Below are positions 1 through 64,000 of a DNA stretch of 64,000 nt, in pieces. Positions within the stretch are counted from its first letter, which is position 1. Each line of letters starts with the position of its first letter. A program made the translations under genes and the position numbers. The notes under the pieces were generated by a model, which saw only the letters and a list, made by a program, of their open reading frames with translations, was not told the DNA's origin and did no database searches. The stretch comes from Paracoccus lichenicola (GTDB taxonomy: Bacteria > Pseudomonadota > Alphaproteobacteria > Rhodobacterales > Rhodobacteraceae), in the NCBI RefSeq assembly GCF_009708075.1, contig NZ_WMBT01000003.1, forward strand, positions 1-64,000, written 5' to 3'.

Positions 1-1
1 A

Positions 2-1270
2 TTGACGGCGCGTGAACACCGCCATGATATGCCGCCCCTCAGGGCATCACCAACTTTCGCTCATTACTCCGATTTCGCGATCAAGCTGGGTGAGATCCAG
101 ACAGCGGCGCACGATGCGTTCGCGGCCTTGGAAGAAGGGGACCGCCAGAGTTTCGATAACGTGGTCTCGCAGCTTGGCCGCCTAGGTGGCGTGATTGCCT
201 CTGTCACCAGTCTGGCGAACAGCATGGGCGCGGCCATCGCGCGGGCGGCAGGCACGGCACCGGACCAGAAAGCCACGCAGGCCATGCGGGACCGGCACGC
301 GGCCGAGGCTGCCAGCATGGACAGCATGGAAGCGCAGCGCGAGGCTCTGGAAGGCTTCACGGCGGCCGAGGAGGCCCGCAACGGCGCATCGGCGGAACAG
401 CTTCGACTGCAACAGGAGATCGAGGCTGTTAGGCGGCGCGCAGGGGCCGCAGGAGCCACGCTGACCGACCAGCAGGCCAATGACCTTGCCGTGGCCTCTC
501 TGGCAGGCAGCGCGGCCCGCAGCGCCGCTGGCAAGGGTGGCGGCGGATCGAAAGGCAGAAAGAGCGGTGGCGGCGGGAAGGCAGCGGTCGATGAGTTCGC
601 CAAGGAGGCCGAGGGCATCCGCGACCGCACGGCAGCCCTGCAGGCCGAAGCGGCGGTTCTGATCGCCGTGGCGGCGTCCGGCAAGGAATACGGCGATGCC
701 CTGGAGTTCGCCCGCGCCAAGGCCGAACTGCTGCACGCGGCTCAACAGGACGGAAAGAAGATCACCCCGGAACTGGAAGCCGAGATCGACAGGCTGGCCG
801 AGGCTTACGTGCAGGCCGGGCTGAAAGCCGAGGGCGCGGCGGACAAGCTGGACCTGATCAAGGAGCGCAGCCAGGCAGGCAAGGACGCATTGTCCGATCT
901 GTTCGGCTCGATCTTCGACGGATCCATGTCGGCCAAGGAAGCCGTGGGTCAGTTGCTGATGGAAATTGCCAAGATGCAGTTCATCAAAGGCATGATGCAA
1001 CTTCCCGGCATGGGTGGCCTCGCCAGCATTGTCGGCGGCGCGCTGGGCTTTGCTTCAGGTGGTTACACGGGAGCGGGCCCAAAGGATCGTGTGGCGGGCG
1101 TGGTGCATGGGGGTGAGTATGTCTTCTCAAAGGACGCAGTGGACCGCATAGGCGTCGGTCCTCTCGACATGTTGCATCGCGGCACTCGCGGCTTCATGCA
1201 GGGTGGTCTGGTGCCGGGCGGTGAAGCAGGTAGCGAAATCGAATTTCAGTGCAAAGGAGCTACATTGTGA
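2..1270 (+). CDS. Phage tail tape-measure protein, C-terminal part (partial at window edge)
   Basis: The frame is open from the window edge, so the true start is probably upstream. The 422 visible residues are rich in Ala, Glu and Gln and look helical (roughly 20-160 and 195-300), with a Gly/Ser/Lys linker near 175-195. The end carries the typical tape-measure tail: a hydrophobic Gly-rich stretch near 330-355 (MGGLASIVGGALGFASGG), then a DRVAGVVHGGEYVFSKDAV block and GGLVPGG. Tape-measure proteins set the tail length of long-tailed phages. The last 15 or so residues after GGLVPGG do not look like the usual continuation and also contain the ribosome-binding site of the next gene, with a 4-base GTGA overlap. 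This suggests a recombination joint at about 1225-1255. Confidence 0.8.
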   Translation: MTAREHRHDMPPLRASPTFAHYSDFAIKLGEIQTAAHDAFAALEEGDRQSFDNVVSQLGRLGGVIASVTSLANSMGAAIARAAGTAPDQKATQAMRDRHAAEAASMDSMEAQREALEGFTAAEEARNGASAEQLRLQQEIEAVRRRAGAAGATLTDQQANDLAVASLAGSAARSAAGKGGGGSKGRKSGGGGKAAVDEFAKEAEGIRDRTAALQAEAAVLIAVAASGKEYGDALEFARAKAELLHAAQQDGKKITPELEAEIDRLAEAYVQAGLKAEGAADKLDLIKERSQAGKDALSDLFGSIFDGSMSAKEAVGQLLMEIAKMQFIKGMMQLPGMGGLASIVGGALGFASGGYTGAGPKDRVAGVVHGGEYVFSKDAVDRIGVGPLDMLHRGTRGFMQGGLVPGGEAGSEIEFQCKGATL

Positions 1271-2055
1271 GCGTCGTCGTTCTTCGGTTGGGTGACAATT
1301 TCGCGGCACTGGCAGGGGATGGTGTATGGACGGAGCCTCTCACGGGATGCGTGGGTGGCTATGTCTCGAAGCTTCATCTCGCGCCAGAATATGAAACCAT
1401 GTTTGGGGTTACAGGCGCTGGCGGCTTTGGCCATCTCATGATCATGAACAAAAACCCGAAGGTGCGAGACTTCGACGAATTCGTTGATGATCTACCGCGA
1501 CTGGCACGGGCTACACATGAGGACATGCTGCACCTTGGCTTGGCCGTAGGCGGTGAAACGATCTCGAATATCATGGCCGTAGGCTGGTCTCAGGCACAGC
1601 AGTGCTATGCTGGCTTGCGGATGACGACTTACGAGAAGGGCAGCACCAACAGTGCGACTGGAGAGGAGCGTCGCCTCGCCGCGTTCGAGCCACATTTTGT
1701 CCCGCCCGGCGCATTGATTGTTTCCACCGGGATCGACGCCCAAGTGATGGAGCAATTTGGTATCTTCGATGATGATCAGCATGAACGCGATGGACCATTG
1801 GACCACATGGTTCGCATTGTAGCTGGTGCTCGTGCTTCGGAGCAGAGCCCAACCGACCAGGGCTGCACTAGCAACATCGGGGGATATGTTCAGCTGGCTA
1901 TATTCCAGAAACCTGAGATGAGAAGTTCTGTTGTTCATCGCTGGCCTGAAGACGTGGTGGGGAACCGGTTGATCCCTCCAGAGGAACCCCGCTGCCAGAA
2001 TGGCTATCGACCTGAGTGTGATGCAATGGACTCTCGCCACAGACGTGGCGATTGA
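1267..2055 (+). CDS. Unknown protein in phage tail region, possibly Ntn-hydrolase/proteasome-like
   Basis: A GTG start at 1267 is chosen because AAGGAG sits seven bases upstream at 1254-1259 and the start overlaps the tape-measure stop codon. The 262-residue product is not confidently recognised. Its N terminus (SVVVLRLGDNFAALAGDG), an early Lys (VSKLHLAPEYE) followed by a Gly-rich turn (FGVTGAGGFG), and later VPPGALIVSTG and GGYVQLAIF strands recall the four-layer fold of Ntn hydrolases related to proteasome beta subunits. Ser2 would be the N-terminal residue after Met removal and could be the nucleophile, but this is inference. It directly follows the tape-measure gene where minor tail genes would be expected, so it may be a moron gene. 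Codon usage is much less GC-biased than in the chromosome. Confidence 0.6.
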   Translation: MSVVVLRLGDNFAALAGDGVWTEPLTGCVGGYVSKLHLAPEYETMFGVTGAGGFGHLMIMNKNPKVRDFDEFVDDLPRLARATHEDMLHLGLAVGGETISNIMAVGWSQAQQCYAGLRMTTYEKGSTNSATGEERRLAAFEPHFVPPGALIVSTGIDAQVMEQFGIFDDDQHERDGPLDHMVRIVAGARASEQSPTDQGCTSNIGGYVQLAIFQKPEMRSSVVHRWPEDVVGNRLIPPEEPRCQNGYRPECDAMDSRHRRGD

Positions 2056-2087
2056 CTATCTTCAGTCTGAACCTTGGACGGTCTGTA

Positions 2088-2828
2088 ATGGAATACAGCT
2101 TTCACATTGAGGGCAGCTATGACCCTGAGACGATCCCCATGGATCGGCTGGGCGAGTATCTGCAAGCCTTGGCCCAGCTTCTGGGCGAGAAAGCGAACGT
2201 CCATTTCAAGGAAGTGACCGAGGGGTGTGTTGCGCTTCACGCCACGATTGATTCGCCTGCGCAAGTTCGTGTCGCGGATCGCGTCGAAGCCGCAAACAGC
2301 CCTGCTCCGCCGAAGGACATAGCCAAGGCGGTCGAGACGCTTGACGAGATGTTGCGGAAGGACAACGCAACCGGCAGTTTGCGCGACAGCAGCGACCGCG
2401 TGGTGATCCCGTTTCCGGGCATCGACAAGAAGCTGCCCCCTGTCTTTGGGCCGATCAAGCAAGAGGGCAGCTTGAGCGGCCAGGTGGTGCGCGTGGGCGG
2501 AAAGGACGACACAATTCCCGTGCATCTGCGCGATGGTGACACAGTTCTGACTGGCCTAACCGCAAATGAAGAAACAGCCCGGCGATTGGCGCACCATTAT
2601 CTTGGCGGCGTCATCCGTGTGCATGGTATAGGCACGTGGTTCCGCGAGGCCAGTGGGGCCTGGCGGCTGTCGGCTTTCCGCATCAATGACTTTGAGGTTC
2701 TGGACGATGCGCCGCTTGGCGATGTCGTTGCCCGTCTACGTGCCGTCAGGGGTAGTAAGTGGGGTGAGGTGCCGGACCCTGTGGCATCGCTTCTGGCCGA
2801 GCGGAATGGCGGCGGAGAGACGCATTGA
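2088..2828 (+). CDS. Conserved hypothetical protein, partner of the downstream PIN protein
   Basis: The ATG at 2088 is preferred over an earlier in-frame start because the protein then begins MEYSFHIEG and does not overlap the previous gene. It has 246 residues with no signal peptide or membrane segment. The first 60 residues form an alpha/beta segment (SYDPETIPMDRLGEYLQALA), and the centre contains VVIPFPG and a strand-rich block (GQVVRVGGKDDTIPVHL). The C-terminal part has LGGVIRVHGIGTWFRE and NDFEVLDDAPLGDVVARL. No catalytic motif is obvious. The stop overlaps the start of the PIN-domain gene by four bases (TTGA), so the two are translationally coupled. From memory, similar proteins recur next to PIN genes in alphaproteobacteria. 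A regulator, antitoxin or substrate adaptor is possible; none is shown by sequence. Confidence 0.75.
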   Translation: MEYSFHIEGSYDPETIPMDRLGEYLQALAQLLGEKANVHFKEVTEGCVALHATIDSPAQVRVADRVEAANSPAPPKDIAKAVETLDEMLRKDNATGSLRDSSDRVVIPFPGIDKKLPPVFGPIKQEGSLSGQVVRVGGKDDTIPVHLRDGDTVLTGLTANEETARRLAHHYLGGVIRVHGIGTWFREASGAWRLSAFRINDFEVLDDAPLGDVVARLRAVRGSKWGEVPDPVASLLAERNGGGETH

Positions 2829-3331
2829 TTGTTGCCCTTGATGCATCTGTTCTGGTCTTCCTGTTCGAGAAAGACGCAAAGGCCCCGATCAACCCAGAGA
2901 CGGGGAAGCCGCTTGAACGCTGCTATGATCGGGTGAATCACCTGATTGCCGAACTGGCGGCAAGTTCGGCCAAGATTGTTATACCGACACCTGCCTTGGC
3001 TGAAGTGTTGGTAATGGCGGGCGAGGCTGCCCCGGAATGGCTCAATACCATCGGGAAATCTCGGCACTTTGTGGTTGCTGACTTTGACGTGCGCGCCGCC
3101 ATTGAACACTCCGCACAGATGAGCAGCGCACCCAGGCCGCTTGCGCAGGGCAAGCAGAAGGCGAAGTTCGACTACCAGATTATCGCCATTGCGCGTGTGG
3201 CGGGCGCCGAGGCGATTTATTCCTTCGACAGCGACGTTGCAAAAGACGCTGGCCCTGGCTTGAAAGTGTATGGAGGCTTTGATTTACCATTGCCCCCAGA
3301 GGACCAACAAGGCGATCTATTCCGCCCGTAA
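2825..3331 (+). CDS. PIN-domain ribonuclease-like protein
   Basis: The start is TTG at 2825, overlapping the upstream stop, with GGAGAG about nine bases upstream. The 168-residue product has the PIN layout: Asp6 in the first strand (IVALDASVLVFLFE), Glu60 after IPTPALAE, Asp116 in KFDYQIIAIA, and Asp135/Asp137 in SFDSDV. These four acidic positions form the Mg-dependent RNase site in the family. VapC toxins and Smg6-like nucleases share this fold. It is slightly longer than most VapC proteins, and its coupled partner does not look like a typical AbrB- or RHH-type VapB antitoxin. It ends tail-to-tail with the next gene on the other strand, overlapping by 15 bases. Its role in the prophage (toxin, defence or RNA processing) is inference. 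Confidence 0.8.
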   Translation: MIVALDASVLVFLFEKDAKAPINPETGKPLERCYDRVNHLIAELAASSAKIVIPTPALAEVLVMAGEAAPEWLNTIGKSRHFVVADFDVRAAIEHSAQMSSAPRPLAQGKQKAKFDYQIIAIARVAGAEAIYSFDSDVAKDAGPGLKVYGGFDLPLPPEDQQGDLFRP

Positions 3332-3838
3332 CCCTTGCTCGGCTGCTTTTCTTCTTGCCTCACGAATGGCTGTCTTTGCTGCCCGGACGTTTGACTTCTT
3401 GCACCAGTGCAGGTTGCCAAAACCATCGCTCACTCCGATTTGCGCAAAATCAGCATCAACAAAGTCGCTCGACAGAGGCAGAACGAAAGCGGCCATATCC
3501 CCCACTTCAACGCGTTGGCCCTTTGCTGAAGCGCCTGCATGGGAGTGGTCATAGCCGATGAAGAAGCCCATCCGTCTGAGGAATGTTCTTTTGATCCACG
3601 ATGGCCGACCAAATGGAACGCCGATGCGGTTCGGAGATGGGCCTAGGTTCAGCGCTTCGATCCAGATATCTGGCCCTATCGTTGTGCTGCCCTGGTAGAT
3701 ATTCTTCACGCCTATCGAAACTCGAAATCTAGGCTTGCGAACCACATCCTTATACACGGTCCATCCTGCAATGAATGCAGATACCACAAGTGACAGACCG
3801 GAAACGAGCAGCGGAAGCCATGCGGGAACGTCCTGCAT
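3317..3838 (-). CDS. Small membrane-anchored hypothetical protein
   Basis: A GTG at 3841 and an ATG at 3838 are both in frame. GGAGGG lies eight bases before the ATG, so 3838 is chosen, giving 173 residues. One N-terminal transmembrane segment (about residues 6-28, PAWLPLLVSGLSLVVSAFIAGW) is followed by a basic stretch (RKPRFR) and a soluble domain with mostly beta character, ending in a Lys/Arg/Ala helix. The predicted topology is a membrane anchor with a cytoplasmic C-terminal domain. No known family was recognised. It is transcribed toward the PIN gene, and the two ends overlap. Confidence 0.65.
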   Translation of the reverse strand: MQDVPAWLPLLVSGLSLVVSAFIAGWTVYKDVVRKPRFRVSIGVKNIYQGSTTIGPDIWIEALNLGPSPNRIGVPFGRPSWIKRTFLRRMGFFIGYDHSHAGASAKGQRVEVGDMAAFVLPLSSDFVDADFAQIGVSDGFGNLHWCKKSNVRAAKTAIREARRKAAEQGLRAE

Positions 3839-3963
3839 CACCTATTCCCTCCGCGCTTATATGCCCTTCTGGAGGCCAAGTAGTGCCCCATATGCTGCCT
3901 GAAGAAATTCCTTAAGCGATTTCCAATAGGCATTCAAAGTTGTCCCAGATCAGTGTGGACGCA

Positions 3964-4233
3964 TCATGTTGCTCTCACGACGCGCAGACCTGCCGGAGAG
4001 ATGAGCGATGGAACCTTGCCAAGGCCAGTCATCCTGAGGGAATAACCCTTCGCAACTAGATCAGCTGCTTCATCCAGTGTCTGCACGTAGACAGCGTTCC
4101 GTTCGTGGTGCTTCTCATTGCCGTGGCGCGGGTCGCCCAAGCAGTAGCCCTGCGCTGTGTGCCAAGGGTGCTCCTGTTTTCCTCCACGTGGTTTGACCCG
4201 CTCAATCCGCACCACTTTGCCGATAATTGCCAT
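3964..4233 (-). CDS. Hypothetical phage protein
   Basis: The 89-residue product starts with the ATG directly after the stop of the DUF4145 gene (TGA then ATG), so the two are co-transcribed and probably coupled. The N terminus (MAIIGKVVRIERVKPRGG) is a basic beta segment. The middle contains several His, Lys and Asn residues and the C terminus ends in LISPAGLRVVRAT. There is no signal peptide or membrane segment. It is not recognised as a known family. It is the last gene of the leftward series that starts with the XRE regulator. Confidence 0.6.
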   Translation of the reverse strand: MAIIGKVVRIERVKPRGGKQEHPWHTAQGYCLGDPRHGNEKHHERNAVYVQTLDEAADLVAKGYSLRMTGLGKVPSLISPAGLRVVRAT

Positions 4234-5046
4234 TCACTCTTCCTCACTCTTGTCGTTCGCTGGGGGCGCAGAAGGGCTGGGGGCGGATTTTCCTTCCTTT
4301 TTCTTTTTCTTTGGGCGCACTTGCTTTGGGGGCACCGCCTCTTTCAACGTGGCGACAAGATCCTCTCTTTTCTTCTGTCGCGCAGGAAGAACCATCGAGT
4401 TGAAGATAAACTCTTCCAAGATATCCATTTGCAGACTGATCTGATCGGCGTCTGGCCGCCAGCCGCGATGTGCCGCCGCGCTCCCGGCATCAACAAGCAC
4501 CTGTAGCTTCGCTCGCTCTGAGGGGCGAATTTTCCCGCTGTCCGTAAGCGAGGTCAGTTTGTCTTCGAACGGCAATCCGGGCTGGATCCCCAATGCCTCG
4601 GATGCAGCATCGAACGCTGTTCGGATACCAATAGACGAGAGAACCAAAAGATCGGCGTCCAGCGCGCGGTAAAGTTCATTCATCGCAGTGTTGAGGGGTA
4701 TATTCTGGAAAAGATGCGTGCCTTCCACTCGGTAACGGTCGAACCAGTCGGGAAGTTGCCGCCTAGCCTTCGCAGGCCAAAGGTCCACCGTCTTTATGCT
4801 TTCTTGGACATGATCGTCATTGTGATCAAAGTAATCGTGATAGCTCTCTGAATCAGTATAAACGGTTTGTGCAAAGGTAAAATCACAGCCGCAACAAACC
4901 AACAGATACCAGTTGGTGTTCCAGTGAAATTGGCCGCCGTCGTCGGAACCGCTGTCTTCATGAAAGCCTTTGACTTCGCAATTTCGCTCCCCGCCGCAGC
5001 GTCCGCAGTGGGCCTTGATTATGGTGCCCAAGGCTTCCTCAGTCAT
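4234..5046 (-). CDS. DUF4145 domain protein with N-terminal zinc ribbon
   Basis: The 270-residue protein begins with a likely zinc ribbon: two CxxC pairs, CGRC near residue 14 and CCGC near residue 52. A long helical domain follows (about 105-225), containing RALDADLLVLSSIGIRTAFDAASEALGI and ending with AAAHRGWRPD, which matches the DUF4145 family. That family belongs to the HEPN-like helical group and is often carried by mobile elements and restriction loci. The last 45 residues are a charged Lys/Pro/Glu-rich tail that is probably disordered. It is part of the leftward operon below the XRE repressor. Function is unknown; a role in superinfection exclusion or defence is only a guess from family company. 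Confidence 0.75.
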   Translation of the reverse strand: MTEEALGTIIKAHCGRCGGERNCEVKGFHEDSGSDDGGQFHWNTNWYLLVCCGCDFTFAQTVYTDSESYHDYFDHNDDHVQESIKTVDLWPAKARRQLPDWFDRYRVEGTHLFQNIPLNTAMNELYRALDADLLVLSSIGIRTAFDAASEALGIQPGLPFEDKLTSLTDSGKIRPSERAKLQVLVDAGSAAAHRGWRPDADQISLQMDILEEFIFNSMVLPARQKKREDLVATLKEAVPPKQVRPKKKKKEGKSAPSPSAPPANDKSEEE

Positions 5047-5089
5047 TTTGCTCCAATCTCACTCCCATCCCTGCCGCCATTCTTTAGTC

Positions 5090-5368
5090 CTATCTCGGCC
5101 TGAACGGCACGACGTTGGCTCGATCCTCACCCCGCATGAACCCTAGCGCACCTTCTTTCTCAAGCGCCTGTAGAGCAGCGTCGCGGGCGTCTTTGTCACT
5201 AGCGAACCGATCATCCCAGACATGACTGGAGCCCTCGCTATCCACGACCTCCAGCAGCCACTCGGCTTCATCCTCACCACGATAAATCTGGATATCGAAG
5301 CGATAGCCGTCCACGATGAACGACTGGCTCTTGCCAGAATGAATGATGTTCGGCGTGTCGTCTGTCAT
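5090..5368 (-). CDS. Small hypothetical phage protein
   Basis: A longer frame exists upstream, but the ATG at 5368 is preceded by GAAGGAG at a spacing of seven bases, so the protein is 92 residues starting MTDDTPN. The product looks like a compact alpha/beta domain: a strand-rich middle (SFIVDGYRFDIQIYRGEDEAEWLLEVVD, quoted only to show aromatic/acidic alternation) followed by a helix ([13 protein letters not shown]) and ending in VVPFRPR. No known family was recognised. It lies in the leftward operon between an 83-residue protein and the DUF4145 gene. Confidence 0.6.
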   Translation of the reverse strand: MTDDTPNIIHSGKSQSFIVDGYRFDIQIYRGEDEAEWLLEVVDSEGSSHVWDDRFASDKDARDAALQALEKEGALGFMRGEDRANVVPFRPR

Positions 5369-5379
5369 GTCCTGCTCCT

Positions 5380-5631
5380 TCAAACCGGGATAGGCGGAGC
5401 CATAGCACGAACCTGAGGAAGCACTTCCAGCCATTCCGGCTTCATTGCCTTCCGTAGATTTGCCAGCTCAACATGTTCCTCGATGGTGCCTAGAACCTCA
5501 ACCATATGCTCTTGCAGGATGATGAGCATGCAGGCGTTCACCACCTTGAATTCCTCTGGGCAGGTTTCCAGCTGCCGCTTCATCCGCTCACGGGCGCGGC
5601 GCAGTTCCTTGATACGCTTGGTGTTGTTCAC
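5380..5631 (-). CDS. Small helical hypothetical protein
   Basis: The start codon is GTG at 5631, overlapping the stop of the XRE gene (GTGA), which implies translational coupling. The 83 residues are almost all helical and strongly charged at the N terminus (KRIKELRRARERMKRQLE), with a second helix carrying MLIILQEHMVEVLGTIEEHVEL. It could form a small coiled-coil bundle. Coupling with the regulator suggests a partner or antirepressor-type role, but there is no motif to support that. Confidence 0.6.
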   Translation of the reverse strand: MNNTKRIKELRRARERMKRQLETCPEEFKVVNACMLIILQEHMVEVLGTIEEHVELANLRKAMKPEWLEVLPQVRAMAPPIPV

Positions 5632-5852
5632 TTCCGAAGCCTCACCCCAGCCCCGCCGCCGTTCTCGGGGATGAACTCAACCCCCGCAGCTTCCAGGGCA
5701 GCACGAATGGCGTCAATCGCTTGAGGGGACACCACGCGCCGCTCCTTTTCGAAGTCGATGACAGTTGATTGGCCAAGGCCTGCTGCCTTTGCAAGCTCAG
5801 CCTGGGTTATTGATATGAGGCCCCGGGCAGCCCGCGACTGTGCTGGTGTCAT
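5628..5852 (-). CDS. XRE-family helix-turn-helix regulator
   Basis: The 74-residue protein is essentially one Cro/CI-type HTH domain. It starts SRAARGLISITQAELAKAAG, followed by the recognition helix region (GQSTVIDFEKERR) and the conserved tail VSPQAIDAIRAALEAAGVEFIP. The C-terminal GVEFIPENGGGAGVRL is common in small alphaproteobacterial XRE proteins. It is transcribed away from the rightward early genes, and two palindromes lie between its start and the divergent gene at 5935. It therefore probably controls both its own operon and the rightward genes, as phage repressors do. There is no LexA-type protease domain, so induction cannot be by simple self-cleavage. Confidence 0.85.
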   Translation of the reverse strand: MTPAQSRAARGLISITQAELAKAAGLGQSTVIDFEKERRVVSPQAIDAIRAALEAAGVEFIPENGGGAGVRLRK

Positions 5853-5855
5853 AAA

Positions 5856-5872
5856 TCAACGTTTTTCGTTGA
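5856..5872. promoter_or_regulatory. Palindromic operator next to the XRE gene
   Basis: Arms TCAACG and CGTTGA flank TTTTT and form a perfect 6-bp inverted repeat that begins three bases upstream of the XRE start codon. With the second copy at 5890-5914 it forms a pair whose centres are 38 bp apart. The position suggests autoregulation by the XRE protein. This is inferred from the sequence only. Confidence 0.65.
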
Positions 5873-5889
5873 CGGCATGTCGCCGTGCA

Positions 5890-5914
5890 GGTATCAATGT
5901 TTTTCGTTGATACC
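5890..5914. promoter_or_regulatory. Second palindromic operator, toward the rightward genes
   Basis: Arms GGTATCAATG and CGTTGATACC flank TTTTT; nine of ten arm positions pair. The core is the same as in the copy at 5856-5872, but the arms are longer. It lies 20 bases upstream of the ATG at 5935, where it would overlap the rightward promoter. The paired arrangement is typical of cooperative repressor binding. Confidence 0.65.
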
Positions 5915-5934
5915 TCATATCGGGAGACCCCGCA

Positions 5935-6132
5935 ATGCCACGCGACTGCGTTTCGGCAGCCACTACCGGCTTGCCTACTGCAACCCTTTACGAAATCCAC
6001 GACTGCCTTGTGTTGGCGTTGGACGCCACCGAAGGCGACCATCCCCGGCGCTGGCAGATGCCGGAAGCTCGCGGTTATCTGCGTCACGCCCTGCGCGACA
6101 TGCGCCGCCTGATGGGGGAGGTAGCGGTATGA
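5935..6132 (+). CDS. Small hypothetical protein, first rightward early gene
   Basis: The ATG at 5935 has GGGAGA about nine bases upstream. The 65-residue product contains a helix-rich second half (MPEARGYLRHALRDMRRLMGE) and no recognised motif. It is the first gene of a rightward series in which every neighbour overlaps (ATGA with the next gene). It lies directly downstream of the palindromic operator at 5890-5914, so it should be repressed in the lysogen by the XRE protein. Confidence 0.6.
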   Translation: MPRDCVSAATTGLPTATLYEIHDCLVLALDATEGDHPRRWQMPEARGYLRHALRDMRRLMGEVAV

Positions 6133-6404
6133 GCAAGGAACCGACCAATCCCGAACTGATTGCCAGCGCCTCCTCTATTGCCCTAACTGGCCGCCGCCTG
6201 ATCGACAGCACCGATCGGACCAGCTTCCGCGACGTGGGCGAGGCGCTGGATGCTTTGCACGAGCATCTGGGCGTTGCTGGCGGTGCCCTGCTGATCTTGG
6301 CCCGCCGCCTTGGCTGCGAGGCCGAAGTGGAGCGGATGCTAAAAGAGGGGCAGGACCGCGTCACCGCCTTCCGTGCCGGCATGGGAATGGGAGGCAAGGC
6401 ATGA
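6129..6404 (+). CDS. Small hypothetical phage protein
   Basis: The start at 6129 is supported by GGGGGAGG just upstream and by the ATGA overlap with the preceding gene. The longer open frame to the left is not supported. The product has 91 residues, is helical, and has a charged N terminus (MSKEPTNPELIASAS) and a central RDVGEALDALHEHLGVAGGALLILARRLG. It ends in Gly/Met-rich GMGMGGKA. No known family was recognised. It is in an operon with the genes on either side. Confidence 0.6.
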   Translation: MSKEPTNPELIASASSIALTGRRLIDSTDRTSFRDVGEALDALHEHLGVAGGALLILARRLGCEAEVERMLKEGQDRVTAFRAGMGMGGKA

Positions 6405-6697
6405 GCAGCGTTCGCCTTACCGATGGCCGGGTGCTCCACATCCCCGGCGCCCCGTTTGTCCTCGACAGTCACAGCGTCATCATGGCCCCTGCAGATAATG
6501 CCCTGGCCGAACTTGTGCCACTAATCCCCGCCGACGACCTGTTGCTGTTCGCAGGTAGGTTGGTGACGGGCGCCAGAAAGCGCCGCCGCGAGCCCAAGTA
6601 TGCAGAAGTGAACGCTGCTCGTCTCAAGCTGGCACGTCTCTGCATCGATCACGCACTAGCCGAATGGTCAGCCGTGCAGGTGGCAACCGATGCGTGA
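6401..6697 (+). CDS. Small hypothetical phage protein
   Basis: The ATG overlaps the stop of the preceding gene by four bases. The 98-residue product begins with a beta segment (VRLTDGRVLHIPGAPFVLD), continues with LAELVPLIPADDLLLFAGRLV, and has a basic helix (ARKRRREPKYAEVNAARLKLARL). No signal peptide or membrane segment is present and no family was recognised. It is the third gene of the rightward early operon. Confidence 0.6.
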   Translation: MSSVRLTDGRVLHIPGAPFVLDSHSVIMAPADNALAELVPLIPADDLLLFAGRLVTGARKRRREPKYAEVNAARLKLARLCIDHALAEWSAVQVATDA

Positions 6698-6881
6698 GGC
6701 AGCGTTGCGGGTGGTATCTCGACCAGATGGTAAACACGAGGTGCAGACCGCAGGCGGCGACGTGCTGGCCGTCTGCGATAGCAACGCGCAAGCCTGGCGC
6801 TGGATCGACCGGAACTCTGCAGAAGGTCAAAAAACAGACAATCGGCAGCTCCGGATCAGGCAGTCAGATCGCTTCACATGA
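6690..6881 (+). CDS. Small hypothetical phage protein
   Basis: The gene starts at an ATG overlapping the previous gene by eight bases. The first 42 residues form a plausible small domain (LRVVSRPDGKHEVQTAGGDV then SNAQAWRWIDRN), a pattern seen in several short phage proteins. The last 20 residues are polar and look disordered. It is the last gene of the overlapping rightward series; the next gene has its own promoter region. Confidence 0.55.
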   Translation: MREAALRVVSRPDGKHEVQTAGGDVLAVCDSNAQAWRWIDRNSAEGQKTDNRQLRIRQSDRFT

Positions 6882-6940
6882 CTGCCCTATCGTGCCTGCA
6901 CGATAAATCCGATACGGTGACGGGTTTGGCAGCGCGGCCT

Positions 6941-6959
6941 TTGTGAGTTTTACTCAAAA
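6941..6959. promoter_or_regulatory. Palindromic operator, first of a second pair
   Basis: Arms TTGTGAG and CTCAAAA flank TTTTA; six of seven arm positions pair. A near copy lies at 6978-6996, centre to centre 37 bp. This differs in sequence from the XRE operators at 5856-5914 but has the same spacing, which suggests a second regulator that binds cooperatively. Confidence 0.55.
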
Positions 6960-6977
6960 TACTTGCACAGGGCGTTT

Positions 6978-6996
6978 TTGTGTGCTTTACTCACAA
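6978..6996. promoter_or_regulatory. Palindromic operator, second copy, overlapping a possible promoter
   Basis: Arms TTGTGTG and CTCACAA flank CTTTA; six of seven arm positions pair. A possible -35 (TTGCAC, 6963-6968) and -10 (TTTACT, 6986-6991) with a 17-base spacer would place the operator on the promoter of the gene at 7017. The promoter call is weak; the repeat itself is plain. Confidence 0.5.
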
Positions 6997-7016
6997 TGAG
7001 AGACGAGGCACATCAC

Positions 7017-7691
7017 ATGGCGAAGTTACCAGCAATCATCGAACTCATCGCAAAACACGACACGCGATCCGTTGCGACGATCACCAATTATGCACGGGTG
7101 CTCCGTGACGCAGGCGTGCTTCCGAAGGGAAAGCGTGGCAGAGGCGCACCCGAAATGCATCAGACCGATGTAGCCGATTTGATCCTGGGCCTTGCAGGAG
7201 CGGGGGATGCGGTGAACGCGCCTCACGCGGTCGAGCTCCTAAGAGGCGCTAAGCTGCAGCCGAAAGCAGAACTGGAACATGATGGTATCGTGGACGTCCA
7301 CGATGAACTCGCTCATTGGTCCATCAAAGACTTCTGCGAGGACTTCGGCTTTCTCCTGGCTAGCTTGCTGGTGGACGAGCCTTATCGAGACGATGTGCTT
7401 ATTGACGATGCGGGCGAGTGGATCGGCGTCACCAATATGACTGTCACGATAGACGAGGTAGTGCCCGATCTAGCTTTTGCCTCTGCCACGGTAATGCTCG
7501 ATGACGGGAACCAATGGGTGAGACTGAGTTTCGCAACGCCGAATATCGAAGAAGTCTCTGTCCCAGACAATCCTTCTCGTGAGCTTATCGGCCTAAATGC
7601 TACCTGGGCCAGATCAACCCGCATTGACTATAGCTTCTTTGTCGCGGCGAGCGTCTGCATCAATGGAGGTCATCGTGGTGGGTTCGAATAA
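7017..7691 (+). CDS. Hypothetical phage early protein, possibly DNA-binding at its N terminus
   Basis: Three in-frame ATGs exist. The one at 7017 is chosen because GACGAGG lies eight bases upstream, while the earlier ones sit in the operator region. The 224-residue product starts MAKLPAIIELIAKHDTRSVA, continues ATITNYARVLRDAGVLPKG and KRGRGAPEMHQTDVADLILG. That reads like a winged-helix or HTH domain of about 70 residues. The rest is acidic and strand-rich (VPDLAFASATVMLDDGNQWVRLSF) without a recognised motif. It may be the regulator that binds the paired repeats just upstream of it. Confidence 0.6.
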   Translation: MAKLPAIIELIAKHDTRSVATITNYARVLRDAGVLPKGKRGRGAPEMHQTDVADLILGLAGAGDAVNAPHAVELLRGAKLQPKAELEHDGIVDVHDELAHWSIKDFCEDFGFLLASLLVDEPYRDDVLIDDAGEWIGVTNMTVTIDEVVPDLAFASATVMLDDGNQWVRLSFATPNIEEVSVPDNPSRELIGLNATWARSTRIDYSFFVAASVCINGGHRGGFE

Positions 7692-7838
7692 AAGCGGGCG
7701 TTTGCCATATTTTATTTCCGAAGCCCTTTTCGGTTTATGTGGATAACCAAAAACTCGGCTTTGGATTTTCATTCGCTCGCCCGAATATAGGGGCATCAAG
7801 CAAACGCCCACAAGCGACGCCCTAAGGAAGTAAAGACG

Positions 7839-8114
7839 ATGATCGAGCAGAATAACCCGCTTGCGGGATCGGAGGTGCTCACTCTGCCACCTGCCTTGCG
7901 CAAGCCGCGCCTGCGCCGCGATGAAGCCAGCCAGTATCTGGAGTTGGCGCACGGCATCTCGTTAGCACCTTCGACCCTGGCCACGATGGCGACTAGGGGC
8001 GGCGGCCCTGCCTTTCAGAAGATCAACCGCACTCCGCTCTACCCGCGCACCTCCCTCGACGAATGGGCCGTGGAAAAGCTCGGGGATCTGCGCACTTCGA
8101 CCTCGGAGGAATGA
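7839..8114 (+). CDS. Helix-turn-helix protein of the AlpA/excisionase type
   Basis: The ATG at 7839 follows AAGGAAG at eight bases. The 91 residues contain an HTH-like segment: RRDEASQYLELAHGISLAPSTLATMATRGGGPAFQKINRTPLYPRTSLDEWA, in which the final 'PLYPRTSLDEW' is the MerR/excisionase wing found in AlpA-like proteins. Such proteins regulate or promote excision in phage and island elements. It sits four bases before the primase-like gene and is probably co-expressed with it. Whether it acts as excisionase or as an activator of the replication genes cannot be told. Confidence 0.7.
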   Translation: MIEQNNPLAGSEVLTLPPALRKPRLRRDEASQYLELAHGISLAPSTLATMATRGGGPAFQKINRTPLYPRTSLDEWAVEKLGDLRTSTSEE

Positions 8115-8118
8115 AGCG

Positions 8119-9675
8119 ATGAACGCTCGTGCCGAAACCATCCTCGGCTTCGCCAGCGGCTACGGCCAGAGCGATACCCATATTGCCACCCTGACCGATG
8201 GGCGCCCGAACCCATCATCGCAGGCAGGGCAGCCATATGAGCAAATCACTGGGAAGCAGATACTCGGAATGGTGAAGAACCCGCCTTCTGCTCCGAAGGA
8301 GAAAGCACGCTGGTTCATTCCGAGCACTTATTCTGCCTCCGATGCCCGCTCCCATGAAGCGCAGCGCCTAAAGGGGAATTTCTTCTGGCTGCCGCTTGAT
8401 GTCGATCAGAATAATCTCCCGCTGAGCGATATCTTTGGAGCAGTCCATGCAGTCCTGCCAGATAGCCATTGCATCATCTATTCCTCGCGTTCCGCGACTG
8501 AGGAAAATAGAAAATGGCGCGCGCTTGTCCCGCTGAGGGACACCATCCCTGGCTCAGATTACCCTGATACGTTGGCCGCCTTCTATGACCTTCTGGAAAC
8601 AGCAAGCGATGGCGCGCTGATACCAGATCGTGCCCTCGGTCGCCCTGGTCAGTTGGTCTATCTCCCGAACAAGGGACAGCATTACGAATTCCATATGCAT
8701 CGTGGCCAGGCCGTTGCCCTGACGCCGGATAATCCCGTTATCATCCGCCGTGAGGAGAACCGCGCCCGGTTAGAGGCTGCGCAGAAATTCGCGCGGAAAG
8801 AGCGCGAGCGTCGTCCAGTCCTTGGTGCCCAGGGATCCGACATCAGCCCGGTTGATCACTTCAACCAGAGCCACAATGTCGCCGACCTTCTTGCCCGCTA
8901 CAGATATAGTCAGGCGGGGCAGTCTCCGGACTGGCGCAGCCCCATGCAGACGTCAGGGAGCTATGCCACCAAGAACTTCGGCGACTACTGGGTAAGCTTG
9001 TCAGCGAGCGATGCGGCCGCCGGGATCGGTCGGGCCACGCCGGATGGTCACCGCTTCGGCGATGCCTTTGATCTGTATGTCCATCATGAGAAGGGCGGGG
9101 ATTTCACCAGCGCTGTCCGAGACTATGCGCACGAGGCGGGACTGCGGCCCCATCCGGAGCCCGCCGGTGCCGCCCAACCTCAGGACACTGAACCGGACAC
9201 CTCACCTGATGACGATGACGAACTGACGGACGAAGATGCTGCACCGGAAAAGCCGACCTCAGATTGGCCGTTCAAGGTCACAAAGAACGGTGTCTGGAAG
9301 CGCAGCGACAAGATGGACAAGGAAACCGGCAGGATCATCACCAAGTGGGTGCCGATCTGTTCAGAACTGCATGTCTTGGCGGAAACGCGTGATGCGGATG
9401 GCGAAGAATGGGGTCGGCTCCTTGATGTGGTAGACCGCGACGGCCGGCGCAAGCGCTGGGCGATGCCGATGGCGCTGATGGCGGGCGACGGCAGCGCCAT
9501 TCGTGATCGGCTCTATTCGCTTGGCCTTGTCCCATCACAGGCCAGAGATGCCCGGCAAGCGCTGCTCGAATACATCGGTTCTGCCCAGCCCGAACAGAAG
9601 ATGCGTTGCGTATCCCGTATCGGGTGGAGCGGCGGCGCCTTTGTCCTCCCTTCTCAAACCATCGGAACCTTCTGA
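8119..9675 (+). CDS. Primase-like replication protein carrying the first part of a DUF927 domain
   Basis: The ATG at 8119 has GGAGGAA upstream. The 518 residues fall in two parts. Residues about 40-215 resemble an archaeo-eukaryotic-type primase: a DxD pair at Asp94/Asp96 (WLPLDVDQNN), then IIYSSRSATEENRKWRALVPL and RPGQLVYLPN. After an acidic linker (about 345-375), residues 385-518 match the N-terminal half of DUF927 (VLAETRDADGEEWGRLL, RRKRWAMPMALMAGDG, CVSRIGWSGGAFVLPSQTIG). The frame then stops at TGA (9673-9675) in the middle of that domain. The rest of DUF927 continues in the +1 frame from 9676. The likely role is priming and origin opening for element replication. Confidence 0.75.
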   Translation: MNARAETILGFASGYGQSDTHIATLTDGRPNPSSQAGQPYEQITGKQILGMVKNPPSAPKEKARWFIPSTYSASDARSHEAQRLKGNFFWLPLDVDQNNLPLSDIFGAVHAVLPDSHCIIYSSRSATEENRKWRALVPLRDTIPGSDYPDTLAAFYDLLETASDGALIPDRALGRPGQLVYLPNKGQHYEFHMHRGQAVALTPDNPVIIRREENRARLEAAQKFARKERERRPVLGAQGSDISPVDHFNQSHNVADLLARYRYSQAGQSPDWRSPMQTSGSYATKNFGDYWVSLSASDAAAGIGRATPDGHRFGDAFDLYVHHEKGGDFTSAVRDYAHEAGLRPHPEPAGAAQPQDTEPDTSPDDDDELTDEDAAPEKPTSDWPFKVTKNGVWKRSDKMDKETGRIITKWVPICSELHVLAETRDADGEEWGRLLDVVDRDGRRKRWAMPMALMAGDGSAIRDRLYSLGLVPSQARDARQALLEYIGSAQPEQKMRCVSRIGWSGGAFVLPSQTIGTF

Positions 9676-9676
9676 C

Positions 9677-10996
9677 ATGAACGAACGCGTGATCTTTCAG
9701 AGCGCCGTCCCGCTCGACAATCCGTATCGCTGCGCCGGAACCTTGCAGACATGGCAGGCCGAAGTAGGCAAGAACGCCGTGGGCAACAGCCGGCTAATGC
9801 TTGCGCTCTCCGCTGCCTTCGCCGGTCCCCTGCTCCAGCCCCTCAGCGTCGAGGGTGGCGGCTTCCATTTCCGGGGCGGATCCAGCACCGGCAAGACAAC
9901 GGCCCTCCAGGTGGCAGGATCGGTCTGGGGAGGTGGCGGCATCAACGGCTATGTCGGCACGTGGCGCGCGACATCGAACGGGCTTGAAGGAATTGCCGCC
10001 CTGCATTGTGACACGCTTCTGTGCCTCGATGAGATTGGACAGATCGACGCTCGCGAGGCCGGCCAAGTCGCATACATGCTGTCCAACGGTCGGGGCAAAT
10101 CCCGCGCTGGTCGAGGGGGTGAGGCCCGGAAGTCATCAGAATGGCGCGTCCTGTTCTTGTCGTCGGGTGAAATCAGCTTGGCGCAGAAGATCGCAGAGGA
10201 CACCCGTAATCGCCGCGCCATGGCGGGACAGGAGGTGCGGATCGTCGACGTCACTGCCGATGCAGGGGCCGGGATGGGCATCTTCGAGGTGCTGCACGGC
10301 TTCCCCGGCCCTGATGCGTTCGCGCGTCATTTCAAGGCGGCAATCTCGAAGAACTACGGCCACGCCTCTATCGCATTCCTGACGAAGCTGGTTGAGGCTC
10401 CTACCAAGAATGTCGAACGCGCCGCAGTTCTGATGAAGGCCTTCCAAGAGCAGAATACTGTTTCGGGCGCGGATGGTCAGGTGTCCCGTGTTCTGGCCCG
10501 CTTCGCACTAGCAGCTGCGGCAGGTGAGCTCGCGCTGGAGTTCGGCATATTGCCATGGGCATCGGGTAATGCGTTCGACGCTGCTCGCAAGTGCTTTCGC
10601 GCCTGGATTGACGGACGTGGAGGCACCGAAGCTGCCGAGGATCGCGACGCCCTCACCACTGTGCGTCGCTTCCTGGAAGCACATGGCTCCAGTCGTTTCG
10701 AACTTATTCACGGCGAAGCACACGCTGGGACCGAGCAAGCCATCGATAGTCGCATCATCAATCGCGCTGGGTTTGTTCGCCATCAGGACGGTGAGCGAGA
10801 ATACATCTTCCTACCAGAGACCTGGAAAGACGTCTGTGCAGGAATGGATCCGGGCCGCGTGGCGAAGGTGCTTGTCGAGCGCGGATTTATGCTGACCGGG
10901 GGTGACGGCAAGCCTCAGGTCAAGCAGCGTCTTCCCGGAATTGCGAAGCCTGCACGCTGCTATGTCGTCTCATCGTCGATCCTGGCAGATGACTGA
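9677..10996 (+). CDS. DUF927 helicase-like ATPase, second part of a domain split by a frame change
   Basis: The only sensible independent start is the ATG at 9677, one base after the TGA of the previous gene; its ribosome-binding site is weak (CGGAA). The 439 residues begin NERVIFQSAVPLDNPYR, which normally follows directly on the FVLP.TIG motif that ends the upstream gene. Walker A is at 67-75 (GSSTGKTT) and Walker B at 113-119 (LLCLDE). It ends with a helical C-terminal domain containing FLEAHGSSRFE and INRAGFV. DUF927 proteins are ATPases of phages and integrative elements, usually fused to or beside primase domains. The split may be a restart, a +1 frameshift or a mutation. Confidence 0.75.
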   Translation: MNERVIFQSAVPLDNPYRCAGTLQTWQAEVGKNAVGNSRLMLALSAAFAGPLLQPLSVEGGGFHFRGGSSTGKTTALQVAGSVWGGGGINGYVGTWRATSNGLEGIAALHCDTLLCLDEIGQIDAREAGQVAYMLSNGRGKSRAGRGGEARKSSEWRVLFLSSGEISLAQKIAEDTRNRRAMAGQEVRIVDVTADAGAGMGIFEVLHGFPGPDAFARHFKAAISKNYGHASIAFLTKLVEAPTKNVERAAVLMKAFQEQNTVSGADGQVSRVLARFALAAAAGELALEFGILPWASGNAFDAARKCFRAWIDGRGGTEAAEDRDALTTVRRFLEAHGSSRFELIHGEAHAGTEQAIDSRIINRAGFVRHQDGEREYIFLPETWKDVCAGMDPGRVAKVLVERGFMLTGGDGKPQVKQRLPGIAKPARCYVVSSSILADD

Positions 10997-10999
10997 GCC

Positions 11000-11089
11000 T
11001 GTTCCCCTTGTTCCCCAAGCGCGAAAACTTGGGGAACAGAGATTTAGCTAACGTTTTCAAACCTGTTCCCCATGTTCCCCGTGTTCCCC
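11000..11089. repeat. Iteron cluster A, putative replication origin half
   Basis: The octamer TGTTCCCC occurs in direct orientation at 11000, 11009, 11064, 11073 and 11082 and inverted (GGGGAACA) at 11031. Neighbouring direct copies are exactly 9 bp apart. The copy at 11009 and the inverted copy form a perfect 11-bp inverted repeat (TGTTCCCCAAG, 11009-11019 with 11028-11038). A relatively AT-rich spacer (11039-11060) separates the two halves. The cluster starts four bases after the DUF927 stop codon. Cluster B at 12477-12567 repeats the same layout. Confidence 0.75.
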
Positions 11090-11116
11090 ACCAGAAACAC
11101 CTACCCGGAGATAGAA

Positions 11117-11488
11117 ATGCCCTTCAAAGCTCCCAGAATTTGCTCATGCGGCAAGGTCGTCCCCGCAGGTGTAAAATGCGAATGCCAGAAGGCCCGCAAG
11201 CGGGCGAGCGACAAGACATATGATGCCAAGCGGCCAAGTGCCCGCCAGCGGGGCTATGACAAGGCTTGGGAGAGGGCATCAAAGCTCTTCCTGTCCAGAC
11301 GGGAAAATCGGCGCTGTGTAGTATGCGGGGAGCCTGCAACCGTCGTTGATCACCGTATAGCATTCAAAGGGGACGACGCGCTTAGGATGGACCCAGCTAA
11401 CTGGCAGCCCATGTGCCGCCCTTGCAACTCGCGGAAGAACGTCCGCGCTGAAGGTGGTTTCGGCAGGCACCGGCGCGAAGACCAATAA
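11117..11488 (+). CDS. HNH endonuclease
   Basis: The ATG at 11117 has GGAG six bases upstream; the longer frame to the left is iteron DNA. The 123-residue protein has an N-terminal Cys-rich segment (ICSCGKVVPAGVKCEC, about 7-22). A basic region containing RQRGYDKAWERASKLFL follows, and then the HNH core: CVVCGEPATVVDH (His of the first H), AFKGDDALRMDPANWQ and MCRPCNSRKN. The two CxxC pairs bind structural zinc and the VDH...N...N/H residues form the nuclease site. In tailed phages such a gene normally lies next to the terminase and aids packaging; here no terminase follows before the tRNA. Confidence 0.85.
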   Translation: MPFKAPRICSCGKVVPAGVKCECQKARKRASDKTYDAKRPSARQRGYDKAWERASKLFLSRRENRRCVVCGEPATVVDHRIAFKGDDALRMDPANWQPMCRPCNSRKNVRAEGGFGRHRREDQ

Positions 11489-11705
11489 CTGCGGAGGCCT
11501 TCGGCTCTAGGGCCTTCCAAGCTGCAAGCCGTATACCGAGACCGTTTATCCTGTCCGATAAAATACCCGTCTCGGGCGAAAGGTCACGCTGCACTGGCAC
11601 TAGCAATCCTCATTGTTGAAAGGTCCGCCCGCTCTGGTCGGATGCCAGTTGTGGATCAGGTGCTTTAAAAGCAGCATCGCCGGTAGCATGCATATTGAGG
11701 ATGAG

Positions 11706-11972
11706 ATGACCGAACACTCTGATAACCCGAACATGGCTGCACGCTTCATGATCGATCAACAGATGATGGAAGCACTGCAAAAGTCAGTCGAACACGGTGC
11801 CACCGTATGGTTCGCCGCATTGAGGATGATGGAAGCAGGGACCATTCAGATGGTGGCAAACTTCGGCCCTGAATATACTGCCACGGTCCTCCGCGACATG
11901 CTGGCCAACATCGAGGCCGGAAAGTTGAACTACCGCGAAGGCAACTTCAGCTACGCACCACCCCCGCGCTGA
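11706..11972 (+). CDS. Small hypothetical phage protein
   Basis: The ATG at 11706 has TGAGG five bases upstream and is preferred to earlier in-frame ATGs. The 88 residues are helical (MIDQQMMEALQKSVEHGATVWFAALRMM and GPEYTATVLRDMLANIEAG) and Met-rich, ending in a Tyr/Pro tail. No known family was recognised. It lies between the HNH gene and iteron cluster B. Confidence 0.55.
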   Translation: MTEHSDNPNMAARFMIDQQMMEALQKSVEHGATVWFAALRMMEAGTIQMVANFGPEYTATVLRDMLANIEAGKLNYREGNFSYAPPPR

Positions 11973-12062
11973 GGGGCGCGGCGACCTCTTGGTGGGTGAG
12001 CCGATGGCCTTCCCCTGGTTATGCATGGCGCACCAGGCAATGGCACACCATGCAACGTAAGA

Positions 12063-12272
12063 TCACGGAAGCTGCGCCTTAGTGATCATTCGCTGGATTG
12101 CATCGACTGTCTCGTCAACGATGAACTGATGACCCTCAGTGCCTTTCAGCCCGGCCAGATGAACAGTCGTCTTCTCGCCAGTTAGATATGGCTCGAAAGC
12201 AACGATGTGGTTGATAGCGATTGTGATCGGAAAGGTTGTTCTGCCTGCATTCCGATTGAGCGTGATAAACAT
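12063..12272 (-). CDS. Small hypothetical protein, FlbD-like beta fold possible
   Basis: The 69-residue product starts at an ATG with GGAGA about six bases upstream on the minus strand. It reads as an alternating beta protein (MFITLNRNAGRTTFPITIAI, then HIVAFEPYLTGEKTTVHLAG) followed by FIVDETVDAIQRMI. That pattern resembles the small FlbD-type fold, where strands are followed by a short C-terminal helix, but no function follows from that. It is the only leftward gene in the right end of the element. Confidence 0.55.
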   Translation of the reverse strand: MFITLNRNAGRTTFPITIAINHIVAFEPYLTGEKTTVHLAGLKGTEGHQFIVDETVDAIQRMITKAQLP

Positions 12273-12906
12273 GGCGTCTCCGTAGTTCGTGCCGCCATGA
12301 CCATAGCGCAGGCCACCTTACCCGCAATCACCGAAACCCTGCAGGACATGCACCCCGCACCAGATGCAAGGGGGGGGGGTGGTCGTCAACTTTGCCCCTT
12401 TTTCGGGGACCAGTGCGGGGGGTTTCGCGCAAGATATGACCGAATTGGAGATTTTGGGAATGGGCTTTTGCTGCCCTGTTCCCCTTGTTCCCCAAGCCCT
12501 CGCGACATGGGGAACAGCGATTTCCTCAGTAAAATAAGGGGTGTTCCCCATGTTCCCCTTGTTCCCCGCAAAAAATGCGCTGCCCGACAAACAGAGACTT
12601 TGAATACCAGGGAACGAAGGCCGGAGAGAGCGCAGCTCAGGGCTGAAGGCTGCTGCCAACTTGGCGTCTCCGTGCCTGACGCAAGCACAACGAATCACCA
12701 GAATAATATAGGGCCGAAGAACCCTCTCTCTTGCATCTTCCGGGATGGAGCATGCTTTCTCGAAGCACCACTCCCCTCACCTTTCCGTGATAGCGAACGG
12801 TATAGAGCCTGGGTCTATCATGGTTCCGCCATGGTTCCACAACATCAGCAAAGCAAAAGGCCGCCCCGAAGGACAGCCATTTTTCTCAACATTTCCACTG
12901 TATTAG
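12273..12906. other. Non-coding right end of the element (634 bp)
   Basis: No convincing gene is seen here. The segment contains a run of ten G at 12370-12379, iteron cluster B (12477-12567) and a tandem 11-bp repeat CATGGTTCCRC at 12819-12840, about 65 bp from the tRNA. It ends at the tRNA-Thr CCA. An open frame from 12207 to 12971 runs through iterons and tRNA and is not considered real. Confidence 0.6.
12477..12567. repeat. Iteron cluster B, near copy of the layout of cluster A
   Basis: TGTTCCCC occurs at 12477, 12486, 12542, 12551 and 12560 in direct orientation and inverted at 12509. Offsets from the first copy are 0, 9, 32, 65, 74, 83; in cluster A they are 0, 9, 31, 64, 73, 82. The inverted pair here matches over nine bp. 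The spacer (12517-12540) is relatively AT-rich, as in cluster A. Similar architecture but different spacer sequence argues for selected protein-binding sites and not a recent plain duplication. Confidence 0.75.
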
Positions 12907-12982
12907 TGGTGCCGGTGAAGGGACTCGAACCCCCGACCCCATCATTACGAATGACGTGCTCTACCAGCTGAGCTACACCGGC
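12907..12982 (-). tRNA. tRNA-Thr (anticodon CGT), with encoded CCA
   Basis: On the minus strand the gene begins GCCGGTGTAGCTCAGCTGG and ends with CACCGGC, discriminator A and CCA (12907-12909). The acceptor arm GCCGGTG pairs with CACCGGC, the TpsiC arm contains GGTTCGAGTCC, and the anticodon loop is TTCGTAA. The anticodon CGT is at 12947-12949 on the plus strand (read as ACG) and decodes ACG threonine codons. The gene is intact. Its 3' end faces the prophage, so it is the likely integration site. Confidence 0.95.
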
Positions 12983-13024
12983 ATCTGGTTGTGCCGCGCC
13001 GGATAGCAGCTTCCGGGCCGGGGG

Positions 13025-13057
13025 AAAAGGGGGCGCGGGATTTTTTCTGCGCCCTTT
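13025..13057 (-). terminator. Likely intrinsic terminator downstream of hemY
   Basis: On the minus strand AAAGGGCGC is followed by a loop and GCGCCCCCTTTT. The stem has two extra unpaired C residues and ends in a short T run. It lies 14 bases after the hemY stop codon and may also close transcription toward the tRNA. Confidence 0.5.
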
Positions 13058-13070
13058 CCGTGCCGCATCC

Positions 13071-14783
13071 CTAGGGCCGGGTCCTGCCCTCGGTCCAGTC
13101 GGCGTCCTCGGGCGGGGCCACGTCGGGGCGGACCAGGACCGGTTCCACGACCGGAGGCGACGGAGGGGTGGACACGATCACCAGTTCGGGCCGGGGTTCC
13201 GGCCTGGCGGGGGCAGGCTCGGGCGTGGTGATCGTGCGCGCAGGCTCGACCGTGACGTAATCGCTTTCGCGCGGCACCATGCCGGGGGCGACATCCGCGA
13301 CCTCGACCCGGCGGACGGGGGGCGGACCGGCGGGCTTTTCGGGCGCGCCATGCTGCACGGGGGCGTCCGGCTGTGGCGCGGGTTCTGTCGCAGGCTCTTG
13401 CCTGGGCGCGCCGACCAGCAGCGGCAGCATCTCGGCGCCCGTGGCGGTCGCGACGGAGCGGACGCTGTCAGGCTCGCGCCAGGTCAGCGTGTCGAAGCCG
13501 CCGCAGCTGTCGCAGACGGGCGCCCAGTCGGACATCACGTTGTGGCACTTGTCGCACACCCATTGCGGCCCGCGGGACGCCGTCAGCGCGCGCGCCAGAT
13601 AGCCGCGCACGACGCTGTCGTCCGCGCCCTCGCCCCGTTCTACGGCGGCCATGATGGACAGGGTGCGCACCGTCGGGTGCTTTTCCGCCAGATCGCCAAG
13701 GGCGCGGCGGGCGCCGGGGAAATCCTCGGCCGCCAGCAGCAGTTCGGCCTTGAGCAGGCGCGATTCCTCGTGGTCGGGGCTTTTGGCGATCAGGCGGTTG
13801 AACCGGGCCAGGCGGGCGGCGGGGGTCTCGTCCGGGACGATCTCGGCGTAAGCCGCGGCCACGTCGGGATGCGGGCGCACCGACCAGGTCTTTTCCAGGA
13901 CGCGCGAGGCGTTGCGGTAGTCCTTTTGCGCGATATAGCTGCGCGCGGCCAGCACCGCCGCCGGGATCAGGTCGGGGCTTGCCTTGTTGGCCGAAATCGC
14001 GGCCTCGCGCGCGCTGATCGAATTGCCGTGCGCCAGGACCTCGCTGGCCTCTTGCAGGGCCAGAACGGCGTCGCGGCGGATATGCACGTCCTTGGGCAGG
14101 TCGCCTTGGCGGCGCTTGTCCTTCAGCAGCTGCCGCGCGCCCTTCCAGTCACCCTCGCGCATTTCCAGGCCCAGAAGCGTGTCCTGCACCTCGCGGTGCC
14201 TGGGCTTGAGGGCATAGGCCTTTTGCGCCAGAAGCAGCGCGGTCGCCGTGTCGCCCTCGTCCATCTTCTGGCGCATCAACCCGCGAATGCCGACGAACCG
14301 GGTGCGGTCGTCCTCCAGCAGGGTGCGATACACCTGGCCCGCGCGGGCCTTGTCGCCCGCGACCTCGGCCGCCTGGGCAGACAGCAGGTTGGTGATGTGG
14401 GGCATGTTCAGGTATTTCTCGGCCCGCGCCGCCTTGTCCTGCGCCAGCTTCCCTTCGCCCGACGCGACGGCCAGCATCCCCTCGCCCAAGGCCTCATAGC
14501 CCTTGCGCTCGCGCGAGCGGGCGAAATAGCGGTCGATGGCGGTTTCGTCCCCCGCGATGAAGCGGATGAAGGCCAGGGCCAGGCCAAGCGCCTTGAAGAC
14601 CAGCCAGGCCAACACCATCAGGACCAGCAGCGCCGCGACCGCCTTGACCGGGGTCAGGGCGTATTCGGTGCCCCCGTATTCCACGCGCAGCATCTGCCCG
14701 GTTTCGGACAAGTGGACCGCGCCCAGCGAAATGACCAGGACGACGGCAAAGAAGAACAGGATTTTCAACAAGGACAGCAGCAT
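13071..14783 (-). CDS. hemY: HemY-like TPR membrane protein
   Basis: The 570-residue protein has two N-terminal transmembrane segments (about 5-25 and 47-75) and a HemY_N domain, followed by TPR-type helices (about 120-400). The C-terminal part has a zinc ribbon with Cys410, Cys413, Cys424 and Cys427 (WVCDKC and VCDSCGG) and a Pro/Glu-rich disordered tail of about 120 residues. This layout is that of alphaproteobacterial HemY, a membrane protein linked to haem biosynthesis genes. It is not the protoporphyrinogen oxidase that shares the name. It lies ten bases downstream of the Mic60-like gene, in an operon that starts with hemD. The zinc ribbon suggests protein or nucleic acid contact and its role is not known. 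Confidence 0.85.
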   Translation of the reverse strand: MLLSLLKILFFFAVVLVISLGAVHLSETGQMLRVEYGGTEYALTPVKAVAALLVLMVLAWLVFKALGLALAFIRFIAGDETAIDRYFARSRERKGYEALGEGMLAVASGEGKLAQDKAARAEKYLNMPHITNLLSAQAAEVAGDKARAGQVYRTLLEDDRTRFVGIRGLMRQKMDEGDTATALLLAQKAYALKPRHREVQDTLLGLEMREGDWKGARQLLKDKRRQGDLPKDVHIRRDAVLALQEASEVLAHGNSISAREAAISANKASPDLIPAAVLAARSYIAQKDYRNASRVLEKTWSVRPHPDVAAAYAEIVPDETPAARLARFNRLIAKSPDHEESRLLKAELLLAAEDFPGARRALGDLAEKHPTVRTLSIMAAVERGEGADDSVVRGYLARALTASRGPQWVCDKCHNVMSDWAPVCDSCGGFDTLTWREPDSVRSVATATGAEMLPLLVGAPRQEPATEPAPQPDAPVQHGAPEKPAGPPPVRRVEVADVAPGMVPRESDYVTVEPARTITTPEPAPARPEPRPELVIVSTPPSPPVVEPVLVRPDVAPPEDADWTEGRTRP

Positions 14784-14793
14784 TGCCCGGACC

Positions 14794-16179
14794 TCAGTTT
14801 GAAGGGGCGGACAGGTCGGACAGGGCCGCCTGCGCGTCGCGATAGGTCGTGGCGCCCGTCAGCCATTCGGCCATGGCGGGGGCGGCGCGGGCGTCGTCAG
14901 GCAGCGCCTCGACTTCGGTCAGGGCATCCGCGATGCGGCCTTCCTGGACGGCGGCGTCGGCGCGCGACAGGACCGCATCCGGGTCCGTGCCCTCGCGCGG
15001 CTCGACGGACCGGGCGCCGGTCTGGGCGCGGATGAAGTTCCCGAACAGGCTGCCGTTGCCCGCCGCGCTGTCCTGTTGCAGGGACGCGCGCAGGGCGGCC
15101 CGCGCGGCCTCGGGGAAGGACGCCTGCAGGCTGTCGAGGCTGGGCACCTCGCGCGTCAGCGCCTCGGGCGTCTCGATCCCCGCGCCTTCCAGGGTCTGGC
15201 GCGCCTGATCGGGGGTGACGCCGCGATCCAGCGCGGTTTGCAGGGCGGCGATGGCGGCGACCGCCTCGGCCCGGCGGGTGGTTTCGGCGGCGGCCTCTTG
15301 CAACTGCTGCGCCTCGGCCTGGGCCGCGTTGATCTGGGCCTGCGCGGCCTGGGCGGCGGTCTGCAACTGCTGTTCCAGCGTGTCGGCCTGGTCGGCCAGG
15401 GTCTGCACGCGGGCGGCGAGTTCGGGGGCGATCTGCGGACGGGCAGACAATTCCCCGATCTGGGCGGCCTGTTGGTCGATCTGCTGGCGCAGCGCCGCCA
15501 GATCCTCGGCCGAGGGGCCTGCCGGGGCCTCGGGCTGATCCGGCGCGGCGGCAAGCTCGGCCCGCAGCGCGTCGATCTGTTCGGCGGTCGCGGCCCGGGC
15601 GGCGCTGACGGCCTCGGACCGGATGGCGGCCACATCGACCTGCGGCGCCTCGGCAGGTTGTGCTGCGGGCTGCGGGGGCAGCCAGCCCGCGGGCAGATGC
15701 GGCAGCGCCCAGATGGTCGCCGCCGATCCAAGGCCCGCCGCGACCACGCCGCCCAGGACCACGGGCCAGAAGCCGGTTTTCTTCACCGTGACCTTTTGCG
15801 CAGGCGGCGTGACCTGGGCATCCGGCCGTGCCGCCAGGGTCGCCGCATGTATCGGGGTGTCAGCAGCCTTGACGGCCTCGGCCTTGTCCGCCTCGGCTGG
15901 CGCCTCGATCCCGCCCGTCTCGGGCTTGCGCGCGGCAGGGGGGTGCTGGTCCGTCCCGTCGCCCAGCAGGGTGGATTCCACCGGCCTGATCTCGGCCCCC
16001 GTCGCGGCGGCGGCAGACCCGTCGCCCGCGCCGATGTCGGTCTGGGCGATGATGCCCGGTTCGGCGGCTTCCTTTTTCAGCATCAGGGGCGTCGTGTCCC
16101 GCGAAGTCTCGGATAGGCTGGAGCTTTTCGTCTTGTCTGGCTTTTTCACGTCTTGTCCCCGTCTCGCGGCACCACGCAT
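14794..16179 (-). CDS. Mic60/mitofilin-like inner membrane protein
   Basis: The frame allows 461 residues from ATG at 16179; a GTG at 16149 (beginning VKKPDKTK) is an equally plausible start. A long charged Ala/Pro-rich cytoplasmic part is followed by one transmembrane segment (about 135-158, FWPVVLGGVVAAGLGSAATIW). A Gln/Ala/Glu-rich coiled coil spans about 175-330, and a C-terminal mitofilin-type domain includes AALQTALDRGVTPDQARQTL. Alphaproteobacterial Mic60 shapes intracytoplasmic membranes and contacts the outer membrane. The position between hemD and hemY is the conserved context for this family. The coiled coil predicts oligomer formation in the periplasm. Confidence 0.85.
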   Translation of the reverse strand: MRGAARRGQDVKKPDKTKSSSLSETSRDTTPLMLKKEAAEPGIIAQTDIGAGDGSAAAATGAEIRPVESTLLGDGTDQHPPAARKPETGGIEAPAEADKAEAVKAADTPIHAATLAARPDAQVTPPAQKVTVKKTGFWPVVLGGVVAAGLGSAATIWALPHLPAGWLPPQPAAQPAEAPQVDVAAIRSEAVSAARAATAEQIDALRAELAAAPDQPEAPAGPSAEDLAALRQQIDQQAAQIGELSARPQIAPELAARVQTLADQADTLEQQLQTAAQAAQAQINAAQAEAQQLQEAAAETTRRAEAVAAIAALQTALDRGVTPDQARQTLEGAGIETPEALTREVPSLDSLQASFPEAARAALRASLQQDSAAGNGSLFGNFIRAQTGARSVEPREGTDPDAVLSRADAAVQEGRIADALTEVEALPDDARAAPAMAEWLTGATTYRDAQAALSDLSAPSN

Positions 16180-16238
16180 GTCTGCGTGTGGCCCGCAGCC
16201 TAATGAGAGCGGGGCCGCTTCTCAACCCGCCCTGCGCA

Positions 16239-16907
16239 TCATTGTTCCGCCACGGGCAGGTTGCGGATGGCCGCAACCATGGCCGCCGCGTCGGGCCTGC
16301 CGGCCACGGCATGACCGGCGGCAGGCGCGTCCCAGGCGGCCCGGGCCGCCTCGCTGATCGCCACCGGCCACAGCGCCGCCCTTGCCCCCCGCGCAGCATC
16401 CGCCGCCAGCCGCGCGCTGCGCGGCGAAAACAGCGGCAGCACCACAGGCGCATCGCCCGCCAGCAGCGCCTGCGCGTCCCTTGTCAGCGGCACGGGTTGC
16501 TGATCGTAAACGACCACCCCGGGCACCGGCAGTTCCCGCGCCAGATGCCGCCCATGCGGATGGATCAACGGCACGCCCGCGTCCCGTATCAGCGGCAGCA
16601 GCCCTTCGGCGGATCCGGTCCCCGTCCGCACGGCGAACCCCGCCGCCCGCGCCACCTGTGCCGTATGCCCGCCCACGCAGATCGCCAGCCGTCCCTGCCC
16701 CGGTCCCGCCGCCGCCACCGCATGGGCCGAGGTGAACACCAGCCCCGGCGCATCCCGCAACGCCACCCCGTCATGATCCACCCCCACGATCCGCAGGATG
16801 GGAGAGATCACGGCCCGCCACTCCGGCAGCATCGCCGCGAACCGTCGCGAATCCGCCCGGGGGCGGGTCAGCAGCAGGACGGGCCGCGCGGGACTGGACA
16901 TTGGCAA
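16239..16907 (-). CDS. hemD: Uroporphyrinogen-III synthase
   Basis: The 222-residue protein has the two-domain HemD pattern with low overall conservation: PVLLTRPRADSRRFAAML at the N terminus and LVFTSAHAVAAA near 55-67. The second half has VVVYDQQPVP, PLFSPRSARLAADA and WPVAISEAARAAW. HemD closes hydroxymethylbilane with inversion of ring D to give uroporphyrinogen III, the precursor of haem, sirohaem and cobalamin. It is the first gene of the leftward hemD-mic60-hemY set. The divergent tsaD starts 60 bases away, so the promoters of both sets must lie in 16908-16966. Confidence 0.85.
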   Translation of the reverse strand: MPMSSPARPVLLLTRPRADSRRFAAMLPEWRAVISPILRIVGVDHDGVALRDAPGLVFTSAHAVAAAGPGQGRLAICVGGHTAQVARAAGFAVRTGTGSAEGLLPLIRDAGVPLIHPHGRHLARELPVPGVVVYDQQPVPLTRDAQALLAGDAPVVLPLFSPRSARLAADAARGARAALWPVAISEAARAAWDAPAAGHAVAGRPDAAAMVAAIRNLPVAEQ

Positions 16908-16966
16908 ACCCCATGACCGATGCTAGGGCCTAACGCGTAAGCGCCATTCCCCCGCCCGGCAAGAGC

Positions 16967-18037
16967 ATGGACGACCAGCAGATTTTCCTTGGCATCGAAA
17001 GCAGTTGCGACGACACCGCCGCCGCGCTCGTGACGGGCGGCCGGCGGATCCTGGCGTCGGTGGTGCACGGCCAGACCGCGCTGCACGCCGATTTCGGCGG
17101 CGTGGTCCCGGAAATCGCCGCCCGCGCCCATGCGGAGCGGCTGGATCTGGCGGTGGAGCAGGCGTTGTCTCAGGCGGGGGTGACCCTGTCCGATGTCACG
17201 GCGGTGGCGGTCACGGCGGGGCCGGGGCTGATCGGCGGGGTGATGGCGGGCGTGATGTGCGCCAAGGGCATCGCCGCGGGCGCAGGCCTGCCCCTGATCG
17301 GTGTGAACCACTTGGCGGGCCACGCGCTGACGCCGCGCCTGACCGACGGGATCGGCTTTCCCTATCTGATGCTGCTGGTCTCGGGCGGGCATTGCCAGTT
17401 CCTGCGCGTGGACGGGCCGCAGGATTTCACCCGCCTGGGCGGCACCATCGACGACGCCCCGGGCGAGGCCTTCGACAAGCTGGCCAAGCTGCTGGCCCTG
17501 CCCCAGCCGGGCGGGCCTTCGGTGGAAGCCGAGGCCGCGACCGGCGATCCCGACCGCTTCGCCCTGCCCCGCCCGCTGCTGGACCGGCCCGGCTGCGACA
17601 TGTCCTTCTCGGGCCTGAAAACCGCCGCGCTGCGGCTGCGCGACCAGCTGATCGCGGACCAGGGCGGCTTGCGGCAAGGCGACCGCGCCGACCTTTGCGC
17701 CGCCTTCCAAGCCGCCGTGGCCGAGGTCCTGGCCGAGAAATCCCGCCGCGCCCTGGCCGCCCATCCCGTCCCGGTGCTAGCGGTCGCGGGTGGGGTCGCC
17801 GCCAACCGCACGGTCCGCGCGGCGCTTGAGGCTGTCGCCAAAGACGCAGGCGCGCGCTTCCTGGCCCCGCCCCTGGCGCTGTGCACCGATAACGGCGCGA
17901 TGATCGCTTGGGCCGGGGCCGAACGCTTTGCCCTGGGCCATCGCGACGGCATGGATCTCGCTGCCCGCCCCCGCTGGCCGCTGGACCGGGACGCCGCGCC
18001 GATGCTGGGCAGCGGCAAGAGGGGGGCCAAGGCATGA
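16967..18037 (+). CDS. tsaD: tRNA N6-threonylcarbamoyladenosine synthase TsaD
   Basis: TsaD transfers the threonylcarbamoyl group to A37 of tRNAs that read ANN codons. The 356-residue product starts with the ASKHA phosphate motif ([13 protein letters not shown], 9-21) and carries the metal ligands in NHLAGH (His115 and His119). It also has MSFSGLKTA near 207 and the nucleotide-binding C-terminal AGGVAANRT and [10 protein letters not shown]. Length is normal. It is followed by gpsA with an ATGA overlap. Its partner TsaB is encoded at 26070 in this window. Confidence 0.95.
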
Positions 18038-18975
18038 CGGTCGCGATCCTGGGCGCGGGCGCCTTCGGCACGGCGCTGGCGGTGGCGCTATCGGCGAACG
18101 GGCCGGTGACGCTGTGGGCGCGGGACATCGGCTGGGGCCGCGACAATCCTCGCCTGCCCGGCGTGACGCTGCCCCCGACAATCCGCATCACCGACGACTT
18201 GGCTACGGCGACCGGGGCCGACACCCTGCTGCTGGCCCTGCCCGCGCAGGCGCTTGGCGGGTTCCTGGCCGATCATGCCCCCCTGCTGGACGGCAAGCGC
18301 CTGGTCAGCACCGCCAAGGGCATCGACCTGTCCCATCTGACCGGCCCCTCCGTGCTTCTGTCCGAGGCCTGCCCCCGGGCGACGATCGCTGTCCTCACCG
18401 GCCCCTCCTTCGCCGCCGACATCGCGCGCGGGTTGCCCACCGCCCTGACGCTGGCCTGCGCCGATGCCGATGCGAGCCGCGCCCTGCAGCACGACCTGTC
18501 CACGCCCGTCCTGCGGCTTTACCGCACCACCGACGTGACCGGCGCCGAACTGGGCGGCGCGCTGAAGAACGTGATCGCCATCGCCGCGGGCGTGGCCATC
18601 GGCGCGGGCCTGGGCGACAGCGCGCGCGCGGCTATCATCACCCGCGGCTTTGCCGAAATGACCCGCCTTGCCACCCATCTTGGCGCGCGCCCCGAAACCC
18701 TGACCGGCCTGTCGGGCCTGGGCGACCTGACGCTGACCTGCACGTCCGCGCAGTCGCGCAACTTCCGCTATGGCCAGGCGCTCGGCGCGCGCCAGCCCTT
18801 CGACGCCACGACCACCGTGGAAGGCGCGGCCACCGCCCGCGCCGTCGCCGCCCTTGCCCGCCGATTGGGCCAGGACATGCCCATCGCCGCCATGGTCGCC
18901 CGCCTGACCGAGGGCCGCATGACCGTGGACGACGCAGCCCTTCACCTGATGACCCGCCCCCTGAAGGAGGAATGA
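18034..18975 (+). CDS. gpsA: Glycerol-3-phosphate dehydrogenase [NAD(P)+]
   Basis: GpsA reduces dihydroxyacetone phosphate to sn-glycerol 3-phosphate for phospholipid synthesis. The 313-residue protein starts with the Rossmann motif ([15 protein letters not shown], 5-19), has STAKGID near 90, [13 protein letters not shown], and the catalytic Lys in [14 protein letters not shown] (about 177). The C-terminal domain contains [22 protein letters not shown]. The start overlaps the tsaD stop by four bases and its own end overlaps the next gene. PlsY, which consumes its product, is at 58884. Confidence 0.95.
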
Positions 18976-19247
18976 TGCCACTCTTCGCCGTGATCTGCCG
19001 GGACAAGCCCGGCGCCCTGCAAACCCGCCTCGACACGCGCGAGGCGCATCTGGCCTATGTCCGCGACAGCGGCATCGTCCGCATGGCCGGTCCCCTGATC
19101 GACGGCGGAGAGATGCGCGGATCCCTGCTGATCCTGGAGGCGGATGACCTGGCCGCCGCGCAGGACTGGGCGGCGGGCGATCCCTACAAGGCCGCCGGAC
19201 TGTTCGACAGCACCCAGGTCATCGAATGGAAAAAGGTGATCGGCTGA
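18975..19247 (+). CDS. YciI family protein
   Basis: Two adjacent ATGs (18972 and 18975) are in frame; GGAGG ends at 18970, so 18975 is preferred for spacing. The 90-residue product is a small ferredoxin-like fold protein: PLFAVICRDKPGALQTRL, then REAHLAYVRDSG, AGPLIDGGEMRGSLLILEA and AGLFDSTQVIEWKKVIG. The family contains a conserved His and Asp thought to form a small active site, but no general substrate is known. The following EVE-domain gene starts inside its stop codon (TGATG). The tsaD-gpsA-YciI-EVE order suggests one operon. Confidence 0.85.
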   Translation: MPLFAVICRDKPGALQTRLDTREAHLAYVRDSGIVRMAGPLIDGGEMRGSLLILEADDLAAAQDWAAGDPYKAAGLFDSTQVIEWKKVIG

Positions 19248-19660
19248 TGGCCTACTGGCTGTTCAAGTCCGAACCCGATGTCTTCGGCTGGGACGACCTG
19301 GTCGCGCGCGGCGAGGCGGGCGAGGAATGGGACGGGGTGCGCAACTATCAGGCGCGCAACTTCATGCGCGCCATGAAGACGGGCGACCTGGGCCTGTTCT
19401 ACCATTCCAACATCGGCAAAGAGGCCGTGGGCATCGTCGAGGTCGTGGCCGAGGCCCATCCCGACAGCACCGCGGACGATCCGAAATGGGACTGCGTGGA
19501 CATCAGGGCCGTGAAACCCCTGCCGCGCCCCGTCACGCTGGACCAGGCGAAACAGGAACCTGCGTTGAAGGACATGGTGCTGGTCAACAACTCGCGCCTG
19601 TCGGTGCAGCCTGTAACCGACGCCGAATGGGCCGCGATCCGGAAACTGGCCGGTCTGTGA
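19247..19660 (+). CDS. EVE domain protein
   Basis: The ATG at 19247 overlaps the YciI stop; an earlier frame start is inside the YciI gene and is rejected. The 137 residues form one EVE domain, a PUA-like fold: MAYWLFKSEPDVFGWDDL, EWDGVRNYQARNFMRAM, and KTGDLGLFYHSN (about 43-54). Then come GIVEVVAEAHPD and the C-terminal LVNNSRLSVQPVTDAEW. EVE domains bind modified bases in DNA or RNA. As the neighbour of tsaD it may relate to tRNA or modified nucleobases, but this is inference. A conserved hairpin repeat follows its stop codon and probably ends the operon. Confidence 0.9.
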   Translation: MAYWLFKSEPDVFGWDDLVARGEAGEEWDGVRNYQARNFMRAMKTGDLGLFYHSNIGKEAVGIVEVVAEAHPDSTADDPKWDCVDIRAVKPLPRPVTLDQAKQEPALKDMVLVNNSRLSVQPVTDAEWAAIRKLAGL

Positions 19661-19680
19661 CCGATTATTCACCTTTGCCC

Positions 19681-19721
19681 AAGTATCCCACAGGGGGTCC
19701 GGGGGACGTGAAGTCCCCCGG
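19681..19721 (+). repeat. Dispersed 41-bp repeat with hairpin, downstream of the EVE gene
   Basis: This segment is identical over 41 bp to the reverse complement of 48014-48054. It begins AAGTATCCCACAGGGGG and ends in a perfect 9-bp hairpin (CCGGGGGAC, 19699-19707, with GTCCCCCGG, 19713-19721; loop GTGAA). In both places it follows a stop codon in the same orientation. It probably acts as a transcription terminator or RNA-stabilising element. Confidence 0.75.
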
Positions 19722-19786
19722 CCTTGCCGCCTCACCCTCGCGCTGCCACGTTAGAGCGCGCAGCACAACCACAGGAACCCCCCCCC

Positions 19787-20038
19787 ATGAGCCAACGCCT
19801 GCACCTTGTCTTCGGCGGAGAGTTGACCGACCCGCAGGGCACCCAGTTCCGCGACACCGACAACATCCACATCGTCGGCATCTTCCCCAACTACCAATCC
19901 GCCCATGACGCCTGGAAGGCCGAGGCGCAGCGGACCGTGGACAGCGCCCACACGCGCTATTTCATCGCCCACCTGCACCGCCTGCGCGACGAGGAAGCCG
20001 CCGCCAGCCCGACCGAGGAGCTGGGGGCCAAGGGCTGA
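19787..20038 (+). CDS. DUF4170 domain protein
   Basis: The start ATG at 19787 gives 83 residues beginning MSQRLHLVFGGELTDPQGTQF; the frame to its left is not coding. The protein matches the DUF4170 family, with NIHIVGIFPNYQSAHDAWK, AQRTVDSAHTRYFIAHLHRLRDE and a short Glu/Ala tail. Function is unknown. In alphaproteobacteria this gene typically stands before the Kdo-transferase and lpxK genes, as here, which suggests a link to lipopolysaccharide synthesis. Confidence 0.85.
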   Translation: MSQRLHLVFGGELTDPQGTQFRDTDNIHIVGIFPNYQSAHDAWKAEAQRTVDSAHTRYFIAHLHRLRDEEAAASPTEELGAKG

Positions 20039-20061
20039 TTGCCCGCGACCAGGGAAACGGC

Positions 20062-21225
20062 ATGGGCAAGGGGGGTTTCGGCATCGGGCGGCTTGGCCTT
20101 TGGTGGCAGCTTCGCCAGGCCGCGGGGCAGGATGGCGCGCCCGTGCCCGACATTCCGCAGGGCGCGGGTCCGCTGCTGCTGGTCCATGTGTCGCCCGACG
20201 CGCGCGTGGCCTTTTCGCAGGTCCAGCGCCGCCTGATGCGCGCGCGGCCGGACCTGCGCATCCTGGAACTGGGCGATCCCTCCCCTTCCGCTGCCGAGGC
20301 GCTGATCCGGGCAGGCCCGGCGGCGCTTCTGCTGTTCGGCTCGGACCTGCCGCCCGGGCTGATCGACGCCGCCAGCCGCCATGACCTGCCCGTCATCCTG
20401 GCCGAGGCGCGCCTTGCGCCCGAGGATGCGGGCTGGACGCTCCGCGCCCTTGCCCGGCGCGAATTGCTGCGTTCCATGCGGGCGGTGCTGGTCACGGACC
20501 CTGCCAGCCATGCCACCGCGTTGCGCATGGGCGCCGACCGCGGCTGCGTCGCCATGACCGGCCCGGTGGCCGAAATCCGCGACCCCCTGCCCTGTTCCGA
20601 GGCCGAGCGCAGCGTCATGGCCCAGCTTCTGCGCGGCCGCCACGCCTGGCTTGCGGCATCCGTCCCCCCCGACGAGGAAGCGGCCGTGCTTGCCGCCCAT
20701 CACGCGGCCCTGGCCCAGTCCCACCGGGCGCTGCTGTTCCTGGCCCCCCGCGACCCCGACCGCATCGACCCCCTGGCCGAGGAAATCGAGGCGAGCGGCC
20801 TGACCGTCGCCCGCCGGTCTCGGGACGAGGATCCGACCGACGAGGTTCACGTCATGCTGACCGACGGCCCGACCGAGATGGGGCTGTGGTATCGCCTGGC
20901 CCCCGTCACCTATCTGGGCGGCACCCTGGGGGGCGACGATGCCGCCGCCCGCCACCCGTTCGAGCCTGCGGCCCTGGGGTCCGCCATCGTCCATGGTCCC
21001 ATGACGCAACGCTTCGCCACCGAATGGCAGCAGCTTGGCGGCGCAGGCGCGGCGCGGCAGGTGGCCGACGCCGAGGGCCTGGCCGCGGCCATCGCCGAAC
21101 TGTCCCAACCCGACCTGATCGCGACACTGGCCAGCAACGCCTGGACCGTCAGCACCGGCGGCGCGGACGTGACCATGCGGATCTGCGCGCCCGTGCTGGA
21201 CGCCATCGGAAAGGCCAAGCCATGA
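20062..21225 (+). CDS. WaaA-like glycosyltransferase (Kdo transferase family), active-site Glu not seen
   Basis: The 387-residue protein aligns with the Kdo transferase family by position before lpxK and by motifs in the second half: [51 protein letters not shown]. WaaA adds Kdo from CMP-Kdo to lipid IVA at the inner membrane. Two things are odd. The usual SVGE loop with its catalytic Glu reads [11 protein letters not shown] here (about 42-52), and the GGHNPLEPA loop is altered to [12 protein letters not shown]. The usual N-terminal membrane anchor is also weak. It may be a variant transferase or a paralogue with another role. The gene overlaps lpxK by four bases. Confidence 0.7.
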
Positions 21226-22205
21226 AACGCGCCCCCGCCTTCTGGTATCGGCGCCCGCCCAGCCTGACGGCGCGCCTGCTGTCGCCGCTGGGCGCGGCTT
21301 ACGCCCGCGCCACCGCCCGCAGGCTGGCGCAGGGCGCGCGGGCGCGGGCCGGCGTGCCGGTGATCTGCGTGGGCAACCTCAACGCCGGGGGCACCGGCAA
21401 GACGCCCACGGTGATCCACCTGCAACAGGCGCTGCAGGCACGCGGCATCGCGGCGCATGTGGTGTCCCGCGGTTACGGCGGCAGCGCGGACGGTCCCTTG
21501 CGGGTGATCGAAGCCCGCCATGACGCCGCCCTGACAGGGGACGAGCCGCTGCTGATGGCGGCCTTCGGCCCGGTCTGGGTCGCCAAGGACCGGCTGGCGG
21601 GCGCGCGCGCGGCGGTGGCGGATGGCGCGGAGGCGATCATCCTGGACGACGGCTTCCAGGATCCGTCCCTGGCCCACGACCTGTCGCTGGTCGTGGTCGA
21701 TGCCGCCAAGGGTTTCGGCAACGGGTTGTGCATCCCCGCCGGACCCTTGCGCGAACCCATGGCGGCAGGCCTGGCCCGCGCCGACCTGCTGCTGTCCATC
21801 GGCCCCCCCGACGCACAGGCGTGTTTCACTGCCCCCCCAGGTCCGCCGCATCTGCGCGGGGCCTTGATGCCCTTGCAAATGGGCATGGACTGGCGGGGCC
21901 ACCGCGTCCTGGCCTTTGCGGGCATCGGCCACCCGGAAAAGTTCTTCGCCACACTGGCAGCTCTTGGCGCCGACCTGGTGCGCGCCGAGGCGCTGGAGGA
22001 TCACCAGCCCTTCACCCCCGCCCTGCTGACCCGGCTGGACACGGAATCGCGGCTGACGGGCGCGCAGCTTGTCACCACCGAAAAGGACGCGGCCCGCCTG
22101 CCCCGGTCCTTCCGGCCCAAGGTGATGACCCTGCCCGTGCGGCTGGCCCTGGACGACCCCGCGCCCCTGGACCAGGCGCTGGACCGGCTGTTTCCGCGCG
22201 GCTGA
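21222..22205 (+). CDS. lpxK: Tetraacyldisaccharide 4'-kinase
   Basis: LpxK phosphorylates the 4' position of the lipid A disaccharide at the inner membrane. The 327-residue product has the N-terminal amphipathic region ([19 protein letters not shown]), the Walker A motif at 54-62 (NAGGTGKTP), SRGYGG near 87, and the catalytic Asp region in [15 protein letters not shown]. It also carries [10 protein letters not shown] and [11 protein letters not shown]. Length is normal. It overlaps the WaaA-like gene and is followed by a very small membrane gene. Confidence 0.95.
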
Positions 22206-22277
22206 TCTTTGCAATCCGCGCGGCAATCCCGATATAGAAACGGACGGGCCGCGATGGCCCAAAAGGAAAGGACAGGC

Positions 22278-22358
22278 ATGTCGCGGAACGCCATCCAAAG
22301 GCTCGGCTTCTATCTGCTGGTTCTGGTGACGCTCTACGCCTCGTTCGGGGCGGGGTAA
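22278..22358 (+). CDS. 26-residue membrane peptide
   Basis: An ATG at 22278 follows AGGAAAGGA at about five to eight bases and opens a 26-codon frame ending TAA at 22358. It encodes MSRNAIQRLGFYLLVLVTLY followed by ASFGAG: a short basic N terminus and one hydrophobic segment. The strong ribosome-binding site and clean hydrophobic design argue for a real small membrane protein. It sits four bases before the XpaC-like gene. Function is unknown. Confidence 0.6.
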   Translation: MSRNAIQRLGFYLLVLVTLYASFGAG

Positions 22359-22362
22359 GGGC

Positions 22363-23319
22363 ATGGCGAAACGCTTTGGCGGGCGCTTCTCGCCCGGGAT
22401 GCAGCAGGACAACCTGAACCCCGCGCCCGCCGCGCCGATCCGGCACCGGCTGGCCGGGCGCCCGAAATACGTCACCATGGCGGCGGTGCCGTTCCTGTTC
22501 GGCGCGTTCTTCCAGGATCCGGCGGGCATGGCCGCAAGCCTGGCCGCCTTCGGCGTGATCGCCAGCGCCATGTGGATGACGGGCGAGGGCCTGGCCGCCG
22601 AGGCCGCCTACGAGGTGCGCCGCGTCGCCCGCCGCCCGGCGATCCCGCGCAAGCTGTTCGGCAGCGTCCTGACGGGTCTCGGGCTTGGCCTGGGCGTGGC
22701 CGAACCCGGCAGCCTGGCGGGCGCGGGCGTGATGGGCGTCACCGGCCTGGTGCTGCACTGGCTGGCCTTCGGGACCGATCCGATGCGCGACAAGGGCATC
22801 GCGGGGACCGACAGCTTCCAGGGGGAACGCGCCCAGAAGATGATCGACGAGGCCGAAACCCATCTGGCCCAGATGCGCGATGCGATCCGCCGCCTGGGCG
22901 ACCGCTGGCTGGACGCCCGCGTGGACCGTTTCGCCGCGACGGTCGAGGATCTGTTCGACCGTGTCCGCAGCAATCCGGGCGACCTGTCGGCGGCGCGGCG
23001 CTATCTGGGCGTCTATCTGACGGGTGCGCGGGATGCCTCGGTGAAGTTCGCGGACCTGTATCGCCAGATCCCGGATCCCGCGACACGGGCCTCTTACGAG
23101 GCGTTCCTGGACGATCTGGAACAGGATTTCAACGCCAAGTCCCGCCGCCTGCTGGAAGGCGACAAGTCCGATCTGGACATCGAGATCTCGGTCCTGCGCG
23201 AACGTCTGGCGCGCGAAGGCGTGCGGGCCAGCGAACCCGCGCAGCTGGAGGCGCCAACGACCGAGACGGCCCGTTTCCTGGACGGCCTGCTGACCCCCGA
23301 CCGGGACAAGGCGCGCTGA
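22363..23319 (+). CDS. XpaC-like 5-bromo-4-chloroindolyl phosphate hydrolysis family protein
   Basis: The 318-residue protein has two to four hydrophobic segments (about 37-75, TMAAVPFLFGAFF and AASLAAFGVIASAMWM; and 98-130, SVLTGLGLGLGVAEPG to MGVTGLVLHWLAFG). A long helical cytoplasmic domain follows, with RAQKMIDEAETHLAQMRDAI, VDRFAATVEDLFDRVRSNP and DLEQDFNAKSRRLLEGD. This matches the XpaC family, commonly encoded next to tellurite-resistance TelA proteins. No TelA gene follows here. The family name reflects a colony phenotype and not a defined enzyme activity. It probably works at the inner membrane in envelope stress. Confidence 0.8.
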   Translation: MAKRFGGRFSPGMQQDNLNPAPAAPIRHRLAGRPKYVTMAAVPFLFGAFFQDPAGMAASLAAFGVIASAMWMTGEGLAAEAAYEVRRVARRPAIPRKLFGSVLTGLGLGLGVAEPGSLAGAGVMGVTGLVLHWLAFGTDPMRDKGIAGTDSFQGERAQKMIDEAETHLAQMRDAIRRLGDRWLDARVDRFAATVEDLFDRVRSNPGDLSAARRYLGVYLTGARDASVKFADLYRQIPDPATRASYEAFLDDLEQDFNAKSRRLLEGDKSDLDIEISVLRERLAREGVRASEPAQLEAPTTETARFLDGLLTPDRDKAR

Positions 23320-23325
23320 TCCCTG

Positions 23326-24105
23326 ATGCCGCGTTTCGCGTTGAAGATCGAATACGACGGGCGTCCCTTTGCCGGATGGCAGGCCCAGGCCGACCAGCCC
23401 TCGGTCCAGGGCGCGATTGAATCGGCGCTGGCCCGGCTGGATCCCGGCTTTGCGGCAGGCGCGCGGATCGCCGCTGCGGGCCGGACCGATGCGGGGGTCC
23501 ATGCCACGGCCCAGGTCGCCCATGCCGATCTGGCGCGCGATTGGGATCCGTTCCGCCTGGCCGAGGCGCTGAATTTCCACCTGAAACCCGCGCCGGTGTC
23601 CGTGCTGATTGCGGCCCGCGTGCCGGACGATTTCCACGCCCGGTTTTCTGCCACCGAACGGCGCTATCTGTTCCGCCTGCAGGCCCGCCGCGCGCCCGCG
23701 ACGCATGACCGCGGGCTGGTCTGGCAGGTGCTGAACCCCCTGGACGCGGAGGCGATGCGAAAGGCGGCGGCGCATCTGGTGGGGCTGCACGACTTCACGA
23801 CCTTCCGGTCCTCCATCTGCCAGTCGGCCAGTCCGGTCAAGACCCTGGACGAGATCGCCATCGAGGAAACCGCCATTCCCCATGGCCGCGAATACCGTTT
23901 CCACCTGCGGGCACGGTCGTTCCTGCACAACCAGGTCCGGTCGATCGTCGGCACGCTGGAACGGGTGGGCGCGGGATCATGGCCGCCGGACCGGGTGGCC
24001 GATGCGCTGGCTGCGCGCAACCGCGCGGCCTGCGGGCCTGTCTGCCCGCCGCATGGCCTTTACCTGTGCGGCGTGGGATACCCGCAGGATCCGTTCGGCG
24101 CCTAG
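23326..24105 (+). CDS. truA: tRNA pseudouridine(38-40) synthase
   Basis: TruA isomerises uridines 38-40 in the anticodon arm of many tRNAs. The 259-residue product has [15 protein letters not shown] (7-21) and the catalytic Asp55 in [30 protein letters not shown] and [17 protein letters not shown] follow in the expected order, and it ends with [14 protein letters not shown]. Its stop codon overlaps the stop of the sugar transferase on the other strand at CTAG (24102-24105). Confidence 0.95.
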
Positions 24106-24845
24106 TGGCGGCCCCGCCTGCGCGGGCGTTCGTCCTTGTAGCCCAGCACGATCTTCAACGTGTTCCACATGATCCACAGATCCAGCCGAAAGTCGCGGTG
24201 GCGCTGATAGATCAGGTCGATCTTCAGCTTCGCGGGCAGGCAGCGGCGGTAATAGGCGCGTTCCGTCGCCTCGGCGCTCTTGCAGCGGGCAAGGATGCGG
24301 TCCTCGTGGCGGTGATAGATCAGGGTGGCAAGGCCGGTCACGCCGGGGCGGCTTTTCAGCACCTGCGAATAGACCGCCGGGAAGCGTTCGACGTATTCGC
24401 GCAAGGGCGGGCGCGGACCCACGAAGCTCATGTCGCCCTTGAGGATGTTGAACAGCTGCGGCAATTCGTCGATGCGCGTGCGGCGCAGGAAATGGCCCAG
24501 GGGCGTGATGCGCCAGTGCTTGTGGGCGCCGGTCGCGCCGAAATCCTCGTTCTCGGGGATCATGGTGCGGAACTTCAGCTGCCGGAAGGGCTGGCCCGGC
24601 GCCCGCATCCGCTCGGCCGAATAGAAGATGGGGCGGCCCTGCTGGACCAGCATCAAGGCCGCCACGACCGCCATCACGATCGACAAGGGCAGCAGCAGGA
24701 CCAGCGCAAGCGCCACGTCGAACAGCCGCTTGCGCCGGGGCGAGGGCTTGCTGATGGGGGCATGACCATCGACCACGAACCAAGCCATCTTCGGCGCGGC
24801 AAGGCGGGCCGAACCGGTCTTGTCCCAATCGTGGTGGATCGTCAC
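24102..24845 (-). CDS. Sugar transferase (WcaJ/undecaprenyl-phosphate sugar-1-phosphate transferase type)
   Basis: The open frame extends to 24962, but the GTG at 24845 (beginning VTIHHDWDK) gives a sensible 247-residue protein; an ATG at 24788 is another option. The C-terminal two thirds form a bacterial sugar transferase domain: [20 protein letters not shown] (membrane segment), [44 protein letters not shown], and [12 protein letters not shown]. These enzymes start exopolysaccharide repeat units by transferring a sugar phosphate to undecaprenyl phosphate. No other capsule gene lies nearby, so its pathway is elsewhere. It is convergent with truA. Confidence 0.85.
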
Positions 24846-24997
24846 AATGCCTGCCCTGCAACAACTCGTTCCTTGAAGCGCGGTAGCATATAGACCGAAG
24901 CATGGAAACCGGGCTTGCGGCAATCCGCCGAATGACTTGCGCGACCATGGCAAAGGGGCCACTGTCTGCCCCGGTCAAGGCAATGTGAAGGCGGGGG

Positions 24998-25453
24998 ATG
25001 CGGAAGTTTCTTGTGATGCTGGACGACAGCCGGGAATGCCTGAACGCGATGCGCTTTGCCGCCATGCGGGCATCGAATTCCGGCGGCGCGGTGACGGTGC
25101 TGGCGGTGATCCCGCCCAACGAGATCCAGCACGGCTTCGGCGTGGCCGAGGTCATGCGCGCCGAGGCCTATGAACGGATCGAGGCGCATTTCGAGGTCTT
25201 CGCCAAATGGATGCGGATGCGCCCGAAAGTCGAGCCGGAGCTGGTCATCCGCGAGGGCGACCCGGCCGAACAGCTGCTGGCCTATCTGGCCGAGGACCCC
25301 GGGGTCGGCATCGTCGCCATCGGCCTGAACCCCGACAAGGGCGCCCAGAACCCGCTGCTGTCGCGCCTGCTGCGAGAGGCCGCGACCCTGCCCTGCCCGA
25401 TCACCATCGTGCCCGCCGACATTTCCAAGGAACGGCTGGAAGCCATCACCTGA
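24998..25453 (+). CDS. Universal stress protein (UspA family)
   Basis: The 151-residue product starts MRKFLVMLDDSRECLNAMRFAAMRA, with VTVLAVIPPN, ELVIREGDPAEQLLAYLAED, and IVAIGLNPDKGAQNPLLSRLL (the latter standing where the nucleotide-binding G-2x-G-9x-G(S/T) region is found). It ends PCPITIVPAD, normal for the family. UspA-type proteins bind ATP or stay unliganded and help survival under stress. The glycine-rich ATP motif is not strict here, so nucleotide binding is uncertain. It stands alone upstream of the nfu gene. Confidence 0.85.
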   Translation: MRKFLVMLDDSRECLNAMRFAAMRASNSGGAVTVLAVIPPNEIQHGFGVAEVMRAEAYERIEAHFEVFAKWMRMRPKVEPELVIREGDPAEQLLAYLAEDPGVGIVAIGLNPDKGAQNPLLSRLLREAATLPCPITIVPADISKERLEAIT

Positions 25454-25519
25454 CTTGCCGGTCCCGCTTGACCCGAGGGCCTGCCGTCGCCATATCCCAT
25501 CCAAAGGAGCCTGGCCAAA

Positions 25520-26077
25520 ATGTTCATCCAGACCGAAACCACACCGAACCCCGCGACGTTGAAGTTCCTTCCCGGCGAAATCGTGCTGGACAACGGCACC
25601 GCCGACTTCCCCGCGACCGAGACCGCGGCCAAGTCGCCGCTTGCCCGCCGCATCTTCGCCGTGGGCGGCGTCACCGGCGTTTTCCTGGGACGCGACTTCG
25701 TGACCGTGACCAAGGCCGACGACCAGCCCTGGGACCATCTCAAGCCGTCGATCCTGGGCGCGATCATGGAGCATTTCCAGTCGGGCGCCCCCGCCATCGA
25801 AGGCGCGGCGGAACAGTCGGGCCATGCCAGCCATGACGGTCCCGATTCGGACATCGTCGTCCAGATCAAGGAACTGCTGGACACCCGCGTCCGCCCGGCG
25901 GTGGCCCAGGACGGCGGCGACATCACTTTCCACGGCTTCGACCGGGGCGTCGTCTATCTGCACATGCAGGGCGCCTGCGCGGGCTGCCCGTCCTCGACCC
26001 TGACGCTGAAGATGGGGATCGAGAACCTGCTGCGCCACTACATCCCCGAGGTGGTCGAGGTCCGGCCGGTTGCCTGA
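25520..26077 (+). CDS. NifU-family Fe-S cluster scaffold/carrier (Nfu)
   Basis: The 185-residue protein has the N-terminal Nfu_N domain (MFIQTETTPNPATLKFLPG, LARRIFAVGGVTGVFLGRDFVTVTK) and a C-terminal NifU domain with the cluster-binding CxxC at Cys153 and Cys156 (CAGCPSS). Nfu proteins carry Fe4S4 clusters to target apoproteins. ATG at 25520 follows AAAGGAG. Its end overlaps the TTG start of tsaB by eight bases. Confidence 0.95.
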   Translation: MFIQTETTPNPATLKFLPGEIVLDNGTADFPATETAAKSPLARRIFAVGGVTGVFLGRDFVTVTKADDQPWDHLKPSILGAIMEHFQSGAPAIEGAAEQSGHASHDGPDSDIVVQIKELLDTRVRPAVAQDGGDITFHGFDRGVVYLHMQGACAGCPSSTLTLKMGIENLLRHYIPEVVEVRPVA

Positions 26078-26660
26078 TCCCGTCGCCCTGGGCTTCGACA
26101 CGTCGGCCGCGCATTGCGCGGCCGCTTTGCTGCGTGGGGACACCGTTCTGGCGCAGGTCTCCGAGGAAATGACCAAGGGCCAGGCCGAACGGCTGTTTCC
26201 CTTGCTAGAGGAGATGTTGTCAGGCGCGGGCCTGGACTGGCGCGACCTTCATGTGATCGGCGTCGGCATCGGGCCGGGCAATTTCACCGGCATCCGCATC
26301 GCGGTGGCCGCGGCGCGCGGGCTGGCGCTGTCCCTTGGCATCCCCGCCGTGGGCGTCACCGCGACCGAGGCCGCGGCCCTCGACCTGCCCCGGCCCTGCC
26401 GCGTCGTGCTGCCCCTGCGGGCCGACCAGGTCGTGTGGCAGGACTTCGGCCCTGTCGCGGGGGACCGTCCGCAGCAGGCTGCGACCGGTTCGCTGCCGCC
26501 CGGCCCCGCGCCGGCTGCGCCGGTGGTCCCGACCGCCGTCGCCATCGCCCGCATCGCCCTGACCCGCCGGACCGCACCCGGACCGCGCCCCGCGCCGCTT
26601 TACCTGCGCCCCGCCGATGCGGCCCCGGCCCGCGACGCCGCCCCCCTGATCCTGCCGTGA
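26070..26660 (+). CDS. tsaB: tRNA threonylcarbamoyladenosine biosynthesis protein TsaB
   Basis: The start is TTG at 26070, overlapping the nfu end. The 196 residues begin with the ASKHA motif (ALGFDTSAAHCAAALL), followed by GQAERLFPLLEEML, VGIGPGNFTGIRIAVAAARGLAL and GVTATEAAA. This is the TsaB fold, which forms a complex with TsaD and TsaE to make t6A in tRNA. The C-terminal half is short and Pro/Ala-rich. It overlaps rimI (GTGA), as is usual for the tsaB-rimI pair. Confidence 0.9.
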   Translation: MPDPVALGFDTSAAHCAAALLRGDTVLAQVSEEMTKGQAERLFPLLEEMLSGAGLDWRDLHVIGVGIGPGNFTGIRIAVAAARGLALSLGIPAVGVTATEAAALDLPRPCRVVLPLRADQVVWQDFGPVAGDRPQQAATGSLPPGPAPAAPVVPTAVAIARIALTRRTAPGPRPAPLYLRPADAAPARDAAPLILP

Positions 26661-27076
26661 CGACCGAGGAACTGGCCGCGCTGCACGCGCGCTGCTTCAC
26701 CCTGCCCCGCCCCTGGAGCGCCCCCGCGTTCGCCGCCCTGCTGGACAGCCCGCATGTGTTCCTGCTGACCCGCCCCTCCGGCTTCCTGCTGGGCCGCGCC
26801 ATTGCGGACGAGGCCGAACTGCTGACCCTGGCCGTCGCCCCCGACGCCCGCCGCCAGGGCATTGCCCGCGATCTGGTCACGGAATTTGCCGCTACGTCAC
26901 GCGCCCGCGGCGCGACCCGCGCCTTTCTGGAGGTCGCCGCCGACAACGCCCCCGCGCAGGCCCTTTATGGCGCGACAGGCTGGCGGCAGGCGGGCCGCAG
27001 GCGGCGCTATTACGGGCCGGATCTGGACGCGATCGTCATGGAACTACCGCTGGATGGCGGCCAAGAAGGCGGTTGA
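26657..27076 (+). CDS. rimI: Ribosomal-protein alanine acetyltransferase (GNAT family)
   Basis: A GTG start at 26657 overlaps the tsaB stop. The 139-residue GNAT protein has LHARCFTLPRPWSAPAF at the N terminus, a beta strand VFLLTRPSGFLLGRAIADEAELLTLAV, and the acetyl-CoA loop RRQGIARDLVTEF (about 67-79). It ends with FLEVAADNAPAQALYGATGW. RimI acetylates the N-terminal Ala of S18. The context (tsaB before it) supports RimI over other GNAT proteins, but the substrate is inferred. Confidence 0.9.
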   Translation: MTTEELAALHARCFTLPRPWSAPAFAALLDSPHVFLLTRPSGFLLGRAIADEAELLTLAVAPDARRQGIARDLVTEFAATSRARGATRAFLEVAADNAPAQALYGATGWRQAGRRRRYYGPDLDAIVMELPLDGGQEGG

Positions 27077-27156
27077 CCGCCACCAGCCGATGCGCCCTAA
27101 TCGCCCCATCATGCGGGCGGCTTGAATCGCCCGGCACAACAGGATGAGGTTTCCTT

Positions 27157-28140
27157 ATGTCCCTGATGAAAACGCTTCTGGCGGGCGTGGCGCTGACGGC
27201 CCTGACGGGTGCCGCCGCCCTGGCGGAACCGGCGCTGATCTTCGATCTTGGCGGCAAGTTCGACAAGTCCTTCAACGAGGCCGCCTTCACCGGCGCGAAA
27301 CGCTGGGCCGAGGAAACCGGGGGCACCTACAAGGAACTGGAAATGCAGTCCGAGGCGCAGCGCGAACAGGCGCTCCGCCGCCTGGCCGAAACCGGCGCCA
27401 ATCCCATCGTCATGACCGGCTTTGCCTTCGGCGACGTGCTGAACCAAGTGGCCCCCGATTACCCCGATACGCAATTCGCCATCATCGACATGGTGGTGGA
27501 ACAGCCCAACGTCCAGTCGATCGTCTTCACCGAGGAACAGGGCAGCTATCTGGCCGGGATCATGGCCGCGCAGGCGTCGAAATCCGGCACCGTGGGCTTC
27601 ATCGGCGGCATGGACATTCCGCTGATCCACAAGTTCGAATGCGGCTTTGCCCAGGGCTTCAAGGCCGCCAAGGCTGATGGAAAGGTGCTGATCAACTATA
27701 CCGGCACCACGCCTGCCGCCTGGAACGACCCCGTGAAGGGGGGCGAGCTTGCCAAGGCCCAGATCAGCCAGGGCGCCGACGTGATCTATGCCGCCGCCGG
27801 CGGCACCGGCATCGGCATCCTGCAAGCGGCCGCCGACGGGGGCATCCTGTCGATCGGCGTGGACAGCAACCAGAACCACCTGCATCCGGGCAAGGTCCTG
27901 ACCTCGATGGTGAAACGCGTGGACAACGCCGTTTACGACGCCTTCAAGAACGGCGTGCAGCCCGGCGTCAAGGTCATGGACCTCAAGGCCGAGGGCGTGG
28001 ACGTGGCCATCGACGACAACAACAAGCCGCTGATCACGCCCGAGATGCAGGCCGCCGTGGACGACGCGCGGGCCAAGATCGCCAGCGGGGAAATCGCGGT
28101 CCACGACTACATGACCGACAACGCCTGCCCGGTCCAGTAA
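27157..28140 (+). CDS. BMP-family substrate-binding protein of a nucleoside ABC transporter
   Basis: The 327-residue protein has a signal peptide (MSLMKTLLAGVALTALTG, cleavage after ALA near 23; no lipobox Cys) and the Bmp fold: LIFDLGGKFDKSFNEAAFTGAKRWAEE, TGFAFGD, DTQFAIIDMV, EEQGSYLAGIMAAQASKSG, and VGFIGGMDIPLIHKFECGF. It ends DACPVQ-like with a lone Cys. BMP-type proteins bind purine nucleosides. It is the first gene of an operon with an ATPase, two permeases and a purine nucleoside phosphorylase, which fits a nucleoside substrate. The ABC ATPase start overlaps its TAA. Confidence 0.9.
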   Translation: MSLMKTLLAGVALTALTGAAALAEPALIFDLGGKFDKSFNEAAFTGAKRWAEETGGTYKELEMQSEAQREQALRRLAETGANPIVMTGFAFGDVLNQVAPDYPDTQFAIIDMVVEQPNVQSIVFTEEQGSYLAGIMAAQASKSGTVGFIGGMDIPLIHKFECGFAQGFKAAKADGKVLINYTGTTPAAWNDPVKGGELAKAQISQGADVIYAAAGGTGIGILQAAADGGILSIGVDSNQNHLHPGKVLTSMVKRVDNAVYDAFKNGVQPGVKVMDLKAEGVDVAIDDNNKPLITPEMQAAVDDARAKIASGEIAVHDYMTDNACPVQ

Positions 28141-29753
28141 TGGCCGCGGAAACGCAGACACGGGGGCGGCCGGAAACGGCCGCCCCTGCGGCCATCGAAC
28201 TGCGCGGCATTTCCAAGGCCTTCGGTCCCGTGCAGGCCAACCGCGACATCCACCTGCGCGTGGAACGCGGCACCATTCACGGCATCATCGGCGAAAACGG
28301 CGCGGGCAAGTCCACGCTGATGTCGATCCTCTATGGCTTCTACAAGCCCGACGCGGGCGAGATCCTGGTGGGCGGGCGTCCCCTGACCATCACCGACAGC
28401 CAGACCGCGATCCGCGCCGGCATCGGCATGGTCTTCCAGCATTTCAAGCTGGTCCCGAACTTCACCGTTCTGGAAAACGTCATCCTGGGGGTCGAGGAGG
28501 GGCGGCTGCTGCGCCCGTCGTTGTCCAAGGCGCGCGGCGTCTTGAAGCGGCTCGCCCAGGATTACGAGTTGCATGTCGATCCCGACGCGGTGGTGGAAAA
28601 CCTGTCCGTCGGCCACCAGCAGCGGGTCGAGATCCTCAAGGCGCTGTATCGCCGGGCCGACATCCTGATCTTGGACGAACCGACCGGCGTGCTGACCCCG
28701 GCCGAGGCCGACCACCTGTTCCGCATCCTGGAAGGCCTGCGGGCCGAGGGCAAGACGATCATCCTGATCACCCACAAGCTGCGCGAGATCATGGAGATCA
28801 CCGACACCGTGTCGGTCATGCGGCGGGGCGAGATGGTGGCATCCGTCAGGACCGCCGACACGTCGCCCGAACAGCTTGCCGAGTTGATGGTGGGCCGCAA
28901 GGTGCTGCTGAACGTGCAAAAGGCGCCCGCCCGGCCCGGCAAGCCGGTCTTGGAAATCCGCGACCTGCGCATGGTCGATGCCTCGGGCGTCGAACGGCTG
29001 CGCGGCATCGGCCTGGACATCCGCGCGGGCGAGATCCTGGGGATCGCGGGCGTCAGCGGCAACGGCCAGACGCAACTGCTGGAAATTCTGGGCGGATACC
29101 CCGAGAAGGGCAGCACCGTTTCGGGCGAGGTCCGCGTGAACGGCGCGCCCCTGCCGCTGACGGGCGCGGGCTGCAACGCCGCCGAACGCCGCCGCAAAGG
29201 CGTCGGCCACATCCCCGAGGACCGGCAGGCCGAGGGCCTGATCATGGATTTTTCCGCCTGGGAAAACGTCGCCTTCGGTTATCACGACGCGCCGGAATAC
29301 GGCCGCGGCCCGCTGATGGACCGCGATGCGATCCGCCGGGACGCCGAGGGCAAGATCCGGCGTTTCGACGTGCGCCCGCCCGACTGCGACCTGGCCGCGC
29401 GCAACTTTTCCGGCGGCAACCAGCAGAAGATCGTCGTCGCCCGCGAGATCGAGCGCAATCCCGACCTGCTGCTGATCGGCCAGCCCACGCGCGGCGTGGA
29501 CATCGGCGCCATCGAGTTCATCCACAAGCGCATCGTCGAATTGCGCGACGCGGGCAAGGCGATCCTGCTGGTGTCCGTGGAACTGGACGAGATCATGTCG
29601 CTGTCCGACCGCATCGCCGTGATGTTCGACGGCCGCATCATGGGCGAACGCCTGCCCGGCCAGACCACGACCGGCGAACTGGGCCTGCTGATGGCGGGCG
29701 TGGACGCCGATGCTACCCCCCCACCCAAGATCTTTCCCGAGAAGTGTGAATGA
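28140..29753 (+). CDS. Nucleoside ABC transporter ATPase, two fused ATP-binding domains
   Basis: The 537-residue protein has two ABC domains, as in sugar and nucleoside importers of the RbsA/BmpC type. The first has Walker A at 51-59 (GENGAGKST), signature LSVGHQQRVEI and Walker B ILILDEPTGVL. The second has the degenerate Walker A GVSGNGQTQLLE typical of this class, signature FSGGNQQKIVVA and LLIGQPTRGVD. It energises import through the two permeases encoded at 30317 and 31411. Its stop overlaps the start of a lipoprotein gene (ATGA). The last 15 residues are a Pro-rich tail. Confidence 0.95.
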   Translation: MAAETQTRGRPETAAPAAIELRGISKAFGPVQANRDIHLRVERGTIHGIIGENGAGKSTLMSILYGFYKPDAGEILVGGRPLTITDSQTAIRAGIGMVFQHFKLVPNFTVLENVILGVEEGRLLRPSLSKARGVLKRLAQDYELHVDPDAVVENLSVGHQQRVEILKALYRRADILILDEPTGVLTPAEADHLFRILEGLRAEGKTIILITHKLREIMEITDTVSVMRRGEMVASVRTADTSPEQLAELMVGRKVLLNVQKAPARPGKPVLEIRDLRMVDASGVERLRGIGLDIRAGEILGIAGVSGNGQTQLLEILGGYPEKGSTVSGEVRVNGAPLPLTGAGCNAAERRRKGVGHIPEDRQAEGLIMDFSAWENVAFGYHDAPEYGRGPLMDRDAIRRDAEGKIRRFDVRPPDCDLAARNFSGGNQQKIVVAREIERNPDLLLIGQPTRGVDIGAIEFIHKRIVELRDAGKAILLVSVELDEIMSLSDRIAVMFDGRIMGERLPGQTTTGELGLLMAGVDADATPPPKIFPEKCE

Positions 29754-30313
29754 CGACTGCCCGCATAGCCTGCCTTCTTTCCCTTGTCCTTGCTGCAAGC
29801 TGCAGCACAGGCGCCATGCCGCGGATGCCCAAGATGGACATCTGGCCCGACGGCGAGGCGCCCGACCGCCTGGTCATGGCCGCCGAGGCCCGCGCCCAGA
29901 CCCGCGCCCGCAACCCCGACGGCAGCTGGGCCGTGGCCGATCCGGTCCGGGCATCCGACTACGAGGACGATTTTCCCGGCAGCTGCGTCAGTGACGCGCG
30001 CGGCACCGCCTGCGCCGACCATGCTCCTGTCGAGATGCCCGCCGAGGCCGCGACCGCCCCCCAGGTCACGGGCCGCGTCGCCATCGCCTTCGCGACCCTG
30101 GCCGACGGCAGCCGCTGCACCGGAGAGGCGCGCCAAGGCGCCACCCGGGCCGAGGAGAACCTGCTGGCCGTGCGCGGCTTTCCCGGCCAGGGCGGCGCCG
30201 TCCCCCGCGCCCGCAGCCTGGCGCGCATGGCCGGGAACGGCGACGCGATCACCTGGGACGAAATCGCCGATCCCCGCGCCTTCCTGGCGCTGTGCCACGG
30301 CATGAAAGGCTGA
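29750..30313 (+). CDS. Small predicted lipoprotein within the nucleoside transporter operon
   Basis: The gene overlaps the ATPase gene by four bases and the first permease follows three bases later, so it is certainly in the operon. The 187 residues start with a lipoprotein signal peptide (IACLLSLVLAASCSTG, lipobox Cys18). The mature part is Ala/Arg/Asp-rich with four further Cys residues, and includes PQVTGRVAIAFATLADGSRC and EIADPRAFLALCHG. No known family was recognised. Its place in the middle of the transporter operon is unusual; an accessory role at the membrane is only a guess. Confidence 0.75.
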   Translation: MTTARIACLLSLVLAASCSTGAMPRMPKMDIWPDGEAPDRLVMAAEARAQTRARNPDGSWAVADPVRASDYEDDFPGSCVSDARGTACADHAPVEMPAEAATAPQVTGRVAIAFATLADGSRCTGEARQGATRAEENLLAVRGFPGQGGAVPRARSLARMAGNGDAITWDEIADPRAFLALCHGMKG

Positions 30314-30316
30314 CGC

Positions 30317-31411
30317 ATGACCAAGATGCCGAAATGGGCCGACGTGATCCTGACACCGCTGATCTCGCTGGTGCTGGCAATGGCGATTTCGGCGCTCGTG
30401 ATCCTGGCCATCGGCGAAAGCCCGATGGTCGCACTGACCACCATGATCGACGGCGCGCTTGGCTCGAGCTATGGCTGGGGCTTCACGCTGTATTACGCGA
30501 CGAACTTCATCTTCACCGGGCTTGCGGTGATGGTCGCCTATCACGCCAGCCTGTTCAACATCGGCGGTGAAGGGCAGGCGGCCATGGGCGGGTTGGGCGT
30601 GGCCCTGGTGCTGCTGTCCCTGCCCCTGCCGCATTGGGCGCTGGCCCTGCCCGCCGCGATGATCGGCGCGGCCCTGTTCGGCGCGGCCTGGGCGCTGATC
30701 CCCGCCTGGCTCCAGGCGAAACGCGGCAGCCATATCGTGATCACCACGATCATGTTCAACTTCATCGCCGCCGCGCTGCTGAACTATGTGCTGGTGAACC
30801 TGCTGCGCCCGGTGGGCAGCATGGACCCGGCCTCGGCCCGTTTCCCGGACGCCACCCACCTGCCCAAGCTGTCCGACATGGCGCTGGCCCTGGGGTTCGA
30901 GTGGGGCAAGAACACGCCCGTCAACATCAGCTTCTTCGTGGCCGTGATCGCCTGCGTTCTGGTCTGGCTGCTGATCTGGCGGTCCCGCCTGGGGTTCGAG
31001 ATCCGCGCCTTCGGCAAGTCCGAACCCGCCGCGCTTTACGCAGGGATAAACCCCGTCCGCATCACCGTGATCGCCATGCTGATTTCCGGGGGTCTTGCCG
31101 GGCTGATGGCCATCAACAACGTGATGGGAGAGGCCGAGCGTCTGGTCCTGAACGCGGTCGAGGGCGCGGGCTTCATCGGCATCGCCGTGGCGCTGATGGG
31201 CCGCAACCATCCGCTGGGCGTGTTCCTGGCCGCGCTGCTGTTCGGCTTCCTGTATCAGGGGGGCGGCGAACTGGCGCTGTGGACCAGCATTCCGCGCGAA
31301 CTGATCATCGTGATCCAGGCGCTCGTGATCCTGTTCACCGGCGCGCTGGACAACATGGTGCGGATGCCGCTGGAGCGGATGTTCATGGCCTTGCGGAAAA
31401 GGGGCGCGTGA
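30317..31411 (+). CDS. Nucleoside ABC transporter permease 1
   Basis: The 364-residue membrane protein has about nine to ten hydrophobic segments, beginning with WADVILTPLISLVLAMAISALVILAI and including NFIFTGLAVMVAYHASLFNIGGEGQ. The EGQAAMGG loop and LISGGLAGLMAINNVMGE with GFIGIAVALMGRNHPLG identify the BPD_transp_2 family (BmpB/NupB-like). It overlaps the second permease by one base. It forms a heterodimeric channel with the protein encoded at 31411. Confidence 0.9.
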   Translation: MTKMPKWADVILTPLISLVLAMAISALVILAIGESPMVALTTMIDGALGSSYGWGFTLYYATNFIFTGLAVMVAYHASLFNIGGEGQAAMGGLGVALVLLSLPLPHWALALPAAMIGAALFGAAWALIPAWLQAKRGSHIVITTIMFNFIAAALLNYVLVNLLRPVGSMDPASARFPDATHLPKLSDMALALGFEWGKNTPVNISFFVAVIACVLVWLLIWRSRLGFEIRAFGKSEPAALYAGINPVRITVIAMLISGGLAGLMAINNVMGEAERLVLNAVEGAGFIGIAVALMGRNHPLGVFLAALLFGFLYQGGGELALWTSIPRELIIVIQALVILFTGALDNMVRMPLERMFMALRKRGA

Positions 31412-32463
31412 TGGATCTGAACACCGTCCTGCAAATCCTCGACAGCGCGGTGCGACTGATGACGCCCCTGCTGCTGGCGTGCCTCGCCGGGCTTTATTCG
31501 GAACGCGCGGGCGTCTTCGACATCGGGCTTGAGGGCAAGATGCTGATGGCTGCGTTTTCAGCCGCCACCGTGGCCGCGCTGACCGGCAATGTCTGGCTGG
31601 GCGCTGTGGCGGGCCTCTTGGGGGCGCTGATGCTGTCGGCGGTCCATGGCGTGGCCTCGATCACCTTCCGGGGCAACCAGCTGATCTCGGGCGTGTCGAT
31701 CAACTTCCTGGCCTCGGGGCTGACGGTGCTGCTGGGGCAGAAGATCTTCGGCCTGGGCGGGCGCACCCCCAGCCTGACGCCTGGGGCCGAGCTTGAGGCC
31801 CAGGTCACGCCCTTCCGCGCCTGGCTGTCGGGCATCACCGGCCCGGACGGCGCGGCGGCCCTGACCGCCACCCCGCGCTTCGGCGAGATCACCCTGCCCT
31901 TCGCGGATGCCCTGCGCGGCGTGCCGGTGATCGGTCCCCTTTATGCCGAGGTGATCTCGGGCCATTCCATCCTGGTCTATGTGGCTTTCCTGATGGTGCC
32001 GCTGACCTGGTGGGTGCTGTATCGCACGCGCTTCGGGCTGCGGCTGCGGGCGGTAGGGGAAAACCCGGCCTCGGTCGATACGGCGGGCGTGTCGGTGACG
32101 CGGCTGCGTTTCGCCGCCGTGGCGATCGCCGGGCTGCTTTGCGGTCTGGCGGGGGCCTATTTGGCAACCGGGCTGTCGGCGGGTTTCGTCAAGGAAATGA
32201 CCGCCGGGCGCGGCTTCATTGCCCTGGCCGCACTGATCTTCGCCAAGTGGCGGCCCTGGGGGGCGCTTGGCGCGACCTTCCTGTTCGGCCTGCTGGAGGC
32301 CGTCGCCAACCGCTATCCGAACCTGGATCTGGGGGTGATCACCGTGCCGTCGATGTTCATGAACGCCCTGCCCTATATCCTGACGGTGATCATCCTGGCA
32401 GGCTTCGTGGGCCGCGCCATCCCCCCCCGCGCCGGAGGAGAACCCTATGTCAAGGAACGCTGA
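31411..32463 (+). CDS. Nucleoside ABC transporter permease 2
   Basis: The ATG at 31411 shares its A with the TGA of the first permease. The 350-residue product has eight or more transmembrane segments and the family loop FDIGLEGKMLMAAFSA near 35-50. NQLISGVSINFLASGL, ENPASVDTAGVSVTRLRF and a GRGFIALAALIFAKW segment follow. It is the BPD_transp_2 partner subunit. The following purine nucleoside phosphorylase gene starts 17 bases before its stop. Confidence 0.9.
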   Translation: MDLNTVLQILDSAVRLMTPLLLACLAGLYSERAGVFDIGLEGKMLMAAFSAATVAALTGNVWLGAVAGLLGALMLSAVHGVASITFRGNQLISGVSINFLASGLTVLLGQKIFGLGGRTPSLTPGAELEAQVTPFRAWLSGITGPDGAAALTATPRFGEITLPFADALRGVPVIGPLYAEVISGHSILVYVAFLMVPLTWWVLYRTRFGLRLRAVGENPASVDTAGVSVTRLRFAAVAIAGLLCGLAGAYLATGLSAGFVKEMTAGRGFIALAALIFAKWRPWGALGATFLFGLLEAVANRYPNLDLGVITVPSMFMNALPYILTVIILAGFVGRAIPPRAGGEPYVKER

Positions 32464-33247
32464 TCTCGCCAGCCTGATCCGCGACCGCGCGGGCGAGGCC
32501 GCGCCGGAATACGGCCTGATCCTCGGGTCCGGCCTCGGGCACCTGTCGGGGACCGTGGACGGCGTGGCGATCCCCTATGACGAGCTGCCGGGCTTTCCCC
32601 ATGCGGGCGTCTCGGGCCATGTGCCGCAACTGGTGATCGGGCAGTTGGAGGGCCGCCGGGTCGCGGTCTTCGGGGGCCGGTCGCATTACTACGAATCGGG
32701 CCGCGCCGATGCCATGCGCCTGCCTCTGGAAACGCTGGCTGCGCTTGGCTGCGAACGGCTGATCCTGACCAATGCCGCCGGATCGCTGCGTTCCGACATC
32801 CCGCCGGGCGACCTGATGATGCTCAGCGACCACATCGCCTTCGCCGGCACCAACCCCCTGATCGGAGAGAAAACCGACGCCCGCTTCGTCCCCATGACCG
32901 ACGCCCACGATGCTGAACTGCGCGCAGCCCTCGCCGCTGCCGCACGGTCCGAAGGCATTGCCCTGCCCCAGGGTGTCTATTGCTGGTTCTCCGGTCCCAG
33001 CTTCGAGACCCCTGCCGAGATCCGCGCCGCCAAAATTCTCGGCGCCGATGCCGTGGGCATGTCCACGGTGCCGGAAATCATCCTGGCCCGCTTCCTGGGC
33101 CTGCGCTGCGCCGCCATATCCGTGATCACCAACATGGGCGCGGGTCTGTCGGACGAATCCATCAGCCACGACCACACCAAGGCCATGGCCCCCCTGGGCG
33201 CGGCGAAACTGGAACGCATCCTGCGCCGCTTCCTGCGCGAGGCCTAG
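32447..33247 (+). CDS. Purine nucleoside phosphorylase, trimeric type
   Basis: The 266-residue protein has LILGSGLGHLSG (23-34), FGGRSHYYESG, LTNAAGSLRSDIPPGDLMML and DHIAFAGTNPL, then YCWFSGPSFETPAEIRAAKILGADAVGMSTVPE and ITNMGAGL. These are the phosphate- and purine-binding residues of class II (PNP/MTAP family) phosphorylases, including the Glu in FSGPSFETPAEI. It splits purine nucleosides into base and ribose 1-phosphate. Overlap with the permease gene ties it to uptake of nucleosides by the preceding ABC transporter. The gene is last in the operon. Confidence 0.9.
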   Translation: MSRNADLASLIRDRAGEAAPEYGLILGSGLGHLSGTVDGVAIPYDELPGFPHAGVSGHVPQLVIGQLEGRRVAVFGGRSHYYESGRADAMRLPLETLAALGCERLILTNAAGSLRSDIPPGDLMMLSDHIAFAGTNPLIGEKTDARFVPMTDAHDAELRAALAAAARSEGIALPQGVYCWFSGPSFETPAEIRAAKILGADAVGMSTVPEIILARFLGLRCAAISVITNMGAGLSDESISHDHTKAMAPLGAAKLERILRRFLREA

Positions 33248-33282
33248 AGCTTCTTCTTCACGAAAATATCCCCGCCGGAGGC

Positions 33283-33299
33283 AACCCCCGCAGGGGGTT
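33283..33299. terminator. Bidirectional hairpin between PNP and mnmH genes
   Basis: AACCCCC (33283-33289) and GGGGGTT (33293-33299) form a seven-bp stem with a GCA loop. The hairpin lies between two convergent genes and touches the mnmH stop codon. The upstream TTCTTCACGAAAATATCC resembles the leader of the dispersed repeats at 19681 and 48014. Confidence 0.5.
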
Positions 33300-34348
33300 C
33301 ACGCCAGGCGCGCCAGTTCCGCCTCGACCCGCCCCGTCACCGTATCCAGGTCGCGCAGATCGTCCAGGGCCACCACCGCCTTTTCACGCTCGGCATAGCG
33401 CAGCCGATGCTTCAGATAGCGCGGGTCGTAATGATCGCGCAGCAGCCCGCAGGCCAAGCCGCGCCAGTCGCGCGCGGCGAGTGCCGCCTGCCAATCGGCG
33501 ATTCGTTCGGCCGGGTGCATCGGGGCCAGCGTGGCCAGGATCGCCTCGACCCGCGCGGGATCCACCACCATGTCGTCATAGGTCGCGGCGGTAAAGGCCG
33601 CCCGCGCCGCAACCGGAACCTCCAGCCGCAGCCGGGGCGCGGCGCAGATCGCCTGCCACATCGCCTTCGGCACCGTCAGCGCGCCGATGCGGCTGCTTTC
33701 GGCCTCGACCAGAACGGGACGCGCGGGGTCAAGCGCCTCAAGCGCCAGGGCCAGCCGCCCCTCGAACCGCTTCTGGCCGGGCTGTCCCCCGGCGCGCGCG
33801 CCGAACAGGCTGCCCCGGTGGTTCGCCAGCCCCTCCAGGTCGATGACTTGCCAGCCGCGCGCGGCCAGCCGGTTCAGGATCGCGGTCTTGGCGCTGCCGG
33901 TATTGCCGTCCAGCACGATCACCGGCGCGGGGACGGGCCGGTTCTGCACCCGGTCCACGACCAGCGCGCGCCAGGCCTTGTAGCCGCCCTCGACCCGATC
34001 CACCCGCCAGCCGATCTGCGACAGGATCGTCGTGAAGCTGCCCGACCGCTGCCCGCCGCGCCAGCAATAGACCAGCCCGCGCCAGCTTCCATCGCGATCC
34101 GCCAGCGGCCCGGCGACATGGCGCGCCGCATTGGCCGCGACCAGCGCGCCGCCGATCTTGCGGGCGTCGAAGGGGGAAACCTGCTTGTAGATCGTCCCGA
34201 CCCGCGCCCGTTCCGCATCGTCCAGAACGGGCAGGTTGATCGCGCCGGGCAGGTGATCCTCGGCATATTCCGCCGGGGACCGCACGTCGATGATGTCGTC
34301 GAACCCCGCCAGCGCGGGATCCGACAGGCCTGTCAGCGTCAGCGCCAC
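33299..34348 (-). CDS. mnmH: tRNA 2-selenouridine synthase
   Basis: The frame is open to 34390, but GTG at 34348 lies one base after the upstream gene's stop and gives the usual N terminus (VALTLTGLSDPALAGFDDIIDVRSPAEY). The 349-residue protein has a rhodanese domain with active Cys in YCWRGGQRS (about residue 95) and a P-loop domain with VLDGNTGSAKTAIL (about 144-157). MnmH exchanges sulfur for selenium or geranyl groups at U34 of some tRNAs. No selD gene is in the window. It is convergent with the PNP gene. Confidence 0.9.
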   Translation of the reverse strand: MALTLTGLSDPALAGFDDIIDVRSPAEYAEDHLPGAINLPVLDDAERARVGTIYKQVSPFDARKIGGALVAANAARHVAGPLADRDGSWRGLVYCWRGGQRSGSFTTILSQIGWRVDRVEGGYKAWRALVVDRVQNRPVPAPVIVLDGNTGSAKTAILNRLAARGWQVIDLEGLANHRGSLFGARAGGQPGQKRFEGRLALALEALDPARPVLVEAESSRIGALTVPKAMWQAICAAPRLRLEVPVAARAAFTAATYDDMVVDPARVEAILATLAPMHPAERIADWQAALAARDWRGLACGLLRDHYDPRYLKHRLRYAEREKAVVALDDLRDLDTVTGRVEAELARLA

Positions 34349-34349
34349 A

Positions 34350-34910
34350 TCAATAAACGTAAACGGGCGTCCCGATGGGCACCTGGTCATACAGCGCCAT
34401 CACCGCCTCGTTGCGCATCCGCAGGCAGCCGTTCGACACGGCGCGGCCGATGGAACCGGGTTCCGTGGTGCCGTGGATGCGGATCGCGGTGTCCTGGCCC
34501 TTGTCGTTATACAGATACAGCGCCCGCGCCCCCAGGGGGTTCTGCGGGCCGCCGGGCATCCCGTCGGCCCATTTGCCGTATTGCTGCGGCTTGCGCTTGA
34601 TCATCTCGGGCGTGGGGGTCCAGGACGGCCATTCGACCTTGCGGCCCACGGTCGCCCGGCCCTTCCAGACCAGTTCGGCCGCGCCCACGGCCACGCCGTA
34701 ACGGACCGCCCGGCCCGGGGCGATGACGTGATACAGGAAGAAATCCTTGCTGACCACGACGATGCTGCCGACCTCGAAATCCTCGCGGATGGCGACCTCG
34801 GTCGGGGCATAGGGATCGCGCGCGGCTTCCTGCGAGAAGGCCAGCGAGGGGGCGAAATAGGCGGCGGCCATCAGCGGCACGGCCAGCGACATCATCTCAC
34901 GGCGGTTCAT
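34350..34910 (-). CDS. L,D-transpeptidase (YkuD domain)
   Basis: The ATG at 34910 (MNRREMMSLAVPLMAAAYFA) is chosen because it starts a clear signal peptide (cleavage after AFS near 26) and has AGGATC upstream. The 186-residue protein has a YkuD domain with the conserved IRIHGTTEPGSIGRAVSNGCLRM region, containing the catalytic His and Cys. It acts in the periplasm, forming 3-3 crosslinks or attaching protein to peptidoglycan. mnmH follows with its GTG one base after the stop. Confidence 0.9.
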   Translation of the reverse strand: MNRREMMSLAVPLMAAAYFAPSLAFSQEAARDPYAPTEVAIREDFEVGSIVVVSKDFFLYHVIAPGRAVRYGVAVGAAELVWKGRATVGRKVEWPSWTPTPEMIKRKPQQYGKWADGMPGGPQNPLGARALYLYNDKGQDTAIRIHGTTEPGSIGRAVSNGCLRMRNEAVMALYDQVPIGTPVYVY

Positions 34911-35311
34911 GGTGATCCTGTGGGTCTCGTGTTCTTCTGCTCTGATCCTGCCCATAACAAGGGACAGGCTGCCCATGCAACTCACGACGGCGTTTCGCGT
35001 TCACTTTGCCCTTGACCACGGGCCATCCGGGGCACATCTGCTGGTGATGGTCCCCGTCTTGCGCCCCTGCTGCCGGAAAGCGCGCCGCCCCCTGCGACGG
35101 CCCGCCCATCTGTGCCGGGGCCGGGGCGACCGCGCCTGCCGCTGCCACCAAGATGCGCGCCCGACCCTCGCCCGCCCCCGCCGCGTGCCGCGCCTTGACC
35201 CGCGCGCGGTGATCGCCGCGCGGTTTCCCCGCCAGGCGCCTCCGCGTCCGCAGGCACCGCCCCGTTTCCTGAACCCGTCCTGCACCCCTCGCATGATTTC
35301 AGGAAACCGCC
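34911..35311. other. Intergenic region between the L,D-transpeptidase and copA (401 bp)
   Basis: No convincing gene was found. Open frames on both strands here are Arg/Pro/Gly-rich and look like chance. The right end holds a long inverted repeat just before copA (listed separately). The region should contain the divergent promoters of copA and the L,D-transpeptidase gene. A sensor or copper regulator site (CueR-like) was not recognised. Confidence 0.5.
35264..35307 (+). promoter_or_regulatory. Inverted repeat enclosing the copA ribosome-binding site
   Basis: GTTTCCTGAA (35264-35273) is matched exactly by TTCAGGAAAC (35298-35307), with a 24-base spacer. The second arm includes AGGAAA, the ribosome-binding site of copA, five bases before its ATG at 35312. 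In RNA, pairing would hide the site; in DNA, the arms could be bound by a dimeric regulator. No experimental basis. Confidence 0.55.
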
Positions 35312-37555
<2,244 letters not shown>

Positions 37556-37562
37556 AGCCGGC

Positions 37563-38027
37563 CTAGTGGCCCTTGTGGCCCCCATGATCTTCGGGGGCCG
37601 CCTCGGCCCGATCATTGTCCAGCGCGGCCTCGACCTGCTGCGTCCCGCAGGGGCCGAAATCCAGCGTCAGGGCGATGCTGTCGCCATCCGCCAGGGGCTT
37701 GGCCAGCCCCATCAGCATCACATGATCGCCGCCCCGGGCCAGCGCATGGTCGCCGCCCGCCGGAATGGCGATGCCGCCCTCGATCTTCTGCATCTTCATC
37801 ACGCCGTCCTGTTCGGCATGGGTGTGCAGTTCGACCACCTTTGCCGCGTCCGAGGACACGCCGGTCAGGCGGCAGTCGGTCGCGCCCCGGTTCTCGACCA
37901 CCATGAAGGCGGCGGCGGTCTTGGGATTGGCGCTGCGCACATAAGCGTCGCGGATCGCCAGCCCGTCCTGGGCCAGGGCAACGGCAGGCGTGACAAGCGT
38001 CAACGCGGCCAGGGTCATGCGGATCAT
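37563..38027 (-). CDS. Periplasmic copper chaperone PCu(A)C
   Basis: The ATG at 38027 starts a signal peptide (MIRMTLAALTLVTPAVALA, cleavage after ALA near 19); an upstream frame is rejected because it lacks this. The 154-residue protein has the copper motif of PCu(A)C: VELHTHAEQDGVMKM, then IPAGGDHALARGGDHVMLMGL, with His and Met ligands spaced as expected, and a His-rich end (EDHGGHKGH). It delivers copper to CuA/CuB oxidases or binds copper in the periplasm. It lies tail-to-tail with copA. Confidence 0.9.
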   Translation of the reverse strand: MIRMTLAALTLVTPAVALAQDGLAIRDAYVRSANPKTAAAFMVVENRGATDCRLTGVSSDAAKVVELHTHAEQDGVMKMQKIEGGIAIPAGGDHALARGGDHVMLMGLAKPLADGDSIALTLDFGPCGTQQVEAALDNDRAEAAPEDHGGHKGH

Positions 38028-38106
38028 CGTTCTTGTCCTTCTCATGCGAAAGGGTCGCAGCGTGGCGCGACCATTATCGAAGGGCGCGCGGAAGGCAACG
38101 CACATG

Positions 38107-38135
38107 CAAAAGCCCCGCCGCGGGAACGACGGGGC
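38107..38135 (-). terminator. Intrinsic terminator downstream of rpmB
   Basis: On the minus strand GCCCCGTCG, loop TTCCCG and CGGCGGGGC are followed by TTTTG. The stem of nine pairs has one mismatch. It lies about 25 bases after the rpmB stop codon. Confidence 0.7.
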
Positions 38136-38159
38136 ATATTGCCGCAACCGGAGGCCGGA

Positions 38160-38450
38160 TCAGGCCTGGGGCGCTTCGGCCTTGGCGATCTCGCGCTTGA
38201 TCTTCAGCGCGCGGTCCGACAGTTCGTCGTCCTTGGCTTTCGCCAGGAAGGCATCCAGGCCGCCCCGGTGATCGACCGAGCGCAGCGCCGCCGCCGAGAT
38301 CCGCAGCGAATAGCCGCGGTTCAGCTTTTCGGACAGCAACGTGACCTCGTTCAGGTTCGGCAGGAACCGGCGACGGGTCTTGTTGTTGGCATGGCTGACA
38401 TTGTTACCGGACATCGGGCCTTTGCCGGTCAGTTCGCAGACGCGCGACAT
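38160..38450 (-). CDS. rpmB: 50S ribosomal protein L28
   Basis: The 96-residue protein begins [20 protein letters not shown], with [20 protein letters not shown] and [17 protein letters not shown], the standard L28 sequence. It ends in a short Lys/Ala-rich tail. L28 sits at the large subunit exit region. The gene stands alone with a terminator after it, and the hairpin at 38644-38668 isolates it from ada upstream. Confidence 0.98.
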
Positions 38451-38643
38451 GGTGCTGATCCTTCGTCTTTGCTATGCGGGCGGTCCCGGCAGGGGTTCCG
38501 TCCCAAAGTGAAAGGGCGCCGCGAGGCAGCGCCCGGAATTCCGTTTGCGCGTCCGTAATGGAAGCTGGCTCCCTCGTCAACCGGGAATCACCTTTCAATC
38601 CTTTTCACCTTTGTCCAAATATCCCGGGGCTTCCGAGCGCCCG

Positions 38644-38668
38644 GAAAAAGGTCCAGTGGACCTTTTTC
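38644..38668 (-). terminator. Strong hairpin terminator between ada and rpmB
   Basis: GAAAAAGGTCC and GGACCTTTTTC form a perfect 11-bp stem with the loop AGT. Both strands end in a T run, so it can work in either direction. It lies 60 bases after the ada stop codon and upstream of rpmB, so it probably closes ada. Confidence 0.75.
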
Positions 38669-38728
38669 AGCGAGGAAGGGGCCGGCAGGCCCGAGCGGGG
38701 GCTGGCCCCCGGCCTTCGCGGGACGCAA

Positions 38729-39793
38729 TCAGGCATAGCCGCGCTCGATCGCGATCAGCTTTTCCTTGCGCCACAGCCCGCCCGCATAGCCCGTCAGCGT
38801 GCCGTCCGCGCCGATCACCCGGTGGCAGGGCACCACCAGGGCGATGCGGTTCGTGGCGTTGGCGCGGGCCACGGCGCGGATGGCCGTGGGACGGCCGATG
38901 GCTGTCGCAAGCTGGACATAGCTGCGCGTCCGCCCGGCGGGGATGGCCTGCAAGGCGCGCCAGACCTGCTGCTGGAAGGGCGTGCCGTGCAGGGTGACGG
39001 GAACGTCCAGGCACGGCGCGTTTCCCGCGAAATAGGCGGCAAGCTGCGCCTCGGTCCGGTCGTGGACGGGCGTGCGGCCCAGACCCACGCGGCCGCCCGC
39101 ATGCGCGGACAGGCGGCGCAGCCCCTCGGGCAGGGCCTTGCGGTCGATGAATTCCAGCAGGTGCAGCGTTTGGTCATCGGCGATGGCGATCATCCCGCCC
39201 AGGGGCGTGTCGATCCAGTCGGCCAGCAGGTCCGACCCCTGCCGCATCCGGTGCGGCGGATGGCCGAACAGCCGCGCGAAGGCCGCCCGGAACCCCGAGG
39301 CCGAATCGAACCCGGCCTCCAGTTGCGCGTCGATCATCGTCGATCCTTTCACCAGGCTGGCCATCCCGCCCCGCAGCCGCGCGGCGCGGGACATGTCCAG
39401 AAAGCTTTGCCCGAAATGGCGCTTGAAGGCGCGGCGCACGGTCGAGGGGTCATGCCCGAGCGCAAGCAGGTCGGCCTCGGACCAGCGGTGGTCGGGGCGT
39501 TCGTCCAGCCGGGCCAGCAGGTCGCGGACCAGCGGCTCGCCCTCGGCCGTCGCGCCCAGCGGGTGGCAGCGGCGGCAGGGGCGGAAGCCTGCGGCCTGCG
39601 CGGCATCGGCCGAGGCGAACCAGCGGCAGTTCCGCGGCAGCGGCTTGCGCGCCGGGCAGGTCAGGCGGCAGAAGATGCCGGTGGTCGTGACCCCCACCAG
39701 GGCGCGGCCTTCCCAGGCCGGATCGCGCGCCAGCAGTGCGGCATAGAGCGTGTCGGTATCGGGCAGGTCCAGCATGTCGTTCACCATCTCCAT
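38729..39793 (-). CDS. ada: Ada: methylphosphotriester/O6-methylguanine repair protein and regulator
   Basis: The 354-residue protein has all Ada parts. The N-terminal zinc domain uses Cys42, Cys46, Cys73 and Cys76, of which Cys42 accepts methyl groups from phosphotriesters. An AraC-type HTH (about 90-180, TVRRAFKRHFGQSFLDMSRAARLR) follows. The C-terminal methyltransferase domain has active Cys323 in PCHRV and the conserved RAVARANATN. It removes methyl damage and, once methylated, activates repair genes. It is followed by a terminator, so it forms its own transcription unit. Confidence 0.95.
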   Translation of the reverse strand: MEMVNDMLDLPDTDTLYAALLARDPAWEGRALVGVTTTGIFCRLTCPARKPLPRNCRWFASADAAQAAGFRPCRRCHPLGATAEGEPLVRDLLARLDERPDHRWSEADLLALGHDPSTVRRAFKRHFGQSFLDMSRAARLRGGMASLVKGSTMIDAQLEAGFDSASGFRAAFARLFGHPPHRMRQGSDLLADWIDTPLGGMIAIADDQTLHLLEFIDRKALPEGLRRLSAHAGGRVGLGRTPVHDRTEAQLAAYFAGNAPCLDVPVTLHGTPFQQQVWRALQAIPAGRTRSYVQLATAIGRPTAIRAVARANATNRIALVVPCHRVIGADGTLTGYAGGLWRKEKLIAIERGYA

Positions 39794-39842
39794 GCCTTGA
39801 CCCTAACCGATTCGCTGCGCCACGGGCCGCGAAATCGGGCGT

Positions 39843-40811
39843 TTATTTCTGACCCGCCAGCCAGTCGAGCATCTCATGCGCGGCCTCGGCCGGGGCGGCA
39901 CGGCCACCCGCCACCGCATCGCCCAGATGCGCCAGCCGGTCGCGGGCGGCGGGCGTGTCCAGCCGCGCCAGCAGGCCCGCGCGCACATCGGCCAGAAACC
40001 ATTGGCGCTCCTGTTCCGCGCGGTTGGCCGCGAGATGCCCGTGTTCCCGCCGCCAATCGGCAAGCGCCCGCATCTCCTCCCACGCCTTCGCCAGACCGTC
40101 GCCGGTCGCGGCGGATACCGGCAACGCCTTGGGAAAGCCTTGCGGATCCTGCGGGCGCTTGCGCAGCAGCCGCAGCGCGCCCGCGTAATCGGCCACCGTG
40201 CGGCGGGCGGGGCCAAGCAGCTCTCCATCGGCCTTGTTGACCAGGATCAGGTCGGCCATCTCCATGATGCCGCGCTTGACGCCCTGCAATTCGTCGCCGC
40301 CCGCAGGCGCCAGCAGCAGCACGAACAGGTCGCACATCTCGGCCACAAGGGTTTCCGACTGCCCCACCCCCACCGTCTCGATCAGCACCACGTCATAGCC
40401 CGCGGCCTCGCACAGCCGGATCGCCTCGCGCGTGCGGCGCGCCACGCCGCCCAGTTGCGCGTTCGACGGCGTGGGGCGGATGAAGGCCATGGGGTTGCGG
40501 GCCAGCGTTTCCATCCGGGTCTTGTCGCCCAGGATCGACCCGCCCGACCGGGCCGAAGACGGATCGACCGCCAGAACCGCCACGCGCAGGCCTTGTTCGG
40601 TGAGCATGGTCCCGAAGGCCTCGATGAAGGTGGACTTGCCCACCCCAGGCGTGCCCGACAGCCCGATGCGCAGCGCCTGCCGGTCCGGCAGGTCCGCCAG
40701 CAGCGCCACGGCCCGGGCGCGGTGGTCGGGCCGCGTCGATTCGATCAGCGTGATCGCCCGCGACAGGGCGCGGCGGTCGCGGGCCAGCAAGGGTTCCAGA
40801 AGCTCGTCCAT
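39843..40811 (-). CDS. meaB: MeaB-like GTPase, methylmalonyl-CoA mutase chaperone
   Basis: The ATG at 40811 (MDELLEPLLARDRRALSRAI) gives 322 residues; an upstream frame extension is not supported. The G3E-family P-loop is at 53-60 (GTPGVGKST), with VDPSSARSGGSILGDKTRM, IETVGVGQSE and NKADGE. MeaB protects and reloads adenosylcobalamin in methylmalonyl-CoA mutase (a pathway used with ethylmalonyl-CoA and propionate). The mutase gene is not in this window. A thioredoxin-like gene diverges 65 bases away. Confidence 0.9.
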   Translation of the reverse strand: MDELLEPLLARDRRALSRAITLIESTRPDHRARAVALLADLPDRQALRIGLSGTPGVGKSTFIEAFGTMLTEQGLRVAVLAVDPSSARSGGSILGDKTRMETLARNPMAFIRPTPSNAQLGGVARRTREAIRLCEAAGYDVVLIETVGVGQSETLVAEMCDLFVLLLAPAGGDELQGVKRGIMEMADLILVNKADGELLGPARRTVADYAGALRLLRKRPQDPQGFPKALPVSAATGDGLAKAWEEMRALADWRREHGHLAANRAEQERQWFLADVRAGLLARLDTPAARDRLAHLGDAVAGGRAAPAEAAHEMLDWLAGQK

Positions 40812-40875
40812 GGGCCAAGGGATAGGGGCGCGCGCAGCGATTGCCAAGCCACCGTCGCCTGCCGATAATGCCGCC

Positions 40876-41223
40876 ATGACCCGTTTCCTTGCCGCCCTTG
40901 TTCTGGCCCTGACCGCCCTGCCCGCCGCTGCCGACCCCTTGCGCCTGCTGATGGTGGAAAAGGAGGGCTGCGTTTATTGCGCCGCCTGGGACCGCAATAT
41001 CGGCCCGGGCTATGCGGCCTCTGACACGGGCCGCGCCGCGCCCTTGATGCGGGTGGACATCCACGGCCCCTACCCGGACGGCCTGGCCCTGGCGCGCAGG
41101 CCCTTCGTCACGCCGACCTTCATCCTGCTGGACGGCGGCTCCGAGGTCGGGCGGCTGGAGGGCCACATGACACCCCAGCAGTTCTATCCGGCGCTGTCCG
41201 CCCTGCTGGATGAGGCGCGCTAG
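40876..41223 (+). CDS. Thioredoxin-fold exported protein with CxxC
   Basis: The ATG at 40876 starts a signal peptide ([19 protein letters not shown], cleavage near 19); the longer frame is not coding. The mature 96 residues have [20 protein letters not shown] with a CxxC motif (CVYC, about residues 36-39) and the thioredoxin-like [21 protein letters not shown]. It is a periplasmic reductase or regulatory protein of the SoxW/SoxS type; no partner is nearby. The CxxC position is typical, so redox activity is likely. Confidence 0.8.
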
Positions 41224-41291
41224 GCGGGGCTTTCCCAAGGCCCGCGCATCGGCTAGGCAACGGCCAGCCATTTTCAGCGACGGTGACGACA

Positions 41292-42584
41292 ATGCATGAC
41301 ATCCGTGCCATCCGGGAAAACCCCGCAGCGTTCGACGCGGCCTTGGCCCGCCGCGGGCTTGCACCCCTGTCCGACCGCATCCTGTCACTGGACGCCGACC
41401 GCCGCGCCCGGATCGTGGCCGCCGAAACCGCCCAGGCCGACCAGAACCGCGCCAGCAAGGACGTGGGCGCTGCCAAGGCGCGCGGCGACGACGCCGAGTT
41501 CGACCGCCTGCGCACGCTGGTGGCCGAGAAGAAGGCCGACATCGCCAAGTTGCAGGCCGAGGCCTCGCTGCTGGACGGCCGCCTTCGCGATCTGCTGATG
41601 GAGATCCCGAACCTGCCGCTGGACAGCGTGCCGGACGGCCGCAATGAGGCCGACAACGTGGAACTGCGCCGCTGGGGCAGTCCGCGCGCCTTCGATTTCA
41701 CCCCCGTCGAGCATTTCGACATCGCGGGCGTGAAACCCGGCATGGACTTCGAGACCGCGGCGAAGCTGTCGGGCAGCCGCTTCGTGGTGCTGAAGGGCGG
41801 CGTCGCGCGCATCCACCGCGCGCTGGCGCAGTTCATGCTGGACCTGCACGTGGACCGGCATGGCCTTCAGGAAACCTGGACCCCCGTGCTGGTCCTGGAA
41901 AACATGATGGTCGGCACCGGACAACTGCCGAAATTCGGCGAGGACAGCTATCTGACCCGCGAGGGATACTGGCTGATCCCCACGTCCGAGGTGACGCTGA
42001 CCAACACCGTCCACGGCGATCTGGTCGATCACGCCACCCTGCCCCGCCGCATGGTGGCCCATTCCCAATGCTTCCGGTCCGAGGCCGGCAGCGCGGGCCG
42101 CGACACCACCGGGATGCTGCGCCAGCACCAGTTCGAGAAGGTCGAGATGGTGTCGATCACCGACGCCGACACCGGCCCCGCCGAACACGACCGCATGACC
42201 CGCTGCGCCGAGGCCGTGCTGGAGGCGCTGGACCTGCCCTATCGCACCATCGTGCTGTGCACCGGCGACATGGGTTTCGGCGCGCGGATCACCCATGACA
42301 TCGAGGTCTGGCTGCCCGGCCAGGACAAGTACCGCGAGATCAGCAGCGTCAGTTACTGCGGCGATTTCCAGGCGCGGCGGATGAACACGCGATACCGGTC
42401 CGACAAGACCGGCAAGCCGGAATTCGTCCACACGCTGAACGGATCGGGCCTGGCCGTGGGGCGCACGCTGATCGCGGTGCTGGAAAACGGCCAGCAAGCG
42501 GACGGATCGGTTTCGCTGCCCGCCGCGCTGCACCCCTATCTGGGCGGGGCGACCCGGCTGGACGCGGACGGCAGGCTGGCCTGA
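41292..42584 (+). CDS. serS: Serine--tRNA ligase
   Basis: The start ATG at 41292 ([14 protein letters not shown]) is the standard one; a GTG nine bases upstream is less likely. The 430-residue protein has the N-terminal tRNA-binding coiled coil (about 25-105) and the class II catalytic core: [53 protein letters not shown] (motif 2) and [20 protein letters not shown] (motif 3). It charges tRNA-Ser. It is normal in length and stands alone. Confidence 0.98.
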
Positions 42585-42656
42585 CCACAAGCACGTGAAA
42601 CCGCGATTGCGGCAAGGCGCGCCGAAACTGGGCAAGCACCCGGGGCGTTGGCCCGC

Positions 42657-43403
42657 ATGGCACGCGTGGCAGAGGTCATCTATCTCGGTTCGGTGACGAT
42701 CTTTGTCGCCAGCAGCGCCGTGCTGGCGACCCTGGGGCGTCCTGCGGTCCAGATCGCGGCGCCGATCCTGCCCCAGACCCATTCCTATGGCCCGCTGGAG
42801 CTTGCCCCCATCCTGCCCATGGTGACCCTGCCCCAGCTTTATGTCCAGCCGCAGAACCCGCTGATGTGGGCGCTGCTGGTGTTGCTGTGGCTGACGCTGC
42901 TGGCGGACGGGATCGCGCAATACCTGGAGCCGTCGGACCATGGTCCCCATCCCGCCTGGCTGCCTCTCAGCCTGGCCCTGGCCGGGGGCGCGCTGTGGCC
43001 CTGGCTTGTGGGCTTTCACAAGCCGCTCGCCACGCTGGGCGCGCTGCTGATGCTGACCACGGCCTTGTCGGGCGCCATGCGCGCCGGGGGCCAGGGGCGT
43101 CCCGCGCCGGGCTTCCTGGCGGGGTGGAGCCTTGCGCTCGGCACGGCGACGCTGGCGAGCCTGATCGGCGCGCCGATGGACCTGACCACGCCGCAGACGG
43201 CGATCCTGGCCATCCTGCCCGGCGCGGTGATCGGGATGTTCGCCCAGGAACGGCTGGACGGGTCGCTGACCTTTTCGCTGGCGATGATCTGGGCCTTTTG
43301 CGCGGTGGCCGTGACCACCATGGCCAGCAGCCCCGGCGTGGCGCTGGCCGCGATCATCGGCATATCCGGCATGGGCGTCGTGTTCGTGCGCGCGGCGACC
43401 TGA
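42657..43403 (+). CDS. Hypothetical membrane protein
   Basis: A TTG at 42648 or ATG at 42657 can start the frame; 42657 is preferred though its ribosome-binding site is weak. The 248 residues include about six to seven hydrophobic segments (for example 7-27, 66-80, 98-114, 118-131, 147-160, 173-192 and 209-240), with short loops. A charged loop (GIAQYLEPSDHGPHP) lies near 80-94. No recognised family. It follows serS on the same strand after 72 bases and is convergent with der after 265 bases. Confidence 0.65.
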   Translation: MARVAEVIYLGSVTIFVASSAVLATLGRPAVQIAAPILPQTHSYGPLELAPILPMVTLPQLYVQPQNPLMWALLVLLWLTLLADGIAQYLEPSDHGPHPAWLPLSLALAGGALWPWLVGFHKPLATLGALLMLTTALSGAMRAGGQGRPAPGFLAGWSLALGTATLASLIGAPMDLTTPQTAILAILPGAVIGMFAQERLDGSLTFSLAMIWAFCAVAVTTMASSPGVALAAIIGISGMGVVFVRAAT

Positions 43404-43434
43404 AAGGTGATTGTCAATTCTGCGCAAGTCCGCA

Positions 43435-43602
43435 GGGCGGGACAAGGAAAAGCGACGAGCGTTTCCCCCGCCCGTTACGCGAGGCTGCCACCAGAGACGG
43501 CGCCGCCTTGCGACCACGGAAGGCCGGCGCCCGACCCGAGGGGGGCGTGTAAGCGCCCGCCTGGGGGCGGGTCGGGCGCTGGCCGGGCCTTAAAGGCCCG
43601 GC
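43435..43602. other. GC-rich multi-hairpin intergenic segment, candidate structured RNA
   Basis: Three hairpins are visible in 43404-43668. The first has GGGCGGG plus GGAAA pairing with TTTCC plus CCCGCCC (43435-43473). The second has arms GCGCCCGACCCG (43527-43538) and CGGGTCGGGCGC (43568-43579) enclosing a smaller stem. The third has GCCGGGCCT and AGGCCCGGC (43582-43602). No strong T run follows any of them. The segment lies between convergent genes, so it could be a structured RNA or an unusual terminator. No known RNA family was recognised. Confidence 0.4.
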
Positions 43603-43668
43603 GGTTCAGGTGGCAATCGTATCGTGTGGCAAAGGCGATGGCCTTCGCCAATCAGGGTCAAGCCGCCT

Positions 43669-45153
43669 TCAAGCGTCCTTGGGCTTTTGCCGGTTCCTGT
43701 GCTTGGACAGCGCGCCCGACTGGTTGATCTTCTTGGCTTTTTCCTTGAAGGGGTTGTCACCCCCCTGGTCGCGGAAGAACAGCCGGATCGGCGTGCCGGG
43801 CATGTCGAAATCGGCCCGCAGCCCATTGACCAGATACCGCTGATAGCTGTCGGGCAGCTTGTCGGTATGCGTGGCCTTCACGATGAACGCCGGGGGCCGC
43901 GTCTTGATCTGCGTCATGTAGCGCAGCCGGATCCGCCGTCCGCCCGGCGCGGGGGGCGGATGGCTTTCGGTCATCGCGCCCAGCCACTGGTTCAGCCGCG
44001 CGGTGGGAATGCGGCGGTTCCAGACCTCGTGCGCCTTGAGGATCGCGGCGTGCAGCCGGTCCAGCCCCTTCCCGGTGCGGGCCGAGACCGTAACCAGCGG
44101 CGCGCCCTTCAACTGCGGCAGCAGCTTTTCAAAATTCGCGCGCAATTCGTTCAGCTTGTGGGGCTTGTCGTCCTCCAGATCCCACTTGTTCGCGGCGATG
44201 ACGACCGCGCGCCCTTCGGTTTCCGCGAAATCGGCGATGCGCAGATCCTGTTGTTCGAACGGAATGGCCACGTCCAGCAGGACCACCACCACCTCGGCAA
44301 AGCGCACCGCGCGAAGGCCGTCGGCCACCGACAGCTTTTCAACCTTGTCCACCACCTTGGCGCGCTTGCGCATCCCGGCGGTGTCGAAGATGCGCATGGG
44401 CGTGCCCATGAATTCGGTGCTGACGCTGATCGAATCGCGGGTGATCCCGGCCTCGGGTCCGGTCAGCAGGCGATCCTCGCCGATGATCTTGTTGATCAGC
44501 GTGGACTTGCCCGCGTTGGGCCGCCCGATCACCGCCAGTTGCAGCGGGCGCGCGGCCGACGGGCGCCAATCCTCGGCCCCTTCGCCGGTCTCGGCGTCTT
44601 CCTCGGTCAGGTCGATGTCGGTTTCGGCCGCGATGGGCGTGGGGCGTTCGGCCTCGATCCGGTCGGCCAGGGGCACCAGGGCGCGATACAGGTCGTCCAT
44701 CCCCTCGCCATGTTCGGCGCTGATGCGCAACGGCTCGCCCAGGCCAAGGCCCCAGGCTTCCATCGCGCCGGATTTGCCTGCCCGGCCCTCGGCCTTGTTG
44801 GCGGCGACGATCACGTGTTTCGATCGCTTGCGCAGGATCTCGGCGAAGTATTCGTCCGCCGCCGTCACGCCCACGCGGGCGTCGATCACGAACAGGCAGA
44901 TGTCGGCCTCGTCGACCGCGCGTTCGGTCAGGCGGCGCATCCGGCCCTGCAGGCTGTCGTCGTCGGCCATCTCCAGGCCGGCGCTGTCGATCACGACGAA
45001 GCGCAGGTCGCCTAGCCGGGCCGCGCCTTCGCGCAGGTCGCGGGTGACGCCCGGCTGGTCATCGACCAGGGCCAGCCTTTTGCCGACAAGGCGGTTGAAC
45101 AGGGTCGATTTGCCCACATTGGGCCGACCGACGATGGCGAGTGTGAATGTCAT
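43669..45153 (-). CDS. der: Ribosome-associated GTPase Der (EngA)
   Basis: The ATG at 45153 ([17 protein letters not shown]) starts a 494-residue protein with two GTPase domains in tandem. The first P-loop is at 8-16 and the second is [18 protein letters not shown] near 208, with NKAEG and NKWDLE as the two NKxD motifs. A KH-like domain and a basic end ([14 protein letters not shown]) follow. An acidic linker of about 30 residues separates the GTPase domains. Der is needed for 50S subunit assembly. bamB lies directly upstream, overlapping by four bases, in the conserved yfgM-bamB-der order. Confidence 0.97.
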
Positions 45154-46475
45154 CGGAACGCGTGCAGTTGGCCGGCGCGCGAGACGACATAGATCGTCTG
45201 GCCCGCCACGGCAGGGGCGGCGGCGGCACCGCCGGGGATTTGCGCCTGGCCGACCAGGGCGCCCGAACTGGGATCGAAGACCCGCATCACCCCGTCGGAC
45301 GAGGTGACGAACAGCCGTCCCCCCGCCAGCACGGGGCCGAAATGGGCGTGGATGCGGTCCTGCCTGCGGACGCGCCCGGTCGTGTAATAGGGCAGCTGGA
45401 CGCGCCAGATCGCGCCGCCGGTCGCGGCGTCCAGGCGGATCAGTTCGGCCTGGTCGTTGACGGCAAAGACCGACCCGCCCGCCACCACGACCGGGCTGTT
45501 GGCCCCGTCGCGCGCCGACCAGGCCTCGATCCCGCTGTCCATCTCGATGGCGTTGATGCGGCCGGACGAGGTGCCGCCATAGACCACGTTGCCCGCGATC
45601 ACCGGATCGCCGGTCACGTCGCGGATGTTGGCGACGGCCCGCCCGGTGCGCAGCCCGCCGATCTGCGCGGTCCACAAGGTCGCGCCGGTTTCCCGGTCGG
45701 CGGCCAGCAACTGCCCGGATGCAAAGGGGAAGATCACGGTGTTGCCCTGGATCGCCGGGACCGAGACTCCCATCACCCCCGCCGTCGAAGGCGTGCCGGA
45801 GGTCTGCCACAGCACCTTGCCGTCGGCTGCGCGCACCGCCCAGCCGATGTCGTTGCGGCCCAGGACATAGACCACGCCGTTCTGCACCGCCGGTCCGCCA
45901 CCGATCGGCGCATCGACGCGCTGCCGCCACAGGATCCGGCCCGATGCGGCGTCCATCGCCACCAGCTCGCCAAAGCCGCCGGTGGCATAGACGCGCCCGC
46001 CTTCATAGGCGAGGCCGCCGCCCGAGACGCTGTCGCGCGCCTCCAGGGCCGGGGCGATGTCGCTGGTCCAGGCGGTTGCCCCGCCCGTCGTGGTGGCGGT
46101 GACGCGGGTGCGGCTGTCCAGGGTGAAGACCAGTCCGCCGCCCACGACCGGATCGGCGCTGATGCGGTGGCGCTTGTCGCTGCCCTGCCCGATATTGGCC
46201 GTCCAGATGCGCGACGTGCCCGCCCCCAGGGCCAGGTGCCCCGGCTGATGCGCGGCATTGCCCGCACGGTGCGTCCATTCGCCATTGGTCACGGGCGCGG
46301 CCAGCCGCAGCGCGGTCGAGGAAACGGGCGCCGGACCTTCGATGGCCGGGCCGTCGGGCGAGGTCACGGCCAGCGGGTCAAGCCGCTGCCCGGGCAGGAT
46401 CGTGTCCCGTTCGCCGCAGGCCGTCATGCCAAGCGTGGCCGCCAGGGCCAGGGTCAGTCGCAGCGTGGCGGTCAT
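45150..46475 (-). CDS. bamB: BamB-like outer membrane assembly lipoprotein (beta-propeller)
   Basis: The 441-residue protein has a lipoprotein signal peptide (lipobox Cys20 in LGMTAC) and a PQQ-type eight-bladed propeller with repeats such as [39 protein letters not shown] and [20 protein letters not shown]. BamB assists folding of outer membrane beta-barrel proteins as part of the BAM complex. It is in the yfgM-bamB-der order. Its 3' end overlaps der. Confidence 0.9.
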
Positions 46476-46514
46476 TCCTCGCCTCTCCCTCGTGTTCGTT
46501 CATTGGCCCGCGCG

Positions 46515-47183
46515 TCAGCCCGCGGGCATGTTGTCGGACGGTTCCGGCTCGACGCCCAGGGCGATCATCATCTCGGACAGGCGCAGGCGCAAGGCTTGGC
46601 TGAGGCCGTCCTTTTGCTGGATCTGGCGGATCAGGGTGACCGCGTCGTCAGGCCGGCCCGCGCCCACCAGGGCGATGGCCTTCTGTTCCAGGGCCAGCAG
46701 TTCGAAGGGGGCGCCGGTGCGCGACAGGCGCGACAGGATCTCGTCGCGCTGCGCGGGGTCCATCGCATCGCCTTGCAGCATGACCAGCTTCAGTTCCGCA
46801 AGGTCGTGCAGCACCGTGCCCGCCGCCTGGTCGCCCGCGACATCGCGCAACGCCTCGGCCGCGGCATCGACGTTGCCGTTTTCCGACCATTCCGAGGCTG
46901 CCAGCAGCGCCGTCAGGATGCGCCGGGATTCGGCCCCCTGCGGATCGACCGCCATGATCGCCGCCGGATCGTCCGAGCCTTCCGCCGCCAGGATCGCGTC
47001 GCCCCAGGCCCGCGCCTGCGTTTCCGCCCGCGACTGGCTGTATTCGCGCCAGATCACGCCCGCCACGATGCCCAGGATCACAAGGCCCGCGACCCATCCC
47101 CACCGGCGGAACAGCCGGAACAGGCGTTCGCGGCGCAGGTCGTCGAAGACCTCGTCGATGAAATTGTCGTTCCCGTTGGCCAT
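46515..47183 (-). CDS. YfgM-like tetratricopeptide membrane protein
   Basis: The 222-residue protein has a short cytoplasmic N terminus rich in Arg (DDLRRERLFRLFRRWGW), one transmembrane segment (about 29-47, WGWVAGLVILGIVAGVIW), and a periplasmic helical TPR-like domain. Related YfgM proteins are ancillary to the SecYEG translocon and periplasmic chaperones. The context (bamB next, der after) is the usual one and strengthens the assignment. Confidence 0.85.
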   Translation of the reverse strand: MANGNDNFIDEVFDDLRRERLFRLFRRWGWVAGLVILGIVAGVIWREYSQSRAETQARAWGDAILAAEGSDDPAAIMAVDPQGAESRRILTALLAASEWSENGNVDAAAEALRDVAGDQAAGTVLHDLAELKLVMLQGDAMDPAQRDEILSRLSRTGAPFELLALEQKAIALVGAGRPDDAVTLIRQIQQKDGLSQALRLRLSEMMIALGVEPEPSDNMPAG

Positions 47184-47265
47184 GCCCGCCTTCCGCCGCT
47201 TTTCTTGCGCCCTGTCTTATACCGGCATGGCGGGGAAAGCCAATGCCGCGCTTGGCGCAAAGGAA

Positions 47266-47294
47266 AAGGCCCGGCGGGACATGCGCCGGGCCTT
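47266..47294 (-). terminator. Intrinsic terminator downstream of sodB
   Basis: On the minus strand AAGGCCCGGCG, loop CATGTCC and CGCCGGGCCTT form an 11-bp stem followed by TTCC. It lies 17 bases after the sodB stop codon. Confidence 0.75.
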
Positions 47295-47311
47295 CCATGA
47301 TGGGCAGGGGA

Positions 47312-47911
47312 TCACATGCGCGAGGCGACGTTTTCCCAGTTCACCAGGTTGCCCAGGAAGTTTTCCAGGTATTTCGGACGCGCGTTGCGGAAGTCGATGT
47401 AATAGCTGTGTTCCCACACGTCGCAGCCCAGAAGCGCGGTCTGCCCGTGGCAGAGCGGGTTCACGCCGTTTTCGGTCTTGGTGACCTCCAGCCCGCCGTC
47501 GGCGGTCTTGACCAGCCAGACCCAGCCTGACCCGAACTGCCCCACGCCGCCTTCGGTGAACTTCTTCTTGAAGTCATCGACCGAGCCGAAGGATTCGGTG
47601 ATCGCCTTTTCCAGTTCGGACGGCATCGCGACGGGCTTCGGCGTCATCATCTCCCAGAACTGGGCGTGGTTCCAGTGCTGGCTGGCGTTGTTGAAGATGC
47701 CGTTCTGCGCGACCGCGCCCTTTTGATAGGTGCCCTTGACGATGTCTTCCAGCGGCTTGCCGTCCCATTCGGTGCCGGCCGTCAGCTCGTTCAGCTTGTC
47801 CACATAGGCCTTGTGGTGCTTGTCGTGGTGGTATTCCAGCGTTTCCCTGGACATGCCGCCTTCGGCCAGTGCGTCATGCGCATAGGGAAGATCGGGAAGC
47901 GTGAAAGCCAT
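47312..47911 (-). CDS. sodB: Superoxide dismutase, Fe/Mn family
   Basis: The 199-residue product has the four metal ligands of the family: His28 (EYHHDKHH), His82 (HWNHAQFW), Asp164 and His168 (CDVWEHSYY). The active-site tyrosine and Gly/Gln pattern (GQFGSGWVWLV, GQTALLGC) fit the Fe-type. It removes superoxide in the cytoplasm. It is flanked by a terminator at its end and by a repeat with a hairpin (48014-48054) before it, so it is expressed on its own. Confidence 0.95.
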   Translation of the reverse strand: MAFTLPDLPYAHDALAEGGMSRETLEYHHDKHHKAYVDKLNELTAGTEWDGKPLEDIVKGTYQKGAVAQNGIFNNASQHWNHAQFWEMMTPKPVAMPSELEKAITESFGSVDDFKKKFTEGGVGQFGSGWVWLVKTADGGLEVTKTENGVNPLCHGQTALLGCDVWEHSYYIDFRNARPKYLENFLGNLVNWENVASRM

Positions 47912-48013
47912 TTTCTGTCCTTTCAGAAGGGGTTGAGCCTTGGTCGGGCGCACGGTCCCGCATTCGGGGCCTAAACGCAAGGGGTCGGGGCGGGTTCCTG
48001 CCGGGGGCGGTAG

Positions 48014-48054
48014 CCGGGGGACTTCACGTCCCCCGGACCCCCTGTGGGATACTT
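48014..48054 (-). repeat. Dispersed 41-bp repeat with hairpin, downstream of soxG
   Basis: This is the exact reverse complement of 19681-19721 over 41 bp. It has the hairpin arms CCGGGGGAC and GTCCCCCGG. It follows the soxG stop codon on the minus strand, as its twin follows the EVE gene, and separates the sarcosine oxidase operon from sodB. Confidence 0.75.
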
Positions 48055-48066
48055 GGATGAAGAAGA

Positions 48067-48585
48067 TCAGCGCGGCGCCAACTGACTGCCAGGAATGGCC
48101 GCGTTTTCCAGGATCAGGCGCAGGTAGTCGGCGGTCGAGCGGAAGCCGATCAGCCGGAAGCCGCCGGGGATGCGCCACAAGGCCGCCGCCGTCTGGGCCG
48201 CGCGGCTTCGGCGCAAGCCGTCGTGGGGCAGCATGTCCAGATCGACCGGCATCAGCTTGCCGATCACGTCCGCCGCATGGGGACCGGTCACGTCGAAGAC
48301 CGCGCGCGCGTCCGAGACATCGACGACCAGGGCGTGCTCGCCCGCCAGGGCATCGGTCAGCGCGGTCAGGGCATCGGCCCGTTCCGCAGCCGGCAGGACC
48401 AGCAGCAGTTCGTCCGGGGACATCCAGCCCAGGGACCGGCTGCCGTCCGTCACGATGCGGGTCTGGTCGGGGATGGCAAGGCCCGATGCCTCGGCAATGG
48501 CGTCGCCTGCGTGGTCCAGGTCGGCGCGGATCGTGACCATGCCCAGGCCTTCCACGCGAATAATGGTTGCAAGCGCCTCAGCCAT
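48067..48585 (-). CDS. soxG: Sarcosine oxidase gamma subunit
   Basis: The 172-residue protein matches the SoxG family: LGWMSPDELLLVLPAAERA (54-72), VVDVSDARAVFDVTGPHAADVIGKL and FRLIGFRSTADYLRLILENA at the end. It is a structural subunit of the heterotetrameric sarcosine oxidase, which oxidises sarcosine to glycine with folate-linked one-carbon transfer. Its start lies eight bases inside the end of soxA. It is last in the operon. Confidence 0.9.
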   Translation of the reverse strand: MAEALATIIRVEGLGMVTIRADLDHAGDAIAEASGLAIPDQTRIVTDGSRSLGWMSPDELLLVLPAAERADALTALTDALAGEHALVVDVSDARAVFDVTGPHAADVIGKLMPVDLDMLPHDGLRRSRAAQTAAALWRIPGGFRLIGFRSTADYLRLILENAAIPGSQLAPR

Positions 48586-51508
48586 TCAGGCGGGTTCCTT
48601 CCTTGTCGTAAAAGACCGGATCCACGATCCGCGCCTTCATCACCCCGCCCCCGGGCATGGGAAACTCCAGCACCTGCCCCATCCGCGCCGGGCCGTGGCG
48701 GACCAGCCCCATGGCGATGGGCCGGTTCAGCGTGGGCGAATGATAGCTGGAGGTGACGCGACCCTGCGTCCGGCGCTGCCCGTTGGCGTTCACCCCGGGT
48801 TCCACCGCATGGGCGCCATCCGGCAGAACCCGCCCGTCGAGGCTTTCCAGCCCCACAAGCTGCCAGCGGCCCCCATCCTTCATGAAGCTGCGGGCCTGCG
48901 CGCGCTTGCCGATATAATCGGGCTTCTTCTTCGAGATCGCCCAGTGCAGCCCCAGATCCTGCGGAATCACCGTGCCGTCGGTTTCGTCCCCGATCATGAT
49001 GAAGCCCTTTTCCGCGCGCATGACATGCATCGCCTCGGTCCCGTAGGGGGTGATGCCCAGGTCGCGGCCCGTGTCGTGCAGCTTTTCCCACAACTCCAGC
49101 CCGCGCCCGGCAGGCACGGCGATTTCATAGCTGAGTTCGCCCGAGAAGCTGATGCGATAAACGCGGGCGGGGATGCCTGCCAGTTCGCCCTCGGCCCATT
49201 GCATGAAGGGCAAGGCGTCCTGCGACAGGTCAATGGTGCCGGGCAGGCGCTGCAGCAGTTCGCGCGCCTTGGGACCGGCGATGGCGATCTGGGCGTATTG
49301 CTCGGTCAGGTTGGCGGCATGGACCTGCCAGTCCCACCATTCGCATTGCAGCCAGTCCTCCATGTGGGCGTGGATGCGGTCGGCCCCGCCCGTGGTGGTG
49401 TGGCAAAGCCAAGTGTCGGCGGACAGCCGCGCGACGACGCCGTCGTCCATCAGGAAGCCGTTCTCGTTGCACATCAGCCCATAGCGGCATTTGCCGACCG
49501 GCAGCGTGGACATCATGTTGGTATACATCATGTCCAGGAACCGCCCGGCATCCGGTCCCTTGACGATGATCTTGCCCAGGGTCGAGGCGTCCAGCGTGCC
49601 CACCCCGTTCCGCACCGCAAGGATCTCTCGGTGGACCGCCGCGTATCGGTCCTCGCCCGCGCGGGGATAGCTGTAGGGACGGCGCCAATGGCCCACGGGT
49701 TCCCAGGATGCGCCGTGGCGCGCGTGCCAGTCGTGGATCGGGGTCTTGCGCAGGGGCTGGAAGGCCTCGCCCCGCGCCTCGGCGGCGATGGTGCCCAGGG
49801 TCAGGGGCGTGTAGGGCGGGCGGAAGGTGGTGGTGCCGGTGGCTTCCAGCGGCTGGTCCAGCGCGGCCGACAGGACCGCCAGGCCGTTGATGTTGCTGGT
49901 CTTGCCCTGGTCGGTCGCCATGCCCAGCGTCGTGTATCGCTTGGCATGTTCGACCGAGGCATAGCCCTCGCGCGCGGCCAGTTCCACGTCGCTGACCTTC
50001 ACGTCGTTCTGGAAATCCAGCCACATCTTGGCGCGCAGCTTGTAAGGCGCGTTCCGGGGCATGACCCAGACGGGCATGGTGGGCGCCTCGGCCCGTTCCA
50101 GGTCGCCCGCGCAGCGCAGGTCGCCGTTCGCTGCGCCAAGGACAGTGACCATGGGCTTGCCGTCCGCGCCGAGCGGCGGGCGCGAGGGGTCGGGGCGGAA
50201 CATCGCCTGCGCTTCGTCCCAGGTGATCCTGCCGCCGCAGTGGCTGTAAAGGTGCACGACGGGCGACCAGCCGCCCGACATGGCGACCACGTCGCAATCG
50301 AGTGCGCCGGTGACGCGGCCCGTCCCCGACTGGTCGCAGAGCGCCACACCCTCGACATGGGTGCCGCCCTTGACCTTGGCCACGGCGGTACCGGTCATCA
50401 CCGGGATGCCCGCGGCGCGCGCCGCCTGCGGCCCGTCGCCCGTGGCCTGCGGGCGGGCGTCGATGACGGCCACGACATCAAGCCCCGCCGCTTGGGCGGT
50501 CAGGGCGGTGCGATAGGCGTCGTCGTTGTTGGTGACGACGACGATGCGCTTGCCGGGCGCGACGCCGTAATCGGCGATGAAGTCGCGCATGGCGGATGCC
50601 AGCATCACCCCCGGCACGTCGTTGCAGGCGAAGGACAACGGGCGTTCCAGCGCGCCGGTCGCCGTGATCACATGGCCCGCGCGGATGCGCCACAACCGCT
50701 GGCGGGGGATGCCCTGGTTGGGGTCGTGATCGGCCAGGGTTTCGCGCGCCAGCAGATAGCCGTGGTCGTAAAGCCCCACAGCCATGGTGTTGCGGCGCAG
50801 GGTGACGTTGGCGCGGCCCCGCAGGTCGGCCAGAGCCGCGTCGATGGCGGCCTGTCCGCCGTCGTGATCGGTCGGCGTGCGCCCGCCCCAGTGGGGGTCC
50901 TGTTCCAGAACGATCACGCGCCCGCCCTTGTCCGCCGCCTCGCGCGCCGCCGTCAGGCCGGCGATGCCGCCGCCGACGACCACCACCTCGGCAAAGCCGT
51001 AAGCCTGTTCATAGCGGTCGGGATCGGGACCTGTGGGCGCGCGGCCAAGGCCTGCGCTGCGGCGGATGATCGGCTCGAACAGGTGTTTCCAGAAGGGGCG
51101 AGGGTGGATGAAGGTCTTGTAATAGAAGCCCGCGGGCAGCAGCGGCGACAGCCAGGTGTTGATCGCGCCCACGTCGGCGTCCAGCGAGGGCCAGCAGTTC
51201 TGGCTGCGCAGCACCATGCCCGCCACAAGCGCGGTGGTGCTGGCCCGCTGGTTGGGTTCGAACCGGCCGCCCTGGCCCAGGCCGAACAGCGCGTTCGGCT
51301 CCTCGGCGCCCGAGGCGAGGGGGCCGCGCGGGCGGTGATACTTGAAGGACCGGCCCATCAGCATCTGGCCATTGGCCAGCAGGGCGGATGCCAGCGTGTC
51401 GCCCTGCACGCCGCGCAGGTGGCGGCCGTCGAAGCGGAAGGCAAGCTGGAAGGCGCGGTCGATCAGGCGGCCGCCACGGACCAGGCGGAAGGGGGGCGTG
51501 CGGCTCAT
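48578..51508 (-). CDS. soxA: Sarcosine oxidase alpha subunit
   Basis: The ATG at 51508 starts MSRTPPFRLVRGGRLIDRAF and gives 976 residues. Parts in order: a short ferredoxin-like N terminus (about 30-90, GDTLASALLANG), a NAD-binding Rossmann domain (VVVVGGGIAGLTAARE near 174), and a C-terminal aminomethyltransferase (GcvT-like) domain from about 580 onward that binds folate (DRYAAVHREILAVRNGVG, FLDMMYTNMMSTLPVGKCRYGLMCNENG). It has the usual length. With soxB and soxD it oxidises sarcosine. The gene overlaps soxD by four bases and soxG by eight. Confidence 0.93.
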   Translation of the reverse strand: MSRTPPFRLVRGGRLIDRAFQLAFRFDGRHLRGVQGDTLASALLANGQMLMGRSFKYHRPRGPLASGAEEPNALFGLGQGGRFEPNQRASTTALVAGMVLRSQNCWPSLDADVGAINTWLSPLLPAGFYYKTFIHPRPFWKHLFEPIIRRSAGLGRAPTGPDPDRYEQAYGFAEVVVVGGGIAGLTAAREAADKGGRVIVLEQDPHWGGRTPTDHDGGQAAIDAALADLRGRANVTLRRNTMAVGLYDHGYLLARETLADHDPNQGIPRQRLWRIRAGHVITATGALERPLSFACNDVPGVMLASAMRDFIADYGVAPGKRIVVVTNNDDAYRTALTAQAAGLDVVAVIDARPQATGDGPQAARAAGIPVMTGTAVAKVKGGTHVEGVALCDQSGTGRVTGALDCDVVAMSGGWSPVVHLYSHCGGRITWDEAQAMFRPDPSRPPLGADGKPMVTVLGAANGDLRCAGDLERAEAPTMPVWVMPRNAPYKLRAKMWLDFQNDVKVSDVELAAREGYASVEHAKRYTTLGMATDQGKTSNINGLAVLSAALDQPLEATGTTTFRPPYTPLTLGTIAAEARGEAFQPLRKTPIHDWHARHGASWEPVGHWRRPYSYPRAGEDRYAAVHREILAVRNGVGTLDASTLGKIIVKGPDAGRFLDMMYTNMMSTLPVGKCRYGLMCNENGFLMDDGVVARLSADTWLCHTTTGGADRIHAHMEDWLQCEWWDWQVHAANLTEQYAQIAIAGPKARELLQRLPGTIDLSQDALPFMQWAEGELAGIPARVYRISFSGELSYEIAVPAGRGLELWEKLHDTGRDLGITPYGTEAMHVMRAEKGFIMIGDETDGTVIPQDLGLHWAISKKKPDYIGKRAQARSFMKDGGRWQLVGLESLDGRVLPDGAHAVEPGVNANGQRRTQGRVTSSYHSPTLNRPIAMGLVRHGPARMGQVLEFPMPGGGVMKARIVDPVFYDKEGTRLNG

Positions 51509-51855
51509 CCGACCACCGCCTCGGAAGCCTGCGGCCAGTCGGGCACCCATTCGGGCCGCGCCTGGCGGGCGTTCGCCACGATCTCGTCCGTGGCGTGCGC
51601 CGTCTGGGCCTTGTAGGTGCCATAGACCTGCATGGTGTGGGTGTCGCGGGCGGCCAGGAACCATTTGCCGCAGCCATAGGCGTGGCGCCAGCGTTCGAAA
51701 TGCACGCCCTTGATGTTCTTGCGCGCGAACAGATAGGCCTCGAAATCGGCGGCCGTGCCGTCGGGACCGATGCGCTTCAGATGCGCCTCGCCTCCGGGGG
51801 ACAGTTCGGTTTCCTCGGCTTTGACGCCGCAATAAGGGCAGGTCAGGATCAGCAT
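51505..51855 (-). CDS. soxD: Sarcosine oxidase delta subunit
   Basis: The ATG at 51855 (MLILTCPYCGVKAEETE) is preferred over an upstream start 42 bases away. The 116-residue protein has the zinc-binding CPYC at residues 6-9, and RWRHAYGCGKWFLAARDT near 55-72, which completes the zinc site. SoxD is a small subunit of the heterotetramer. A 10-bp hairpin lies 36 bases upstream, between it and the small membrane gene. Confidence 0.92.
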   Translation of the reverse strand: MLILTCPYCGVKAEETELSPGGEAHLKRIGPDGTAADFEAYLFARKNIKGVHFERWRHAYGCGKWFLAARDTHTMQVYGTYKAQTAHATDEIVANARQARPEWVPDWPQASEAVVG

Positions 51856-51890
51856 CGCGCTCTCGAACGGGTGGGGATGGTGAACGATGA

Positions 51891-51920
51891 AAACCACCCG
51901 AGCAAGGCTGCGGGTGGTTT
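51891..51920 (-). terminator. Hairpin between the small membrane gene and soxD
   Basis: On the minus strand AAACCACCCG, a ten-base loop and CGGGTGGTTT form a perfect 10-bp stem followed by TC. It could be an attenuator or terminator inside the sox cluster; the gene after it (soxD) would then need readthrough or its own promoter. Confidence 0.55.
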
Positions 51921-51931
51921 CGGGACGAAGG

Positions 51932-51952
51932 CCGGGGGCTGGCTGCCCCCGG
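51932..51952 (-). repeat. Degenerate relative of the dispersed hairpin repeat
   Basis: CCGGGGGC and GCCCCCGG form an eight-bp stem with TGGCT loop, followed (on the minus side) by a segment like the GATATTTCCG leader of the repeats at 19681 and 48014. It lies just after the stop of the small membrane gene. Confidence 0.5.
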
Positions 51953-52011
51953 ACCCCCGCGGATATTTCGATGAAGAAGAAGCCCGCCGGGCGGTGCCGG
52001 CGCGGCGCGGG

Positions 52012-52263
52012 TCAGTTGGCCGGGGCCGGGGTGCCCGTCGTGGTTCCGGTCGTGGTTCCGGGCGCGGCGGGTTCGACCTCGACGGCGTCATCGACAGCCG
52101 GGTCAGCGGTCGTGGTGGCCGGGGCGGTCGTGGTCGCGTTGCCGGTCGCGGTCGCGTCGGTCGCGGCATCATCGCTGCCCGACATGAAGAAGAACAGCAG
52201 CGCCACCACGACGATGATGGCACCGATGATGATATACATGCGATTGCTGTTGGGTTCGGCCAT
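52012..52263 (-). CDS. Small Thr/Ala-rich membrane protein inside the sox cluster
   Basis: The 83-residue product has one membrane segment (about 9-28, MYIIIGAIIVVVALLFFFMSG) followed by a 55-residue low-complexity tail of Thr, Ala, Asp and Pro (TTTAPATTTADPAVDD, TTTGTTTGTPAPAN). The tail DNA has short tandem repeats (GTGGTTCCG type). It lies 91 bases below soxB and 156 bases above soxD, which breaks the usual soxB-soxD contact. It could be a real small gene or a decayed remnant; a clear ribosome-binding site (AAAGGGACG) supports translation. Confidence 0.55.
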   Translation of the reverse strand: MAEPNSNRMYIIIGAIIVVVALLFFFMSGSDDAATDATATGNATTTAPATTTADPAVDDAVEVEPAAPGTTTGTTTGTPAPAN

Positions 52264-52354
52264 TCTCGTCCCTTTCGATTCACCCTGAGGTACCCGGACA
52301 ATGAGACCGGCGCCCCTCGGGTTCCTTGAAATTCCCGTGCATCGTCAGCCATGA

Positions 52355-53608
52355 CTAATGCGCCACACCGGCCGCGACGGATTCGTCGATGAAGCGTCCC
52401 TCGCGGAAGCGGTTCAGGCCGAAGGCGGCGGCCAGCGGACCGGGCCGGCCTTGGGCCACCAGTTCCGCCATGGCCCAGCCGGACCCCGGTATGGCCTTGA
52501 AGCCGCCGGTGCCCCAACCGCAGTTCACGAAGACGCCCCCGACCGGCGTCGCCGACAGGATGGGAGAGCGGTCGCCCGTCATGTCCACGATCCCGCCCCA
52601 TTGCCGCAGCATCTTCAGGCGGGAAATCATCGGGAAGGTCTCGACCAGGGCGCGCACGGTTTCCTCGACATGGTGCCAGCTGCCGCGCTGCGTGAAGGCG
52701 TTATGGCTGTCGGTGCCGCCGCCGATCACCATTTCCCCCTTGTCGGACTGGGACATGTAGCCGTGGACGGTGTTCGCCATCACCACCACGTCCATGCAGG
52801 GCTTGACCGGCTCGCTGACCATGGCCTGCAGGGGCACGCTTTCGATGGGCAGGCGGAAGCCCGCCATCTCGGCCAGTTGCGACGAATGACCGGCCACGAC
52901 CAAGGCCAGCTTGTCGCAACCGATGCGGCCCTTGGCGGTGTTGACGGCGCGGACTTGGCCGCCGGCGGTCTCGACCCCCGTGACCTCGCAGTTCTGGATG
53001 ACGTGCATTCCCATGTCGGAACAGGCCCGCGCATAGCCCCAGGCCACCGCGTCGTGCCGCGCCGTGCCGCCGCGCGCCTGGTAAAGCCCGCCCAGCACCG
53101 GATAGCGCGGCCCGTCGATGTTGATGATCGGCACCAGGTCCTTGACGCGCGCAGGCTCGATCCATTCGGTCGCCACGCCCTGCAGCGCGTTGGCATGGAC
53201 CGTGCGGCGATAGCCGCGGACCTCGTGTTCGGTCTGGGCCAGCATGATCAGCCCGCGCGGGCTGAACATCACGTTGTAGTTCAGGTCCTGCGAGAGCGTT
53301 TCATAGAGCTTCAGCGCCTTGTCGTAGATCGCCGCGGACGGGTCTTGCAGGTAATTGGACCGGATGATCGTGGTGTTGCGGCCCGTGTTGCCGCCGCCCA
53401 GCCAGCCCTTCTCGATCACCGCGACATCGGTGATGCCGTGGTTCTTGCCCAGATAGTAAGCCGTCGCCAGCCCGTGCCCGCCCGCGCCGACGATCACCAC
53501 CTTGTAGCGGTCGCGCGGTTCGGGGCTGGTCCAGGCGCGGGTCCAGCCCCGATGCTGGCGCAGCGCCTCGCGCGCGATGGCAAAGACCGAATAGCGGCGT
53601 GACGGCAT
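52355..53608 (-). CDS. soxB: Sarcosine oxidase beta subunit
   Basis: The 417-residue FAD protein has the dinucleotide motif YKVVIVGAGGHGLATAYYLG (35-54), WLGGGNTGRNTTIIRSNYL, and ARGGTARHDAVAWGYA near 170, which matches the segment with the His that holds covalent FMN in this family. The end has VFVNCGWGTGGFKAIPGSGWAMAEL. It is the flavin-bearing catalytic subunit that oxidises sarcosine to glycine and formaldehyde. It is first in the soxB-D-A-G order, with a small gene inserted after it. Confidence 0.93.
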   Translation of the reverse strand: MPSRRYSVFAIAREALRQHRGWTRAWTSPEPRDRYKVVIVGAGGHGLATAYYLGKNHGITDVAVIEKGWLGGGNTGRNTTIIRSNYLQDPSAAIYDKALKLYETLSQDLNYNVMFSPRGLIMLAQTEHEVRGYRRTVHANALQGVATEWIEPARVKDLVPIINIDGPRYPVLGGLYQARGGTARHDAVAWGYARACSDMGMHVIQNCEVTGVETAGGQVRAVNTAKGRIGCDKLALVVAGHSSQLAEMAGFRLPIESVPLQAMVSEPVKPCMDVVVMANTVHGYMSQSDKGEMVIGGGTDSHNAFTQRGSWHHVEETVRALVETFPMISRLKMLRQWGGIVDMTGDRSPILSATPVGGVFVNCGWGTGGFKAIPGSGWAMAELVAQGRPGPLAAAFGLNRFREGRFIDESVAAGVAH

Positions 53609-53758
53609 CAGGAACCCCTGTTGGACTTGGCCGCAGAATGGCGGGACGGGACCGCAGGCTCAAGACGGCTTGCGGCGCGATCACGGCAAAATGCGACAGC
53701 CTGACGCTTTCCGCCGAAGCGAAAGCGCCCTAAAGGAGGGACCAACCGGAGGGCTGGA

Positions 53759-54970
53759 ATGTTCTGGATCATCTGCGCCGCCACCACGATCGTCGTCGGC
53801 CTTGCCATCATCGCGCCCCTGCTGCGGGGCGGGCGCATGGCTGCCGAACCGACGGCGGCCTTCGACCTGCGCGTTTACCGCGACCAGTTGAAGGAGGTCG
53901 AGCGCGACCTGGACCGCGGCGTGATCGCCCCCGAGGAGGCCGCGCGCCTGCGCACCGAGATCGGCCGCAAGGTGCTGGACGCCGACCGCCGCCTGTCCCA
54001 AGCGGGAACGGGCGGCGCGGGCGGGCGCGGGCTGCTGGCGCTGTCGCTGCTGGCCTTGCTGTTCGCGGGGGCGGCGGCGCTTTACTGGCGCGAAGGCCAG
54101 CCCGGGCGCGACGACCTGCCCATCGCCCGGCGCATCGCCGAGGCCCGGCAGGTTTACGACAACCGCCCCAGCCAGGCCGAGGCCGAGGCCAGGGCGCCCG
54201 CCCCCGTGGTGCCCGAGGTGCCCGAAGATTTCGCCGCCCTGATCGGGCAGCTGCGCGAGGCGGTGGCGAAGAACCCCGATGACCCGCAGGGCCTCGCCTT
54301 GCTGGCCACGAACGAAATCCGCCTGGGCAATCTGGCCGCCGCCCGGGATGCGCAAGCCCGCCTTGTCGCATTGCGCGGCGACGATGCGAGTGCAGGCGAC
54401 CTGGTGCGCCTGTCCGCCCTGATGATCGAGGCGGCGGGCGGCCTGATCACCCCCGAGGCCGAGGCGGTCCTGGTCCGCGCCCTGACCAAGGATCCCGCGC
54501 ATCCGCAGGCCCGCTATCTGCTGGGGATGCTGCAATTGCAGAACGACCGCCCCGACCGCGCCTTTCCGATCTGGCGCAGCCTGCTGGAGGAAGGCCCCGA
54601 GGACGCCCCCTGGATCGCCCCCATCCGCACCGCCATCGCCGACCTGGCCTGGCTGGCGGGCCAGCCCGACTATGTCCCGCCTGCGCCCCTGCCCGGTCCC
54701 GATGCGAACGCCATGGCCGCAGCCGAGGACATGTCGCCCGAGGAACGCCAGCAGATGATCGCGGGCATGGTGTCGCAACTGGAAGCCCGGCTGGCCCGAC
54801 AGGGCGGCACGGCCGAGGAATGGGCGCGGCTGATTTCCTCGCTGGTGGTGATCGGGAACACGGACCACGCGCGCGACATCTGGACCGAGGCGCAGACCCG
54901 CTTCGCCAGCCAGCCCGAGGCGCTGGACACCGTGCGCCAAGCCGCCGTCCAGGCGGGGCTGGTCCCATGA
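53759..54970 (+). CDS. ccmI: c-type cytochrome biogenesis protein CcmI
   Basis: The 403-residue protein has an N-terminal transmembrane segment ([20 protein letters not shown]), a periplasm-facing or cytoplasmic coiled helical stretch ([30 protein letters not shown]), a second membrane segment (about 90-110, [20 protein letters not shown]), and TPR repeats (about 155-320). CcmI presents apocytochrome c to the haem ligation complex. The other ccm genes are not in the window. ruvX overlaps its end. Confidence 0.92.
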
Positions 54971-55437
54971 TCCACCCCGAGATCACCGATTTCGCGGCCA
55001 GCCTGCCCCCGGTGGGCGGCATCGCCGGGCTGGATCTGGGCACCAAGACCATCGGCGTGGCGGTTAGCGACGGGCTGCGCCAGGTGGCCTCGCCCCTGAC
55101 CGTGATCCGACGGCAGAAGTTCACGCTGGATGCGGCGGAACTGCTGGCGATCGTCAAGGACCGCACGCTGGTGGGCCTGGTGCTGGGCCTGCCGCGCAAC
55201 ATGGACGGCAGCGAAGGCCCGCGCGCCCAATCGACCCGCGCCTTCGCCCGCAACCTGGAACGGCTGACGGATCTCTCCATCGGCTTCTGGGACGAACGCC
55301 TGTCCACGGTGGCCGCCGAACGCGCGCTGCTGGAGGCCGACACCTCGCGCAAGCGCCGGGCCGAGGTGATCGACCAGGTGGCCGCCGGTTACATCCTGCA
55401 AGGCGCGCTGGACCGGCTGCGGTACATGACGCGATGA
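54967..55437 (+). CDS. ruvX: Putative pre-16S rRNA nuclease / Holliday junction resolvase-like protein
   Basis: The 156-residue product is a YqgF-type RNase H fold protein: [25 protein letters not shown] (20-44) with Asp23, [23 protein letters not shown], and [21 protein letters not shown]. The family is linked to processing of the 16S rRNA 5' end. It overlaps ccmI at its start (ATGA) and the DUF1289 gene at its end (ATGA). Confidence 0.95.
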
Positions 55438-55592
55438 TCGAAACGCCCTGCATCAAGGTCTGCGTGATCGACCCCGCATCCCGGCTTTGCACCGGCTGCT
55501 GGCGGACCCTGGACGAGATCGCCGCCTGGGCCAGCCTGCCGCCGGAAACGCGCCGCCGGATCATGGCCGAACTGCCCGCGCGCAAGGGCTGA
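55434..55592 (+). CDS. DUF1289 small cysteine-rich protein
   Basis: The frame is 53 codons including the stop, starting ATG inside the ruvX stop. The 52 residues include [20 protein letters not shown] (Cys6, Cys10, Cys19 and Cys22) and [20 protein letters not shown]. This is the DUF1289 pattern of four cysteines with a Trp/Arg-rich helix, thought to bind a metal or Fe-S cluster. It is commonly found between housekeeping genes in proteobacteria. Confidence 0.85.
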
Positions 55593-55658
55593 TCCCTGCG
55601 CTTGCCGCCTTGGCCGCCATCTGCGATAGAAACCGCGATCCCGACCAAAAGGCCGCCC

Positions 55659-56621
55659 ATGACCTTTCGCGCCCGCCACCTGCTTGGCATCGACCACCTC
55701 GCCCCGCCCGAGATCGTCACCCTTCTGGACCTGGCCGAGGATTACGTGGCCCTGAACCGCCGCACGGTGAAGCACGCCGACGCGCTGGAGGGCATGACCC
55801 TCATCAACATGTTCTTCGAGAACTCCACCCGCACCCAGGCCAGCTTCGAATTGGCGGGCAAGCGGCTTGGCGCGGACGTGATGAACATGGCCGTCGCGCA
55901 TTCCTCGGTGAAGAAGGGCGAAACCCTGATCGACACCGCCCTGACGCTGAACGCCATGCAGCCCGACCTGCTGGTGGTGCGCCACCCCCATTCGGGCGCG
56001 GTCAACCTGCTGGCCGAAAAAGTCAACTGCGCCGTCATCAACGCGGGCGACGGGCGGCACGAACACCCCACGCAGGCGCTGCTGGACGCGCTGACCATCC
56101 GCCGCGCCAAGGGCCGGTTGCACCGCCTGACGGTCGCCATCTGCGGCGACATCGCCAACAGCCGCGTGGCCCGGTCGAACCTGCTCTTGCTGGGCAAGAT
56201 GGAAAACCGCCTGCGCCTGATCGGCCCCGCGACCCTGATGCCCGCAGGCGCCGGCGAGATGGGCGTCGAGCTGTTCGAGGACATGCGCGAGGGGTTGAAG
56301 GGCGCCGACGTGGTGATGATGCTGCGGCTGCAAAAGGAACGCATGGACGGCGGCTTCATCCCGTCGGAACGCGAATATTTCCACCGCTTCGGCCTGGACG
56401 CCGAGAAACTCGCCTGCGCCGCGCCCGACGCCATCGTCATGCACCCCGGCCCCATGAACCGCGGGGTCGAGATCGACGGCACCATTGCCGATGACATCAA
56501 CCGATCCGTGATCCAGGATCAGGTTGAAATGGGCGTCGCCGTGCGGATGGCTGCGCTGGACCTGCTGGCGCGGAACCTGCGGGCGGAACGGGGACGGGCG
56601 GCGGCGGGGGTGATGGTGTGA
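55659..56621 (+). CDS. pyrB: Aspartate carbamoyltransferase catalytic subunit
   Basis: The ATG at 55659 ([20 protein letters not shown]) gives 320 residues; the earlier start lacks support. The carbamoyl phosphate motif [20 protein letters not shown] is at about 54-73, [11 protein letters not shown] near 136, and [12 protein letters not shown] near 275. It makes carbamoyl aspartate in pyrimidine synthesis. No pyrI gene is present; instead, a dihydroorotase-like gene lacking active-site residues follows, which suggests the PyrB-PyrC' type complex. A DUF4268 gene is inserted between them, overlapping pyrB by four bases (GTGA). Confidence 0.97.
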
Positions 56622-57616
56622 GCGATTTTGGGCGACTAGAACGCGTCGACCTGCGCCACGGCTGGATGACCGAAGCACAGCATTTCACCCCCTGGCTTGC
56701 ACGCGAAGAAAACCTCGCGCTCTTGGCTGACACTCTGGGTCTTGATCTTGAGTTCGAAGCGCAGGAGCAAGCTGTCGGACCCTTCCGAGCTGATATTCTG
56801 TGCAAGAACACCGCCGATGACACCTGGGTTTTGATCGAGAATCAGTTGGAACGCACCGATCACAGCCATCTGGGCCAACTCATCACCTATGCGGCAGGTC
56901 TGCATGCGGTCACGATCATCTGGATTGCCGCACGCTTTGCTGATGAACACCGCGCCGCGTGTGATTGGCTGAACGAGATAACATCGGAGAATGTTCGCAT
57001 CTTCGCTCTCGAGGTGGAACTGTGGCGGATCGGTCAAAGCCCCATCGCACCCAAGTTCAACATCATCAGTCAGCCGAATGACTGGGCCAGGCAGGTCGCC
57101 ACAGCGCAGAAGGCTATTACCGATGGTGAATTCAGCGAAACCCGCCAAACCCAGTGGCGCTATTGGAAAGCGGTCGAGGATCTGATCGGCAAGGCCAACG
57201 GCGTGATACGGCCCGTATCGCCCCAGGCCAGTTCTTGGGTCTCGCATGGCATCGGCAAGACCGGCGTGCATTTCAATTTTGCCATGAGCCGCCCCGAGAA
57301 TCTTGTCCGGATCGAGGTTTATCTCTCTGGGCTTCATGCAAAGTCCGATTTTGCCCAACTAGCGGCCCGCCGGGCCGAGATCGAGGCAAAGCTGGGCCAG
57401 CCCCTTGTCTGGCAGCCCATGCCCGACAAGAAAGATGCGAGGATTGCCCTTCACTTGCCCAATATCGACCCCTTCGACGAGGCTGACTGGGAACGTCAAC
57501 ACCGCTGGATCGTCGACAATGCCCGGTCGCTGCACCAAGTGTTCCGGCCTCTGGTTATGTCGCTGGACCGCAGTGGCAAGATCGCCGAAGACCCTGCATC
57601 CTCTGAGGCGCCATGA
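56618..57616 (+). CDS. DUF4268 protein, PD-(D/E)xK nuclease-like, inserted in the pyr operon
   Basis: The GTG at 56618 overlaps the pyrB stop, and the stop at 57616 overlaps the start of the pyrC-like gene. The 332-residue protein has an N-terminal nuclease-type motif: [20 protein letters not shown] (Asp59 and Glu74, with Gln76), then [20 protein letters not shown]. It has a C-terminal DUF4268 domain ([37 protein letters not shown]). The Asp...Glu-x-Gln pattern resembles a nuclease core, but activity is unproven. The codon choice is plainly more AT-rich than in pyrB and pyrC-like. It looks like a horizontally gained gene kept in frame with operon signals. Confidence 0.85.
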
Positions 57617-58887
57617 CCGCGACGCTGTTCACCAATGCCCGCCTGATCGACCCCGAGGCGCAGACCGACGCCCCCGGCAGCCTGCTGGTCCAGGGCGGCG
57701 TGATCGAGGCCATCGACGCCCCCGCCCCCGAAGGCGCCACCGTCATCGACTGCCAGGGCCGCGCCCTGGCACCGGGGATCATCGACTGGGGCGTCAAGAT
57801 CGGCGAGCCGGGAGAGCGGCACAAGGAATCCTTCCGCAGCGCGGGCCTTGCCGCCGCCGCCGGGGGCGTGACCACCATCGTCGCGCGGCCCGACACGGCC
57901 CCGCCCATCGACACGCCGGAATCGCTGGAATTCGTCACCCGCCGCGCGGCGGACGCGCCCGTGAACATCCGCCACATGGCCGCCCTGACCAAGGCGCGGG
58001 AGGGGCGCGAGATGGTCGAGATCGGATTCCTGACCGATGCGGGCGCGGTCGCATTCACCGACGGCGTGCGGCAGGTGGCGGACACGCGCCTGCTGTCGCG
58101 CTGCATGACCTATGCGCGGGGCCTGGGCGCGCTGATCGTGGGCCATCCGCAGGACGCGGACCTGTCGCGCGGGGCGGCGGCCACCAGCGGCAAGTTCGCC
58201 TCGATCTACGGCATTCCCGCCGTGTCGCCGGTGGCCGAGGTGATCGGGCTGGACCGCGACCTGGCCCTGGCACAGATGACCGGATGCCGCTGGCACGCGG
58301 ACCAGATCACCACCGCGCGCGCCCTGCCCGCCCTGCGCCGCGCGCGGGATGCGGGGCTGGACGTGACGGCGGGGATCTCGATCCACCACCTGACGCTGAA
58401 CGAATACGACATAGGCGATTACCGGACCTTCTTCCGCTTCACGCCCCCCTTGCGGTCGGAAGACGACCGGCTGGCGATGGTGCAGGCGGTGGCGGACGGG
58501 CTGATCGACGTGATCGCCAGTTTCCACACCCCTCAGGATGAGGAATCGAAGCGCCTGCCCTTCGAGGCCGCAGCCCCCGGCGCCGTGGGCCTGCAAACGC
58601 TGCTGCCCGCGGCGATGCGGCTTTACCACGGCGGCGGACTGACCCTGCCCCAACTGTGGCGGGCGATGTCGCTGAACCCGGCCAGGCGCCTCGGCCTGCC
58701 GGGCGGGCGGCTGTCCGTGGGAGCGCCTGCCGACCTGGTGCTGTTCGACCCTGACGCGCCCTTCGTGCTGGACCGCTTTACCCTGCTGTCGAAATCGAAG
58801 AACACCCCCTTCGACGGCGCGCGGATGGAGGGGCGGGTGATCGGCACCTGGGTCGCGGGCCGCCGCGTGTTCGGAGGCGAGCCATGA
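57613..58887 (+). CDS. Dihydroorotase-like protein lacking catalytic residues (PyrC'-type)
   Basis: The 424-residue product has the dihydroorotase fold, but the usual metal motif DxHxHxREPG reads DWGVKIGEPG, so both His are replaced (Gly60 and Lys62). The second signature, normally DHAPH, reads SFHTPQ: the catalytic Asp is Phe304 and the last His is Gln308. Some positions remain (GHPQD, TAGISIHHLTLNEYD). In pseudomonads an inactive PyrC' is structural and holds PyrB together; this gene probably does the same. Its start overlaps the DUF4268 stop; plsY follows with an ATGA overlap. Confidence 0.9.
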   Translation: MTATLFTNARLIDPEAQTDAPGSLLVQGGVIEAIDAPAPEGATVIDCQGRALAPGIIDWGVKIGEPGERHKESFRSAGLAAAAGGVTTIVARPDTAPPIDTPESLEFVTRRAADAPVNIRHMAALTKAREGREMVEIGFLTDAGAVAFTDGVRQVADTRLLSRCMTYARGLGALIVGHPQDADLSRGAAATSGKFASIYGIPAVSPVAEVIGLDRDLALAQMTGCRWHADQITTARALPALRRARDAGLDVTAGISIHHLTLNEYDIGDYRTFFRFTPPLRSEDDRLAMVQAVADGLIDVIASFHTPQDEESKRLPFEAAAPGAVGLQTLLPAAMRLYHGGGLTLPQLWRAMSLNPARRLGLPGGRLSVGAPADLVLFDPDAPFVLDRFTLLSKSKNTPFDGARMEGRVIGTWVAGRRVFGGEP

Positions 58888-59462
58888 TCCTGTGGACGAT
58901 CTTCGGCTATCTGCTGGGGTCCATCCCCTTCGGCCTGGTCATCGCCCGCGCCCTGGGCCTGGGCGACCTGCGCGCCATCGGGTCGGGCAATATCGGCGCG
59001 ACCAACGTGCTGCGCACCGGCAACAAGCCCGCCGCGCTGGCGACGCTGCTGCTGGACAGCGGCAAGGGCGCCATCGCCGTGCTGGTCGCGCGCCAGTTCG
59101 GCGGCGACATGGCGGCGGTGCTGGCAGGGGGCGCGGCCTTCCTAGGCCATTGCTTCCCGGTCTGGCTGGGCTTTAAGGGCGGCAAGGGGGTGGCGACCTT
59201 CCTGGGCACGCTGATCGCGCTGCATTGGCCGCTGGGCCTGATCGCCTGCGGGGTCTGGCTGCTGACCGCAGCCGTCAGCCGCATCAGCAGCCTGTCGGCG
59301 CTGCTGGCCGCAGCCCTGTCGCCTGTCTTCGCCTGGGGGATGGGCCGCACGGACCTGATCGCCGTCAGCCTGTTCATGGCGGTGCTGATCGTCGTGCGCC
59401 ACCGCCCCAACATCGCCCGCCTGCTGGACGGCACCGAACCCCGGATCGGGAAGAAGGGCTAG
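58884..59462 (+). CDS. plsY: Glycerol-3-phosphate acyltransferase PlsY
   Basis: The 192-residue membrane protein has five to six hydrophobic segments and the PlsY motifs: YLLGSIPFGLVIARALG, IGSGNIGATNVLRTGNK (34-49), LGHCFPVWLGFKGGKGVATFLG (about 91-112), and VVRHRPNIARLLDGTEP. It acylates glycerol 3-phosphate with acyl phosphate, the first step of phospholipid synthesis. The start overlaps the pyrC-like gene. Its stop shares CTAG with the convergent gene at 59459. Confidence 0.95.
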   Translation: MILWTIFGYLLGSIPFGLVIARALGLGDLRAIGSGNIGATNVLRTGNKPAALATLLLDSGKGAIAVLVARQFGGDMAAVLAGGAAFLGHCFPVWLGFKGGKGVATFLGTLIALHWPLGLIACGVWLLTAAVSRISSLSALLAAALSPVFAWGMGRTDLIAVSLFMAVLIVVRHRPNIARLLDGTEPRIGKKG

Positions 59463-59848
59463 CGTTCGGCCACCAGCGTCCGGCCTGCCGGGCGCGCGGG
59501 GCGGACGGGAACGGGTTCGGGCTGCGGCTCGGCCACGACCTCGCGCAGGGGGGTCTGGCTGAAGACGCGGACCGGGGCTGCGGCAGGTGCCGCGACGCCC
59601 TGCCCCGCGATGCGGCGCAGCGCATCCGCCCCGCGGCGGGCCGAGATCGCCAGCGAGACCAGCGCAAGGCACGCGCCCGACAGCAGCACCAGCATCACGA
59701 TTCCCAGCATGCCCACGAAGATCGGCAAGGGCGGCAGCCCCTCGGCCTGGCCGACCTGGGTCACGATGGCCCCGACCAGGGCCGCGACCCCCACCGCGAA
59801 GACCGCGCCCACGATCCGCTGCACCCACACCATCGCATCCGCCTTCAT
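59459..59848 (-). CDS. Small hypothetical membrane protein
   Basis: The ATG at 59848 (MKADAMVWVQRIVGAVFAVG) has AGGGGACAGG upstream; an earlier start is less likely. The 129-residue product has two hydrophobic segments (about 8-30, VWVQRIVGAVFAVGVAALVGAIV; and 43-68, IFVGMLGIVMLVLLSGACLALV). An Ala/Pro/Arg-rich C-terminal tail of about 50 residues follows. No known family. It converges with plsY. Confidence 0.65.
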   Translation of the reverse strand: MKADAMVWVQRIVGAVFAVGVAALVGAIVTQVGQAEGLPPLPIFVGMLGIVMLVLLSGACLALVSLAISARRGADALRRIAGQGVAAPAAAPVRVFSQTPLREVVAEPQPEPVPVRPARPAGRTLVAER

Positions 59849-60043
59849 CGCCTGTCCCCTTTCCGGTTTGATCCTGCCCTGCCACCGCCACGAATCCGGC
59901 GCAAGACGGGGGGCGGTCATTTTGTCGTGCGCCCGCCCGGAATGTCGCCGGCAATCGTGCGAAACAAAACGTTTTTATTGAAATTCGGGCATCATGCTGC
60001 AAGCACAGGATGCAGCCGGTTCCCTCGCCTTTGGTGATTCTCG

Positions 60044-61507
60044 ATGTGCCAAGCCTGTTTCGCCCCCGATCCCGTCACGGGAAAGCTGCATTTCTGCCAT
60101 TGCGGCAGCCCCACCACCCTGGCCGCGATGCGCCGGATCGAGGCCGACATTTCCCGCCGCCAGATGATGGGCGGAATGGCGGCGGTCGTCGGCATGTTCG
60201 CGGGCTTCGGCCTCGCCCCGCGCGAGGTGCAGGCCCAGACCCCGGCGCGGCCCGTGCTGCTGACCAACCTGCGGCTGTTCGACGGCGAGGCCCTGTCGCT
60301 GCGCGAAGGCGTGGGCATCCTGATCGACGGCGGGCGGATCACCGCGCTTCCCGCGGTGGGCCAAGGTCCCGAGGATGCGCAGGTGATCGACTGCGGCGGG
60401 CGCGCGGTCATTCCCGGCCTGATCGACACGCATTGGCACGCGACCCTGGCATCCGTCAGTCAGATCGCCGCCATGACCCAGGACATCGGCTTCGTGCACC
60501 TGATGGCGGGGCAAGAGGCCGGGGCCACGCTGATGCGCGGCTTCACCACCGTGCGCGACGTGGGCGGCCCCGCCTTCGGGTTGAAGGCCGCGATCGACCG
60601 GGGCGTGGTCACGGGGCCGCGCGTCTTTCCGTCGGGGGGGATCATCTCGCAGACATCAGGGCACGGGGATTTCCGGTTTTCCAACAGCCTGCCGATGATG
60701 CCGGGCGATCCCGCCGATTACGCCAGCCAGCAGGGCATGTCGGCCCTGGCCGATGGCGTCCCCGAGGTGCTGCGCCGCACCCGCGAGCAGCTGATGAAGG
60801 GCGCGAGCCAGATCAAGATCACGGCGGGCGGCGGCGTCGCGTCCCAATACGACCCGCTGGAATCGCTGCAATTCACGGAAGGTGAGATGCGCGCGGCGGT
60901 CGATGCGGCGACCGACTGGGGCACCTATGTCTGCGCCCATGTCTATACCCCGCCCGGCATCCGGCGCTGCATCGCGGCGGGGGTCAAGTCCATCGAACAC
61001 GGGCAATTGGCCGACGAGGACACCGTGCGGCTGATGGCCGACAGCGACACCTGGTGGTCGATCCAGCCGTTCCTGGCCGACGAGGACGCGAACCGATACA
61101 CCGACCCCAAGGCCGTGGCCGCGCAGCGCGCCGTGGCCGAGGGCACCGCGCGCGCCTTCGAATGGGCCGACAAGCACCGGGTCAACTGGGCCTTCGGCAC
61201 CGACATCCTGTATGGCGGGGGCGAAAGCCAGGGGCGGCAGTTAGCCAAGCTGGCGCGCTTCATGTCGCCGCTTTCGGCGCTGCATCGGGCGACGGGGGCC
61301 GCGGGTCGGCTGCTGGCGCTGTCGGGGGCGCGGGCGCCTTACGACGGCAGGCTGGGGGTGATCGCGGAAGGCGCGCTGGCCGACCTGCTGGTGATCGACG
61401 GCGAACCCGAGCAGGGCCTGGACTGGCTGGCCGACACGGGCAACCTGCGGCTGATCATGAAGAACGGCCGCCTGTTCAAGAACGAGTTGTCCGAGGATTC
61501 GATATGA
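60044..61507 (+). CDS. Exported amidohydrolase with Cys-rich leader and twin-arginine signal
   Basis: The 487-residue protein has an unusual N terminus: MCQACFAPDPVTGKLHFCHC, with Cys2, Cys5, Cys18 and Cys20, followed at about residues 38-64 by a twin-arginine signal (SRRQMMGGMAAVVGMFAGFG). The mature part is an amidohydrolase of the imidazolonepropionase-like group with metal ligands in GLIDTHWHAT (about 125-134) and ICAHVYTPPGIRRC, SIEHGQL and FGTDILYGGGESQG. It is therefore probably a folded, metal-bound periplasmic hydrolase. It overlaps the following outer membrane gene (ATGA). Substrate is not known. Confidence 0.8.
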   Translation: MCQACFAPDPVTGKLHFCHCGSPTTLAAMRRIEADISRRQMMGGMAAVVGMFAGFGLAPREVQAQTPARPVLLTNLRLFDGEALSLREGVGILIDGGRITALPAVGQGPEDAQVIDCGGRAVIPGLIDTHWHATLASVSQIAAMTQDIGFVHLMAGQEAGATLMRGFTTVRDVGGPAFGLKAAIDRGVVTGPRVFPSGGIISQTSGHGDFRFSNSLPMMPGDPADYASQQGMSALADGVPEVLRRTREQLMKGASQIKITAGGGVASQYDPLESLQFTEGEMRAAVDAATDWGTYVCAHVYTPPGIRRCIAAGVKSIEHGQLADEDTVRLMADSDTWWSIQPFLADEDANRYTDPKAVAAQRAVAEGTARAFEWADKHRVNWAFGTDILYGGGESQGRQLAKLARFMSPLSALHRATGAAGRLLALSGARAPYDGRLGVIAEGALADLLVIDGEPEQGLDWLADTGNLRLIMKNGRLFKNELSEDSI

Positions 61508-62223
61508 TGAAATTCGCAGCCCTTGCCGCCGCCGCGCTGGCCGCCGCGCCTGCCCTGGCGCAGGACTGGAACGCGCAGGTCACCCCTTATGTCTGGGCAT
61601 CCGGCCTGGGGGGCGATGTCACCCCCTTCACCGGCGCGCCGACGCTGGAATTCGACAAGAGCTTTTCCGAGGTGCTGGAGGATCTGGACGCGGCCTTCTT
61701 CCTGTCGGGCTATGCTCGCAAGGACCGCTTTGTCGTCCTCGGCGATCTCAGCTATTCGGCCAGTTCCAAATCCGGCCTGATTCCGCCGGGCCTGCCTGCC
61801 GAGGGCGAGGTGTCGCAACGATCCCTGACCCTGGCCGCAGGCTGGCGGGCCATCGACAACGGCGGGCTGGCGCTTGACGTGCTGGGCGGGGTGCGGGCCT
61901 GGAAGATCAAGGCCGAGGTCTCGGTTGCGGGCGGGGCCATCAGCCGGTCGGGCGACAAGGATTTCGTCGATCCGATCATCGCCTTGCGGGCCAATTACAC
62001 CCTTGCGCCCCGCTGGTCGGCCATCGCCTATATCGACCACGGCATCACCGGCATGGGGTCGGACAGCACCACGCAGGTCGTGGCGACGGTCAATTACCAG
62101 ATGACGGACCAAGCTTATGTCTCGGTCGGTTATCGGCGGCTGGACGTGGATTACCGCAGCGGCGGCACGCGGGTGGACGCCACCATGGCAGGCCCGCTGC
62201 TGGGCCTGACCTGGCGTTTCTGA
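61504..62223 (+). CDS. Outer membrane beta-barrel protein
   Basis: Two ATGs (61504 and 61507) can start the gene, the first inside the amidohydrolase stop. The product has 239 residues with a signal peptide (MMKFAALAAAALAAAPALAQ) and alternating strands with aromatic ends: VTPYVWASGLGGDV, AAFFLSGYARKDRFVVLGDL, LTLAAGWRAI, LDVLGGVRAW, AIAYIDHG, VSVGYRRLDVDY, and ending in LLGLTWRF. The last residue is Phe, the signal for BAM insertion. It resembles OmpW/OMP_b-brl porins. Co-transcription with the amidohydrolase suggests linked roles in the envelope. Confidence 0.8.
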   Translation: MMKFAALAAAALAAAPALAQDWNAQVTPYVWASGLGGDVTPFTGAPTLEFDKSFSEVLEDLDAAFFLSGYARKDRFVVLGDLSYSASSKSGLIPPGLPAEGEVSQRSLTLAAGWRAIDNGGLALDVLGGVRAWKIKAEVSVAGGAISRSGDKDFVDPIIALRANYTLAPRWSAIAYIDHGITGMGSDSTTQVVATVNYQMTDQAYVSVGYRRLDVDYRSGGTRVDATMAGPLLGLTWRF

Positions 62224-62284
62224 CGGCGCCTGGCCCGTGCCAAGGGCCGCCACGGAAAAGGGTCAGCGATTATCGCGCGGTCGA

Positions 62285-62536
62285 TCAACGCTGCGTCAAG
62301 GCCTCGACCGCCTCGGCCGTGCGGCGGGTGTTGTTGTAGATGCCAAGGCCCAGATAGATCATGCCCCCCATCAGGACGAGGTAGACAAAGCCAAAGGCCC
62401 AGGTTGCCAACCCTTGCAGGAACCCGCCAGCCGGCGAAAACATGACGACAAGGCCAGCCATCAGGACGACGACCGCGCCCAGGATGATGACCACGTTGAT
62501 GATCCTCTCCATCCAGAGAATGAAAAAATCGCGCAT
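62285..62536 (-). CDS. Small membrane protein
   Basis: The 83-residue protein has two hydrophobic segments (about 10-34, MERIINVVIILGAVVVLMAGLVVMF; and 39-66, LQGLATWAFGFVYLVLMGGMIYLG) and a short polar tail (NNTRRTAEAVEALTQR). No known function is recognised. It is upstream of nothing on this strand before gshA; it follows gshA after 48 bases in the direction of transcription. Confidence 0.65.
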   Translation of the reverse strand: MRDFFILWMERIINVVIILGAVVVLMAGLVVMFSPAGGFLQGLATWAFGFVYLVLMGGMIYLGLGIYNNTRRTAEAVEALTQR

Positions 62537-62584
62537 GAAATCCTCTTTGTTTTCAATTCAACATTAGCCGCTGCCGATCCCGCT

Positions 62585-63955
62585 TCAATAGGAATATTCG
62601 CGGTAGATGGGCGTCAGGTCGCCCCCCCATTCGCCGTGGTACTTGTCCAGCAATTCGTCGGCCATGACCTTGCCGCTGTCCAGGCTTTCCTTGATGGCGT
62701 TGAGGAAATGGGTCTCGTCCGGGACCATGCCGCCTGCGCCCGCGCGGGCGCGGTTCTTCAGGCCCGCTTCCGCGATCTCGACCACCTGGCGCGCGAGATC
62801 CTGCATCCGAACGCCGTTCACCTGGGCGTCGAGCGCGTGGATCCCGGCCTCGCGCCGCCAGCTTTCCCGCGTCTCGTGGTCCCAGTCCTTGACCAGATCC
62901 CAGGCGGCATCCAGCGCCGACTGGTCATAGATCAACCCGACCCACAGCGCGGGCAGCGCGCAGAGCCTGCGCCAGGGGCCGCCATCGGCGCCGCGCATCT
63001 CGATGTATTTCTTCACCCGCGCCTCGGGAAAGACGGTGGTCATGTGGTCGGCCCAGTCGGACAGCGTGGGCACCTCGCCCGGCAGGGCGGGGAGGCGGCC
63101 GTTCAGGAAATCGCGGAAGGACTGGCCCAGGGCGTCGATATAGCGGCCGTCGCGATAGACGAAATACATCGGCACGTTCAGGACGTAATCGACCCAGGCG
63201 TCGTATCCGAAACCGTCCTGGAAGACGAAGGGCAGCATCCCCGTGCGCGCGGCGTCCAGGTTCTGCCAGATATGCGCGCGCCAGCTTTTCCAGCCATTCG
63301 GCTTGCCGTCGAGAAAGGGCGAATTGGCGAACAGGGCGTTGGCGACGGGCTGCAAGGACAGGGCTACGCGCATCTTCTGCACCATGTCGGCTTCCGAGCC
63401 GAAGTCCAGGTTCACCTGCACGGTGCAGGTCCGATACATCATCTGCTTGCCGAGCGTGCCGACCCGGTCCATGTAGTCGGTCATCAGCCGGTAGCGCCCC
63501 TTGGGCATCATCGGCATGTCGTTCTGTCCCCAGATGGGCGCCGCGCCCAGGCCGATGAAGCCCGCGCCGATGCGGTCGGCGATCTCCTTCACCTCGGCCA
63601 GATGGCCGTTCACCTCGTCGCAGGTCTGGTGGATGGTTTCCAGGGGCGCGCCCGACAGTTCCAGTTGCCCGCCCGGTTCCAGGCTGATGTTGGCGCCGTT
63701 CCGTTCCAGCCCGATCAGCTTGTCCTGTTCCATCACAGGGGTCCAGCCGAAGCGTTCCTGCAACCCCGTCAGCATCGCCAGGATCGAACAGGCCCCGTCA
63801 TAAGGCAGCGGCATCAGGCCGGCCTTGTCGTATCCGAACTTCTCGTGCTCGGTCCCGATGCGCCAATCCGCGCGCGGCTTTTCGCCCGACGCGATATAGG
63901 CGGCCAGCTGGTCGCGGCTTTCGATCGGGCCTCCGCCCTGTTGTGGTATCGACAT
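62585..63955 (-). CDS. gshA: Glutamate--cysteine ligase (alphaproteobacterial/plant-type)
   Basis: The 456-residue protein has WRIGTEHEKFGYDK (31-44), NISLEPGGQLELSGAPL (about 90-106), MPKGRYRLMTDYM, RTCTVQVNLDFGSE and PMYFVYRDGRY; the C-terminal segment has TVFPEARVKKYIEMRGAD. These are motifs of the GCS class shared with plants. It joins glutamate and cysteine, the first step of glutathione synthesis. It is normal in length and complete in the window. The upstream palindrome at 63977-63998 probably ends the preceding gene or marks its own leader. Confidence 0.93.
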   Translation of the reverse strand: MSIPQQGGGPIESRDQLAAYIASGEKPRADWRIGTEHEKFGYDKAGLMPLPYDGACSILAMLTGLQERFGWTPVMEQDKLIGLERNGANISLEPGGQLELSGAPLETIHQTCDEVNGHLAEVKEIADRIGAGFIGLGAAPIWGQNDMPMMPKGRYRLMTDYMDRVGTLGKQMMYRTCTVQVNLDFGSEADMVQKMRVALSLQPVANALFANSPFLDGKPNGWKSWRAHIWQNLDAARTGMLPFVFQDGFGYDAWVDYVLNVPMYFVYRDGRYIDALGQSFRDFLNGRLPALPGEVPTLSDWADHMTTVFPEARVKKYIEMRGADGGPWRRLCALPALWVGLIYDQSALDAAWDLVKDWDHETRESWRREAGIHALDAQVNGVRMQDLARQVVEIAEAGLKNRARAGAGGMVPDETHFLNAIKESLDSGKVMADELLDKYHGEWGGDLTPIYREYSY

Positions 63956-63976
63956 GAGGCGGGGCCTTTCTGGGTT

Positions 63977-63998
63977 CGCGCGTCACAGGTGACGCGCG
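63977..63998. terminator. Perfect palindrome upstream of gshA
   Basis: CGCGCGTCAC and GTGACGCGCG form a ten-bp inverted repeat with AG at the centre. It lies 22 bases before the gshA start (on the minus strand). It may be a terminator of an unseen upstream gene or a regulator site. There is no T run. Confidence 0.4.
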
Positions 63999-64000
63999 GC

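Follow-up and report, generated by a model that had tools for sequence, protein, structure and literature searches.

What do two near-identical clusters of one octamer do in the genome of Paracoccus lichenicola? We examined this question in a stretch of 64,000 nucleotides, here called the window, in which TGTTCCCC has exactly 12 matches, all inside the two clusters, A and B. The mean number of TGTTCCCC matches in 100 shuffled windows was 2.2 and the largest was 7. In 20 simulated windows, the most frequent octamer reached at most 3 copies per 95 bp, compared with 6 per cluster here.

Iteron clusters and the integrated element

Cluster A (11000..11089, plus strand) consists of two direct copies of TGTTCCCC, one inverted copy, and three further direct copies, which start at 11000, 11009, 11031 (inverted), 11064, 11073, and 11082 and are separated by gaps of 1, 14, 25, 1, and 1 bp. 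Cluster B (12477..12567, plus strand) has the same grammar, with starts at 12477, 12486, 12509 (inverted), 12542, 12551, and 12560 and gaps of 1, 15, 25, 1, and 1 bp. Cluster A lies directly 3' of a DUF927 helicase gene, its first base being the fourth after the stop codon (10994-10996). The spacer between the inverted iteron and the triplet is 25 bp in both clusters; its GC content is 0.36 in cluster A (11039..11063) and 0.44 in cluster B (12517..12541), against 0.67 for the window, and the spacer of cluster A is a candidate unwinding element. An HNH endonuclease gene is located between the clusters (11118..11488, plus strand; PF01844, E 5.1e-6; PHROG 144); its start was set by comparison with a Paracoccus relative, L065, and the list of open reading frames starts it at 11072. 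A preliminary description of this DNA had reported the positions and offsets of the octamer, the beginning of cluster A just after the DUF927 stop, the AT-rich spacers, and the HNH gene between the clusters. All of these were reproduced here, the positions and offsets exactly.

A third cluster, C, was identified on another contig (C14:24327-24417), where it begins 24 bp 3' of the stop codon of an integrase gene. The three clusters are near copies of one another that differ in their spacers, and the exact TGTTCCCC doublet has 9 matches genome-wide, only in these three clusters and all in one element. Next to the integrase gene and approximately 1.4 kb from cluster C, 46 bp (C14:22838-22883) are identical to an att repeat of the window (12907..12952, minus strand), which is the 3' part of a tRNA-Thr gene (12907-12982) and lies approximately 340 bp from cluster B. 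Since cluster C sits by this copy of the tRNA-Thr end and the integrase gene, A, B, and C were assigned to one integrated element. It is phage-like and, as judged from the Paracoccus relative L065, probably alphaproteobacterial, and it is interrupted by contig ends C14 and C33. A tail tape-measure-like gene was matched at the left edge of the window (2-1270), and an HTH regulator gene (5628..5852, minus strand) possibly encodes the repressor of the element.

The DUF927 helicase and related initiators

Two frames, 8119-9675 and 9503/9677-10996, share the DUF927 gene, and both matched PF06048 (E 4.5e-27 and 7.8e-53, respectively). The first frame (8119..9675, plus strand) encodes a primase-like protein with PHROG DNA primase matches and the N-terminal part of DUF927 (PF06048 positions 1-131). 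The second (9677..10996, plus strand), which starts MNERVIFQ, encodes the initiator-type helicase (PF06048 positions 125-282). GGSSTGKTT and LCLDE are visible in the helicase sequence, and we take these to be its Walker A and B ATPase motifs. The junction of the two frames is TTCTGACATG in the window, TTCTGATATG in L065, and a stop-start overlap, ATGGGTGA, in L020. As these junction sequences differ, stop-restart coupling appears more likely than a slippery site. A programmed +1 frameshift, considered since the window, L065, and L157/L020 share the position of the split, was set aside for this reason. Should the two frames reflect damage instead of a natural division, the element might be dead, although the gene breaks at the same position in L065 and L157.

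The helicase model (pLDDT 88) was matched by Foldseek to two self-loading initiator helicases, SCCmec Cch (5dgk, E 1.7e-15) and SaPIbov1 Rep (8tch, E 2.1e-14). VIA aligned 368 residues with 5dgk (Z 27.1, rmsd 4.0) and 343 with 8tch (Z 25.2, rmsd 3.5), which covers nearly the whole model, and the profile matches had E 2.8e-28 and 3.5e-30. The C-terminal winged helix, the predicted iteron binder (coding part 10628..10993, plus strand), was modelled separately (pLDDT 88.7). Its best match was 8tch 449-555 (Z 11.2, 105 residues, rmsd 3.2), and Cch gave Z 8.8. Lys416 of the helicase, which is Lys99 of the domain, lies in the beta-wing. Common to the three proteins is a DUF927 MCM-like AAA+ helicase with a C-terminal winged helix, and the model places the presumed initiator among DUF927 helicases of the SaPIbov1 Rep/Cch kind.

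According to PMC7581432, Cch, which has a DUF927 domain, is related to SaPIbov1 Rep, and SaPI Rep uses its C-terminal domain to recognise iterons that immediately follow its own gene, where cluster A is also found here. Primase-associated DUF927 ATPases are predicted mobile-element helicases in PMC5862659. Unlike SaPIbov1 Rep and Cch, the helicase here is accompanied by a primase-like protein from the upstream part of the split gene and by two or three separate clusters, one of them by the integrase gene, with a 2-inverted-3 grammar in a phage-like element. The winged helix of TcpK, a protein of plasmid pCW3 matched in its oriT-bound form, has a closely similar fold (Z 10.4-10.6) and, as stated in PMC6137059, reads tandem 9-nt repeats through its beta-wing; TcpK is a stand-alone conjugation accessory protein without a helicase, unlike the protein here. 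Gram-negative PICIs, as described in PMC10111431, share with the elements here an integrase, a primase, and an ori downstream of the primase gene (pri), and a relative, L157/L256, consists of a 15-kb contig with matches to integrase, primase-helicase, portal, capsid, connector, and terminase. The window differs in having a tape-measure-like gene at its left edge, and its element is cut by contig ends.

Iteron arrays in related elements

A locus was counted as carrying an array when a single octamer occurred five times or more in the 400 bp that follow the helicase stop codon. Arrays so defined were found in 64 of 80 related loci and in 25 of the 41 representatives below 90% identity. Sixteen of the 80 had no 5 copies in the 3' flank; seven of these were examined on their contigs, and each had a cluster, mostly elsewhere in the element. 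In L065, whose helicase is 83% identical, a cluster is present only at the B position, with none at A. Among more distant DUF927 loci of the genus and family, only 4 of 37 had at least 5 copies; these loci comprised 17 of 17 from a first search (18 places minus the window's own) and 20 of 26 new ones from a second (28 places). Since 33 of the 37 lacked arrays, the rule cannot be extended to every DUF927 protein. The preliminary description had named the absence of clusters near homologous replication genes as evidence against an origin; most closer relatives (64 of 80) did not show such an absence, and most of the distant loci did.

Integrase-side and helicase-side clusters in mirror orientation were detected de novo in 11 of 20 contigs. 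L269 and L271 also had two de novo clusters, the second one elsewhere, and a known-motif search supplied the missing partner in two more elements (L262 and L268). Both clusters carried the same octamer in 13 of the 13 elements with two de novo clusters, though there were seven words among them; in L257 and L260 the word was picked one base out of register. Three de novo clusters (L255 at 5964, L258 at 15550, and L272 at 13557) were left out because they matched none of the iteron words of the elements in which they lie. The grammar was kept in the relatives and the long spacers were AT-rich in most clusters, while the word differed between elements and was common within each. From this sequence comparison, the conserved pair is A and C in mirror orientation, not A and B. 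A bipartite origin formed by A and B around the HNH gene had been proposed earlier; the clusters do look like cis sites of the element's primase-helicase, but B is an extra copy.

An exact-architecture search of the family and a triplet search of the genus each returned the own genome only (1 of 295 and 1 of 125 genomes, respectively), and such exact-pattern searches underestimate the spread because the octamer differs between elements. Triplet scans of 11 viral and 42 genome stretches mixed real arrays with apparent other repeats and were excluded from the counts. No publication on these arrays was found by title or abstract start in a search mostly outside the subscription literature, in which a single paper contained both DUF927 and iterons.

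The relation between octamer and winged helix was investigated in pairs of relatives and by covariation. L214 and L233 have near-identical DNA in which a single block, winged helix plus iterons, has been exchanged; this was the one clean swap among six pairs. Identity dipped around the iterons in L214/L190, with flanks at 0.8-0.9. No clear dip at the iterons was seen in the comparisons of L190/L189 and L158/L180, and in L187/L188 and L210/L192 identity falls past the gene and does not recover within the stretch. The partial correlation of motif and winged helix given the helicase was modest (r = 0.195, p 0.0075, n = 41), the permutation tests treating phylogeny only via the helicase-distance covariate, and that of motif and helicase given the winged helix was -0.055 (p 0.80, n = 41). 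Five motif anchors were set by hand for this run (L156, L163, which stayed unchanged, L199, L222, and L233); a first run without hand correction gave 0.134 (p 0.033, n = 43). After L175, L176, L191, and L213 were dropped as non-TGTNNC, the value for the remaining 37 loci was 0.131 (p 0.032). In the column ranking on these 37, the best single column for octamer prediction was winged-helix residue 416, in the beta-wing, and 7 of the 20 best columns, among them those ranked second and fourth, lay in the helicase core.

These sequence comparisons suggest that the iteron word and the DNA-gripping tip of the helicase change together across relatives. They point to the winged helix as the likeliest reader of the iterons and nominate residue 416 as a possible specificity setter. 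Tentatively, and with slightly less than even confidence, we propose that the winged-helix tip and the iterons form a self-contained, exchangeable origin-specificity cassette, a lock and key swapped as a block of approximately 0.7-0.8 kb, in which a single residue of the beta-wing (Lys, Leu, Gln, Asn, Val, and others) would help to set bases 4-5 of the TGTNNC iteron, and by which co-resident elements would escape sharing origins.

Proposed origin and alternative roles

The clusters were compared with the type-1 repeats of satellite phage P4. The P4 repeat, TGTTCACC, differs from TGTTCCCC at one base, as the preliminary description had noted and as was confirmed against the P4 record; with this mismatch, the element was not counted as a member of the P4 ori/crr type. 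In its own record, P4 ori has three direct repeats, 14 bp, one inverted repeat, 35 bp of AT-rich DNA, and two direct repeats. Six sites, one of them inverted, and the order of direct group, approximately 14 bp, inverted repeat, AT-rich spacer, and direct group are common to P4 ori and the clusters here. The inverted repeat adjoins the pair here but the triplet in P4 ori, and the tandem period is 9 here, 10-11 in ori, and 9 in crr. P4 has two separated cis sites, of which crr is directly 3' of the initiator gene alpha; A and C are likewise separated, with A 3' of the helicase gene, whereas the third cluster is unlike P4. A P4-alpha-like initiator was not supported: hhalign of the helicase alignment against the single P4 alpha sequence gave no match (probability 0.3%), and the P4 alpha origin-binding domain was absent among the winged-helix fold matches listed, although neither miss is proof. 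The earlier parallel with P4 holds for the layout and likely for the mechanism, but C, not B, is the conserved partner of A, and no similarity between the initiator and P4 alpha was detected.

The clusters are very likely the origin iterons of the integrated phage-like element, with the C-terminal winged helix of the DUF927 helicase (9677-10996) as their binder. The repeats, their grammar and placement, and the way they vary along with the winged helix among relatives are observed directly; from these comparisons we infer the binding, melting, origin activity, and roles of the sites. The DUF927 AAA+ helicase would work with the primase-like protein encoded just upstream. Its winged helix would bind TGTTCCCC, with the beta-wing reading the bases, and the inverted repeat and the direct repeats flanking the AT-rich spacer would position opposed helicases, which would melt the spacer and load, so that replication of the excised element starts. 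The conserved two-site origin, comparable to P4 ori and crr, would consist of A, which follows the helicase gene, and C, which follows the integrase gene on C14; B would be an additional site.

Iterons often double as copy-control sites, and the clusters might instead be operators or control sites that bind a repressor, or that limit replication by titrating or handcuffing the initiator. The extra copy B and the HTH regulator in the element are in line with such a role; however, A and C sit 3' of genes, the long spacers are mostly AT-rich, and the octamer follows the helicase winged helix, and we consider this role unlikely. It would keep the binder and alter its function only, and may apply to cluster B. 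Accessory sites for an integrase or excisionase would suit the closeness of C to the integrase gene and of C and B to the two att copies, but are very improbable: 1.8 kb separate A from att, 5.8-8.1 kb lie between the integrase gene and the helicase-side cluster in the 11 standard-pair relatives, and the words of L214 and L233 changed with the helicase C-terminal domain in a comparison without their integrase genes. Some phages use HNH proteins for packaging, and A and B flank the HNH gene; moreover, the single cluster found in L273 is approximately 60 bp from HNH. A packaging (pac/cos) function, serving the HNH endonuclease and terminase, is nevertheless just as improbable, as HNH and the helicase-side cluster are 3.6-5.9 kb apart in 10 of the 11 standard-pair elements (no HNH match was found in L261), and the clusters stay by the helicase and, except in L260, the integrase genes; the HNH gene is probably incidental to the clusters. 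A dispersed REP/MITE-like repeat inserted more than once could explain near copies with differing spacers, but has a negligible probability given that the exact doublet is confined to one element and that relatives keep the grammar with a word of their own.

With the clusters read as origin iterons, an origin of replication is proposed for a set of DUF927-encoding phage-like elements. If this is true, the origin compatibility of co-resident prophages and satellites would be predictable from sequence, and the initiator-iteron code of the DUF927 helicase type would be directly testable with purified protein.

Iteron clusters and the ends of the integrated element

The 64-kb window contains 12 copies of the octamer TGTTCCCC, six of them in cluster A (11000-11089) and six in cluster B (12477-12567), as claimed in the preliminary description. 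The mean was 2.2 matches in shuffled sequence (100 shuffles of the window), and the number of copies of any octamer per 95 bp stayed at or below 3 in simulated windows (n = 20). Both clusters have the same grammar: two direct iterons, 14-15 bp, one inverted iteron, a 25-bp spacer, and three direct iterons, with tandem iterons 1 bp apart. The GC content of the 25-bp spacer is 0.36 in A and 0.44 in B, compared with 0.67 for the window.

A third cluster, C, was located in the same genome (contig C14:24327-24417) in mirror orientation relative to A and B. C starts 24 bp after the stop of the integrase gene P0001 (PHROG integrase, E 7.5e-42), which sits between C and a 46-bp sequence (C14:22838-22883) exactly matching window 12907-12952, the 3' part of a tRNA-Thr gene (12907-12982, minus strand). 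Because the 46-bp copy, the integrase gene, and C lie on C14 and the tRNA-Thr gene lies in the window, the order of the element is most likely att (the 46-bp repeat), integrase, C, contig gap, window 1 onward, helicase, A, HNH endonuclease gene, B, and att in tRNA-Thr. The window starts at the contig end, which truncates a gene with similarity to tail tape-measure proteins (2-1270; PHROG E 9.3e-27); the element may thus be either a whole prophage or a satellite. A search for portal genes across the genome found them on C11 and C22, with one additional match, below the cutoff, further along C33, and placed none within the element.

Iteron arrays and paired sites in relatives

Relatives were collected from viral contigs using an alignment of nine helicases as the query, and the best 80 of 99 confirmed loci were scored. 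At least five copies of the best octamer were present in the 400 bp past the helicase stop at 64 of the 80 loci, and in the same flank of 25 of 41 representatives of less than 90% identity. Random 400-bp windows from the same loci served as the control (82-96 per locus for the 64). At 62 of these loci, no random window had as many copies as the real flank, the exceptions being L198 (3/94) and L199 (2/93); at the window's own locus, 2 of 100 did. Seven of the 16 loci below five copies were examined on fetched contigs, and each carried at least one cluster. Among the three loci found by pattern search and scored in the same way, L034 had eight octamer copies in the 3' flank, and the helicase 3' flanks of L023 and L065 had no array; the L023 cluster adjoins its integrase gene, and that of L065 lies approximately 0.7 kb 3' of HNH, the position of B. 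Among less closely related DUF927 loci from the genus and family, 4 of 37 passed; therefore, the 3'-array rule belongs to this clade, not to DUF927 proteins in general. The genome itself has another DUF927 gene (L108, contig C20; 31% identical), which lacked an iteron array by the same 3'-flank test.

Six more distant loci (L094, L097, L098, L107, L146, and L148) have TTGGACC two to four times in the 300 bp 3' of the gene, which may represent a further type of iteron. Arrays of TGTTCCCC with other layouts were seen in contigs L024, L032, L041, and L018; the L032 (Ancylobacter) array has an integrase gene as its neighbour, and L018 encodes a weak helicase match.

The octamer varies by element (TGTTCCCC, TGTTACACC, TGTAGCACC, TGTACCACC, TGTTACCAC, TGTTCCCAC, TGTAACCAC, TGTAGCCAC, and others) and is mostly of the form TGTNNC. 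A cluster scan without a prior motif was run on the contigs from 20 relatives (16 complete and four as 20-kb stretches). Two same-word clusters in mirror orientation, on the integrase side and 3' of the helicase, were found in 11 of the 20; the integrase-side cluster of L260 was approximately 1.2 kb downstream. The second cluster was located elsewhere in L269 and L271, and the missing partner was recovered in L262 and L268 when scanned with the known motif. L264, L270, L272, L273, and L274 had one cluster of their own word each, and no integrase match was found on the L264 and L273 contigs. Each of the 13 de novo pairs had one word common to both clusters, with seven words across the 13. Because sites kilobases apart change together, these sequences point to one trans-acting reader for both clusters.

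On the pair side, the inverted copy was 13-15 bp from its neighbour in 27 of 34 clusters (P4's excluded). On the triplet side, the spacer was mostly about 25 or about 48 bp in the listed clusters, the ~48-bp spacers sometimes containing an extra one-mismatch copy. In L255-L271, these two spacer classes differ by roughly two helical turns. The mean GC content of 41 long spacers (≥18 bp) was 0.44 versus 0.63 for their loci (median percentile 0.026), and a few were not AT-rich.

The helicase gene and its C-terminal domain

The primase/DUF927 gene (8119-10996) consists of two overlapping or abutting frames. The first (8119-9675) has PHROG DNA-primase matches and the first part of DUF927; from its motifs, we read the N-terminal part as a putative archaeo-eukaryotic-type primase. 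The second, from ATG 9677 to 10996, encodes the remaining DUF927 and the C-terminal domain. The split falls at the same point in the window, in L065 (Paracoccus sp. IB05), and in L020/L157; the junction sequence differs, being TGACATG in the window, TGATATG in L065, and ATGGGTGA in L020/L157. Its recurrence in L065 and L157 argues for a natural split of the gene. In L023 and L034, primase and DUF927 are fused in one open frame.

The helicase model (pLDDT 88) matched SCCmec Cch (5dgk, Z 27.1) and SaPIbov1 Rep (8tch, Z 25.2) over nearly its full length, followed by MCM helicases (Z 15 and below). The C-terminal domain model alone (pLDDT 88.7), a predicted winged helix, matched the SaPIbov1 Rep C-terminus (Z 11.2) and TcpK (Z 10.6 free, 10.4 oriT-bound). 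According to published reports, Cch contains DUF927 and is related to SaPIbov1 Rep, and SaPI Rep uses its C-terminal domain to recognise the iterons that immediately follow its gene (PMC7581432); TcpK reads a nine-nucleotide tandem-repeat sequence mainly via a beta-wing in the major groove (PMC6137059); and primase-joined DUF927 ATPases are predicted mobile-element helicases (PMC5862659).

At the DNA level, L214 and L233 share 95-100% identity between ~1.2 kb and ~400 bp before the helicase stop, ~50-56% over the C-terminal domain, and 8-50% (gaps counted) over the iteron region, and regain 97-99% from 500 bp past the stop. To rounding, the two proteins do not differ in the helicase core, and they share 50% identity in the C-terminal domain. 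The exchanged block, as read from these alignments, is the C-terminal domain with its iterons; among six pairs compared, this pair alone gave a clean swap. The 3' flanks of L187-L190, L214, and L216 contain 9-13 iterons in one array of ~170-250 bp, as if two clusters were set side by side, which may explain how the winged helix and iterons could swap as one block.

Across 41 non-redundant loci, octamer distance correlated with C-terminal-domain distance when helicase distance was controlled for (partial r 0.195, permutation p 0.0075); it did not correlate with helicase distance when the C-terminal domain was controlled for (-0.055, p 0.80). In the set of 37 loci, the two coefficients were 0.131 (p 0.032) and -0.068 (p 0.86). 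All of these p-values are indicative, since relatedness is controlled by the helicase covariate alone. When 358 alignment columns were ranked by prediction of octamer bases 4-5, the top column was helicase residue 416 of the window (Lys in PQVKQRLPG). It corresponds to residue 99 of the C-terminal domain model, within strand 97-100, which we read as the wing. Thirteen of the top 20 columns were in the C-terminal domain (107 of the 358), and the other seven, including ranks 2 and 4, were in the helicase core.

Proposed mechanism and comparison with P4

The observations cover the repeats with their grammar and placement, the pairing of sites, their change together with the C-terminal domain, and the predicted fold. 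Beyond these, we propose a model in which the helicase would bind the iterons via its beta-wing, open the AT-rich spacer, and then load, and a primase-like partner would prime replication of the excised circle. A and C probably form the conserved pair, and B could act as a second site on the helicase side, serve in control, or be redundant.

A and B had been proposed as a candidate bipartite origin comparable to ori and crr of P4. The layout and two-site design agree with this idea. In the P4 annotation, type-1 repeats are annotated with TGTTCACC at 6/6 ori sites, ori consists of three direct repeats, 14 bp, one inverted repeat, 35 bp of GC 0.17, and two direct repeats, and crr lies just 3' of the alpha gene. 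The P4 octamer differs from that of the window by one base, and profile comparison found no similarity between the window helicase and the P4 initiator, alpha; therefore, the element is probably P4-like in working and is not classed with P4. By eye, the zinc-ribbon-like N-terminal stretch of the L067-L072 DUF927 proteins looks similar to the N-terminus of P4 alpha, which would fit a P4-type primase joined to a different helicase.
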